A program made the position numbers and the translations under genes. A stretch of 46,911 bases of DNA, taken from assembly GCA_019455105.1 (NCBI GenBank), contig JACFMZ010000008.1, positions 1 through 46,911 on the forward strand, written 5' to 3'. Below are positions 1 through 46,911 of this stretch, one piece after another. The DNA is from Bacteroidota bacterium (GTDB taxonomy: Bacteria; Bacteroidota; Ignavibacteria; UBA10030; UBA8401). The notes under the pieces are model-generated. The model was not told where the DNA came from and did no database searches. It worked only from the letters and a program-made list of their open reading frames with translations. Within the stretch, counting starts at the first letter, position 1, and each line of letters opens with the position of its first letter.

Positions 1-652
1 ATTGGTTACTTTTTCTGTCGGCAGAAGCGATAGTTTAAAAACTATGCAGTATAAGCTGACAACAATCGGCAAAGGAAGCAATAGTTCCGGCGCTCCGTTT
101 ATTGCTGTACTTGTTACCAGAATGAAAGATAACGTCAATATTTTACAAGCCGATACCATCTATGCGGAAAGTTCAATAAACTTTGACGGCATTGAAGCAG
201 CATTTAATTTTCCAACAGACGATGTTCCGCAAAGCGGAAATATTTTTTATGTCAACAGCGTTGTTCCTGTTCCTCCAACGCTGGCGGATAAATACCGGTT
301 TGTTCTTAAAGGAGCTTCGGTAAATAACGCCGTTATTAAAGAGAATCTTTCAACAATAAAAGTCGTTCCCAATCCCTATATCGTTTCATCGCTATTCGAA
401 CCGGAATTCGGCGAATTACGGAGAGAGCCGATACGACAGATTCAATTTACCAACCTTCCACCGGAATGTACAATTTATATTTTTACGGTTGATGCAAATC
501 TTGTAAAAACGCTGCACCATAATTCCTCTTCCGGCACAGAGCCGTGGGATTTGAAATCCGAAGGCGGCAGAGAAATTGCCTCAGGAGTATATATGGTTCT
601 CGTAAAAACCAAAACCGACCAGTATATGAACCGATTTGCAGTAATAAAATAA
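1..652 (+). CDS. C-terminal part of a large secreted protein (5' end outside window)
   Basis: The reading frame is open from the left edge, so only the last ~216 residues are visible and the true start is upstream. The C-terminal ~105 residues have the layout of an exported-protein terminal domain of this lineage: a VVPNPY motif (about residues 120-125 of the visible part), then alternating beta-strand sequence, a glycine/tryptophan turn (EPWDLKSEGG) and a final IASGVYMVLVKT strand. This resembles T9SS-type C-terminal sorting or FlgD-like Ig domains, so export to the cell surface is inferred. The stop is only 4 bases before the PorV-like gene, so the two are probably cotranscribed. The catalytic or binding part, if any, is not in the window. 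Confidence 0.7.
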   Translation, partial: LVTFSVGRSDSLKTMQYKLTTIGKGSNSSGAPFIAVLVTRMKDNVNILQADTIYAESSINFDGIEAAFNFPTDDVPQSGNIFYVNSVVPVPPTLADKYRFVLKGASVNNAVIKENLSTIKVVPNPYIVSSLFEPEFGELRREPIRQIQFTNLPPECTIYIFTVDANLVKTLHHNSSSGTEPWDLKSEGGREIASGVYMVLVKTKTDQYMNRFAVIK

Positions 653-656
653 TGAG

Positions 657-1655
657 ATGAAGATGAAAAAGAACATTTTAGTCAGCATACTTTTTTTCAC
701 CGCCGCAGCACTCTCTCAAAACGCAAACTTAGGAACATCGGCGGCAAAATTTCTGCAGATTCCGATCAGCGCAAGAGCTTCGGGAATGGGAGGCGCCTAT
801 ATTGCCACGGCGGATGACGCTACGTCGCTCTTCTGGAATCCTGCCGGCAGCGCAAAAATTGAAAGCGACGCGGCACATTTTTCCTATTTGAATCTTTATT
901 CGCAATTCGATTTTAACGCCGCCGCAATTTCTCATTATATGGGAGATGCCGGAGTAATTTCCGGAAGTTTTATTTCGCTTTCTATGGGGAAAACAGAAAT
1001 TACCACGGAAGAACAGCCGAACGGTACGGGAAGATATTACGACGCGCAGGATCTTGCGCTCGGGTTAACATATGCCGTAAGACTTTCCAATGAATTTAAT
1101 ATCGGCATAACGGCAAAATATATTCATCAGCGAATTTGGAATGAAACAGCCGAAGGAATTGCGTTTGATATTGGAACGCAGTACAGAGTTGATTTTAATA
1201 ATTTAATTATTGCCATGTGCATGACGAACTTCGGCTCCGATTTGCGTTTCGACGGAGAAGATCTTAATATTAATTATTTACGAAATCAAAACTATCCCAT
1301 CAGCCGTTTAGCACCGGGAAGACTGCAGACAAGCGATGATCCGCTTCCGTTAAATTTTCAAATCGGCGCGGCAATGGATTTTTATAATGACGAAATGTTT
1401 ACCCTGCGGGGCGAAATTGATGCCTCGCATCCGAACGACAACAACGAACGGCTGAATGCAGGAATTGAAGCAAGTTTTTATAAAAGAATTTTCCTCCGCG
1501 TCGGAGAGCGGATAAATTATGATGATGAAAATTTAACCTTCGGCGCCGGCGTTACTATTCCGCTGATGAACAGCAATATTCGTTTTGATTTTTCGTATGC
1601 AAATTTTATTCTGCTTCCTGATCTTTACCGTTACTCCATTGAAATAGAATTTTGA
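657..1655 (+). CDS. PorV/PorQ-family outer membrane beta-barrel protein
   Basis: A 332-residue protein with an N-terminal signal peptide (basic MKMKKN, hydrophobic core, cleavage near ALSQ-NA). Right after it comes the family hallmark: AAKFLQIPISARASGMGGAY followed by ATADDATSLFWNPAG, the N-terminal signature of the PorV/PorQ/UPF0164 barrel family. The rest is alternating beta-strand sequence ending in an aromatic strand with terminal F. PorV proteins are T9SS shuttle or outer-membrane components that receive cargo bearing C-terminal sorting domains, which fits the two flanking secreted proteins. ATG at 657 is the first start after the preceding stop; ATG 663 (MKKNIL) is equally possible. Function is inferred from the family; which PorV-like subtype it is cannot be told. 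Confidence 0.85.
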   Translation: MKMKKNILVSILFFTAAALSQNANLGTSAAKFLQIPISARASGMGGAYIATADDATSLFWNPAGSAKIESDAAHFSYLNLYSQFDFNAAAISHYMGDAGVISGSFISLSMGKTEITTEEQPNGTGRYYDAQDLALGLTYAVRLSNEFNIGITAKYIHQRIWNETAEGIAFDIGTQYRVDFNNLIIAMCMTNFGSDLRFDGEDLNINYLRNQNYPISRLAPGRLQTSDDPLPLNFQIGAAMDFYNDEMFTLRGEIDASHPNDNNERLNAGIEASFYKRIFLRVGERINYDDENLTFGAGVTIPLMNSNIRFDFSYANFILLPDLYRYSIEIEF

Positions 1656-1658
1656 ACA

Positions 1659-3707
1659 ATGGTTTGGAAAAACACACGATTCAGCGGAACCGAAAAATTT
1701 TTCTTCGTTCTGGCGTATTTGCTGAATGTCGTTGTTTCGTATTCCCAGGGTTCGGTGTTATTAACCGGCGGCGGTTCGGAAAACTATAACGATTGGTCCG
1801 ATGCGCCGTACCAATGGATGGTGCAAAAAGCAACAAATAAAAAAATCCTTGTACTTCATTACAGTACGGTTTCAACGTTTCTTCCCGATTATTTCAAGTC
1901 ACTGGGAGCCGCACAATCCGTCAGTCTCGCGGTCCCTTCTTCCTCTGCTGATGACTCAACAATTTTCAATACTATCCTAACCTACGACGGAATATTTTTA
2001 CGCGGCGGCGATCAATGGGAATATATTTCCCAGTGGAAAGGAACCCTGACGGAAAAAGCCATTCAGCAGGTTTTTCAGCGCGGCGGAGTCATTGGCGGAA
2101 CAAGCGCCGGAGCAATGGTGCTGAGTAAAATAATTTGCGATGCAAAAATAACCAGTGTCGATCCGCGTACTGCTCTTAAAAACCCTTTAGGCGCGCAGAT
2201 AACATTTACGAATAATTTTTTAGGATTTGTTCCGAACAGTATCTGCGATACACATTTTTACGAGCGGGGAAGAATCGGCAGACTGATTGCCATGCTGGCT
2301 CTGTATCATCAGCAAAAAAATGAATGGCTGACCGGAATCGGGATTGATGACGGAACCGCACTGGCAATTGATTCGTCTCTTCATGCCGTTGTCTTTGGTT
2401 CCGGAGTTGTCTCAATTCTTACGGCAAAGCCCGCAACAATGTATCAGATAAAACCGGGTAAACCTTTTGAAATTTTTAATTTACGTCTGAAACAATATAC
2501 GAACGGCGCCGCATTTACTTTGAATAATCTTGAAGTACTCTCCTTTCCGGCAAACACATTTTCGTTTTCTGCAGATACGTACGAAGAATCTTCTGCCAGC
2601 TTCATTCTGGATGGAAGCGGCGCGTTTGCCGATTGGCAGCGAAGCAGCGGTTCATTATCGAAATTCATCAATGCCTTCAATCTCAACGATACCATCGGAT
2701 TAGTAACCGACTCTCCTTCTCTTTCAGAAATTCAAAATCTGCAGAACTATTTTTCACAAAAATCAATTCCTTATCTTCTGCTGAACGCCTCTGTCACAAA
2801 TTTATCTTCTTCAACATTCATGGATTCGGTACAGAGCTGTAACGGATTTATCTTCTGCGGAATTTCCTCCAATGCGGTTGATATCTTATCGGATAAAGAA
2901 AATCCAATCGGCGCTCTGTTCAAAAATAAAAAGAATCTTCTTGCTCCTTTTCTTTTTCTCGGCGACGCTGTAAAAATTGTCGGAAGCAATAATATCAACG
3001 GAACGGAGCTCTCTGCCACCGCGGCGTATCGGGGACGATTGACGCTTTCCTCAGGCCTTCATTGGATTTCATCGACATTGTGGATTTCGCGTTCGTATGA
3101 AAATCCTGATTATCTTGAAAATCGTTTTTCCGGAATATTCTGGGGAATCGGAAAAACAAAATCCTCATTCGGTATATTGGCGGATGCCGGGACAAGCATA
3201 CAAATCAGCAATTCAAAAATTCAAGTCAGCGGATATTCGCCGGTGATAATTATTGATGCCTCAGAAAATGCTGCTTCATCATTTCCTGAATACCGCGCAT
3301 CAAGCAGCATTGGACCGCGGCAGAATTGCGCTTTCTCTGAAATTACCATCCATGTCATTGCCGAACCTTCAGTGTTTGATTTTAAAACAGGCAATGTTGT
3401 TGCTTCAACGACGGAAAATAATATGTCCGTCTATCATCATCAGTTTATGCTGGAGCAAAATTTCCCTAATCCGTTTAATCCGCACACGCAAATACGTTTT
3501 TCCATTCCCGAAGAGGATAATGTTGACCTTACTCTGGTGGATCTGCTCGGCAGAAGGATATCAACATTGTTTCACGGAACATTGAGCGCCGGAACTCACT
3601 CCATCAATTTTTCCAGCAGCGGATATAATCTTTCCAGCGGTGTTTACTTTTACTTGCTGCACACATCGCGAGGGGTTATAGTTAAGAAGATGATGATATT
3701 GAAATAA
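1659..3707 (+). CDS. Exported cyanophycinase-like peptidase (family S51) with T9SS sorting domain
   Basis: A 682-residue protein with signal-like N-terminus (FFFVLAYLLNVVVSYSQ). Residues ~31-250 carry the S51/cyanophycinase motifs in order: LLTGGGS (35-40), FLRGGDQ (113-119), nucleophile motif GGTSAGA (146-152, Ser149), DTHFYERGRIGRL (197-209) and GIGIDDGTAL. Cyanophycinases cut beta-Asp-Arg dipeptides from cyanophycin; related S51 enzymes cut other Asp-containing peptides, so the substrate here is not known. The last ~85 residues form a type A T9SS sorting domain (EQNFPNPFNP, LVDLLGRRIS, SSGVYFYLLHT, KKMMILK), so surface delivery or secretion is inferred. The ~300 residues between have no recognised domain. 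The start lies 3 bases after the PorV-like stop, making an operon. Confidence 0.82.
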   Translation: MVWKNTRFSGTEKFFFVLAYLLNVVVSYSQGSVLLTGGGSENYNDWSDAPYQWMVQKATNKKILVLHYSTVSTFLPDYFKSLGAAQSVSLAVPSSSADDSTIFNTILTYDGIFLRGGDQWEYISQWKGTLTEKAIQQVFQRGGVIGGTSAGAMVLSKIICDAKITSVDPRTALKNPLGAQITFTNNFLGFVPNSICDTHFYERGRIGRLIAMLALYHQQKNEWLTGIGIDDGTALAIDSSLHAVVFGSGVVSILTAKPATMYQIKPGKPFEIFNLRLKQYTNGAAFTLNNLEVLSFPANTFSFSADTYEESSASFILDGSGAFADWQRSSGSLSKFINAFNLNDTIGLVTDSPSLSEIQNLQNYFSQKSIPYLLLNASVTNLSSSTFMDSVQSCNGFIFCGISSNAVDILSDKENPIGALFKNKKNLLAPFLFLGDAVKIVGSNNINGTELSATAAYRGRLTLSSGLHWISSTLWISRSYENPDYLENRFSGIFWGIGKTKSSFGILADAGTSIQISNSKIQVSGYSPVIIIDASENAASSFPEYRASSSIGPRQNCAFSEITIHVIAEPSVFDFKTGNVVASTTENNMSVYHHQFMLEQNFPNPFNPHTQIRFSIPEEDNVDLTLVDLLGRRISTLFHGTLSAGTHSINFSSSGYNLSSGVYFYLLHTSRGVIVKKMMILK

Positions 3708-3715
3708 AAAGCAGG

Positions 3716-3750
3716 AAGAAACTGTTGCCCTTAGAGATTTCTCGTTTCTT
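3716..3750. terminator. Possible weak bidirectional terminator between convergent genes
   Basis: AAGAAAC (3716-3722) pairs with GTTTCTT (3744-3750), with a smaller AGAG/CTCT pair inside the loop, and T-rich sequence follows on the + strand. It lies in the 80-base gap between two convergent operons. The stem is short and AT-rich, so this is only a suggestion. Confidence 0.3.
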
Positions 3751-3787
3751 TTACGTTTTTACTTATTAGACTGCAGCAATTTTAATT

Positions 3788-4567
3788 TTACTTCAATCGA
3801 AAATTAAACGTAATCGTACAGATTTGTTCAACTTGCGGCTGGGCGCTGAGAAGCGGTTCAAATTTCCATAAGCGCACTTTTTCAATGGAAGCATTTTCAA
3901 GACGGGTCTCTCCTTTTTGAGCGGGCTGCACGGAACGGACCGTTCCGTTGGGAAGAACAACAACGCGGAGTTTTATTTGTGCCTCTACATTTACTCCTTT
4001 GGGATATACCGGCATATCGCCGCTTGTTAATTTCCGGTTTCCGCCTCCTGCCCACACCATAGAAAACGACGGCGTACTTCCCAGTGCGCCGGCATCAGCT
4101 CCCGAACCGAACGGCGTTGCAACCTGGGCATCTGTTGTGCCGGGAGATTTTCCAAGAGCATTTTCTTTTGTGCCGGTTCCGGTTGAAGAATAGGCGCTGC
4201 GACGGTCTTCTGATGCGGCGCTTTTCCCGGTATTTTGCAGCGTCGGCGCATCGGCAGTTATTGTTTTGGATTTCGACTGAACGGAAATTGCTTCGTTAGA
4301 CATATCAATGAAACGTCTCGTCGGCAGCGTTACGGAGTTATCGCTTTGCTGTTCCTGCTGTCCGCTGACCCGTGGAGAATTTTCCGTCGGAGGAACTTCG
4401 GGAATCGGCAATTCCGTAGAAGTAATACTTCCCCACGTCATTTCCACAAACTGAGGCTCTATAACATATTGATGAACGGCAGAAAAATAAAGCGTAATGC
4501 CGAGAAGAATGTGAAAACAAATGGAAGCAATCCATCCTGTTCTATATTCGCGGGAAGCGTGAACCAT
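3788..4567 (-). CDS. tonB: TonB-family energy transducer
   Basis: A 259-residue protein. Residues ~10-30 form the single N-terminal membrane anchor (TGWIASICFHILLGITLYFSA). A low-complexity Ser/Thr/Gly-rich periplasmic linker follows (~40-165), and residues ~170-259 match the TonB C-terminal domain: VYPKGVNVEAQIKLRVVVLPNGTV region, then IEKVRLWKFEPL and a final TITFNF strand. TonB passes proton-motive energy from ExbB/ExbD to outer-membrane proteins. The start ATG overlaps the exbD stop by one base (TAATG), so translation is coupled. The linker is not notably proline-rich, unlike classical TonB. Confidence 0.82.
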   Translation of the reverse strand: MVHASREYRTGWIASICFHILLGITLYFSAVHQYVIEPQFVEMTWGSITSTELPIPEVPPTENSPRVSGQQEQQSDNSVTLPTRRFIDMSNEAISVQSKSKTITADAPTLQNTGKSAASEDRRSAYSSTGTGTKENALGKSPGTTDAQVATPFGSGADAGALGSTPSFSMVWAGGGNRKLTSGDMPVYPKGVNVEAQIKLRVVVLPNGTVRSVQPAQKGETRLENASIEKVRLWKFEPLLSAQPQVEQICTITFNFRLK

Positions 4568-4977
4568 TATTCGTTACTATCGGAAGGTTGAGTTGCAATC
4601 ATAAATCTTTGTGCACCGACTCCTTTTGCCACATCAATCACTTCAACGGCGCGCTGTAATTCCACATCCTTATCGGCTTTAATAATAACAACCTGATCTT
4701 TATTTCTGTCTAAAATCGGGATAAGTTTTTGTGCCAGCGTTTTTGTTGTTACTTCGTCGGTGTTCAAGTATAATTTTCCGGAACTCATAATGGTAACAAC
4801 CGTCTGACGGTCAGTCTGCATTTCACCCGATTGGGCTTTTGGAAGAGCAACTTTAAGTCCGGGAAGCGAGACAAACGACGATGAAAGCAGAAAAAAGATT
4901 AACAGCTGCAGAACAATATCGGTCAGTGAAGCGTAATTAAAAGCCGGTTCAATTTTATGTTGTGTTTGAAATTTCAT
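4567..4977 (-). CDS. exbD: Biopolymer transport protein ExbD/TolR family
   Basis: A 136-residue protein of normal family length. A single membrane segment at ~18-40 contains the essential Asp in the family pattern SLTDIVLQLLIFFLLSSSF (Asp20), the residue that takes part in proton translocation. The periplasmic domain follows with the family pattern YLNTDEVT...LIPILDRNKDQVVIIKADKDV. It works in the inner membrane with ExbB and TonB. It sits 2 bases after exbB and overlaps tonB, within a six-gene operon. Confidence 0.9.
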   Translation of the reverse strand: MKFQTQHKIEPAFNYASLTDIVLQLLIFFLLSSSFVSLPGLKVALPKAQSGEMQTDRQTVVTIMSSGKLYLNTDEVTTKTLAQKLIPILDRNKDQVVIIKADKDVELQRAVEVIDVAKGVGAQRFMIATQPSDSNE

Positions 4978-4979
4978 TG

Positions 4980-5702
4980 TTATTCGTTCTTCGGTTCAAA
5001 AAAATCATCATCAGAAAAAACAGTCCGCTTCGGTTTCGATGCCGTCTTTTCGGAAGCGGGAGCCGCCGCAGTTGCGGCATGTTCATCCATACCGTTGGTG
5101 CGCATTAACGAAAGAAACTCTTCAACGCTGGTTTCAATTTCAAACACAAAGCGGTTGACTTTACTGACAAAAAAATTATAGAAATAAAGCGCCGGAATTC
5201 CGACTAACAAACCGAACGCCGTCGTTAACATGGCTTCCCAAATTCCGCCGGCAAGTATTCCGGGGTTAACATTTCCGCCGAGCTGCTGAATTGTTTGAAA
5301 CGCGGCAATCATACCGGTAACAGTTCCAAGAAATCCGAGCATCGGCGCAATGCCCGCCATATTTGCCAGAAGCGAAAGTCTCTTTTCTAACAGAAAAATT
5401 TCTTCTTTGCCGGCAAGTTCAATAGCATCTTTTACGCTCTGCATTCCCTGGTTGTACCGGAGAATTCCGCTTTTCAGAATGTTAGCAACCGGCGCCTGAA
5501 CTTTGGAACACGCTTCCGATGCCCCGGCAATATCATTCCGCGAAAGTGAACTGCGGATTTTCACCATTAACTGCTTCGGGTCGTATTTTGATTTTTGCAG
5601 CACAATGTATTTTTCAATAATAACGGCAACGGTAACCAACGAACAAAGGAGAATAGGCCACATCACTAATCCTCCTTTGCTAAAAAGCTCAAGCATGTTC
5701 AT
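4980..5702 (-). CDS. exbB: MotA/TolQ/ExbB proton channel family protein
   Basis: A 240-residue protein with membrane segments near 13-30 (VMWPILLCSLVTVAVIIEKY), 113-135 and 155-180. The conserved core MAGIAPMLGFLGTVTGMIAAF and the third-helix GGIWEAMLTTAFGLLVGIPALYFYNFF are diagnostic for ExbB/TolQ. The channel subunit assembles as a pentamer around ExbD and energises TonB. The C-terminal ~35 residues are Ala/Lys/Asp-rich and cytoplasmic. The start is chosen at the first ATG (MNMLELFSKGG, the usual N-terminus in this branch). The preceding SPOR gene ends 18 bases upstream. Confidence 0.9.
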   Translation of the reverse strand: MNMLELFSKGGLVMWPILLCSLVTVAVIIEKYIVLQKSKYDPKQLMVKIRSSLSRNDIAGASEACSKVQAPVANILKSGILRYNQGMQSVKDAIELAGKEEIFLLEKRLSLLANMAGIAPMLGFLGTVTGMIAAFQTIQQLGGNVNPGILAGGIWEAMLTTAFGLLVGIPALYFYNFFVSKVNRFVFEIETSVEEFLSLMRTNGMDEHAATAAAPASEKTASKPKRTVFSDDDFFEPKNE

Positions 5703-5720
5703 GCTAAATTTTCCCTCACG

Positions 5721-6332
5721 TTATTGATTAACTTTTACGATCGCATAATTATTTTCGAGCATGTGAACTATTTTATCGCCCTGCGCCTTGGCAAGCGAAC
5801 GAGATTCAAACCGCCCGATGCAGACGCGATACCATCCGCCCATTCGTTCAACAAACGCAGGATAGCCGGCATTTGAATATGCTCTTGCCTGCGCATTGGC
5901 TTTTTCTTCGCTCGTAAAAGAAGAAATTTGAACAGAATACATTCCTGTTCCCATAACAATATTGGAAGGAGCTTTCTTATCAACACTCTTGGTTCGTTTA
6001 TCCCGGTCAGTTCCTTTCGGTTCAACAATTGTTGTATTTTCTTTCGGCTGACCGGTATCCACGGCTTCTGTTTGAAGCATGGAATCCGAACTCATCTGCT
6101 GCATGGTATCAATCGTCGGCGGAATATATTCATCTTCCACAGGAATGTTGACGACAACCGGCTGCGGTTTTTTCTTACCCCATAATTTTACAACACCGGT
6201 TTTATTTAATAAAAACGCGGCGACGGCTAACCCGACAACAGCAATTAACACATACAATAACAGTTTTGAAGATCCGCCTCCTCCCGATGATGCTTTCCCG
6301 GATGATTCTCCTTTAACATTTAGATTAGGCAT
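5721..6332 (-). CDS. Membrane-anchored SPOR-domain protein
   Basis: A 203-residue protein with a short Gly/Ser-rich cytoplasmic tail, one membrane segment (~24-42, LLLYVLIAVVGLAVAAFLL), a Lys/Asp/Thr-rich periplasmic linker and a C-terminal SPOR domain (~128-203: MYSVQISSFTSEEKANAQA, then GGWYRVCIGRF). SPOR domains bind peptidoglycan whose glycan strands lack stem peptides. It lies between the barrel gene and exbB, suggesting a structural link between the Ton motor and the cell wall; that is inference. A good Shine-Dalgarno sequence (AAGGAGA, 7 bases before ATG) supports the start. Confidence 0.85.
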   Translation of the reverse strand: MPNLNVKGESSGKASSGGGGSSKLLLYVLIAVVGLAVAAFLLNKTGVVKLWGKKKPQPVVVNIPVEDEYIPPTIDTMQQMSSDSMLQTEAVDTGQPKENTTIVEPKGTDRDKRTKSVDKKAPSNIVMGTGMYSVQISSFTSEEKANAQARAYSNAGYPAFVERMGGWYRVCIGRFESRSLAKAQGDKIVHMLENNYAIVKVNQ

Positions 6333-6368
6333 TGTAATCTCTCCTTTTGAGAAATGATTGTGAAATTC

Positions 6369-8141
6369 TTACCAGCTGTAACTTGCACCGAGCATAAGAT
6401 ACAGTGTGCGTTCTTGATATCCGTTCCAGAGATAATATTTTTGAGAAAGTGCGTTTCCTAACTCGCCGTACGCACGAATGCGATCGAACAACAGCATATC
6501 AACTTTTATTCCGGTGTATACATATGCTGCGTTTTTATGAGTGCTGGCAAAATTTGTGTACCGCGAACCGATATATTCCGCCGTTACTTCAACATTCAAC
6601 CCCATTTCAAACGCATGATACGCAACCGTTCCGAAACTCAGCGCCGGAACATACGGCATACTGTGTGAAGAATCTTTTTGTTCTTCGCGCATCGTCTTCA
6701 GATATGCTTTAATTGTCGTTCGATCATCTGAACGATAAGCAATGGAGACATCAAAAACCGTAGAACGTACGCCTGAAAGATAAAGAACTTCCCACAATTT
6801 TGCATCATTAGAATCTAAAAAAGTTTGATAATTATTCATCAACCGATAGCGGAATTTCCCCGCCGCCGTCCACCGTTCTGCCAGTTTTGCTTCCATTCCC
6901 GTAGCAATTTCAACAGGAATATCGGTATGCGCCATCGGCGAGCTGAACGTAATATACTTATTCTTTTGAACAGTACCGGCTAACGTATTTCGCTGCACTG
7001 CCGGAGAAAACTGCACAAAGGCAGAAATTCCTTCCAGCAGAAAATATTGTACATCTACCTGCGGAAATAATCTTCCGGCTGCCGCGCCGACAGCACCGCG
7101 ATAGAGATATTGACGCAGAGAAAAATTTACCTGCAGATTGGAAAGAAGCATTGTCCTGCCGTCGAGCCGCAGAACAAACCATTGCCCTGTTTGATACGAA
7201 AGCGGGGGCGGCGCCGCTACATCATACGAAGTAATGCGGTAATCCATCTGTCCGCGAAGCACAAACTCGCCGAACTGCGTTGATGCCGTTCCGGAAAGAA
7301 AAAAATCCCGCTCGGCAGATATAATAGAATCTTTTGCGGAATATCTTGAAAATCCAACGACGCCTGTATAATCAAATCCGTTCAGCGAACGATACGGCAG
7401 CGCATAGCGCGAACCCAATCCGAGAGATGTATGAAAATAACTGAGATCGCGAAGACGGTTCGGCGAAGGTGAAGCAAACGCTTTGTACGCATCACGGTCG
7501 TACTGCATTGTTCCGGAAATTTGCATATACGGAAGAAACGTGGAAGAATCGGGCATCACATATTTCCCCTGCGTGCCGAATCCTCCCTTCCACCAATCGC
7601 CGTTGGGAACATATCCGTTGCTTTGTTGATAGTAACCGTTCAGCATATAAGAATTCATCTGGTCATGCTGTCCGAACCAGCCGTCGAGAACCGGTGTAGT
7701 ATAAAAACCGATTCCGGCAAATACTTTTCCGTTTAACGGCTGCGGCTGCGGAACAAAACTTTTACTCTGCTTCGGTTCAAACTCGCTGCCGATAAAAAGT
7801 TTACGCGAACCGGCAACCGGTTTTTCCGGCGAATAAATTTTTTCTTCGTCAAAACTTTCTTTCTTTACCGTCGGGGCAGAAATTTGTTCCTGCCCGGTAA
7901 TAACAAATTCCGGAAGATCAATTTTCGGCAGCGGTGTTTCTGTTTTCTCCTGTACCGCTTCTTGAGACGGAAGCGCAACATCGCGCTGCGGAATTGCTTC
8001 TTTCTTTTCCTGCGCGAAAGAACGGCACGAAAGAAGAACGACCATAAAGAGTATTTTTCTTTTCTGTTTTAATTGAACGGCAAGTTTTCCTATTCCGGTA
8101 GGAATGAAACACATCGTCGTCATCAACAATCGCTTCTTCAT
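6369..8141 (-). CDS. Outer membrane beta-barrel protein with TonB-box-like motif
   Basis: A 590-residue protein. The first ATG gives a 4-base ATGA overlap with the upstream TPR gene, but the signal peptide core is at ~29-44 (ILFMVVLLSCRSFAQ), so a start further in is possible. Residues ~45-75 are Pro/Glu/Lys-rich, followed by LPEFVITGQE (76-85), which resembles a TonB box (consensus like E-V-V-V-T-G). From ~125 on there is alternating aromatic beta-strand sequence to a terminal Tyr-Ser-Trp, typical of barrel proteins. No plug domain was recognised, so it is not a standard TonB-dependent receptor. Its place between a YbgF-like TPR protein and exbBD-tonB supports an energised outer-membrane role. 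Confidence 0.7.
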   Translation of the reverse strand: MKKRLLMTTMCFIPTGIGKLAVQLKQKRKILFMVVLLSCRSFAQEKKEAIPQRDVALPSQEAVQEKTETPLPKIDLPEFVITGQEQISAPTVKKESFDEEKIYSPEKPVAGSRKLFIGSEFEPKQSKSFVPQPQPLNGKVFAGIGFYTTPVLDGWFGQHDQMNSYMLNGYYQQSNGYVPNGDWWKGGFGTQGKYVMPDSSTFLPYMQISGTMQYDRDAYKAFASPSPNRLRDLSYFHTSLGLGSRYALPYRSLNGFDYTGVVGFSRYSAKDSIISAERDFFLSGTASTQFGEFVLRGQMDYRITSYDVAAPPPLSYQTGQWFVLRLDGRTMLLSNLQVNFSLRQYLYRGAVGAAAGRLFPQVDVQYFLLEGISAFVQFSPAVQRNTLAGTVQKNKYITFSSPMAHTDIPVEIATGMEAKLAERWTAAGKFRYRLMNNYQTFLDSNDAKLWEVLYLSGVRSTVFDVSIAYRSDDRTTIKAYLKTMREEQKDSSHSMPYVPALSFGTVAYHAFEMGLNVEVTAEYIGSRYTNFASTHKNAAYVYTGIKVDMLLFDRIRAYGELGNALSQKYYLWNGYQERTLYLMLGASYSW

Positions 8142-11100
8142 AATTGATCCAGCGATTTTATTCTTTTCTCAGCCATTGCCGTCAGCTCAGGGTCTTGATT
8201 CTGTTTAACAACATACGAATAGGCTTCGCGCGCCTTCTGCACTTGATGGAGTTTTTCATAGCAGCCGCCGAGATTAAAATAAGCTTTGGAAATCCATAAC
8301 GTTGCAGCAGGAAAAACGTACCGCACGCGCATGTAAGAAAGCGCCGCCTCATTCCAATTATTTTGCGATTGATACGAAAGGCCGACAGCATATTGCGCTT
8401 CGGCGCCGATTTCATCCGTTCGGTTTGAGACTACGGATTTAAAATATTCAATGGCTTTTGCCTGCTGCTGATTATCATAACTCATCCAGCCGAGCGCAAG
8501 TTTCGATCGATCGGCAGCGGCGCTCTTCGGATATTTTTTTATCGTCTCGTCAAATTTTCCCGCCGCCGCATTGATCTGTCCGGTTCCTTTAAGAATCAGC
8601 GCCTGCTGATAGGAAGCTTCCGCTGCTTCATTTTCACGCGGATATTTTTCTTCAATTTTTGCAAATGCATTCAGCGCCACATCCGGTTTCCCCTGGCGCG
8701 AGGCAATGCCGCCGAGTTCAAATAACGACGAACTTGCCACGGAGTTTGACGGATATTTTTCCGATACCGTTTTAAATGCTTCATACGCCTTCTGATCGTT
8801 TTGAAGATTTAAATAACATTTACCCAGCCAATAGTTTGCCGGCGGAACGAGTTTACTGTGCGGAAAGCGCTGAAGAAAATCATTGTAAAACGCCGCTGCG
8901 CTGTCATATTGCTGATTTCCGTACAATAATTCGCCGATTTTAAAGTATAATTCATCCGTCTGGCGGGCGCGCGGATTATTAAATACATACTTTTGTATTG
9001 CCGAAATTGCTTCTGCTGTTTTGCCCAATAATGAATAGCAATATTGAATGCCGTTCACCGCATCCGCCGCATAAGGCGACGCAGGATACTGATCGGCAAC
9101 AATCTGGTACGCATTTACCGCAAACAGATATTTTTCAGAATTATAATACGCATCGCCGATGCTGTACTGCGCCTTCGGCACAAGCTCGCTTTGCGGATAA
9201 TTTTTCAGCATTTTTTGAAATTCCTGAACAGCGCTTGCGTATTGCTTATTTTGAAAATAAATAAATCCTATGCCATACTGCGCATCATCGGCATAGCCGG
9301 ATTTTGGATATTTCGCCGTTAATTCGGTAAAGACTGAAATTCCTTCTTTTGAATTTCCGGATCGATTTTCCGCCTGAGCAATTTGAAATAACACATAATC
9401 CGCATCCGAAGCATTAGGAAACAACTGAAGATATTTTCTGTAATTTTCTTTTGCTCTGCCGTAATCTTTTCCCGCAAAGTAACTATCCGCAAGACGCAGA
9501 CGAGCTTCCTGTCCGTATTTTTTTTCGGCATCCGGCGAGGCGAGAACTTTTTCAAATGTTGCGCTTGCTTGAATAAATTTTTCCAATTTGAAATAGGTCC
9601 ATCCCAGCCCGTATAACGCATCGCTCTTTTTTGTATCGGAGAGCGTATTCATTGCCAGCAGATACATTTTTTCCGCTTCGGAAAATTTTTCATTTTGAAA
9701 ATACGATTCCGCACTCCAAAAATACGCTTCACCGGCTTTTACATTTTTCGGATACAGCCGAAGGAACGTATCGAATCCTTTTATGGCTTCGGCATAATTT
9801 TTTAATTTATAATTTGTCCATGCTGTTTGAAAAACCGCATCCGCTTTTAAATCTCCCGAAGCGCCCGATTGTTCAACCGCCGTAAACGAAGCAAGGGCAT
9901 CGGAATATTTTTTCTGTGCTAAATATGTTTCACCAAGCATGCGCTGGGCATCAGAAAAAACATCGCCGGCGGAATACGCTTTCACAACTTTTGCAAATGT
10001 CTCAGCCGCTTTATCGTACTGTTTTGATTCGTAATAAATCATTCCGGCATCATACAGTGAATTATCGGCAAATTCACCGTTGGGAGCAGTGCTGACTACT
10101 TTCAAAAATGTTTCCAGTGCCTCCTGCGTTTTTCCGGAAAGCTGCTGCGCTTTTCCCTTCCGATACAATGCCTTGTGGGCAATTGCATCATTGCCGAATG
10201 AAAGTTCATCAAAAAGATTTATCGCCAGCTGATAATCGTTGGTTTTAAGATAGGTCCACGCGTAGGAATATTTCACTTCACGATAAAGCGGGCTGGCGGG
10301 ATGATCCTTCATAAACTCAATATACTTCTCGCGCGCGTGAGTATAATCTTCAAGATTGTAATATGCTTCCGCAACTAAATATTCAGAGCGGATGGATTCC
10401 GAGGTATCTTTTAAAGAGGGAATTGTTTTTGTAAGATAGTCAATACATTTTTTATACTCGCCGGACTGGAAATAGCATTCGCCGATTCGTACGGCAGTAG
10501 AAGAATATAATTCACTCTCTTGTTTTTCCGTTAACAGCTTTTGATAGACTTGAATTGCTTTGGCATATTCTTTCTTTTGTTCGTGCGTCCAGCCGAGAGA
10601 ATACAGAGCGTAGTCAGCCAGACGGTTATTCGGATAGCGTTCAATGCTCAAACGAAAATATAACTGCGCATTAACAATATCATTCAGTTTAAAATAACAT
10701 TCACCCACCCAATAGGCGCCTTCGCCTGCCTGATTTGACGACGCATATTTTTCGTAAATTTCTTTATAGTAACGAATGGCTTCGTTGTAAGATTGTTCGG
10801 AATAATAAATCTCACCAAGACGAAACAACGCATCGATTCGAAGTTTATGGCGCGGAAATTCCTTGATGAAATTTATAAAAATATCCGCCGAAGATTGTTT
10901 TTGGTCTAATCGAAATTTTGCTTCGGCAGAAAGAAAAATTGCATCAGGGCGTTTTTCACTGGTTGGATACGTATCGAGAAATTTTTTGAATTGCTCAAAC
11001 GATAATTGATATAATTGGTCGTTAAAAAGACCGTAGGCAAACGCATAATCCTGTTCTTCGCGAAGATCAGTGGAATTGACCTGCGCGAGAATAGGAGAGG

Positions 11101-11170
11101 CTGAAATAAAAAAAAGAAAAAATACGAAAAAACTTTTCACTGAAATTCTCAAATTATTGGCGTGTTTCAT
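8138..11170 (-). CDS. Giant tetratricopeptide-repeat envelope protein (YbgF/Tol-Pal-like)
   Basis: A 1010-residue protein with a signal peptide (FFVFFLFFISASPILAQ, cleavage near residue 30), so periplasmic. Almost the whole length is TPR units of the type found in YbgF/CpoB and BamD: repeats such as DAIFLSAEAKFRLDQ, GEIYYSEQSYNEAIRYY, GECYFKLNDIVNAQLYF and GWTHEQKKEYAKAIQVYQ, spaced ~35-37 residues; roughly 25 units by eye. Such superhelices act as protein-interaction scaffolds. It is the first gene of the operon with barrel, SPOR, ExbB, ExbD and TonB, and a promoter-like sequence lies ~30 bases upstream. The specific partner is not known. Confidence 0.85.
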   Translation of the reverse strand: MKHANNLRISVKSFFVFFLFFISASPILAQVNSTDLREEQDYAFAYGLFNDQLYQLSFEQFKKFLDTYPTSEKRPDAIFLSAEAKFRLDQKQSSADIFINFIKEFPRHKLRIDALFRLGEIYYSEQSYNEAIRYYKEIYEKYASSNQAGEGAYWVGECYFKLNDIVNAQLYFRLSIERYPNNRLADYALYSLGWTHEQKKEYAKAIQVYQKLLTEKQESELYSSTAVRIGECYFQSGEYKKCIDYLTKTIPSLKDTSESIRSEYLVAEAYYNLEDYTHAREKYIEFMKDHPASPLYREVKYSYAWTYLKTNDYQLAINLFDELSFGNDAIAHKALYRKGKAQQLSGKTQEALETFLKVVSTAPNGEFADNSLYDAGMIYYESKQYDKAAETFAKVVKAYSAGDVFSDAQRMLGETYLAQKKYSDALASFTAVEQSGASGDLKADAVFQTAWTNYKLKNYAEAIKGFDTFLRLYPKNVKAGEAYFWSAESYFQNEKFSEAEKMYLLAMNTLSDTKKSDALYGLGWTYFKLEKFIQASATFEKVLASPDAEKKYGQEARLRLADSYFAGKDYGRAKENYRKYLQLFPNASDADYVLFQIAQAENRSGNSKEGISVFTELTAKYPKSGYADDAQYGIGFIYFQNKQYASAVQEFQKMLKNYPQSELVPKAQYSIGDAYYNSEKYLFAVNAYQIVADQYPASPYAADAVNGIQYCYSLLGKTAEAISAIQKYVFNNPRARQTDELYFKIGELLYGNQQYDSAAAFYNDFLQRFPHSKLVPPANYWLGKCYLNLQNDQKAYEAFKTVSEKYPSNSVASSSLFELGGIASRQGKPDVALNAFAKIEEKYPRENEAAEASYQQALILKGTGQINAAAGKFDETIKKYPKSAAADRSKLALGWMSYDNQQQAKAIEYFKSVVSNRTDEIGAEAQYAVGLSYQSQNNWNEAALSYMRVRYVFPAATLWISKAYFNLGGCYEKLHQVQKAREAYSYVVKQNQDPELTAMAEKRIKSLDQL

Positions 11171-11207
11171 TTAAAGTATGATATTAAATGAGCCATTTAA
11201 CCTACTC

Positions 11208-11236
11208 AATTTAACATAAGTTAGAAATGTAGTCAA
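11208..11236 (-). promoter_or_regulatory. Sigma-70-like promoter of the TPR-exbBD-tonB operon
   Basis: On the minus strand TTGACT (11236-11231) and TAAATT (11213-11208) are separated by exactly 17 bases. Transcription would start near 11201, about 30 bases before the ATG at 11170. Bacteroidota housekeeping promoters often look different (TTTG / TAnnTTTG), so the match is tentative. Confidence 0.4.
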
Positions 11237-11270
11237 TAGACATTCTAAATTATAAGACGAATTTAAAAGC

Positions 11271-11298
11271 AAAACGGCGCATAAATGCACCGTTTTTT
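11271..11298 (-). terminator. Rho-independent terminator-like hairpin after the PafA-type phosphatase
   Basis: AAAACGG-x-GCAT-2-ATGC-x-CCGTTTT forms a near-perfect 12-pair stem with one G-T pair and a very short loop. It lies ~25 bases past the phosphatase stop on the minus strand; T-rich sequence flanks both sides, so it may act in both directions. Confidence 0.6.
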
Positions 11299-11321
11299 AC
11301 TAACCAGATTAGCTATTTGAA

Positions 11322-12923
11322 TTACTGAAAAATTTCCGTTAAAACTTTTCCATCAATTTCTTTAGGAAAAGAAAAACCAAAAAAGCGGGCTATCGTGGGC
11401 GCAATATCGGCAGAATGTGCTTCATCTAAAATTTTTTCCGGTTTTACTGAATTCCACCAAAAAACCACAGGAATGTGCGTATCATATAAATACGGCGAGC
11501 CGTGTGTTGTGCCGGTTGAATTGGAAGAAACAATGCTGTTCTCTTTTATTCGCAGCTGAAAATCTTTACAGCGCGATGCTAAATAACTGTTTCGATATTT
11601 CTGCATAAACAATTTTTCCGTCGGCGATTGAGATTCCATCTCGCGGCGGAAATATATTTCGGGATAAATTTTCCACGAAAGAATACCGTACCGGATTTTT
11701 GCTTCTATTGCCGATGAGTCAAATCCGAGCGCGCTTGCCTTTGCGTAATTAATATATCCGTTGCGTGTCAGAATTTCTTCATCGGAATGTAATTCTTTTT
11801 TTAATTTTTTTGCCAGAGAATCAAATGCCGGTTTTATTAATTCTTTATAACTGAAGCGGACCGCATCAACGCCGTTCATCTGCGAATTAAATTCCGGCAG
11901 CGGGCAGCCGGCGTGGTCGGCGCTTAATGCCACAATGTACCCGTCTTTGCCGACTAAATTTTCAATATCGTTAAAAAATTTTCCTAATGTGCGGTCTAAC
12001 TGAATCAGGTAATCCATCATTTCATGGCTGTCCGGTCCGTAACCGTGTCCGACATAATCGCAGCTTGAAAATGAGACACAAAGCAGATCAACAACGCCTC
12101 GCTTGCTTAACTTTTCATGGGTAATTGCCTCCAATGCAAAATCGGTAAGAAGTTTATCACCCCACGGCGTTCCGGTAATTTCCGTTCCCTTTTTCCCTTT
12201 GGTAAATGGATGTGGAAAGGAGGAACTCCCGTCGGTCTGCCGTTCGGCAAAAAAATTATCCGGACCAATCTTATCATATTCTTTTTCAGGAAGAATTTTT
12301 ATCCATGCATCAGGAACATTTTTTTCTGCCCAGTCTTGTGCATTAAAATCTTTTACCCACTTCGGCAGCGATTTGGTGTAATAGGCAGAAGTAACCATGG
12401 CATCATTCTTACCGTCATACCAAAAGGCAAAGTCGGGATGTTTTCCGCTCATTAAAATGGCGGCGCGGTCTTTATTGGAAATGCCGATTACTTTAGACTT
12501 CGGCGAAGCTTTTTTTAGCCAATCGCCGAGACCGTCCACCAAAAGATTTTTTGCCGAAAATCCGCCCCCGATGCCGTCCACTTTTTCTGCTGTTGAATCG
12601 GCAACGCAGTACATACTCTTCATTGTTTCGCGGTCAATCCAATCATTGCTGACAATTCCGCTTCGGTGAGGATACGAGCCGGTGCCGAGCGTCGCGTGAC
12701 CGGGACCGGTTTCGCTGGTAGCATAATTCAAATCGGCATTCACAAAGTTTTTACTCTGTTCACGAAGACGTTTTAATCCGCCGGTATAATATTGGCTGTA
12801 CCGTTCCAAATAATCCGCACGCATCTGATCAACAGAAATAAAAAGAATTAATTTTTGTTTCGGTGCTTCCTTAGCCGAGAGTGATAAAAATCCGAACAGA
12901 ATAAGTAAAAAATATTTTTTCAT
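11322..12923 (-). CDS. PafA-type alkaline phosphatase superfamily phosphomonoesterase
   Basis: A 533-residue protein with signal peptide (MKKYFLLILFGFLSLSAKEA), so periplasmic or surface. Metal ligand motif SVDQMRAD (Asp32), nucleophile motif SETGPGHATLGTG (Thr72), SNDW (Asn93) and NKDRAAI (Lys151, Arg153), then SADHAGCPLPE with metal-binding Asp and His. The Asn, Lys and Arg positions match those that distinguish the PafA monoesterase from nucleotide pyrophosphatases of the same superfamily. It would release phosphate from organic phosphomonoesters without phosphate-starvation control being visible. A strong GGAGG lies 6 bases before ATG. It is the last gene after tkt and the DUF1761 gene, 24 bases downstream. 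Confidence 0.85.
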   Translation of the reverse strand: MKKYFLLILFGFLSLSAKEAPKQKLILFISVDQMRADYLERYSQYYTGGLKRLREQSKNFVNADLNYATSETGPGHATLGTGSYPHRSGIVSNDWIDRETMKSMYCVADSTAEKVDGIGGGFSAKNLLVDGLGDWLKKASPKSKVIGISNKDRAAILMSGKHPDFAFWYDGKNDAMVTSAYYTKSLPKWVKDFNAQDWAEKNVPDAWIKILPEKEYDKIGPDNFFAERQTDGSSSFPHPFTKGKKGTEITGTPWGDKLLTDFALEAITHEKLSKRGVVDLLCVSFSSCDYVGHGYGPDSHEMMDYLIQLDRTLGKFFNDIENLVGKDGYIVALSADHAGCPLPEFNSQMNGVDAVRFSYKELIKPAFDSLAKKLKKELHSDEEILTRNGYINYAKASALGFDSSAIEAKIRYGILSWKIYPEIYFRREMESQSPTEKLFMQKYRNSYLASRCKDFQLRIKENSIVSSNSTGTTHGSPYLYDTHIPVVFWWNSVKPEKILDEAHSADIAPTIARFFGFSFPKEIDGKVLTEIFQ

Positions 12924-12947
12924 AAAACCTCCAAAACGTTTGTATTG

Positions 12948-13367
12948 TTATTTCCACATGGCAAGGAGTGTTGCCGAAATGATAAACATTGCTAAAAAAT
13001 ATCCGCTGTGAATTAACAGCAGTTTCCTCGAGCGGTGCTCAAGCATATAGCTGAATGTTGACGTCGGAACGGAAAATCCCAGCCAAACAATAATGCCGAC
13101 GACAATTCCTTCCGTCATCGATTCCGCCCCGAGATAATTGACGACATTCTTCATCATGTAACACTCCAAAAGAATTGCCGCATATGCGAGACCGAAATAT
13201 TTTAATGCTCGGTCGTCAACTTCTTCTTTTGTTCTTCCGATATGTTTCAGCCAGATATTTCCGAAGAGCGCCGGCGAGTACCAAAATGTTCCGATAGAAA
13301 AGCAGACAACGGAAGCGATGAATATCGGAAAAACTTGTATGTGCCCGTGCGGAAGAAAGAATTCCAT
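12948..13367 (-). CDS. DUF1761-family membrane protein
   Basis: A 139-residue protein with four predicted membrane segments (~12-30, ~57-75, ~85-103, ~115-137). The N-terminal half FPIFIASVVCFSIGTFWYSP followed by LFGNIWLKHIGRTKEE is the signature of the DUF1761 family; the family's function is unknown. The start codon overlaps the transketolase stop by one base (TAATG), so it is translationally coupled to tkt. Nothing in the sequence explains why it sits with tkt. Confidence 0.75.
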   Translation of the reverse strand: MEFFLPHGHIQVFPIFIASVVCFSIGTFWYSPALFGNIWLKHIGRTKEEVDDRALKYFGLAYAAILLECYMMKNVVNYLGAESMTEGIVVGIIVWLGFSVPTSTFSYMLEHRSRKLLLIHSGYFLAMFIISATLLAMWK

Positions 13368-15367
13368 TATTGTGCGAGCAGTTTTTTTGCTTGTGAATAA
13401 ACAACTTCAGCAGTAAATCCAAAATGCTTAAACAACATATCCGCCGGAGCCGAAAGACCGAAAGAATTCATTCCAATCATCACGCCGTTTTCACCGATAT
13501 ACTTATGCCAGCCGAGTTCCACTCCTGCTTCAACGGCAATTTTCCTTCCCTTTTTCGGAATGACGGAATTTTTATATTCACCAGACTGCTGTTCAAATAA
13601 TTCCCACGACGGCATGCTGATTACGCGTGCGGAAATTCCTTCGGCTGTTAATCTTTCATACGCTTGAATAACATACTGCACTTCCGAACCTGTGCCGATT
13701 AACAAAAGCTCCGGCGATGGTGAATTTTCCGCAAGCGTGTAGGCGCCCTTGGAAAAGTTTTCGGCAGAAGCATATTTTAACCTGTCAATCAGCGGCACTT
13801 TTTGGCGCGTCAGAGTAAGCGCCACCGGACCTTTTGTATATTCAACGGCAGTTTTCCACGCCTGCACTGTTTCGTTTGCATCAGCAGGACGAAGAACCAG
13901 AAGGTTCGGAATTGCACGCAGAGCAGCAAAGTGTTCAACCGGCTGATGCGTCGGACCGTCTTCGCCGAGTCCGATGCTGTCGTGCGTAAAAACATAAATC
14001 GGACGAATGCCCATTAACGAGGCAAGCCGAATCGGCGGGCGCATATAATCCGTAAAAACAAAAAATGTTCCGCCGTACGGAATAATTCCCTGGGTGAGTG
14101 CAATGCCGTTAAGAATTGAACCCATGGCATGTTCACGCACTCCGTAATGAAGATATTTTCCGCCGTACGATTTCGGATTGAAATTTTCTGTTCCTTTTAC
14201 AAAGGTATTGTTTGAAGGCGTAAGGTCTGCCGAGCCGCCGAACATGGTCGGTAAATGCGGAAGAATTGCCGAAAGAATTTTTCCTGAAGCTTCACGGGTT
14301 GCAATAGTACCGTTTTCAGAAGTAAACTGCGGCAACGCTTTCTTCCATTCATCGCCGAAATTTCCCTGCAATGCATTTTCTAATGTTGCAGCAAGAACAG
14401 GATTTTCTTTTTTATACACCTCAAATTTTTTCTGCCAAGCTTCTTCTTTTTCTTTTCCCAGTTGAACGGCGCTCCGCATATTTTGCATAACTTCATCTGG
14501 GATAAAAAAGAATTTATTTTCGTCCCAACCGTACGCCTGTTTTGTTAATTTAATTTCTTCATCTCCGAGAGGCGAGCCGTGCACTTCCGGCGTATCTTGT
14601 TTGTGCGGACTTCCAAATCCGATATGTGTTTTCACTTTAATCAGCGACGGCTTATCAGTTATCTGCCGTGCATGACGAATTGCGATTTCTAGTTTTTCAA
14701 GATCATTTCCATCGTGAACCGTTTGAACATGCCAGCCGTACGCTTCAAACCGCGCGCCGACATCTTCGGTAAAGGCAAGCTGCGTGCTTCCATCAATACT
14801 GATAGAATTATCATCATACAGACAAATAATATTTCCCAGCTTTAAATGCCCGGCAAGCGAAGCGGCTTCCGAAGAAACACCTTCCATCAAATCACCATCG
14901 CCGCACATAACGTAAATTGAATAATTAAATATTTCACAATTCGGTGTGTTAAATGTTGCCGCAAGATATTTTTCCGCAATTGCCATTCCAACGGCATTGG
15001 AAAATCCCTGTCCCAGCGGACCGGTGGTTGTTTCTACTCCGGGGGTATGTCCGTATTCCGGATGTCCGGGAGTTTTGCTGTGAAGCTGACGGAAATTTTT
15101 CAAATCATCCAGCGAAAGATTATATCCGGTTAAATGCAGCAGACTGTAAAGAAGCATTGAACCGTGTCCGCCGGAAAGAATAAACCGATCGCGGTTTATC
15201 CATTGCGGATTCGCCGGGTTATGATGAAGAAATTTTTTCCAAATTACGTATGCTGTCGGAGCGGCGCCCATCGGCATTCCCGGATGACCGGATTTTGCTT
15301 TTTGAATGCTGTCAATAGATAATGTGCGAATAGTATTAATTGATTCTTGATCGATTGAAGGAGTCAT
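13367..15367 (-). CDS. tkt: Transketolase
   Basis: A 666-residue protein of full family length. Transfers two-carbon ketol units between sugar phosphates in the pentose phosphate pathway, using thiamine diphosphate. Motifs in order: [11 protein letters not shown] near the N-terminus, [15 protein letters not shown], the ThDP-binding [19 protein letters not shown], the pyrimidine domain [16 protein letters not shown], and [20 protein letters not shown]; the C-terminal transketolase domain follows ([14 protein letters not shown]). All expected active-site histidines are visible. It heads a three-gene operon; the upstream ~120 bases are AT-rich but no confident promoter was picked. Confidence 0.95.
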
Positions 15368-15492
15368 AAATTTTCTACTTTGAGTGAATAATAAAATAAT
15401 AACTAAAATAGAAAAATTGTTTGAAAGATAAAAGAAAAGCAGAATAAGAAATGATGCTTGCTGTTACGGCACAATCAAAAGACATTTAAAAC

Positions 15493-15520
15493 ACCAACAT
15501 CCCTGTAAAGGGATGTTGGT
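15493..15520 (-). terminator. Strong hairpin terminator after the four-repeat protein
   Basis: A perfect 12-bp stem, ACCAACATCCCT (15493-15504) with AGGGATGTTGGT (15509-15520), and a 4-base loop. On the minus strand it is followed by GTTTTAAA, 25 bases past the stop of the gene ending at 15545. Confidence 0.7.
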
Positions 15521-15544
15521 AAAAATTTTCTCGCCGGCAAATAA

Positions 15545-17383
15545 TTATTCTTTATAGATTGTAATTCCCCAGTGTATTCTGTCTTCCGGCGGATCGTCAT
15601 TCCAATCACCGTACGCATGCGAATCATCAGTGCGATAATGTAAGATATATTCTCCTTTATCAAGATAGAGTGTTCTATCAACCAATCGATTTTTCCGGGC
15701 GCCGCCGGCACGTTCCGTCATACCGTAAGTCATTTCCCAAATTGTTTTGCCGGTTTTAGCATCTTCAATCCAGCCGTAATCGGCCATTTCTCTGTCCCCA
15801 TCGGCTTCACCTAAGGCATAAATTCTTACTTTTTGTGCTACAGAAAGAGAAAACGGCTGCTGAACATTTTTATCATCACGCACTTTTATTAATTGTGCAA
15901 CGATGTTTGCTTCATTTTCAACATTAAAGGTTGCAACATTATTCATTGAAAAGTTATCACCCGCACCGTAGAGAGTAATTCCCCACGAATCCGGATCGTA
16001 CGGCGCATCGCTGTTCCAATCACCATAGGCATGTGAATCATCCGTTTGGTAATTTACAATATAGTCGCCTTTCGGAAGAGAAATAATCTCATCGACCATT
16101 CTGTTTTTTGAAGCGCCTCCGGCATGGCGGGTAGTGGTATATTCCATTGTCCAGACACGTTTATGGGTTTTGGCATTGGTAATCCATCCGTAATCTGCAA
16201 GTTCTCTATTCGAAGCATTTCCTTCACCAAGAGCGTAAATACGAATCTTTGAATCTGCTTTCAGAGAAAATCCGGCACTCACATCTTCATCATTTCGTAC
16301 TTTCGTTAATCGAATAATGATATTTTTCCCTTCATTCGAATAATCCGAAATTCTTACATCTTTAATATTCGATTCATTTTCGACGGAAAGGGTAATTCCA
16401 TAATTAAACGGATCGTACGGCGGTGTGGCATTCCAATCGTCGCGTGAATGGGAATCATCCGTAACAAATGATAATTCATAATTTCCCTTCTTTAATAAAA
16501 CGGTACCATTGAATTCAATATTTTTTTCAGAACCGCCGGCATACACCGTATTTTTAGATGTCATTTCCCACACGCGTTCCCGCGTTTCTTCATTCGTCAG
16601 CCAACCGTAATCAAAAACAGAATTTCTTCCTCTGCCTTCGCCGATAGCATAAATTTTTATCGGCACATCCTGCGTAAGAGTAATACGTTTTTTCAAAAAC
16701 GCATTATCGCCGAGCCCGGTACCGGAAAAAACAATATTGGAAAATTTTTTCGGTGCATTAAAAATTTGAACAGCAGCTTTACGATCATCCGCAGCCGAGA
16801 GTGTTACATACCATGAATCTTTCGCGTATTCCATAAACTCATCAACCATGGATTTTTCTCCGCCGAACCAAGTAAACCATTTCGGACGGCTGCCGGTGTT
16901 TTGTGTTTTCCGCCGGTCGATATTGATAGAGGAATAATTAAATGTTGAACTTCGCACAAATCCGTATGCCGAAAAATATACTTCGTAAGAACCTTTTTTC
17001 ATTGAGAGCGTGCCGTTAAATTCTCTGTGCGTATCTTTTCCGTTTGTATTACGCATGGTCATCTCCCACACTAATGCTCTTGTGTCGGCATTAATAATCC
17101 ACGCGCCGGCATACATTGAACTTGCTCCTTTGCTGTCGTCAAACAAATCACTCCAAACATTTTTCGAACCTCCGCCGACAGCATCAACGGAAACATCCAT
17201 ATCTTCAGCAAGCGTAAAACCAATTCCCTTTACTTCCTGCTGTGTAAAATCTTTCAATGAGATAAAATAATACTTCCCGTCTTTCGATTGTAACGGTTGT
17301 TCAGAGAGCGCGGAACAATTATAAAGAATCAGCAAAACAGAACAGGTAAAGAGAATTTTTCCTTTCGTACAGACCCGCATCAT
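15545..17383 (-). CDS. Unrecognised exported protein with four tandem domains (TDDSH/GDWN repeats)
   Basis: A 612-residue protein with a hydrophobic N-terminus (ILFTCSVLLILYNC); Cys23 could be a lipobox Cys in the relaxed Bacteroidota sense. Four homologous ~115-120-residue domains follow at ~39-150, 216-333, 354-473 and 493-612. Shared features are KIRIYALGEG, DYGWI-(T/E)-NAKT, VWEMTY, AGG-(A/S)-KN, a KG-(D/E/N)-Y strand, and in copies 2-4 the motif TDDSH-x-x-x-DWN, then P-x-D-x-x-x-(W/Y)-GIT. Copy 1 lacks the TDDSH/GDWN loop. The pattern is beta-sandwich-like and acidic-loop-rich, perhaps binding metal or carbohydrate. No family was recognised. AGGAG lies 4 bases before ATG. It stands alone with its own terminator. 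Confidence 0.75.
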   Translation of the reverse strand: MMRVCTKGKILFTCSVLLILYNCSALSEQPLQSKDGKYYFISLKDFTQQEVKGIGFTLAEDMDVSVDAVGGGSKNVWSDLFDDSKGASSMYAGAWIINADTRALVWEMTMRNTNGKDTHREFNGTLSMKKGSYEVYFSAYGFVRSSTFNYSSINIDRRKTQNTGSRPKWFTWFGGEKSMVDEFMEYAKDSWYVTLSAADDRKAAVQIFNAPKKFSNIVFSGTGLGDNAFLKKRITLTQDVPIKIYAIGEGRGRNSVFDYGWLTNEETRERVWEMTSKNTVYAGGSEKNIEFNGTVLLKKGNYELSFVTDDSHSRDDWNATPPYDPFNYGITLSVENESNIKDVRISDYSNEGKNIIIRLTKVRNDEDVSAGFSLKADSKIRIYALGEGNASNRELADYGWITNAKTHKRVWTMEYTTTRHAGGASKNRMVDEIISLPKGDYIVNYQTDDSHAYGDWNSDAPYDPDSWGITLYGAGDNFSMNNVATFNVENEANIVAQLIKVRDDKNVQQPFSLSVAQKVRIYALGEADGDREMADYGWIEDAKTGKTIWEMTYGMTERAGGARKNRLVDRTLYLDKGEYILHYRTDDSHAYGDWNDDPPEDRIHWGITIYKE

Positions 17384-17584
17384 GTGCTCCTGTGGTTTTT
17401 CTAAAATTTCTAATATCTTTTTACGGAATGGAAAGATTTTTGTTGCGAATTGTGAGAGATTCTATGAAAAACTAAACAAAAATCTGAATAAATATAAAGA
17501 AAATTTTCTTTTTTTAGAGATTTTTATAATAACGAAAGGAAGAGAGGTTCTTCTTCGGCAGAATGGTTCAAACGGTTTTCAAAC

Positions 17585-18346
17585 TCAAATTATTTCAATT
17601 TCCGTATCGGGAATCCAGCCGACTTTGCCGTCGGCAAGTTTTATTTTTCGCCATTTATTCACTCCATCCAGCACCTGAACTTTTATTCCGCCGTGAAGAA
17701 TAAAGAGATCGTTTCCTTTACTATCCGGCGCGGATTTTATGTTGGCAACATCGCTCATAATAACCGCAAACTCGGTATTTGCTTCCCGGTATGATTGAAT
17801 GAAATAATTGACAATGCCGAAAAATAACAACAAAGAAAAAAACATTCCGGCGAAAAATGAAAACCGTTTTGCAGCATACGATTTTGCAAAAAGAAAAAAA
17901 GTAAATGAAGCAAGAAGCACAATATACAACGCATACATCAGCCAGAGCATTGTTTTTACGGAAAAAATCGTCAGCAGTGAATTTGCCCATTGATAAAACG
18001 GCAATTCCGGAATCGGTTCTATCTTGTCAATGACTTTCATATTGGCAAGCTGAAGATTTACCTTTAAATCTTCATCGCCGGAAAGAAATTTTTTTGCCCG
18101 TTCATAATTTAAAATTGCCGCCGGTATATTTCCGGATTTGTAATACGCATTGCCGAGATTAAAATAGACCGCTCCGCTTTCGTATCCGTTTTTTAAAATA
18201 GATTGATACTGTGAAATCGCCGCATCATATTTTTGAGCGAGATAAAGTTTATTGGCATCTTCAAAGACGCTATTCAGTTCGGCACGCTGTGCCGAGACAA
18301 CGGCGCCGAGTCCGAACACCAAAGCAAGAAAATATTGTATTCTCAT
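17585..18346 (-). CDS. batE: BatE: TPR and SH3-domain membrane protein
   Basis: A 253-residue protein starting at MRIQYFLALVFG, chosen because this ATG overlaps the batD stop (ATGA) and begins a signal peptide; the frame is open upstream but inside batD. Order: signal peptide, TPR units (~22-105: ANKLYLAQKYDAAISQY, GNAYYKSGNIPAAILNYERA), two membrane segments (~130-180), and a C-terminal bacterial SH3 domain (~190-253, NIKSAPDSKGNDLFILHGG, then GWIPDTEIEII). It is the terminal gene of the bat (aerotolerance) operon; its role in the periplasmic Bat complex is inferred from the family. Confidence 0.85.
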   Translation of the reverse strand: MRIQYFLALVFGLGAVVSAQRAELNSVFEDANKLYLAQKYDAAISQYQSILKNGYESGAVYFNLGNAYYKSGNIPAAILNYERAKKFLSGDEDLKVNLQLANMKVIDKIEPIPELPFYQWANSLLTIFSVKTMLWLMYALYIVLLASFTFFLFAKSYAAKRFSFFAGMFFSLLLFFGIVNYFIQSYREANTEFAVIMSDVANIKSAPDSKGNDLFILHGGIKVQVLDGVNKWRKIKLADGKVGWIPDTEIEII

Positions 18347-20211
18347 TTCACAAGTTCCTTTTCTGCGGCAATAATAGTATTGCTGGCAATACCGTACAGT
18401 TTCTTCTTCTCTTCTACCGATGAACTTCCCGGTGCAAAGCGGGCAAACTCGCAAAGCTCCAAACATTCTTTTATCTGCAGAAGCAGTTCCGGTGAAATAT
18501 TTTTTTCTTGTAATTTCTGTGTCACATTATCAATAGAAAGTTCGGCACGGTCAATCGCCAGTTTATCCGAAACATACTGCCACATCGCGCGGGAAATTTC
18601 GGTATAATACGCATCTCCCTGCTGAGATGATAACAGCAGGCGCGCATCTTTCAATCGCTTTTCCGCAAGCTTCAAGGCGCGCCGTGAACGGAACTTGACC
18701 ACATCGGCGGAATCTAACACTTCTTTTCGTTTATAGAACAGCAAGCTGAGAAAAGCAATGAGCGGAATGCCGGAGATAATTCCGAACAAGACCGGCGAAA
18801 CAATTTCTTCATCGCGCTGAAGAAATTTCCCGGGCTCTGTTTTAATAAAGCGGATATCTTCATTTAAAAGTTTCACATCTTCTTTTGTTAAACCGCTGAC
18901 GGCTGAAGAAGCTTCCGCGCTCCCTTTTTCCACCATCACATTATATTCATTAGAACGGAGTGTAATGTACCGTCTCTGCGCGGCATCAAAATAGGTAAAC
19001 TCAACCGGCGGAATTCTTTTTTCTCCCGGATAGCGAGGAACAATGAGCCATTCAAATGTTTTTGTTCCGGAAATTTTTTCGCCGCTGCGGTCAATGTTTT
19101 CGGAAACTTTCGGCTCGTACTTTTCAAAATCCTGCGGAAGGGAAAGATTCGGCGCTTCTAATACTTTTACATTCCCCGCGCCGGAAATTGTTGCTTTCAG
19201 CGTCAGCGGTTCATTTGTTTTTACCGTACGTTTGTTTAAATCGATAGTTAATGCAAACTTCCCAACCGCACCTTTGAAAGAAGGCGGAATATTGTGTGCG
19301 GGAAGCGGCAGCACATCAATATGAATGGAAGAACTTTTTATATCAATATTTGTGGTCTGCGCAGCGCCGAAAAACGGATCGTTAAAAAATTGATCGAAAA
19401 TATCATCCGATCTTCGCTGCCGCTGAACCTGCACCTGACAGGTAATTTCCATCGGATTAATTTCCAATTTGCCGTTTTGCGTCGGAAAGAGCGCGGTTTT
19501 TTTCAAAATACCGACCTGATACTGTTTGCCGTTAATTGTTTCATTAGAAAGGCTAATCTGCGGCGGCATTGAAAAATCTTCTCCCCAAAAACCGGTCATC
19601 GTCGGCAGCTTATTAATGGAATAATTGGTAATGCGCAGCCGCGTATAAATTTTATACGTTATGGTAATCTGCTCGCCTTGATACACACGCGCACGATCGA
19701 CGGTTGCACGTAAAAAAAGATTATCGCCGATATTCACTTTCTCGCCGTTGGAGGCTGTTGTCTGCTGCTGACGAGCTTTTCCGCCTGCATTGGAAATTGT
19801 CATCTCAATCGGCGCGGTGGTAAATTCTTTTCCGCTGATTTCAATTGATGCCGATCCGATAACCGCCTTGCCGGTATTTCGCGCTTGCAAAATATACGTG
19901 TAGGATACCGTTGAAGACATTGCGCCGTTGATAATCTGCATGCTTGTTGACTGGTTCGGTCCGGAGAGAATGAGAAAATTTTTATTTAAATCCGGCACCT
20001 TCAAATTTTTCGGATTAATATTTCCTGATGCCGTAACAACTAATTCCAATCGAAACTGCTGGTCAACAGAAACCGTTCTATCTTCAACCGATGCCGTAAA
20101 ATTAATATCCTGTGCAAAAGAATTTGAAAACAGCACGGCAACGCCGAACAATAAACTTGTTATTGTTCGGCGTAAAACGAAATTCATTATGTGTACGTTG
20201 AATAATCTCAT
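18343..20211 (-). CDS. batD: BatD: membrane-anchored Ig-like oxygen-tolerance protein
   Basis: A 622-residue protein. Signal peptide at ~9-34 (MNFVLRRTITSLLFGVAVLFSNSFAQ region); ATG 20187 is an alternative start that begins exactly at that signal. The N-terminal half contains the BatD features ITFTASVEDRTVSVDQQFRLELVV-like opening, a second beta domain (LRATVDRARVYQGEQITITYKIYT) and a third (TVKTNEPLTLKATISGAGNVK). A membrane segment at ~475-495 (ISGIPLIAFLSLLFYKRK) is followed by a helical cytoplasmic tail. It sits 75 bases after batC and overlaps batE. The periplasmic domains suggest substrate capture in the Bat system; the biochemical role is unknown. Confidence 0.85.
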   Translation of the reverse strand: MRLFNVHIMNFVLRRTITSLLFGVAVLFSNSFAQDINFTASVEDRTVSVDQQFRLELVVTASGNINPKNLKVPDLNKNFLILSGPNQSTSMQIINGAMSSTVSYTYILQARNTGKAVIGSASIEISGKEFTTAPIEMTISNAGGKARQQQTTASNGEKVNIGDNLFLRATVDRARVYQGEQITITYKIYTRLRITNYSINKLPTMTGFWGEDFSMPPQISLSNETINGKQYQVGILKKTALFPTQNGKLEINPMEITCQVQVQRQRRSDDIFDQFFNDPFFGAAQTTNIDIKSSSIHIDVLPLPAHNIPPSFKGAVGKFALTIDLNKRTVKTNEPLTLKATISGAGNVKVLEAPNLSLPQDFEKYEPKVSENIDRSGEKISGTKTFEWLIVPRYPGEKRIPPVEFTYFDAAQRRYITLRSNEYNVMVEKGSAEASSAVSGLTKEDVKLLNEDIRFIKTEPGKFLQRDEEIVSPVLFGIISGIPLIAFLSLLFYKRKEVLDSADVVKFRSRRALKLAEKRLKDARLLLSSQQGDAYYTEISRAMWQYVSDKLAIDRAELSIDNVTQKLQEKNISPELLLQIKECLELCEFARFAPGSSSVEEKKKLYGIASNTIIAAEKELVK

Positions 20212-20286
20212 TTCAAATTTTATGTATTACGCATTATCAACAGCAGTGTATTACAAAACAAAATAAATCTCTTTTCGGCTCTTCTG

Positions 20287-20985
20287 CTACCAATCTTTAT
20301 CTACATTAACACGAACCGGCGCTTTCTTCTGAACTTTTTTCTGAGTGTTCTTTTCATCATTTTTTATTGCTTCAAGAATCCGCTCCGCTTCCTGTTTCGA
20401 CATTTTTCGTTCTTGCTGCTGCTGTTGTTGCTGTTGTTGCTGCTGATTCTGTTTTTGCTGTTGTTGATTCTGCTGCTGATTTTGTTTTTTATCCTGCTTA
20501 TTCTTGTCTTCTTTGTTCTTATCGTTTTTATTTTGCTGCTGTTGCTGCTGCTGTTCTTTTAATTTTTGTAATGCATAGGCAAGATTATACCGCGAATCTT
20601 CATTGTGCGGATTTAATTTCAGCGCCTGCTTATACGCATTTATGCTTTCCTGATATTGCTGAGCGGAAAAATATGAATTTCCAATATTGTGGTAAATATC
20701 AGATTGGACATTTTTATCATTCGTTTTTGACAGCGCCGCACTGTATTCCTGAATTGCTTCATCATATCGTTTTTGTTTGTACACCGCCGATCCGAGATTG
20801 TACGAACCTTCCATCACATCTTTATCCTGTTCCAGCGCCTTGCGGTACTCGGCTTCCGCATCGGAATATTTTTTATTTTTATATAAATCATTTCCATTAT
20901 TCACCAAAGAGCGGACAGACTGCGCCGAAAGCGGCAGAGTAAACAGCATTATCAGCGCGGCAAAATTTTTTAAAATAATATTCAT
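20287..20985 (-). CDS. batC: BatC: TPR protein with long glutamine-rich tail
   Basis: A 232-residue protein with signal peptide (IILKNFAALIMLFTLPLSAQ), three TPR units (~27-140: GNDLYKNKKYSDAEAEYRKAL, GSAVYKQKRYDEAIQEY, GNSYFSAQQYQESINAYKQAL) and a highly charged Gln/Lys/Asn tail (~143-195) containing two uninterrupted Gln runs (8 and 12 residues). A short helix and KKAPVRVNVDKDW end the protein. Gln/Lys-rich tails are common in BatC proteins, but this one is extreme. The start overlaps the batB stop (ATGA) and has AGGAG 6 bases upstream. Confidence 0.85.
   Translation of the reverse strand: MNIILKNFAALIMLFTLPLSAQSVRSLVNNGNDLYKNKKYSDAEAEYRKALEQDKDVMEGSYNLGSAVYKQKRYDEAIQEYSAALSKTNDKNVQSDIYHNIGNSYFSAQQYQESINAYKQALKLNPHNEDSRYNLAYALQKLKEQQQQQQQNKNDKNKEDKNKQDKKQNQQQNQQQQKQNQQQQQQQQQQQERKMSKQEAERILEAIKNDEKNTQKKVQKKAPVRVNVDKDW
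20411..20558 (-). repeat. CAA/CAG triplet repeat tract inside batC
   Basis: Mixed CAA/CAG triplets encode the Gln runs of BatC, in two blocks (~20415-20475 and ~20534-20558) separated by Lys/Asn/Asp codons. Such tracts can change length by slippage. Confidence 0.8.
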
Positions 20986-22040
20986 AACGACTCCTCCGCC
21001 TTCTTTAAGAAGCTGAACGGATTATGTTTTGCCAGCCAGACCGATTTTTTTTCTGAGAGAATTATTTCCCAACAGAGCAGAAGAATTGCCGCTAAAAGAA
21101 AATATTGAAATTTATCGTCAAATTCCGTGAATTGTTTTGTCCCGATTTCTCTTTTTTGCAAAGCGTTAATATCTTTATAAATGGCATCAAGCTCATCCTG
21201 CGAATTAGTGGAAAGATAGTATTTCCCTTTTCCGATTGAACTAATTTCCTGCAGCGTTGCTTCGTCTAATTTTGTAATAACAATATTTCCGGAACGGTCT
21301 CTTTTAAAGTCAATCTGTTTTCCGCCTGCATCGTACACCGGAATAGGCGCGCCCTGCGGCGATCCCATACCGACCGTGTAAATAAGCACTCCTTTCTCCG
21401 CTGCTTCTTTTGCCTGGTCAACAGCATCGCCGGAATTATTTTCACCGTCCGTAATAATAATTATCACTTTGGTTGTCGGTTCTTCAAAGTTAAATGATTT
21501 CATTGCCTGCGAAATTGCTGAGCCGACCGCCGTTCCGGGATTCGGAACGCTTTCAACGCCGATAACATCAAGAAAAAGATTCGCCGCGCTGTAATCAATA
21601 GTCAGCGGAAACTGTGTATAGGCTTCGCCGGAAAAAACAATTAAGCCGACTCTGTCTCCCGCCAAACGGTTGATGAGATTACGAATTTCATATTTTGCTT
21701 TTTCAAGACGATTCGGTTTCACATCTTCAGCAAGCATGGAACGGGAAACATCGAGCGCAATAAAAATATCAATGCCTTCCTGTTTTACATCCTCCATCCT
21801 TGCGCCGACCTGCGGGTTCGCAAGCGCTACGGCAAGAAAGAGAAGAGAAAACATCATCAGCGTTCCTTTAAGAAATATTTTTTTGCTGCTGTACGTTTCT
21901 GCCAAACGATTAAACATACCGGCAGAAGCAAATTTTTCGCGTGCGGAATTCTTTGCGCGGTTCATAATCATCATCAGCGCCAGTAACAGCGGCAGCGCGA
22001 ACAGCAGATATAAATATTCCGGATGAGCAAATCGAATCAT
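20982..22040 (-). CDS. batB: BatB: von Willebrand factor A domain membrane protein
   Basis: A 352-residue protein with two N-terminal membrane segments (~8-26 and ~56-74), a VWA domain (~89-290) and a C-terminal membrane segment (~310-330). The metal-adhesion (MIDAS) motif is DVSRS (Asp97-Ser101), with downstream Thr in PLTIDYSAAN and Asp in IIITDGENNSGD. VWA proteins of the bat operon are thought to work with the MoxR ATPase on periplasmic or envelope proteins. It overlaps batC by 4 bases and lies 12 bases after batA. Confidence 0.88.
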   Translation of the reverse strand: MIRFAHPEYLYLLFALPLLLALMMIMNRAKNSAREKFASAGMFNRLAETYSSKKIFLKGTLMMFSLLFLAVALANPQVGARMEDVKQEGIDIFIALDVSRSMLAEDVKPNRLEKAKYEIRNLINRLAGDRVGLIVFSGEAYTQFPLTIDYSAANLFLDVIGVESVPNPGTAVGSAISQAMKSFNFEEPTTKVIIIITDGENNSGDAVDQAKEAAEKGVLIYTVGMGSPQGAPIPVYDAGGKQIDFKRDRSGNIVITKLDEATLQEISSIGKGKYYLSTNSQDELDAIYKDINALQKREIGTKQFTEFDDKFQYFLLAAILLLCWEIILSEKKSVWLAKHNPFSFLKKAEESL

Positions 22041-22052
22041 TGTTCTATTCTA

Positions 22053-23045
22053 TTAAGGAAGTTTTCGAAGCCAGGTTTGTGAAATTCCGACATCGACAAT
22101 TAATAAGAAAAATGCTAATGTCGCAATCGGGTAAAATAATTCCTGATAGTGCCGGTACGAACGGACTTCGATTTTTGTCTTCTCTAATTTATCAATTTCG
22201 TTATAAATAGCTTTCAGTTTGCGATTATCTGTTGCGCGAAAATATTTTCCGCCGGTCATTTCCGCAATTTTTGTCAACGAGTTTTCATCAAGATCTACCG
22301 GTATCATTTGATAACGGGTGCCGAACGGTGTCTGCACGGGATACGGCGCCTGCCCGATCGTTCCCACGCCGACGGTGTACACGCGAATGCCGAAGGTCTG
22401 CGCAATTTGTGCCGCCGTTACCGGATCAATTTCTCCTCTATTATTGACGCCGTCCGTTAATAAAATAATAACTTTACTTTTTGCTTTACTTTCTTTTAAT
22501 CTGTTCACTGCGGTTGCTAACCCCATGCCAATGGCTGTGCCGTCTTCTATCATACCGCTTTTTACTTTCTTAATGAGATTTTTAAGAACGGCATAATCCA
22601 CCGTCAGCGGGCATTGGGTAAAACTTTCGCCGGCAAAAATTACCAACCCGATGCGGTCGTTGATTCTTCCGGAAATAAAATCCTGCGCTACGCTTTTTGC
22701 CGCTTCAATTCTGTTCGGCTGAAAATCTTCGGCAAGCATACTGCCGGAAATATCCATTGCCAGCACAATATCAATTCCTTCGGAATACACATCTTCTCCT
22801 TTTGAAGTGGTGCGCGGACGCGCAAGAGCAATAATCAACAGCGTCAGCGCCGCCATTTGCAGAATGAACGGAAGATGGCGCAGCCGTTCTCGAAGCGTGA
22901 AAGAGATTGCACTGAACGGCAGCAGCGTTGAATAGCGCACTTCGCTTTCATTTTTTTGCAAACGATAGTAATACCACACCGCCAGAACAGGAATGAGCAG
23001 CAACAGTAATAACAAACCGGGATTTGCAAAAGAAATATTACTCAT
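22053..23045 (-). CDS. batA: BatA: von Willebrand factor A domain membrane protein
   Basis: A 330-residue protein; the start MSNISFANPGLLLLLLLIPV is chosen because it is the family N-terminus and overlaps the preceding stop by 8 bases (the frame extends 21 codons further up without signal). Two N-terminal membrane segments (~10-26, ~58-75), VWA domain with MIDAS DISGS (Asp98-Ser102), CPLTVDYAVLK and IILLTDGVNNRG, and a C-terminal membrane segment (IATLAFFLLIVDVGIS). Paralogous to the next gene batB. Part of the bat operon. Confidence 0.88.
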   Translation of the reverse strand: MSNISFANPGLLLLLLLIPVLAVWYYYRLQKNESEVRYSTLLPFSAISFTLRERLRHLPFILQMAALTLLIIALARPRTTSKGEDVYSEGIDIVLAMDISGSMLAEDFQPNRIEAAKSVAQDFISGRINDRIGLVIFAGESFTQCPLTVDYAVLKNLIKKVKSGMIEDGTAIGMGLATAVNRLKESKAKSKVIILLTDGVNNRGEIDPVTAAQIAQTFGIRVYTVGVGTIGQAPYPVQTPFGTRYQMIPVDLDENSLTKIAEMTGGKYFRATDNRKLKAIYNEIDKLEKTKIEVRSYRHYQELFYPIATLAFFLLIVDVGISQTWLRKLP

Positions 23046-24009
23046 GAGAACTCGTTGATTCTTCCTGCGGTAAAACTGCTGTTTCTGTTGGGCGGGTATT
23101 GTTAACAATGGCTTCAGCCGTCGGAATTATTTTTTCCATATCCGTTGATGCCGGAAAATATTTCGCAAATTTTACTAAATCCGCTTCCGAGAGAAAGCCG
23201 GATATTGACGCTGTTGTTGACTGATTAAGTTTGAACTTCTCCAACTGCTCCATCACCTCGCTTGTTGTCATTTCCAGCGCGGTAATGCCGTACCGCAATT
23301 CAAAATATTCGCGGATAATTTCTGTTGCTTTGGAATAAAATAATTTCACTTCTCCTTTTTGCCAGAGCTTCTCAATTCCTAAATCGCTTAATTTCTGTAA
23401 GGCAAGAAGATGTGCCGGAATAAGCGGTTTTTCTTCAACAATTTCGCCGGATGAAATTTTTCTTTTTTGAATTCTTCGATAAATAACATACGCCAGCGCC
23501 GCCAACACAAGAATGATTCCGCCGTAGAGTGCAAAATCTTTCCACGTTAGCGGAATTGTCATAACCGATTTAATATCTTTTATCGCCTGCGTTGTATCCA
23601 CGGCAATCGTCCGTACTTCTATGCTAATCGGGTTGGAACGGATAATTTTTACCGCCGTATCGGAAGGGGTTCGATACGCAATGGAAATCGGCGGAAGAGT
23701 TTTTATCCCTTCTTGAAAAGAAGCGACCGTAATTGTTTTTTGCAGTGAAAGAACATTTCCATCAACGGAGCGCATCAGCGAATCTTGTTTCACAATATCA
23801 AATCCGCCGATGGTATCCCGCATTCCCGGGAAATACACCAATGCATCGTTCGGCAAGGTTGCCGTAATATGCACGTTCATCCAATCGCCGATGGTAAGAA
23901 CGGAGGAATCCGCTGTTGCCGTTACCGAAGCATTTTGAGAAAAAAGAAAAAGCGGAAAAAGAAAACAGAAGAATGCGAGCGTAAAAATATTTTTTTGTTG
24001 TTGTCTCAT
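23038..24009 (-). CDS. BatD-like membrane protein of the bat operon
   Basis: A 323-residue protein with signal peptide (FFCFLFPLFLFSQNA), a beta-rich periplasmic domain (~25-135: TATADSSVLTIGDWMNVHIT, then VASFQEGIKTLPPISIAY), a membrane segment at ~158-178 (FALYGGIILVLAALAYVIYRR) and a helical cytoplasmic tail (FYSKATEIIREYFELRYGI, ALEMTTSEVMEQL). The layout is a short version of BatD and of DUF4381-type proteins that accompany moxR/DUF58/VWA genes. It follows the DUF58 stop by 2 bases. The exact family name is uncertain; membership in the Bat system is clear from context. Confidence 0.7.
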   Translation of the reverse strand: MRQQQKNIFTLAFFCFLFPLFLFSQNASVTATADSSVLTIGDWMNVHITATLPNDALVYFPGMRDTIGGFDIVKQDSLMRSVDGNVLSLQKTITVASFQEGIKTLPPISIAYRTPSDTAVKIIRSNPISIEVRTIAVDTTQAIKDIKSVMTIPLTWKDFALYGGIILVLAALAYVIYRRIQKRKISSGEIVEEKPLIPAHLLALQKLSDLGIEKLWQKGEVKLFYSKATEIIREYFELRYGITALEMTTSEVMEQLEKFKLNQSTTASISGFLSEADLVKFAKYFPASTDMEKIIPTAEAIVNNTRPTETAVLPQEESTSSHE

Positions 24010-24011
24010 TT

Positions 24012-24887
24012 CTATAATCGCGCCTCACGCATTCTAAAGAAATTTACCAGCGGCTGAATGTACGGCTTATGCACTTCAATGGAAATTCTATCAACTTTTG
24101 TGGAAAGCAGCGCTTTGTTTAACCGCTCGTCGTGTTCTTTCCAATAGCGTTCAAAGGCGCGTCGAAGCGGGATATCGCTGGTATCAATCCATCGCTCCTG
24201 CATTGTTTCAGCATCGCGGAATTTTATTAAACCGATTTTCGGCAGTTCACGCTCCCGCGGATCCTGCAATGTTACGGCAATAACATCATGCCGTTTACTT
24301 ACAATGCGAAGCGCCTGTTCGTACTCTTTATCAATAAAATCGGAAATCACAAAAGCGATGGAGCGTTTTTTAATGGCGCTGTTTAAATATTCCAGTACGG
24401 CGCTGATATTGGTTCCGTTTCGCTCCGGCTCAAAGGCAAGCAGATCGCGCACGAGGCGGAGAATGTGCGGCTTTCCTTTTTTCGGCGGAATAAATTTTTC
24501 CACTTTATCGGTAAAGAGAATCATTCCGACTTTATCGTTGTTGCGGATTGCGGAGAACGCAAGCACGGCGCACAACTCCGTTGCAATTTCGTTTTTCATT
24601 GCTTCAAACGAACCGAACTGCCCTGAACGGCTCATATCAACAATCAACATCACCGTTAATTCGCGCTCTTCTTCAAAAATTTTCACAAACGGTTTTCCGT
24701 GACGGGCAGTTACGTTCCAATCAATCTGCCGGATATCATCGCCGTAAGAATATTCCCGGACTTCGGAAAATTCCATTCCGCGTCCTTTAAAAACAGAATG
24801 ATATTCACCGGAGAAAACGTGATTCACCAAGCCGCGTGTTTTAATTTCAACCTGTCTGACTTTTTTAAGTAATTCTGCCGTGGTCAT
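24012..24887 (-). CDS. DUF58-domain protein (Bat operon)
   Basis: A 291-residue protein of normal length with the DUF58 signature GEYHSVFKGRGMEFSEVREY, then GDDIRQIDWNVTARHGKPFVK and a VWA-like fold with VDMSRSG in place of a full MIDAS. It has no signal or membrane segment. DUF58 proteins are encoded after moxR and before VWA genes in bat operons. The stop is TAG (24014-24012), followed after 2 bases by the next ATG. Confidence 0.88.
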   Translation of the reverse strand: MTTAELLKKVRQVEIKTRGLVNHVFSGEYHSVFKGRGMEFSEVREYSYGDDIRQIDWNVTARHGKPFVKIFEEERELTVMLIVDMSRSGQFGSFEAMKNEIATELCAVLAFSAIRNNDKVGMILFTDKVEKFIPPKKGKPHILRLVRDLLAFEPERNGTNISAVLEYLNSAIKKRSIAFVISDFIDKEYEQALRIVSKRHDVIAVTLQDPRERELPKIGLIKFRDAETMQERWIDTSDIPLRRAFERYWKEHDERLNKALLSTKVDRISIEVHKPYIQPLVNFFRMREARL

Positions 24888-25006
24888 TGTAAAAAAATGC
24901 CGAATGCCTGCGTAATAAGTTTACCGCCTTACTTCCGCATTATTCAAGATGATGATGTTTAAAAAATATTTTTAGAATATAATCTTTTGGCGAAAAAATG
25001 TTTCGA

Positions 25007-25996
25007 CTACGGTACTTCCACTTTGTTGAGAATTTCCTGCACAATTGTTTCCGAAGAAACTTCTTCTGCTTCCGCTTCGTAGGTTACGCCGATGCGATGA
25101 CGCAGCACATCCAAGCTTACCGCGCGTACATCTTCCGGAATAACATATCCGCGCCGCTTAATAAATGCGTACGCTTTGGCACCGAGCGCCAGTGAAATTG
25201 TTGCGCGGGGCGAACCGCCGTAGCTGATAAGATTCGCAATATTGGTCAGCCCTGCCTCTTTCGGATTCCGGCTCGCAAAAACAATATCAAGAATATATTT
25301 TTCAATTTTTTCATCCATATAAATTTCCTGCAATGCCGAACGCGCTCTCAAAATTTCTTTTGTTGAAATAACCGCTTTTACCTTCTGCGCTGTGTTGCTT
25401 ACATTCTGACGCATAATCTGCAGCTCCTCATCTTTGGAAGGATAACCGATTTTCACTTTCAGCATAAAGCGGTCAACCTGTGCTTCGGGAAGCGGATAAG
25501 TTCCTTCCTGTTCAATCGGGTTTTGCGTTGCCATTACAAGAAATGGTTCTTCAAGAGAGAATGTTTCTTCACCGATTGTTACCTGCCGCTCCTGCATGGC
25601 TTCAAGAAGTGCGCTCTGTACTTTTGCGGGCGAGCGGTTAATTTCATCGGCAAGAATAAAATTTGAAAAGATGGGACCTTTCTTTGTTTGAAATTTTCCG
25701 TCCTTCTGGTTGTAAATTAATGTTCCGACAAGATCGGCGGGAAGTAAATCCGGCGTGAATTGAATGCGCTGAAATTTTGCATCAATAGCATTTGCCAGCG
25801 TTTTAATGGCAAGCGTTTTTGCCAAGCCGGGAACACCTTCCAGCAAAATATGCCCGTTCGCCAACAGCCCGATAAGCAGACGTTCGACCATTTGTTTCTG
25901 CCCCACAATAACTTTGTTAATTTCCATTGTCAGCAAATCAACAAAGGCGCTCTCTTTTTGAATTTTTTCATTAATCGCTTTAATGTCGGTATTCAT
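25007..25996 (-). CDS. moxR: MoxR-family AAA+ ATPase
   Basis: A 329-residue cytoplasmic ATPase of full MoxR length. Walker A GVPGLAKT (54-61), Walker B ILADEINR, sensor MATQNPIEQEGTYPLPEAQ and arginine-finger region DRFMLKVKIGYP are all present. MoxR ATPases act as chaperone-like partners of VWA proteins, here BatA and BatB. An unusually good Shine-Dalgarno (AGGGAGG, 5 bases before ATG) supports the start. A 119-base gap separates it from the DUF58 gene, longer than any other gap in the operon. Stop codon TAG. Confidence 0.93.
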   Translation of the reverse strand: MNTDIKAINEKIQKESAFVDLLTMEINKVIVGQKQMVERLLIGLLANGHILLEGVPGLAKTLAIKTLANAIDAKFQRIQFTPDLLPADLVGTLIYNQKDGKFQTKKGPIFSNFILADEINRSPAKVQSALLEAMQERQVTIGEETFSLEEPFLVMATQNPIEQEGTYPLPEAQVDRFMLKVKIGYPSKDEELQIMRQNVSNTAQKVKAVISTKEILRARSALQEIYMDEKIEKYILDIVFASRNPKEAGLTNIANLISYGGSPRATISLALGAKAYAFIKRRGYVIPEDVRAVSLDVLRHRIGVTYEAEAEEVSSETIVQEILNKVEVP

Positions 25997-26019
25997 TCAT
26001 CCTCCCTTATTAAAAGAAA

Positions 26020-26071
26020 AGATGTCAGAGACCTTGAAAATAAAAACTATGCGGACAGGCGCCTGACATCT
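26020..26071. repeat. Inverted repeat in the divergent moxR / aldo-keto reductase gap
   Basis: AGATGTCAG (26020-26028) pairs with CTGACATCT (26063-26071). Inside this, CCT and AGG can pair further after a 3x3 internal loop, and CAGGCGCCTG (26056-26065) is itself a 10-bp palindrome. It lies within the leader of moxR on the minus strand. It could be a dispersed REP-like element or an operator; which one cannot be told here. Confidence 0.5.
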
Positions 26072-26166
26072 CATGAATTTCAAAATTATAGACGAATAAA
26101 TGTAATGAATGTTCCGATGAAAATCATCGGGAAAATTTTCCTGACGGGAATATTTTGCCGGTGGAA

Positions 26167-26179
26167 TTTTGTATATTGA
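26167..26179 (+). promoter_or_regulatory. Candidate promoter motif of the aldo/keto reductase gene
   Basis: TTTTGTATATTGA lies 51 bases before the ATG at 26230. The identical 13-mer occurs upstream of the lipoprotein gene at 27210-27222. It resembles the Bacteroidota -7 element (TAnnTTTG) only loosely. Confidence 0.35.
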
Positions 26180-26229
26180 AACGTTTCTATAATAGAAGAA
26201 TATTTTTTTCACTTAATCACAGATTCTTA

Positions 26230-27180
26230 ATGAAGAAAAAGCAGCTTGGCAGCACCGACCTCTCTATTTATCCAATCGTCTTAGGAGGAAATGTTTTCGG
26301 ATGGACAATAGACGAACAGACTTCGTTTCAAATTTTAGATAAATTTATTGCCGAAGAGTTTACCATGATTGATACCGCCGATTCCTATTCGCGCTGGAAA
26401 CCGGGAAACTCCGGCGGCGAATCAGAAACCATTATCGGCAATTGGATGAAGAGACGAAAGAACCGTCACAGCGTTTTAATTGCCACCAAAGCCGGCAACG
26501 ATATGGGAAGCGGAAAGAAAAACCTTTCCAAAAAATATCTCTTAAAAGCGGCCGATGATTCACTGAAACGACTGCAAACAGATTATCTCGATCTCTATCA
26601 AACACATTGGGATGATGATAGTACGCCGGTTGAAGAAACGTTAGATGCGTATGCCGAATTAATAAAAGCGGGAAAAGTCCGGTGGATCGGCGCGTCGAAT
26701 CTTTCGCCCGAACGGCTGCGGGCATCGCTGAAAGCAAGCGATACTTTTCATCTGCCTCGTTATCAAACGCTTCAGCCGCATTATAACCTTGCCGTACGAA
26801 AAATTTTTGAAGAAGAATACGAACCAATCTGCAAGGAAAATAATCTCGGCGTTTTAACATACTATTCGCTTGCCGCAGGATTTTTAACAGGAAAATACCG
26901 AAGCGAAGCCGATCTTACAAAAAGTCCGCGGGGCGGCGGAGCAAAAAAATATTTGAATGAACGGGGATTGAAAATCTTAACTGCACTGGATGAAGTTTCA
27001 CAACAGTATCAAACAACTCCCGCCGCCATTGCGTTAGCGTGGCTTATTTCCAAACCGGTTGTTTCTGCGCCGGTTGCCAGCGCAACATCAATTGAACAGT
27101 TAGCATCAATTCTTCAATCAACGCACATTGAATTGAATAACGATTCCATTGCGCTGTTAAATAACGCAAGCAGAGAATAA
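26230..27180 (+). CDS. Aldo/keto reductase
   Basis: A 316-residue protein starting at MKKKQLGSTDLSIYPIVLGG, the standard family N-terminus; the open frame extends further up but without homology. The catalytic tetrad is visible: Asp48 and Tyr53 in DTADSYSRW, Lys87 in IATKAG, and His in DLYQTHWDD. It ends with the NADPH-pocket region PAAIALAWLISKPVVSAPVAS. It is an NAD(P)H-dependent oxidoreductase of the YajO/AKR12-like general type; the substrate cannot be inferred. It is monocistronic and divergent from moxR. Confidence 0.9.
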   Translation: MKKKQLGSTDLSIYPIVLGGNVFGWTIDEQTSFQILDKFIAEEFTMIDTADSYSRWKPGNSGGESETIIGNWMKRRKNRHSVLIATKAGNDMGSGKKNLSKKYLLKAADDSLKRLQTDYLDLYQTHWDDDSTPVEETLDAYAELIKAGKVRWIGASNLSPERLRASLKASDTFHLPRYQTLQPHYNLAVRKIFEEEYEPICKENNLGVLTYYSLAAGFLTGKYRSEADLTKSPRGGGAKKYLNERGLKILTALDEVSQQYQTTPAAIALAWLISKPVVSAPVASATSIEQLASILQSTHIELNNDSIALLNNASRE

Positions 27181-27184
27181 ACTA

Positions 27185-27213
27185 TCGGGATTTTTCCCGA
27201 GAAAGATTTTTTT
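27185..27213 (+). terminator. Possible terminator of the aldo/keto reductase gene
   Basis: TCGGGA (27185-27190) pairs with TCCCGA (27195-27200) around a 4-T loop, 5 bases past the stop, and a T7 run follows at 27207-27213. The short spacer between stem and T run weakens it. Confidence 0.4.
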
Positions 27214-27222
27214 GTATATTGA
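27210..27222 (+). promoter_or_regulatory. Candidate promoter motif of the small lipoprotein gene
   Basis: TTTTGTATATTGA, the same 13 bases as at 26167-26179, 30 bases before the ATG at 27252. Confidence 0.35.
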
Positions 27223-27251
27223 GTGCATTGCTCAACAAAAAAAGGAACCAC

Positions 27252-27641
27252 ATGAAAAAGATATTCTTTTCCGTTATACTAACAGCTTTTCTCTTCGGAT
27301 GTTCCGAACCAAAAGCCGATATAGAAAAATTAAAAGCGGCAAGCGAACTTGTGAACCAGGGACAATTTGAAGAAGGTCTCTCGCAATTAGATGCCATGGC
27401 AAAAAGAAGCCCGAACGATATTGCCTTAAAACAATCGCGCATTCAGGGACACTTAAAATACGGCGCGTATTTTTTGTATAGCGATACGCTTTCCAAAAAA
27501 ACACAATACCGCGATGCGCTGAGAGAGTTTCGTACAGTATTGAAGATTGATCCGGACAATAAAGATGCAAAAGAACAGTCCGAATTAATTATCGGTATTT
27601 ATAAACAAATGGGACGGGAAATTCCTGCGGAAGAAAAATAA
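27252..27641 (+). CDS. Small TPR-like lipoprotein
   Basis: A 129-residue protein. Signal peptide MKKIFFSVILTAFLFGC with lipobox FLFGC (Cys17), so a lipoprotein. The mature part is helical with TPR character (ASELVNQGQFEEGLSQLDAM, then YRDALREFRTVLKIDPDNKDA). The ATG is chosen because it begins the signal peptide and has AAAGGA 7 bases upstream; eleven upstream codons are rejected. Function unknown. A strong bidirectional terminator follows. Confidence 0.75.
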   Translation: MKKIFFSVILTAFLFGCSEPKADIEKLKAASELVNQGQFEEGLSQLDAMAKRSPNDIALKQSRIQGHLKYGAYFLYSDTLSKKTQYRDALREFRTVLKIDPDNKDAKEQSELIIGIYKQMGREIPAEEK

Positions 27642-27660
27642 AGATTTTTTCAGTCTATAA

Positions 27661-27697
27661 ACAAAAAGAGGCGGATTGTATATCCGCCTCTTTTTGT
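27661..27697. terminator. Strong bidirectional terminator
   Basis: A perfect 16-bp stem, ACAAAAAGAGGCGGAT (27661-27676) with its complement (27682-27697), and a 5-base loop. A and T runs on both sides make it functional on both strands. It separates the convergent lipoprotein and citrate synthase genes. Confidence 0.88.
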
Positions 27698-27714
27698 TTT
27701 AAAAAAAATTACTT

Positions 27715-29070
27715 TTACTCTCTTTTTTTTACCTCAATATAATCTCGTTTCCCTTCGCCCACATACATTTGTCTCGGTCTGCTGATTTTTTGCTCCTGAT
27801 CGAGAATGAGTTCCTGCCACTGCGCAAGCCAGCCCGCCGTTCGCGCAATAGCAAACAGAACAGTAAACGCATCGGTTGGAAAACCCATTGCCTGATAAAT
27901 AATGCCGGAATAAAAATCAACATTGGGGTAAAGTTTCCGTGTAATGAAATACTCTTCTTGTAACGCAATGCGTTCCAATTCGAGCGCAATATCAATCAGT
28001 CGGCTTCTTCCGGTTACTTCAAAGACTTTATCGGCAATTTCTTTAATATATTTTGCGCGCGGGTCGTAATTTTTATAAACACGGTGGCCGAATCCCATAA
28101 GACGCACTTCACCCTCTTTCACTCTTTTTACATAAGCGGCAACGTTTTCTTTAGAACCGATATCGTTGAGCATATGCAGAACCTGTTCATTTGCACCGCC
28201 GTGAAGCGGACCGTAGAGAGCGGCGGAAGCGGCGGCAAGCGAAACAAACGGATCAGCCTGCGAACTTCCGACGGAACGCATAACATTAGCGCTGCAATTC
28301 TGTTCATGATCGGCGTGCAGAATAAACAGCACATCCAGCGCGTGTTCAAGAACCGGATTGAGTTTGTATTTTAATTCCGTCATTTTAAACATCATGCTGA
28401 GAAAATTTCCGGTGTAGCTTAACGTATTATCGGGATAGACATACGGAAGCCCCTGACGATGACGATAACAATACGCCGCTATGGTCGGCATTTTTCCGAG
28501 CAAACGATAAATCTGCAATTGGCGGAGATCTTTATCGAAAATATTTTTTGCATCGGGATACAAGGAAGAGAGCGCGCCGACACTGCTGATGAACATTCCC
28601 ATCGGATGCGCATCGCGATTAAATCCTTCCATTAATTTTTTTGTGTTTTCATGAAGCATGGTGTGGTGAACAATATTGTGGCTCCACTCTTCAAATTCCG
28701 TTTTTGTTGGCAGCGAACCGTAAATGAGAAGATATGCTACTTCTAGAAAGCTGCTCTTTTCCGCTAGCTGTTCAATGGGGTAACCGCGATAACGAAGCAG
28801 CCCCTTATCGCCGTCAATAAATGTAATAGCGCTTCGGCAGGAAGCGGTATTCAAAAACGCCGGATCATAGGTCATAAGTCCGAAATCATCATCCGAAATT
28901 TTCATCTGCCGAAAGTCCATTGCGCGGATTGTTCCGTTCGTCACGGGAACAGAATATTTTTTTCCGTTTCGGCTGTCGATAATTATCAGACTTCCGGATT
29001 GAAGCATTTCTTCGGGAACTTCGAAAGTTTTTCCGTTCTGCGCATCAATAATTGTTTTTGTACCGCTCAT
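27715..29070 (-). CDS. gltA: Citrate synthase
   Basis: A 451-residue type II citrate synthase: condenses acetyl-CoA and oxaloacetate to citrate in the TCA cycle. Active-site motifs ILHADHEQNCS, GPLHGGANEQVL (His), GFGHRVYKNYDPRAK (His) and NVDFYSG (Asp) are all present. The N-terminus is odd: the strand-turn motif IIDAQNGKTFEVP (~7-19) is repeated as IIDSRNGKKYSVP (~30-42), where other citrate synthases have one copy before DGTIRAMD. AAAGGAGA lies 6 bases before ATG. It appears monocistronic with its own promoter. Confidence 0.95.
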   Translation of the reverse strand: MSGTKTIIDAQNGKTFEVPEEMLQSGSLIIIDSRNGKKYSVPVTNGTIRAMDFRQMKISDDDFGLMTYDPAFLNTASCRSAITFIDGDKGLLRYRGYPIEQLAEKSSFLEVAYLLIYGSLPTKTEFEEWSHNIVHHTMLHENTKKLMEGFNRDAHPMGMFISSVGALSSLYPDAKNIFDKDLRQLQIYRLLGKMPTIAAYCYRHRQGLPYVYPDNTLSYTGNFLSMMFKMTELKYKLNPVLEHALDVLFILHADHEQNCSANVMRSVGSSQADPFVSLAAASAALYGPLHGGANEQVLHMLNDIGSKENVAAYVKRVKEGEVRLMGFGHRVYKNYDPRAKYIKEIADKVFEVTGRSRLIDIALELERIALQEEYFITRKLYPNVDFYSGIIYQAMGFPTDAFTVLFAIARTAGWLAQWQELILDQEQKISRPRQMYVGEGKRDYIEVKKRE

Positions 29071-29190
29071 ACATTTCTCCTTTCATTGAATAGAAAAATT
29101 TAACTATCTAAACCTGCGGTGAACAACAAAGTATGACAAGAAAAACCGCTTATCACTTTCTTTTTACGATAATAAATTTTTCTACAAGAA

Positions 29191-29219
29191 AAGATAGCCA
29201 GAGATTCACAGATTGTCAA
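29191..29219 (-). promoter_or_regulatory. Sigma-70-like promoter of gltA
   Basis: On the minus strand TTGACA (29219-29214), a 17-base spacer and TATCTT (29196-29191). This is a close match to the classical -35/-10 consensus. The leader to the gltA ATG would be ~113 bases. Confidence 0.45.
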
Positions 29220-29267
29220 CCTGAAGGAAATGCGCAATGCTGTAATATTGAGATAAAATAATTTCTG

Positions 29268-30323
29268 TTAACAGATTCTCGGCAGTTGTTCGCCGGAAAT
29301 CATATCCACCACACGCTCGCCGCCGATTGTTGTTTTCATTACTACTCTTTTACAATGACGATCAACTACTTCACCGATGATTTGCGCATTTTTTCCTAAC
29401 GGATGATTCTTCATTGCGGAAAGAATTTTTTCTGCCTCAGAGGATTTAACAACCGCAATCAGCTTCCCTTCGTTGGCAACATACAGCGGATCGAAACCGA
29501 AAATTTCGCACGCCGCCCGCGTTACGGATTGAACAGGAATATTGCATTCATAAATAAGAATTCCTTTTTGAGAGCTTTCGGCTAATTCGTTCAGCGTGCT
29601 TGCAACACCGCCGCGGGTCGGATCGCGCAGCACATGAATTGCCTGTGAAACACTGAACATTGTTTCTACAAGAGAACAGAGCGACGCGGTATCGGAGGAG
29701 ATTTCTAATTCAAATTCCAGCCCTTCCCGTACCGACATAATTGCCATTCCATGATCGCCGATCGTTCCACTGAGAATGACTGCATCTCCGAGCGCAATAT
29801 TTTCCGGAGAAATATTTCGCTCTTTCGGAATGCCGCCGATTCCGGTAGTTGTAATAAACAATCTATCGGCTTTTCCGCGCGGAACAACTTTCGTGTCACC
29901 GGTAACAATCTGTACGCTGTCAGCATCAGCAGATTTCTTCATTGAACGAACATATTCTTCCAGCTCATCAAGACTCATTCCCTCTTCAATTATAAAAGAG
30001 GCAGAAAGTGCAACAGGCTTGGCACCGCACATTGCCAGGTCGTTCAGCGTTCCGTTCACCGCAAGACTGCCGATATCTCCCCCGGGAAATTTTAAAGGAT
30101 GAACAACATACGAGTCCGTTGAAAACGCTAACCGCTCGTATTGGCTTTGAATTATCGCGCCGTCGTGTAACATATTAAGCAACTGATTGGAAAAATGTTT
30201 TTGAAACACATTTTCAATCAACTGATGTGTTAATTTTCCGCCTCCTCCGTGCGCCAGAGTAATTGTATCATACTGGTCACTTTGAAGCGCGCATTGATTT
30301 GAATTGGAATCCTTTTTGTTCAT
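29268..30323 (-). CDS. hypE: Hydrogenase maturation carbamoyl dehydratase HypE
   Basis: A 351-residue protein starting at MNKKDSNSNQ; the frame is open 18 codons further upstream, but the HypE core begins at YDTITLAHGGGGKLT. HypE dehydrates the carbamoyl group that HypF places on its C-terminal Cys, giving the thiocyanate that supplies CN ligands to the NiFe centre. The required C-terminal Cys is present (EQLPRIC at the very end), as are the AIR-synthase-type ATP-binding motifs ILSGTIGDHGMAIMS and DPTRGGVASTLNELA. It is the last gene of the hyp series, 123 bases after hypD, the largest gap inside the hyp part. Confidence 0.93.
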   Translation of the reverse strand: MNKKDSNSNQCALQSDQYDTITLAHGGGGKLTHQLIENVFQKHFSNQLLNMLHDGAIIQSQYERLAFSTDSYVVHPLKFPGGDIGSLAVNGTLNDLAMCGAKPVALSASFIIEEGMSLDELEEYVRSMKKSADADSVQIVTGDTKVVPRGKADRLFITTTGIGGIPKERNISPENIALGDAVILSGTIGDHGMAIMSVREGLEFELEISSDTASLCSLVETMFSVSQAIHVLRDPTRGGVASTLNELAESSQKGILIYECNIPVQSVTRAACEIFGFDPLYVANEGKLIAVVKSSEAEKILSAMKNHPLGKNAQIIGEVVDRHCKRVVMKTTIGGERVVDMISGEQLPRIC

Positions 30324-30446
30324 ATATGATAAATATAATTTATTATTTTTACAGTCGTTGAGCCGCTTTACATTCAAGCTATTTTTTAAAAGGAGAGCCG
30401 CAAGTGCTTACATATATTCCTTTGAACAACATCTATTCGCATGGTG

Positions 30447-31535
30447 TTACCCTGTTCTTTTAAAATGAAAATATGCCGCACATGCTCCTTCGCTTGATAC
30501 CATCGGCGCACCGAGAGGATGTTCGGGCTTGCAGAATGTTCCAAACGCCTTACATTCATAAGGTTTTTTAATCCCGCGTAGAATTTCTCCGGCAATACAA
30601 TCTTTCGATTCTTGTGCTTGAATGCCCTCCAAAGGGAATTTCTTTTCAGCATCAAACGATAAAAATTCTTTTTTAACCTGATAGCCACTTTGAGAAATTT
30701 CGCCGATACCGCGCCATGTTCTGCTGCTGATTTCAAACACGCGGGAGATTATTTCCATTGCCGTAGAATTTCCTTCTTTCCGTACTACACGCGCGTATTG
30801 ATTTTCAACATCGCATCTTCCCTCTTCAAGCTGTTGAATAACCATTAAGATTCCTTGAAGAATATCGACCGGTTCAAAACCTGTGACAACAATCGGTATG
30901 CGGTACTTTTTACTCATCGAAAAATATTCTTCAAATCCCATTACTGAACAGACATGACCGGCTGCAAGGAAGCCCTGCACATGATTTTCCGGAGACGATA
31001 AAATTGCCTCCATCGCCGGAGGAACAAGAACATGCGAGCATAAGACAGAAAAATTTTGAAGTCCGAGTTTTTTTGCCTGCCATACCGCCATAGCATTTGC
31101 CGGAGCGGTCGTTTCAAAACCCACGGCAAAAAAAACTATTTCTTTCTTGGGATTTTTCTCCGCTATCTTCACGGCATCAAGCGGTGAATAAACAATCCGC
31201 ACATCGGCTCCGTTTGCTTTACATTGCAGCAAATCCATCGAAGAACCAGGCACTCGAAGCATATCGCCGAACGAGGTAAAAATAAGATTCGGTATTTGGG
31301 CAAGCAGAATGGCCTTGTCAATCATTTCCAGCGGCGTTACACACACCGGACAGCCGGGACCATGAACAATGGAAATTTCTTTCGGTAAAAGCATTTCCAG
31401 TCCCGATTTAACAATGGAATGTGTTTGACCGCCGCAAATTTCCATAATTGTCCATGGATGTTTCGTTATTGCATGAATTTTTTCCGAAAGGATTTGCGCC
31501 GTTTCAACATTTCTAAATTCGTCAAGATATTTCAT
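30447..31535 (-). CDS. hypD: Hydrogenase maturation Fe-S protein HypD
   Basis: A 362-residue protein. With HypC it builds the Fe(CN)2CO unit. Conserved motifs: [10 protein letters not shown] (Cys34), [10 protein letters not shown] (Cys62, Cys65), [23 protein letters not shown], and the C-terminal [4Fe-4S] Cys set [29 protein letters not shown] and GACAAYFHF. The start overlaps the hypC stop by 4 bases (ATGA). Confidence 0.95.
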
Positions 31536-31789
31536 GATGAAATTCCTTCACTGAATTCTTTATTCAGATCATCCATTTCTTTTAACAGTCGTAAAGTTTC
31601 CTGCGCCTCAGCTTCATCAATTTTACTAATAGCAAATCCAACATGAACTAAAACATAATCGCCGACTTGCGCTTCCGGTAATGTTTCAAGGCAAATAAGT
31701 TTATAAATGCCGCCGAAATTAACTTTTGCCATCAACGGATCGGACAGGGCATCAATGAATTCAATTTTTCCCGGTATCGCCAGACACAT
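31532..31789 (-). CDS. hypC: Hydrogenase assembly chaperone HypC/HupF
   Basis: An 85-residue protein of normal size starting with the essential MCLAIPGKI (Cys2) and containing [16 protein letters not shown]. HypC carries the Fe(CN)2CO unit together with HypD and hands it to the HoxH precursor. It starts 12 bases after hypF and overlaps hypD by 4 bases. Confidence 0.95.
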
Positions 31790-31801
31790 CGCAATAATTT
31801 T

Positions 31802-34099
31802 CTATGAAGTGAGATGATGATAATAGATTTGACCGGCGGCAATACCGCCATCGTTAGTCGGAATTTTTTTTTGCCAATACGGAACATAACCAAGGGAACG
31901 AAGACTGGCAATACTGTTTTTCAGCAACACCTGATTTTGAAAACAACCGCCGGTAAGAACAATATCGGAATACTTCATTCGCTGTGCCGCCGATACGATA
32001 ACAGCCGATAACGTAGAATGAAAACGGGCACTGATAATTCTGCACGAGATGCCGTTGTGAAGGTCATCAATAATTTCTTCTATCATTGGTTTCCATTCTA
32101 CAATAAACCGGCATTGAGCATTATGCTGTTCGGTCAGGTGAAAAGAATAGCGCTGTGTTTTAACAGCGGCGGCGGCAAATTCCAGTTCCATGGCAGCTTG
32201 TCCTTCAAAACCGGAACGAAGCCGTACGTTTAATATTGCCGAAACCGCGTCGAAGATTCTGCCCATACTTGTAGTACGCGGCGTATTAATATTCACTGCC
32301 AGCATTTTCAATAGTAATTTTTTTTCGTTTTCCAAAAACCAATTTTCAGCGTTCGGAAATTTTTCAAAAATTTTTTCGCCGAATAATTCATATAACATTC
32401 CGAGCGCACTTCGTCTCGGTTCTTTCACCGCAGACTCGCCGCCGGGAAGCGAAAACGGATGAACGGTTCCCGCCCGAAGAAATTCCTTCCCGTTCCATTC
32501 TATAAATTCTCCTCCCCAGATAGTACCGTCAGTTCCGTAACCGGTACCGTCCCACGAGATTCCAAGCAGCGGTTTGGTTAAATGATGTTCAGCCATACAC
32601 GAGGCAACGTGTGCCAGATGATGTTGAACAGCATGCACCGTTGAATATTTATTGCGGGCAAATTGTGTTGATGAATACTCCGGATGAGAATCACAAAGGA
32701 TGAGCTTCGGCTGTTCGTTATACAGCGCAGAAAGATCTTCAATGGTATGCGCGAAACTATTTTGTGCCGAAAGATTTTCCAGATCGCCGATATGCTGACT
32801 GATAAAAAGCATATTATTTTTCTGCAGCGCAATTGTATTTTTCAAATGTCCGCCGAGCGCAAGAAGCGAAATCGGCGTTGATGGTTCAAGCAGTATCGGC
32901 AGAGGCGCATAACCGCGTGCACGGCGAAGGAGCATTTCATCTCCGTCTGTTACCCGCAGTACGGAATCGTCCACATATCGTTCAATCGGCCGGTTATGCA
33001 CAAGAAAATAATCTGCAACGGCATGCAGTTTTTGTAATGCTTCGTGTTCGTCTATACAGATTGGTTCTTCTGAAATATTTCCGCTGGTTGCAACTAACGG
33101 AAACGATATTTCATTCAGTAAAAGCAGATGGAGCGGCGTGTACGGCAGCATAACGCCGAGTTGAGGATTGCCGGGAGCAACATTCGGCGCTATACGGGAA
33201 AGAATATTCTCTTTTCGCCGAAGCAGTACAATCGGCGATTGAACGGATTGAAGAAATTTCGTTTCACCATCGGAAAGTTCACATTCATAACGTATAGCTT
33301 CCGGCGATGAGAACATGACCGCAAATGGTTTTTCTTCACGATGTTTTCTTGCACGAAGATTGTTTACGGCAGTTGTATTGGTTGCATCAACAAGCAGTTG
33401 AAACCCGCCGAGCCCTTTAAGTGCAATAATATTTCCTTCGCGTAATAGTTCCGCTGTCTGACGTAGTGCAGAATCGTGTTTCTCAATCGGTGTTCCGCGA
33501 GAATTCCATAATTCAAGATGCGGCCCGCAGACGGAACAGGCATTCGGCTGAGCGTGAAATCTTCTGTTCATCGGGTCGTGATATTCTCTTTCACATTCCG
33601 GACACATGAAAAAATTTTTCATTGTGGTCTTCGCTCTATCATACGGCAACGCCTGAATAATGGAGTATCGAGGCCCGCAATGCGTGCAATTGGTAAACGG
33701 ATAACGATACCGGCGATTGGACGGATCAGATATTTCGCGCTTACATTCACTGCAAATTGCCAAATCCGGAAGAATTAATGCCGCCGGTTCATCATTTTCT
33801 TCACTGGAGAGAATTTCAAATTTTGAACAGCCGAACGGATGAGGTAAGATTTTTTTTTCAAGTGCGGTAATTGAAGAAAGAGCAGGTTTTTCCAGCCGGA
33901 GGCGAACAACAAACATATCAAGTAAATCCGCCGTCCCTTCGGCAACAATAGAAATTCCCGACGGCGTATTTTTTACCCATCCATTGATTCCCAATTCATT
34001 TGCCAGTCGAAAAACAAACGGGCGAAATCCAATTCCCTGCACTACGCCGCGAATAGCAATATTTAAGCAGATCATTTCATCTGCACTTGTTTCTATCAC
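31802..34099 (-). CDS. hypF: Carbamoyltransferase HypF
   Basis: A 765-residue protein with domains in order: acylphosphatase-like (IRGVVQGIGFRPFVFRLA, ~14-31), two zinc-finger pairs (CSECKRE, CTHCGPRY, CPECEREYHDP, CSVCGPHL, ~115-190), YrdC-like (~205-385, LKGLGGFQLLVDA) and Kae1-like carbamoyltransferase (~400-765, VQHHLAHVASCMAEH and WDGTGYGTDGTIWGGE). It uses carbamoyl phosphate and ATP to carbamoylate HypE. A GTG directly after the preceding stop gives this start; ATG 34075 (MICLNIAIRG) is an alternative that still keeps the whole acylphosphatase domain. Confidence 0.93.
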   Translation of the reverse strand: MIETSADEMICLNIAIRGVVQGIGFRPFVFRLANELGINGWVKNTPSGISIVAEGTADLLDMFVVRLRLEKPALSSITALEKKILPHPFGCSKFEILSSEENDEPAALILPDLAICSECKREISDPSNRRYRYPFTNCTHCGPRYSIIQALPYDRAKTTMKNFFMCPECEREYHDPMNRRFHAQPNACSVCGPHLELWNSRGTPIEKHDSALRQTAELLREGNIIALKGLGGFQLLVDATNTTAVNNLRARKHREEKPFAVMFSSPEAIRYECELSDGETKFLQSVQSPIVLLRRKENILSRIAPNVAPGNPQLGVMLPYTPLHLLLLNEISFPLVATSGNISEEPICIDEHEALQKLHAVADYFLVHNRPIERYVDDSVLRVTDGDEMLLRRARGYAPLPILLEPSTPISLLALGGHLKNTIALQKNNMLFISQHIGDLENLSAQNSFAHTIEDLSALYNEQPKLILCDSHPEYSSTQFARNKYSTVHAVQHHLAHVASCMAEHHLTKPLLGISWDGTGYGTDGTIWGGEFIEWNGKEFLRAGTVHPFSLPGGESAVKEPRRSALGMLYELFGEKIFEKFPNAENWFLENEKKLLLKMLAVNINTPRTTSMGRIFDAVSAILNVRLRSGFEGQAAMELEFAAAAVKTQRYSFHLTEQHNAQCRFIVEWKPMIEEIIDDLHNGISCRIISARFHSTLSAVIVSAAQRMKYSDIVLTGGCFQNQVLLKNSIASLRSLGYVPYWQKKIPTNDGGIAAGQIYYHHLTS

Positions 34100-34714
34100 T
34101 TAAAGTCCAAAAATACGAATGACGATTCCTGTTGTAACAATAACGACTCCCGCCGTAAAATCTGCAGAGCGCACCATCCATTTCGGATTAAGAAATGAAA
34201 CACCCCACAATGCCGCATGAACCTGCAGCTGCATCATTGCTAAGGTTGCAAAACTAAAAACACCAATGGAAAACAGAACCGCATGCGCTCCAAATGAAAA
34301 TGCCGAAAAAATTACCGGAATAAGCGGCTCACACGGTCCAAAGATAACAACAATAAAAAGCATCCAATAGGTAACACTTCTTGTTTGCTCTATATTAATA
34401 TTTTTTCTGCTCCATTGTTTCATCCCCCAAATCATATAGGCAATTCCGAACCCGATGAGAAGCAGCGATGCAAAATTTCCGCGATGCGCTTCCCAGTCGT
34501 TGACATGCGGCAAGCCGAATCCTGCAGCGATTCCGAGAATTGTGATAACGATACTTGAGCCGAGATGACCGATTCCTGAAAGAAAAACAAGCCATGATGT
34601 TTTCTTTCTTGACCATTGTTGTGCTTTCGCAAGCGCAACAAACGGGACCCAATGATCCGGCGCAACGGCATGTAAAGCGCCGATTGTGAATGCAGAAAAT
34701 AGAAATAGTTCCAT
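34100..34714 (-). CDS. Putative nickel/cobalt permease (NicO/UreH-like)
   Basis: A 204-residue membrane protein with about six predicted membrane segments. The first segment carries GALHAVAPDHW (His15, Asp20, His21), a His-x4-Asp-His pattern like the metal-binding motif in the first helix of NiCoT, NicO/RcnA and UreH-type transporters. A second motif, IFGPCEPLIPVIFSAFSFG, is typical of this UreH/TauE-related branch. Position between hypB and hypF supports nickel supply for the hydrogenase; the direction of transport and the metal are inferences. It is immediately adjacent to the hypF start. Confidence 0.7.
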   Translation of the reverse strand: MELFLFSAFTIGALHAVAPDHWVPFVALAKAQQWSRKKTSWLVFLSGIGHLGSSIVITILGIAAGFGLPHVNDWEAHRGNFASLLLIGFGIAYMIWGMKQWSRKNINIEQTRSVTYWMLFIVVIFGPCEPLIPVIFSAFSFGAHAVLFSIGVFSFATLAMMQLQVHAALWGVSFLNPKWMVRSADFTAGVVIVTTGIVIRIFGL

Positions 34715-34739
34715 TTTGTTCCTTTACGTTGTCTAAGAA

Positions 34740-35393
34740 TTATTTAAATTCGATCTTCGTTTTAAGCCATTCACCCCATTGCTCAATTCCTGCATTGGCT
34801 GTGCACGATATTTCGAAAAGTATTAATTTGGGATTGATTGAAAGCGCATTTTTTTTAATTTCTTCAATATCGGTAGAAAGATACGGAAGGAGGTCAACCT
34901 TATTAATCAGCAGCACGGAAGCATTTCTGAACATTGCAGGATACTTCAGAGGTTTGTCGTCTCCTTCGGTAACGCTTAACACAACAACTTTATGATGTTC
35001 TCCAAGATCATAACCGGAAGGACAGACCAGATTACCGACATTTTCAATGATGAGTAATTTAATGGTATCTGTTGTTAATGAATCAAACGCCTCACTGATA
35101 AATTTTGCTTCCAGATGACACAAACCGTTTGTTACTACCTGAACAACCGGCACGTTGTATTTGGCAATCCTTTGCGCATCAAGATTAGTCTGCACGTCTC
35201 CTTCAATAATGGCAATAGGAATTGTTCCTTGAAAATATTCCAATGTTTTTTCCAGAATACTTGTTTTACCAGAACCCGGCGAGCTGACAAGGTTCAAGAC
35301 AAATATTTTTCTCTTCTGAAATTCTTCACGATTACGTTTTGCAATCTCATCATTTTTTTCCAGTACTTTTCGTTCAATTGTTACGATACTCAT
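34740..35393 (-). CDS. hypB: Hydrogenase nickel incorporation GTPase HypB
   Basis: A 217-residue GTPase that drives nickel insertion with HypA. P-loop SPGSGKT (38-44), G-domain metal site with GLCHLEA (Cys92-His93) and ENVGNLVCP (Cys124), and GTP specificity motif NKVDLLPY. It lacks both the His-rich stretch and the N-terminal CxxCGC nickel site of E. coli HypB, so nickel storage would have to be done elsewhere. It overlaps hypA by 4 bases. Confidence 0.95.
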   Translation of the reverse strand: MSIVTIERKVLEKNDEIAKRNREEFQKRKIFVLNLVSSPGSGKTSILEKTLEYFQGTIPIAIIEGDVQTNLDAQRIAKYNVPVVQVVTNGLCHLEAKFISEAFDSLTTDTIKLLIIENVGNLVCPSGYDLGEHHKVVVLSVTEGDDKPLKYPAMFRNASVLLINKVDLLPYLSTDIEEIKKNALSINPKLILFEISCTANAGIEQWGEWLKTKIEFK

Positions 35394-35737
35394 TCATCGC
35401 CCAGTTCTATTGCTTTTAAAATCAATTCGGTTCCAGAAAGAATTTCTATTTCGCTGCTTCCGCATTCTTCGCAAATTGAAATTCCGGAATTATTTATACG
35501 TTTTCGCTTACAGGTTTTACAATACACAGTGAACGGAATTTCATGAATAAAAGCACGCGCCTTCGGAAACCCCGAATCAGGAAGAATACAGTCAAGCGCA
35601 AATGCCAGTGAATCCGGTACAACGCCGGAGAAAGCGCCGGCTTCAAGATGAATGGTTTTTACCCGATGCTGCTTCTCCGCCGGTACGGCATCATTCATCA
35701 TTTCGATAATATTTTGTGCCAGCGACAGTTCGTGCAT
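35390..35737 (-). CDS. hypA: Hydrogenase nickel chaperone HypA
   Basis: A 115-residue protein starting at MHELSLAQNIIEM; this start is chosen because MHE is the obligatory nickel-binding N-terminus. The structural zinc site is present: YCKTCKRKR, then ISICEECGS. It delivers nickel to HypB and the hydrogenase. The start lies 1 base after the stop of the DHOD-like gene and its stop overlaps hypB. Confidence 0.95.
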   Translation of the reverse strand: MHELSLAQNIIEMMNDAVPAEKQHRVKTIHLEAGAFSGVVPDSLAFALDCILPDSGFPKARAFIHEIPFTVYCKTCKRKRINNSGISICEECGSSEIEILSGTELILKAIELGDE

Positions 35738-35738
35738 A

Positions 35739-36713
35739 TCAATCAAAATCTCTTTGCATATATTGAATGCGGGAAAGCTCATTCTTCAGCTCTGTTATCT
35801 CTTTAATTTTTCCGCGAAATTCATTGATATCGGAATAATTTTTTCGCTTCATCCATAGTTTTATTTCCTGCAGAATTGTTTCAATATAACTAACGCCGTT
35901 TTTATACAATGTTGAGCAGAGTTGAACGGTTGAAGCACCGGCGAGAAGTTGTTTAATAACTGCTTTACTGTCATAAATTCCGGTTGAGGCGGAAAGGTCA
36001 AGATCGTACTTTCCCGAAAGAAGTGTAATCCACCGCATCACATTGAGCGATTCCTGCGGCGAGCTTAATGTATTTTGATTAACCGCTGCTAATTTTTCAA
36101 CATCAAAATCGGGCTGATAGAAACGATTGAATAGCACTACTCCATCTGCGCCGGCATTTGAAATTCGCGAAACAATATTAAAGATATTTGAAAAACATGG
36201 CGAGATTTTTACCGAAAGAGGAAGCCGCGTAAACTTTCGAACTTCTTTTACAATTTCAACATAACGTAATTCAATTTCGTCTCCGGAAAATTGTTCATCC
36301 ATCGGCAGAAATGAAATATTTAGTTCAAGCGCATCGGCACCTGCCTGCTCAATCTGGCGGGAGAATCCGGTCCACTGGGCAACGGAAACACAATTAATGC
36401 TGGCAATAATAGGAATAGGATTTTGCGCTTTTACAATTTGAATAAGCCGCAGATAATCATCAATACCGTGCTCTTTTGAAAGCGTGGTAACATACTCTTC
36501 CACATGCGGATACCAATAGTACATTGGGTCGAGATTGAACTGCGATTGAATTTCGCTGATTATTTGTTCTTCAAATAATGAACGAAGAACAACAGCGCCG
36601 GCGCCGGCTTCATAACACTGCCGGATTTTTTCCGGTGAATCGGTCAGTTTAGAACTGCTCACAATTATCGGATTGCGAAGCTGCATTCCGAGATATGTTG
36701 TCGCGAGACTCAT
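35739..36713 (-). CDS. Dihydroorotate dehydrogenase-like FMN protein in the hydrogenase operon
   Basis: A 324-residue TIM-barrel flavoprotein. LGMQLRNPIIVSSSKLTDSPEKI near the N-terminus, SINCVSVAQW, GADALELNISFLP, LPLSVKISPCFSN, and the FMN-phosphate site region SASTGIYDSKAVIKQLLAGA match the DHOD-like branch that is separate from true PyrD. The branch has no settled biochemical role. Here it overlaps the maturation protease gene by 4 bases and hypA by one base of spacing, so it is translated as part of the hydrogenase series. It might pass electrons between NAD(P)H and another acceptor; that is speculation. Confidence 0.82.
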   Translation of the reverse strand: MSLATTYLGMQLRNPIIVSSSKLTDSPEKIRQCYEAGAGAVVLRSLFEEQIISEIQSQFNLDPMYYWYPHVEEYVTTLSKEHGIDDYLRLIQIVKAQNPIPIIASINCVSVAQWTGFSRQIEQAGADALELNISFLPMDEQFSGDEIELRYVEIVKEVRKFTRLPLSVKISPCFSNIFNIVSRISNAGADGVVLFNRFYQPDFDVEKLAAVNQNTLSSPQESLNVMRWITLLSGKYDLDLSASTGIYDSKAVIKQLLAGASTVQLCSTLYKNGVSYIETILQEIKLWMKRKNYSDINEFRGKIKEITELKNELSRIQYMQRDFD

Positions 36714-37201
36714 ACGGCTTCCTCCGGATTATGATACCATTGTTTTGTCATCTCCCGAAACTGCCCGAATGCTTTCCATAAATTTTTTTCCGCCTGCTCG
36801 CTGAGACGCTCGCCGATTTCCCATTGGTAACCTTTAATTTCAAGCAGATAGGTTTCAGGAAATTTTCCGTACAATTCTCCGCATAAATTTAAAACGGTAG
36901 AAGGTGAAATTGAGTGCGAAGAATATTCATCAACAATTTCAGGAGTGATTTTTGTGAGCGACCACTCTTCCGTTAAATTTTCCGATGCATCGACGATAAC
37001 AACAATATCGTATCCGCTCATTTCATACGCATCTTCAATATTCAATTGAAATGTTTTTTGCATGTGAATATGGCTGAAACATTCCTTGCACAGCCACGGC
37101 TCAAGCATTTCCAAAAATGCACAGCCGAGGGCATCATCACCGCGGCTCGGATTTCCGATTGCGTGAATAAGCAGCCGGGGTTTTTCATCAATGGTAATCA
37201 T
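36710..37201 (-). CDS. hoxW: Hydrogenase maturation endopeptidase (HoxW/HyaD type)
   Basis: A 163-residue protein. The family signature [20 protein letters not shown] (residues ~14-33) includes the acidic nickel-sensing residue, and VVIVDASEN supplies the second acid. It cuts the C-terminal peptide of HoxH after nickel insertion. It overlaps hoxH and the DHOD-like gene by 4 bases each (ATGA), consistent with a dedicated protease for this HoxH. Confidence 0.9.
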
Positions 37202-38625
37202 CGAAGTTTCCTTTCGATAATATTATTGTTTTCGTCTATTAAGAGAATTTCAAGCGGCATTTTCCCCATGGCGTGTGTTGAACAGCTTAAGCACGGATCA
37301 AAGCAGCGAATTCCCGCTTCAATGCGATTGAGAATTCCTTCGGTAATTTTTTTTCGTTCAATAAACTGCATGGCTATCTGGCGGACTGTTCGATTCATGG
37401 CAATATTATTCTGCGCGGTGGCAATTAATAAATTTGATTTTTTCAGCACTCCGTTTTCATCTACCCAGTAATGATGGAATAATGTTCCGCGCGGCGCTTC
37501 CGAAGCTCCGACACCTTCCAGTGAATTGATTTCCGCTTTCGCCCGAACATGCTTTCCAAGAATGCCCGGGTCGTGCATCAATTCTTCTATTTTTTCAATG
37601 GCAAATAATAATTCAATTAAGCGGGCATAGTGATAATAAAATGAATTATTCACAGCCTCCGATGATCCGGCAAGCGTTTTAAACAATTTTCTTTCTTGTT
37701 CGGCAAGCGGTGTTTCAATAAAATCACAAATATTAACCCTCGCCAACGGACCAACCCTGTAAAACCCTTTGGGATACCCCAGAGGTTTATAGAACGGAAA
37801 TTTTAAATATGTCCACGATTCTGTCGCCTCGCCGAAATAATTAAAATATTTTTTTGGGTCCAGCTTATCGGCAATTATATTCCCGGCACTGTCCATAATA
37901 CGCAAATTACCGTCGTAATATTCCAGCGCGCCGTTTTCTCCCACCAACCCGACGAACAGCGAATGAAAATTTCCGAAGCTTGGAATTTCCCTTTGAAATT
38001 TTATGTGTATTGTTTTTAATGTGTCGAGCGCAAGTTTCGCCGTTTCTTTTACTTCGGGATACCACGAGAGAATTTGGTTTTTTTCAATTTCTTCTAACGG
38101 CTGACGTACGCCCCCGGCAACCGCCCACGGCACGTGAATTCTTCTTCCGCCGAGCATTTCAATAATTTCCTGTCCGAATTTCCGCAATCGGATTCCGCGG
38201 CGCGCAAATTCTTTATCAAATTCCAGTAAACCAAAAATATTTCTCTTTGCCGGATGAGCATCGAAGCCAAGAAGAAAATCCGGAGAGGAAAGATGAAAGA
38301 ATGAAAGCGCGTGCGACTGCACCCATTGAGCAAGGGTCATCAATCGGCGAAGTTTTTCCGCAGTTTCCGGAATACCGATGGAGAGTATATCATCCCCCGC
38401 TTTTGCCGAGGTGATGAAATGAGAAGCCGGACAAATACCGCAGATCCGCGAAGTTATGCCGGGCATTTCCCATACTAAACGGCCTTCACAAAATTTTTCA
38501 AATCCGCGAAATTCATTCACATGAAAACGGGCATCTTCTACTTCACCGGAAGAGTTTAAGTGAATGGTAATCTTTGCATGACCTTCTATGCGCGTAACCG
38601 GAGAGATAGTGATAGTTTCAGACAT
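37198..38625 (-). CDS. hoxH: [NiFe] hydrogenase large subunit HoxH (group 3d type)
   Basis: A 475-residue catalytic subunit. N-terminal [12 protein letters not shown] and the L1 motif [10 protein letters not shown] (Cys62, Cys65); C-terminal L2 motif [10 protein letters not shown] (Cys445, Cys448). Four Cys are thus in place to bind the NiFe centre. Cleavage after His451 would remove 24 residues ([20 protein letters not shown] and the rest). Neighbours hoxEFUY identify it as the bidirectional NAD-linked group 3d rather than an uptake enzyme. A 216-base gap separates it from hoxY and contains a dispersed-repeat copy. Confidence 0.96.
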
Positions 38626-38754
38626 GGTGTTACTTCACTTCCATTTTTAGATTTTTGCTTTTTATTGTTTCATATATTTATCGCATCATTTGAATCCATG
38701 AATACAATGAATACAAAAACTGCCGTTATGAAATAGGTTGTGTTGAATTCGATA

Positions 38755-38777
38755 ATCATGGTAAGCGGAGTCGAATA
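38755..38777 (-). repeat. Dispersed repeat copy between hoxY and hoxH
   Basis: On the minus strand TTCGACTCCGCTTACCATGA matches TTCGACTCAGCTCACCATGA at 39424-39443 in 18 of 20 positions, in the opposite orientation. Confidence 0.6.
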
Positions 38778-38841
38778 CCGGAAGTATCTCTTCAGAAGAA
38801 AATGACGTTGATTAATTTTTAAAGAGACCAGCCAGTGATTA

Positions 38842-39390
38842 TTATCCGTACCGCAAATATGCTGTTGCTAATTTTGGAATACGTCCTTCCAATAATTCTG
38901 AAATTGCAAACCAAATTTCGTCCGGTGTCGGCGGGCAGCCGTGCAAAAATGCATCCACACGTATAAGGTGGTGAAGCGCGATGGCTTTGGGAAGCATTTT
39001 TGCAATAATACTATCCGAAGGAATTGCAAATTTTTCTTCTGCAAGTTCCGTGTAGGTTCGCCTCATTAATTCTTCCGGCGTAAACCGATTCCGCATTGCC
39101 GTTACGTTGCCGGTTGTGGCGCAGTCGCCAAAGGCAATAACGAACCGTGAATTTTTTCGAACGAGATGCGCCATTTCTTCATTCTCATCATTAGAAACGG
39201 CTCCTTCCACCAACGTTACATCTACATTGCGCGGAAATTCTTTAATATCCGCAATGGGAGAATAGACCAGCTCAATCTTATCATGCAGTTCTATCAATCG
39301 TTCATCAAGATCGAGAAACGACATGTGGCACCCGGAACATCCTCCGAGCCAGGCTGTTGCAACGCGCGGTTTTTGTATTTTTTCAGACAT
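38842..39390 (-). CDS. hoxY: [NiFe] hydrogenase small subunit HoxY
   Basis: A 182-residue subunit starting at ATG 39390 ([10 protein letters not shown]); a TTG four codons upstream is rejected. It carries the single proximal [4Fe-4S] cluster ligands: GGCSGC (Cys18, Cys21), GDC (Cys90) and [11 protein letters not shown] (Cys152). It transfers electrons from HoxH to the diaphorase. Short length without medial or distal cluster motifs is typical of group 3d. It is flanked on both sides by copies of a dispersed repeat. Confidence 0.95.
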
Positions 39391-39421
39391 TTGATTTATC
39401 AATTTTTTATTGTTTAGCTAT

Positions 39422-39444
39422 GGTTCGACTCAGCTCACCATGAC
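39422..39444 (+). repeat. Dispersed repeat copy between hoxU and hoxY
   Basis: GGTTCGACTCAGCTCACCATGAC. With the copy at 38755-38777 it forms an inverted pair bracketing hoxY. Confidence 0.6.
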
Positions 39445-39515
39445 TTCTTGGAAATATTCTTGCTTTTCTTTTTTCAAAACGGATTGATGAGCCAATAAAA
39501 CCATGAATCAATTCC

Positions 39516-40238
39516 TTACTCTTCATACACCCACTCCCGTTTTTTTCGCGCATTGACGAGAAATTTTAAGAAATCCTGCTGTTTTTCCATTTCAGCAACC
39601 GTAACGCCTTTTTCAAATAATGTTCCGGTCGGGCACACAAGAACACACTTGCCGCACGAGGTGCAGGTTTCCGCATCGCCCCACGGTTCATCCAATCCGG
39701 TAACAATTTTACAGTCAATTCCACGTCCGGCAACATCCCACACATGCGCACCTTCAACTTCATCACACACGCGAACGCATCGCGTGCAGAGCACACAACG
39801 GTTATGATCAATAACAAAACGTTTGTGCGTTGCATCCAATTCTTTTTTCGGAAAGAGATACGGATACCGTACGCGCACTAATCCGACTTCATACGCAAGA
39901 TTTTGCAATTCGCAATGATTATTCACCACGCACACTGCGCAGACGTGATTTCCTTCCGATGCAAGAAGTGCGATGGTCATGCGGCGATATTTTTTTAATT
40001 TTTCCGTGTTGGTATGAACAACCATTCCTTCTTCCACTTTTGTTGTGCAGGCAGGAAGAAGTTTATTGTTTCCTTCCACTTGAATAAGACACAACCGACA
40101 CGCTCCGACTTCCGAAAGTCCTTCAAGAAAGCAGAGCGTGGGAATGGGAATATTATGTTCACGCGCCACTTGAAGAATCGTTTCTCCTTCCTGTGCGCTG
40201 AACTGCTGACCATCGATTGTAAAAGTTTTAACTGCCAT
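39516..40238 (-). CDS. hoxU: NAD-linked hydrogenase diaphorase Fe-S subunit HoxU
   Basis: A 240-residue protein homologous to the N-terminus of NuoG. Cluster ligands are all visible: [2Fe-2S] Cys36, Cys47, Cys50, Cys64; His-Cys type [4Fe-4S] His98, Cys100, Cys103, Cys109; two ferredoxin-type [4Fe-4S] sets [11 protein letters not shown] (148-158) and [11 protein letters not shown] (192-202). It connects HoxF/HoxE with HoxY/HoxH. It normally follows hoxF directly, but here a 2.5-kb island lies between. Its first ten bases including the start codon are duplicated at the far end of that island. Confidence 0.95.
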
Positions 40239-40239
40239 A
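40230..40239. repeat. 10-bp direct repeat, copy 1, at the hoxU start
   Basis: AACTGCCATA on the plus strand (TATGGCAGTT on the coding strand, with the hoxU ATG). The identical 10-mer in the same orientation is at 42764-42773. Confidence 0.7.
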
Positions 40240-40267
40240 GGTTTATATTATTTTCGTAGCTGCCTAT

Positions 40268-40960
40268 TTAATTCAACAATGTATTCGGTAACGTCCGTAT
40301 ATTTAGAACCCCTGTTCCATGTAATCCTCCGGGTTGAATCTGAACTTGTTGTAATGACATCTCTTTGAAATAATCATTTACACTTCCATTTACATTTTCT
40401 CCATCCGGAGAAAAATTGTTATGAATTGGAGAATAATTATATCCACTCGAATACATCATACTGTCAAATTCAGAAATCAAATATCCATTAGGATGCCCTG
40501 GCAATTTTACAGTATGAATATCATTTTTAAACTCTACCAAACGAATAGAAATCCGACGGATGTCTGAAGTTGAAATTTTACATAGATTTTTAAAATTTAT
40601 CTTTGGCTATTCAAAAAATATTTGTTCTTTAGTTTTTTCAATAGCGAATCTTACTTTATTGCTATCAATTTCTCTACAAAGTGATGATGGGTAATCCATT
40701 ACGACTTTACTACCGTTACTAGCAAATTTTCCATTGGTTTGTTGAGCGGCATAATAGAACCACCCTGTTGCATAATCTTGGATGAAATAATAACCATTGT
40801 TTGTTACAGAATAAAAATAAAATTCATCACCTTGTTGTCGCCCAATAAATGTGATGCCGTTCGGTTGGTAGTACGTTTTCCAGCCAGTATCAAAAGGATT
40901 GGCTATGGCAAATTGTAGAACAACAAAAAATAAGACACTAACGATAAAAAGATTTTTCAT
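40268..40960 (-). pseudogene. Decayed M6-family (immune inhibitor A-like) metalloprotease
   Basis: Starts at MKNLFIVSVLFFVVLQFAIA (signal peptide; GGGAG 6 bases upstream). The next part matches the N-terminal propeptide of M6-type secreted proteases: YYQPNGITFIGRQQGDEFYF, GYYFIQDYATGWFYYAAQ. A TAG at 40607-40609 interrupts, but the same frame goes on as IRRISIRLVEFKNDIHTV, then FDSMMYSSGY and NGSVNDYFKEMSLQQ, which fit the start of the M6 catalytic domain. It then loses frame: other frames give KFRFNPEDYMEQG and SKYTDVTEYIVELNRQLRK up to a stop at 40248. The HEXXH zinc site is absent. The M6 assignment is by motif only. Confidence 0.62.
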
Positions 40961-41012
40961 ATAATCTCCCATGGTCAGTAGTTGAAAAAATAGAAAAATA
41001 TTTTGTAGATCG

Positions 41013-42680
41013 TTATTTTAATAACTGCATTTTGTACACTCTTAATTTCCCTTCATACATAATTGAGTATAAATAGACTCCACTATTTAATCTTTCCGCA
41101 TTAAAATTGCTAGAATATACACCTCCATGAGTAAAGTAATTTTTCCTATGAGAAATTTCTCTGCCTAAAATGTCATAAACACTGATTTCTATATCTCCAC
41201 CCCGCGGCAGGTTAAACACAATCTGTGTATTTGAATTAAATGGATTAGGATAGTTTCTAACAAATAAAGAATCCATCGGAGAATTTTGGCTCTGAAATTT
41301 TTTTCCGATCGATGTTAACGGACCCAATATCCCCTCTTTGTTCACGTTTTGAGCATAAATTCCACTTCTTACTGCTACTTCATACCAAATTAATATTATT
41401 CCCTCTGTACCTTGAGCAACTGTATGTATGAAGTCAAATGTCTTATTGGCATTAATAAGCAATGGTTCATTCCACAATGAGTTACCATTTGAATCAATCC
41501 TTAATGCGTAATAGTATATATCCGGTTGTCCCCATATCAATATGATCGAATGTGAATCACTTAATATTGGTTCCGGGTCTCCAATAATGGTAATGTTTTT
41601 TCGAATAATCTTTTGAGGAACACTAAATGTGATATTCCCTAAATTATCTACCTTTAAATAATTAATACAATAATTTGTGTCAGAGACTTGCTCATTCCAA
41701 AAGAGATTAATGTCTTCTAATTCACCTATTATGAATTTTGGTTTTTCAATATCTAAATTTATTGAATCCAAAATTTTTCTTTCCCATTTAACATCCCCCG
41801 ATAGATGTAATGAAGTCAGATAATAATTGGAGAACATTGTCATCCCAATATATTCAATACTTGAACATATTAAATCCTGCATATCATAAGACAAGTTCAA
41901 AGAGTAAATATATCTTGGAATATAAATCCCACTATCACTCCATTTTTTACTCCCATTTGAATCATATCTAAATATTCTATTTGCTGCCGCAATAATCACC
42001 CCTGACTGTTGATCACTAATCATGCTGCTAATTTGCTAAAATGGTAAATCTTTTGTAACACTAAAACCCTGTTCACCAAACGCTTTAACACCGTTTGGCG
42101 TTATCCTTTGCAATTTTAATGTTGCGGATGACAATCCTGATCCATTAGCACTATCTATCCAGACATAAAAATATCCCTGCGTTTCAGCCGAAACTATTGT
42201 ACTAAACATTTTATCGTAATACTTTGCCGATGTATTTTCTTCCAGCAGTTTATGATTGAGATCTAATCCAAAGGTGTTGTTCCATAATAAAATCCCGTTT
42301 TTATCTATTCTGTTGGTAAACAACAAAACTTTTCCAGTATCAGACGGAATATTTTTGTCAGTTTCTTCATACTGAAGATAAGCCCCTCCACTTCCGTCTG
42401 AGCAAATTGCGTAGGGATATTGGTGTATTAAATACCCACCGACCCTTATTGGACTGCCGCCATTCCACTTCAGATATCCGTTTTTATTTATGCGTTGAAT
42501 GTACGCTTGTGTTTTTGCAAGGTTGGTAAAAAATATTATTGCACCACCATCACCATCATCCGTTACTAAAGGTGTCATGCCAAATGGAGAAACTTGCGTG
42601 TTCTTCGAAGAATCGGATGTCCATTGAGCTTGTCCACAATGGATTACCATGAGCATGAGAATCAAGAATCTCGTTATCAT
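41013..42680 (-). pseudogene. Secreted repeat protein with T9SS sorting domain, interrupted by one in-frame TAG
   Basis: Begins at MITRFLILMLMVIHCGQAQ (signal peptide; GAGGGAT before ATG). Propeller-like repeats with DGDGGAIIFF, QRINKNGYLKWNGG, SDGSGGAYLQYE, NRIDKNGILLWN and LQRITPNGVKAFGEQG. At 42036-42038 a TAG ends the first part, but the same frame continues directly with QISSMISDQQSGVIIA, RIFRYDSNGSKKWSDSGIYI, which keeps the repeat pattern. The protein ends in a type A sorting domain (RNYPNPFNSNTQIVFNLPRG, VYDILGREIS, LNSGVYLYSIMYEG). Without the TAG it would be ~555 residues. As it stands the first product (214 residues) lacks the sorting signal. The second part could only start at an internal ATG (42023) without signal peptide. 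Confidence 0.7.
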
Positions 42681-42763
42681 AAATCCCTCACAGAAGTTTG
42701 CGTTGTAAAACAGTGTACAATTTTTACTTCTGTAAGCCAAATTGAATGTAATCTTAATAGTTC

Positions 42764-42773
42764 AACTGCCATA
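42764..42773. repeat. 10-bp direct repeat, copy 2, just after hoxF
   Basis: AACTGCCATA, identical to 40230-40239. On the coding strand it reads TATGGCAGTT one base after the hoxF stop, i.e. an orphan copy of the hoxU start codon region (M-A-V), followed by a 31-codon open stretch unrelated to HoxU. Confidence 0.7.
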
Positions 42774-42774
42774 A

Positions 42775-44427
42775 TTACTTCTCAAAATTAACTTCGTGAA
42801 CGTCGTTGAACTCTTGGAACGTTTCGACCGGCTGCAATAATTCTTCATATTCATGGCGGAAAAATCGTAGAGTAGAAAGAACGGGATTCGGCGCAGATTG
42901 TCCGAGTCCGCAGAGACTCGTTTCTTTCACCATCATGCAAAGTTCCTGCAAGAGAATCATATCATCCTGCGTCCCTTTTTTCTTCGAGATCTTGTCGAGT
43001 AATCCGTAAATATGGCGCGTACCAACTCTGCAGGGAATACATTTTCCGCACGATTCATCCATACAAAATTGCATAAAGAATTTTGCGACTTCTACCATCT
43101 TGGATTCTGAATCCATCACGATCAATCCGCCGCTTCCCATAATAGAACCGACCGTTGCGAGCGATTCATAATCAACCGGAAGCTCAAGATGTTGTGATGG
43201 AATGCATCCTCCGGAAGGTCCGCCGGTTTGTGCCGCTTTAAATTCCGTTCCATCGGGAGTTCCGCCGCCGATATCAAAAATAATTGTGCGCAGAGGAATT
43301 CCCATCGGCACTTCAATCAATCCGGTATTTTTGATTTTTCCGGCGAGAGCGAACACTTTTGTTCCCGGACTTTTTGCCGTGCCGATTTTGGAAAACCATT
43401 CAAAGCCGTTACGAATAATCGGCGCAATGTTCGCGTACGTTTCTACGTTATTAATTACCGTCGGCATTCCCCATAAACCTTTTTCGGAGGGAAACGGCGG
43501 ACGCGGGCGCGGATTTCCTCTGCGACCTTCAATAGAAGCAAGTAAAGCTGTTTCTTCACCGCACACAAAGGCGCCGGCGCCGATGCGGATATCAATTCTA
43601 AAATTAAAATTCGATTCAAAAATCCTGCTTCCGAGCAGTCCTGCTTTTTCCGCCTGTTTAATGGCAAGTTTTAACCGTTCAATTGCAGAAGGGTATTCTG
43701 CACGAACATACACAAACCCTTGGTTTGCACCGACGGCATAACCGGCAATTGCCATTCCTTCCAACACCCGATGCGGGTCTCCTTCCAAAACACTGCGGTC
43801 CATGAACGCACCCGGATCACCTTCATCCGCATTGCAGACAATATATTTCTGCTCGCCTTTTGCCTTGCTGACAATATCCCATTTCAAGCCGGTTAAATAT
43901 CCGGCGCCGCCTCGTCCGCGTAACCCGCTTTTGCGAATTTCTTCTATCACATCTTGCGGCTGTTTTTCCGACACAACTTTCGCCAGCGCTTGATAGCCGT
44001 CGACCCCGATGTATTCATCGATGCTTTCTGCATTGATCTTGCCGCAGTTTTCAAGAACAATTTTGTATTGCGAAGCGAAAAATGGTGAAGAGATATCACA
44101 CTGATGCGAAGTAACGATTCTATTTTCTTTGATGTGAGAAGTTACAATCTGTTCTGCAGCACTCTCGTCGACATTTTGATACAGCACAGTATCGTGCGCT
44201 GTTTTTACTAACGGACCCTCGCCGCACAATCCCATACATCCTGTTCCCACAACGTCACATTCTTTATCAAGATGATGTTCCTGCAGTTTGGCTTTCAATG
44301 TGTCGCGGACAAAGTCCGCTCCGCACGAAACACAACCGGCTGCCGAACAATATAAGATGCGTTTTTTTCCGTTTTGTATTTTTTTATTTTCTTTTTCCGC
44401 GCATTCGTGAAGTTCTTCAAGTGTCAT
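42775..44427 (-). CDS. hoxF: NAD-linked hydrogenase diaphorase flavoprotein subunit HoxF
   Basis: A 550-residue protein that oxidises or reduces NAD(H). N-terminal thioredoxin-like [2Fe-2S] domain (~20-105, [11 protein letters not shown] and CMGLCGEGP), then the NuoF-type core: [17 protein letters not shown] (NADH/FMN), [40 protein letters not shown], and the C-terminal [4Fe-4S] site [12 protein letters not shown] with [12 protein letters not shown]. There is no fused HoxE domain, which is a separate gene upstream overlapping by 4 bases. After its stop the operon is interrupted by the island. Confidence 0.95.
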
Positions 44428-44951
44428 ATAATTTCCTCCACGCGAGATTCTTGAAGATGAGTAACTTTTTGCATTGCCTGTTCAACGGAAAGTTTCCCGG
44501 CAACAACATTATCCAGCACAACAACAGGAGCCAGTCCGCATGAACCGACACAGCGCGCCGTAATGAGAGAAATTTTATTATCGGCTGTTGTTTCGCCGAA
44601 GGTACAACCGCATTGCCTTTCCACTGCCTCTTGAATGCGTTCCGCCCCTTTTACATAACAGGCGGTTCCCATACAGAGTACAAAGGTATGTTCGCCTTTC
44701 GGTTTGAGATTAAAATAATGGTAGAATGTTGCAACGCCGTACACGCGGCTGAGCGGTAATTTTAAAGAGTGTGCAACGTAAATAAGAAGATCGTTTTCTA
44801 GAAAGCCAAAAATTCCTTGTGCAACATGAAGTACTTCAATAAGGGCATCCCCCCGCCCCTGGTGTTTTGTAATTGCACGATCGAGCAGTTTAAAGCGGTT
44901 GTCGCCGCTGGGGTGCTGACCTTTTGCAGGCACAGCATGCACAGTTTCCAT
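44424..44951 (-). CDS. hoxE: NAD-linked hydrogenase diaphorase subunit HoxE
   Basis: A 175-residue NuoE-like subunit with thioredoxin-like [2Fe-2S] ligands Cys93, Cys98 ([12 protein letters not shown]) and Cys134, Cys138 ([13 protein letters not shown]). An N-terminal helical part precedes it ([32 protein letters not shown]). It passes electrons with HoxF. Present as a separate gene, which places the enzyme among five-subunit HoxEFUYH hydrogenases. It lies 36 bases after the second small protein. Confidence 0.95.
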
Positions 44952-44987
44952 AACGGCTTTTCAATGTAGTGAGAGTTCAGTGTATTG

Positions 44988-45254
44988 TTACAAAATAATA
45001 TCCAGCTCTTCATCACGGGTTGCCGGCGAACGCATGGCGCGAATTTTACACTGCATAATAAATGCTTCAATTCCTTCAAGGCGCGTGCCGATAATATCAA
45101 TATTTTGTTTCATTGCCGCAAAAAGCTGATCGGACGGGTCTTTTGAAAGTTTATGCTGAATTTCCGAGCGCAATGAGCCGATAACGGATTTTGTTTTTTC
45201 AATATCCGCCACAACCTGTTCAATGGAGAGAGCCATTATTTCTTTCGCTTCCAT
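44988..45254 (-). CDS. Small coiled-coil-like protein 2 of the hox operon (unknown function)
   Basis: An 88-residue protein starting at MEAKEIMALSIEQVV, chosen for its strong AAGGAGG 6 bases upstream; the frame upstream has only a weak GTG. The whole protein looks alpha-helical (two helices, ~8-35 and ~42-75) without signal or membrane segment. It aligns without gaps over its full 88 residues to the preceding gene product, with 27 identities counted by eye: M-x-A-K, S-I-x-Q, L-R-x-E, M-K at 48-49, T57-x-L-E, F65, C69 and R-A at 72-73. No family recognised. Conserved Cys69 is its only Cys. Confidence 0.8.
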   Translation of the reverse strand: MEAKEIMALSIEQVVADIEKTKSVIGSLRSEIQHKLSKDPSDQLFAAMKQNIDIIGTRLEGIEAFIMQCKIRAMRSPATRDEELDIIL

Positions 45255-45322
45255 AGTTTCCTCCTTAAAATATTTTTTTAAATAATTCTTTTCTCTTTTA
45301 ATCCAGTCGGCACAAACTCCGT

Positions 45323-45589
45323 TTACAACCACACATCAGAATGAGATGAAGAAAGCACCGGCGGATGTTCAGCGCGGCGCTGACAGGAAACAACAAAATC
45401 CTGCATTGATTCCAATTTTGTCTGAACAATCTGCAGCTGTTCTTTCATCGTAGCGAGCTTCGCAGTATGTTCCGATGTAACATGAATTTCTTCCGATTCG
45501 CGCCGAAGTTCAATAATAATATCTTGCAGTTTCAACAGATCTATTGCAAGCTGGTCAATTGATTCAAACATCATTTTTTTTGCGTTCAT
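45323..45589 (-). CDS. Small coiled-coil-like protein 1 of the hox operon (unknown function)
   Basis: An 88-residue protein, paralogue of the next gene and the same length. MNAKKMMFESIDQLAIDLLK opens it; helices with heptad-like spacing follow (LQDIIIELRRESEEI and LATMKEQLQIVQTKLESMQDF), then SCQRRAE and a Pro/Ser/His-rich tail. Only Cys is Cys69, conserved in the paralogue. GGAGA lies 9 bases before ATG. It is the first gene after the sigma-54-like promoter, so it should be made with the hydrogenase. It could be an assembly factor, a scaffold for the diaphorase or a regulator; nothing in the sequence decides. Confidence 0.8.
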   Translation of the reverse strand: MNAKKMMFESIDQLAIDLLKLQDIIIELRRESEEIHVTSEHTAKLATMKEQLQIVQTKLESMQDFVVSCQRRAEHPPVLSSSHSDVWL

Positions 45590-45656
45590 TGAAATTGTTC
45601 TCCGCTGAAGTTAAAAAAGTCTCTTTTTGTTTTCTCTATTATTTAAGAAAAAGAGC

Positions 45657-45672
45657 GCAAACTATGTACCAA
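45657..45672 (-). promoter_or_regulatory. Sigma-54 (-24/-12) promoter candidate for the hox-hyp operon
   Basis: On the minus strand TTGGTACATAGTTTGC. GG and GC are separated by exactly 10 bases, and the TGGYAC and TTGC halves match the consensus TGGCACG-N4-TTGC at 9 of 11 fixed positions. Transcription would start ~55 bases before the ATG at 45589. About 105-120 bases further upstream, 45777-45795 is an imperfect palindrome (GTTT-AGC-ATTTCA-GC-AAAC) that could serve as activator site. Confidence 0.55.
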
Positions 45673-45838
45673 CCTGCATTGCAGAATTTGGCGTATTTTT
45701 GCCTAAATCCTGAGTTTTCATTTTCAGCAGTGGGAAAAAAAGAACGCTTATTCCCATATATGAAGGGAAAGAAATCGTTTAGCATTTCAGCAAACAGTTT
45801 TGAAGAATGATACAACAGAAAGGGTATTTAAAATAAAA

Positions 45839-45868
45839 AAGGGACTCTCCTTTTCAGAAGAATCCCTT
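45839..45868 (-). terminator. Rho-independent terminator of ppdK
   Basis: On the minus strand AAGGGATTCTTC pairs with GGAGAGTCCCTT (12 pairs, two of them G-T), loop TGAAAA, followed by TTTTTTATTTT. It lies 18 bases after the dikinase stop and isolates the hox operon from it. Confidence 0.82.
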
Positions 45869-45886
45869 GTAAGAAAAAAATTACAT

Positions 45887-46911
45887 TTACTTTTTCTTTT
45901 TCTTCGCCGGCGCTTTTACATCTTTCAACGCAGCGCGGGCAGCCGCAAGCCGGGCAATTGGAACGCGGAACGGCGAACAACTGACGTAGTTGTTGCCGAT
46001 CTGATGGCAAAATTCAACCGATGACGGTTCGCCGCCATGTTCGCCGCAAATACCAACCTTTAATGTCGGTCGGGTTTTGCGTCCTTTTTCGATGGCAATT
46101 TTCATTAACACACCAACACCATCTCGATCCAAAACTTCAAACGGATCTTTTGCATAAATTTCGCGTTCCACATACGGAACTAAGAAACTTGCTGAATCGT
46201 CGCGGCTCATTCCCATTGTCGTTTGGGTTAAATCGTTCGTGCCGAAGGAGAAGAACTCGGCAACTTTTGCCACTTCATCCGCCGTTACGGCGCCGCGCGG
46301 TACTTCAATCATTGTTCCGACGAGATAATTTAATTTTACTTTTTTCTCCGCCATAACTTCCGCGGCAACCCGGCGGACAATTTTTTCCTGATCGATAAGT
46401 TCTTTTACATTGCCGACTAACGGAATCATGACTTCAGGAAATACTTTCATTCCTTTTGCCTGCACATCAGCAGCGGCTTCAAAAATTGCGCGGGACTGCA
46501 TTTCAGTAATTTCTGGGTACACAATTCCCAAACGGCATCCGCGGAAACCAAGCATGGGATTAAATTCGTGCAAACCGGCAACGCGGGTTTTTACTTTTTC
46601 ATAACTGATTCCCATTGCCTGCGCCAGTTCACGCTGTTCCTTTTCTTCGTGCGGAACAAATTCATGGAGCGGCGGGTCGATGGTGCGAATGGTAACCGGA
46701 CGTCCGTTCATTGCTTCAAAAATTCCGGTAAAATCTTTTCGCTGCAACGGCAGTAATTTTGCAAGAGCGGCTTTGCGCGCTTCAACCGTTTCTGCAAGAA
46801 TCATTTCACGCATCGGACCAATTTTTCCTTCGCCGAAGAACATATGTTCTGTACGACACAGTCCGATTCCTTCCGCGCCGAAAGCAACGGCGTTGCTTGC
46901 CTGATCCGGCT
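45887..46911 (-). CDS. ppdK: Pyruvate phosphate dikinase, C-terminal part (5' end outside window)
   Basis: About 340 residues are visible; the frame is open to the right edge, so the N-terminal nucleotide-binding and phosphohistidine domains are missing. The PEP/pyruvate-binding barrel is recognised by [86 protein letters not shown] and the catalytic [10 protein letters not shown] (acid-base Cys), ending [16 protein letters not shown]. It interconverts pyruvate + ATP + phosphate and PEP + AMP + PPi. The last ~10 residues are Lys-rich (APAKKKKK), an unusual extension. Confidence 0.95.

Follow-up and report, generated by a model that had tools for sequence, protein, structure and literature searches.

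Genes A and B lie on the minus strand of the window, by which we mean the whole 46,911-nt stretch of DNA that was analyzed, taken from a Bacteroidota genome of the class Ignavibacteria. The order on this strand is ppdK (cut by the contig end), a terminator-like hairpin, a sigma-54-like site, B, A, hoxE, and hoxF, followed downstream by a 2.5 kb insert, hoxU, hoxY, hoxH, and hoxW together with the hyp genes (Table 1). B is separated from A by 68 nt, and A from hoxE by 36 nt. The insert between hoxF and hoxU (positions 40268-42740) holds what is left of a gene for a type IX secretion cargo protein; a Por_Secre_tail domain was detected in 41013-42023, which probably forms one gene with 42036-42740, broken into two frames. 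The corresponding gap in related genomes is about 0.1-0.3 kb. A dihydroorotate-dehydrogenase-like gene was also located between hoxW and hypA (35739-36713), and a relative (36-40% identical) adjoins nifJ elsewhere in the order.

Table 1. Features of the locus upstream of and within the hydrogenase operon (positions in the window)
Feature	Position	Strand	Remarks
ppdK (pyruvate phosphate dikinase), 3' part	45887..46909	-	5' part on another contig, G000:C118
Intrinsic-terminator-like hairpin after ppdK	45839..45868	-	separates ppdK from B
Sigma-54 consensus site TGGTACATAGTTTGC	45657..45671	-	82 nt upstream of the ATG of B
Weak Shine-Dalgarno-like GGAG of B	45600..45603	-	read directly
Copy B (upstream copy)	45323..45589	-	88 aa; member of subfamily I, orthologous to the gene linked to ppdK in related genera
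Shine-Dalgarno-like AAGGAGG of A	45260..45266	-	read directly
Copy A (adjoins hoxE)	44988..45254	-	88 aa; divergent paralogue within subfamily I that ends in DIIL and has lost the Trp of the tail
hoxE	44424..44951	-	NCBIfam HoxE cut-off passed (240 vs 224 bits)
hoxF	42775..44427	-	
hoxU	39516..40238	-	2.5 kb insert between hoxU and hoxF
hoxY	38842..39402	-	
hoxH	37198..38625	-	

The original prediction described A and B as two tandem 88-residue paralogues, each with its own Shine-Dalgarno sequence. Both ORFs were found exactly at the positions given in Table 1, with 88 codons each, and a Shine-Dalgarno-like sequence precedes each of them, that of B being the weaker. A gapless alignment over the full length of the two proteins has 27 identities (31%), and Cys69 is the sole cysteine in both, as had been claimed. 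The comparison of A with B by BLASTP gave an E-value of 2e-13, and in two sets of 20,000 shuffles each, one by composition and one heptad-preserving, the score of the alignment was never reached. A and B are real, related proteins.

The order, made up of UBA10030-type Ignavibacteria/Bacteroidetes MAGs, was covered by 98 genomes; protein and profile searches revealed 36 copies of the family in 28 of them, and the genomes with a copy fall in two families of the order (f1, f6). When about 290 genomes from the rest of the class were searched in the same ways, no full-length match was obtained. The hits that remained there were mostly to pieces of proteins of about 1200 aa; these long hits were rejected as coiled-coil chance, because within such a large protein only a portion of the profile is matched. 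The named relatives (seven named loci) come from MAGs that carry the label Bacteroidetes or Ignavibacteria(les), isolate UBA10030 being one of these. When A, B, and eight relatives were scanned against Pfam and NCBIfam, nothing exceeded the cut-off, the best match being a KIF21A-like coiled coil (26.6 vs 28.5 bits); this agrees with the earlier statement that A and B are unlike known hydrogenase accessory proteins. The dN/dS values of about 0.05-0.1 in close pairs indicate purifying selection, and thus the family genes are protein-coding and under selection. No account of a family of this kind turned up in the literature searched, and the A/B family, whose members are small (about 77-90 aa), is so far undescribed.

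Two subfamilies were distinguished. A and B matched the subfamily I profile A1, which includes both of them, over the full length (E 2e-30 and 6e-35, respectively), and with A as the only query B was recovered (3e-8), as were relatives in other genomes (from 4e-7). Subfamily I is marked by Phe65 and Cys69 (the cysteine in 19 of 20 alignment rows), both of which are present in A and B, and by a C-terminus that mostly reads acidic-D-[VIL]-W-[LM]. B ends in SDVWL, which is the tail motif except for the acidic residue, and A ends in LDIIL. The motif is also altered in the ppdK-linked genus (DVAS) and is missing from part of subfamily II. Subfamily II lacks Cys69 and has a conserved hinge, ExEKVLxYYxEHPxYPLDY; four of its members bridge to subfamily I by keeping a HTRLEG-type stretch and the DVWL end. 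The join between the two profiles was weak (hhalign E 7.6e-5, probability 62), and, judged from these sequence comparisons, subfamilies I and II likely form one family.

The AlphaFold2 models confidently predicted a two-helix hairpin for both B (H3-34/H39-74; pLDDT 81.5, pTM 0.60) and A (H3-38/H43-74; pLDDT 84.7, pTM 0.64), with residues 79-88 disordered in each. These models support the helical character that had been proposed, and the proteins are probably soluble, as also proposed. A profile search of solved structures returned coiled-coil background only, and the fold search yielded generic hairpins with no match at E <= 0.001.

In the phylogenetic tree, B was placed in the ppdK-linked clade (support 97/91). 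A formed a long branch that was joined to the ppdK group with a weak placement (44/67), and a tree with A and B as sisters scored 6.6 log units lower (AU p 0.063). A recent tandem duplication giving A and B is therefore not favored. The tandem pair was present in no other genome searched, every other locus holding a single copy, and thus the heterodimer that had been proposed is not supported and would be particular to the genome of the window. The disulfide- or thiol-based mechanism proposed with it cannot be general, since Cys69 is missing from subfamily II and from the copy in G012.

The sequence TGGNACN5TTGC has one exact match in the whole 47 kb window, TGGTACATAGTTTGC, which lies before B. 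This confirmed the claim that A and B are the first genes behind a sigma-54-like promoter and directly precede hoxE; B, A, and hoxEF are likely co-transcribed from this predicted promoter, so that A and B are likely made together with the hydrogenase, as had been supposed. RpoN is encoded in the same genome, in which 20 exact matches were counted vs 7 for the reversed control. The ppdK gene of this genome has a site of its own, TGGCACTGTTCTTGC, which lies 103 nt upstream of the start codon on the contig with the 5' part (G000:C118, L143/L151), and the intergenic matches also include one for a ferredoxin gene and those for two flagellar genes. The flagellar genes with consensus sites nearby (G000:C129, L144 and L145) encode an FlhG/MinD-like ATPase and an FlgB-like protein, which suggests that RpoN also controls motility in this organism.

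Exact sigma-54 sites recurred in the relatives, where they were found before ppdK in 4 of 5 loci and before nifJ (pyruvate:ferredoxin oxidoreductase) in 4 of 11 loci, compared with 4 among 393 other ORFs (Fisher p 3e-7 for ppdK and 2e-5 for nifJ, values that overstate independence because the genomes are related). These recurrent sites strengthen the promoter call of the original prediction. Genes for NtrC-type activators were detected close to the family/nifJ cluster in G044 and G071; the NtrC-type sigma-54 activators with a receiver domain are encoded at L060:11883-13250 (cluster of G071) and L051:13122-14504 (cluster of G044). Most of the family genes themselves are mid-operon and had no sigma-54 site within 450 nt upstream, and FNR-like boxes, considered as the mark of a shared regulator, were absent near most loci. 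The predicted -24/-12 element upstream of the pair recurs at orthologous operons; the B-A-hoxEF unit is rather likely to be under sigma-54 control, and the pair probably belongs to a sigma-54 regulon of fermentative metabolism.

The neighborhoods of the family copies were then compared, and the marker neighbors share the strand of the family gene in all loci read. In the genera nearest to the window, ppdK lies 78-136 nt upstream of the B orthologue (301 nt in the window) in all 8 loci that hold upstream DNA. The hox genes follow the B orthologue immediately in the window and in G002, after 1.3-2.4 kb in G016, G017, and G012, and after 7.4 kb in G020, and none follow it in G010, where ppdK and the family gene are kept together and the hox operon lies on another contig without a family gene. 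A gene for an acetate-type CoA-transferase/acetyl-CoA hydrolase was found within 0.6 kb upstream of the family copy in 15 loci, often preceded by an alanine dehydrogenase/transhydrogenase-type gene, and nifJ was found downstream of the family copy in 11 loci. The third copy in the genome of the window (G000:C170:3589-3828) lies between a CoA-transferase gene, the product of which has its best NCBIfam match, below the cut-off, to butyryl-CoA:acetate CoA-transferase, and a universal stress protein gene. Thus, the family usually adjoins enzymes of pyruvate/acetyl-CoA fermentation rather than hydrogenase. The family, its linkage, and the selection acting on it can, taken together, be accepted with high confidence.

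Two other kinds of neighbor were observed. A protein of about 110 aa that is rich in Cys and contains two C-x2-C...C...C repeats is frequently encoded nearby (L049:9376-9702, L057:3492-3845, and L083:9170-9502); it had no Pfam match and was not found in the genome of the window. In some genomes, receiver-like and DksA-type zinc-finger proteins are encoded directly before the family gene (L059:9119-9957 and L055:9047-9900).

We propose that A and B are small, sigma-54-controlled putative adaptors or modulators of an enzyme of the pyruvate/acetyl-CoA/H2 node, with a probability of about 0.5. RpoN would induce A and B under anaerobic or energy-limited conditions, when B, the divergent A, and hoxEF would be transcribed as one unit from behind the sigma-54 site. 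The pair would then be made together with HoxEFUYH in this genome, and its partner need not be the hydrogenase. The constant neighbor of B is ppdK, while A adjoins hoxE. As small soluble adaptors or modulators, the proteins may self-associate through the hairpin or bind an enzyme of the fermentative node with it, and the conserved C-terminal tail on its flexible linker may dock to a partner. The combination of a hairpin, a flexible linker, and a short conserved tail would fit a small adaptor. Some observations count against the proposal: the helical hairpin is generic, as seen from the fold search; the tail motif is altered or missing in some members and the join of the two subfamilies is weak; and the recurrent sigma-54 sites come from genomes that are related to one another, while most of the family genes themselves have none nearby. 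In an extended form of the proposal, which we regard as speculative and rather improbable, the lineage would have evolved paralogous hairpin adaptors, one per operon, that assemble or tune PPDK, PFOR, CoA-transferase, and the NAD-linked hydrogenase as a sigma-54-controlled unit, and a copy would have been duplicated or recruited here to bring in the bidirectional hydrogenase.

The recurrence of sigma-54 sites at these operons, and the NtrC-type activators, DksA-like zinc-finger proteins, and receiver-like proteins that adjoin the family in several genomes, are also consistent with a function in transcription feedback, in which the hairpin would bind an NtrC-type activator, RpoN, or some other protein that regulates the sigma-54 fermentation regulon, and the single copy in each operon would serve as a local feedback element. 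However, A and B contain no DNA-binding motif and show no likeness to known anti-activators, and several of the enzyme-adjacent copies have no regulator gene nearby; we consider this explanation unlikely. The universal stress protein genes that adjoin several copies, including the third copy described above, would instead fit a generic protein of stress or starvation, such as a hibernation factor associated with the ribosome or polymerase, that is co-regulated with anaerobic genes and has no specific enzyme partner. Such a protein is similarly doubtful here, as neither Pfam nor NCBIfam revealed any likeness to known hibernation factors, and the repeated direct adjacency to specific enzymes of central carbon metabolism suggests a tighter tie.

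The original prediction assigned A and B a role in the assembly, docking, or redox control of HoxEFU. Most members of the family, however, have no hydrogenase gene near them and neighbor ppdK, a CoA-transferase gene, or nifJ, which by the refuting condition given with the prediction speaks against a hydrogenase-specific role. Recurrent linkage to hoxEF, which had been set beforehand as the check, was not borne out across the genomes. A close HoxH orthologue, defined as one with about 67% identity or more, is present in 47 genomes of the order. A family member was not detected in 29 of these 47, and 10 of the 28 genomes with the family have no close HoxH; as some genomes are incomplete, single absences are weak, and the pattern is consistent. 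In the hox loci read from the two other main families, hypB directly precedes hoxE in 11 of 13, and a family copy is the next gene before hoxE in only one genome other than that of the window, G002. The co-occurrence with HoxH and the position of hypB indicate that the family is not part of the hydrogenase system as such. That the HoxEFUYH diaphorase has in A and B its own dedicated factors for assembly, docking, or redox control, which work as a heterodimer through Cys69, is very unlikely on these grounds and on account of the separate hox operon of G010, the restriction of the pair to one genome, and the loss of the cysteine from G012 and subfamily II, even though A ends just before hoxE, both genes lie behind one promoter, Cys69 is well kept within subfamily I, and, besides G002, a copy lies within 2.5 kb of the hox genes in four more genomes.

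In summary, the analysis adds an unannotated small-protein family of an uncultured order with a clear genomic address in PEP, pyruvate, acetyl-CoA, and H2 metabolism, and corrects the reading of A and B as hydrogenase-only proteins. It also provides evidence that ppdK, nifJ, and, in the genome of the window, the hox operon belong to a sigma-54 regulon. If the members are indeed enzyme adaptors, they would offer a compact case of a lineage coordinating its fermentative enzymes.

Several known proteins resemble A and B in part. The NiFe-hydrogenase accessory proteins HypA, HypB, HypC, and HoxW are likewise small or medium-sized soluble proteins encoded with hydrogenase, but they show no sequence match to A or B, the window has its genuine hyp and hoxW genes apart from the pair, and the A/B family is not tied to hydrogenase. 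WXG100/EsxA-type hairpins are similar in size and in the two-helix hairpin; however, their Foldseek rows were not significant (E 1.9 or more), the alignment of the A/B family shows no W-x-G at the hinge, and no type VII secretion genes were present among the neighbors read. The coiled-coil hairpin of DksA/GreA-type proteins is alike in geometry (E 5.1), whereas the A/B family itself has neither a zinc finger nor a conserved acidic tip between the helices. CP12 is a small linker protein of GAPDH and phosphoribulokinase, of about 80 aa, mainly disordered, and with paired cysteines. The A/B family differs from it in having a single cysteine or none and two long helices, and without a Pfam match to CP12 it is not placed among the CP12 proteins; nevertheless, the size of about 80 aa, the link to central carbon enzymes, and a conserved C-terminal tail borne by a flexible segment are shared, and CP12 may serve as an analogy for how A and B work.
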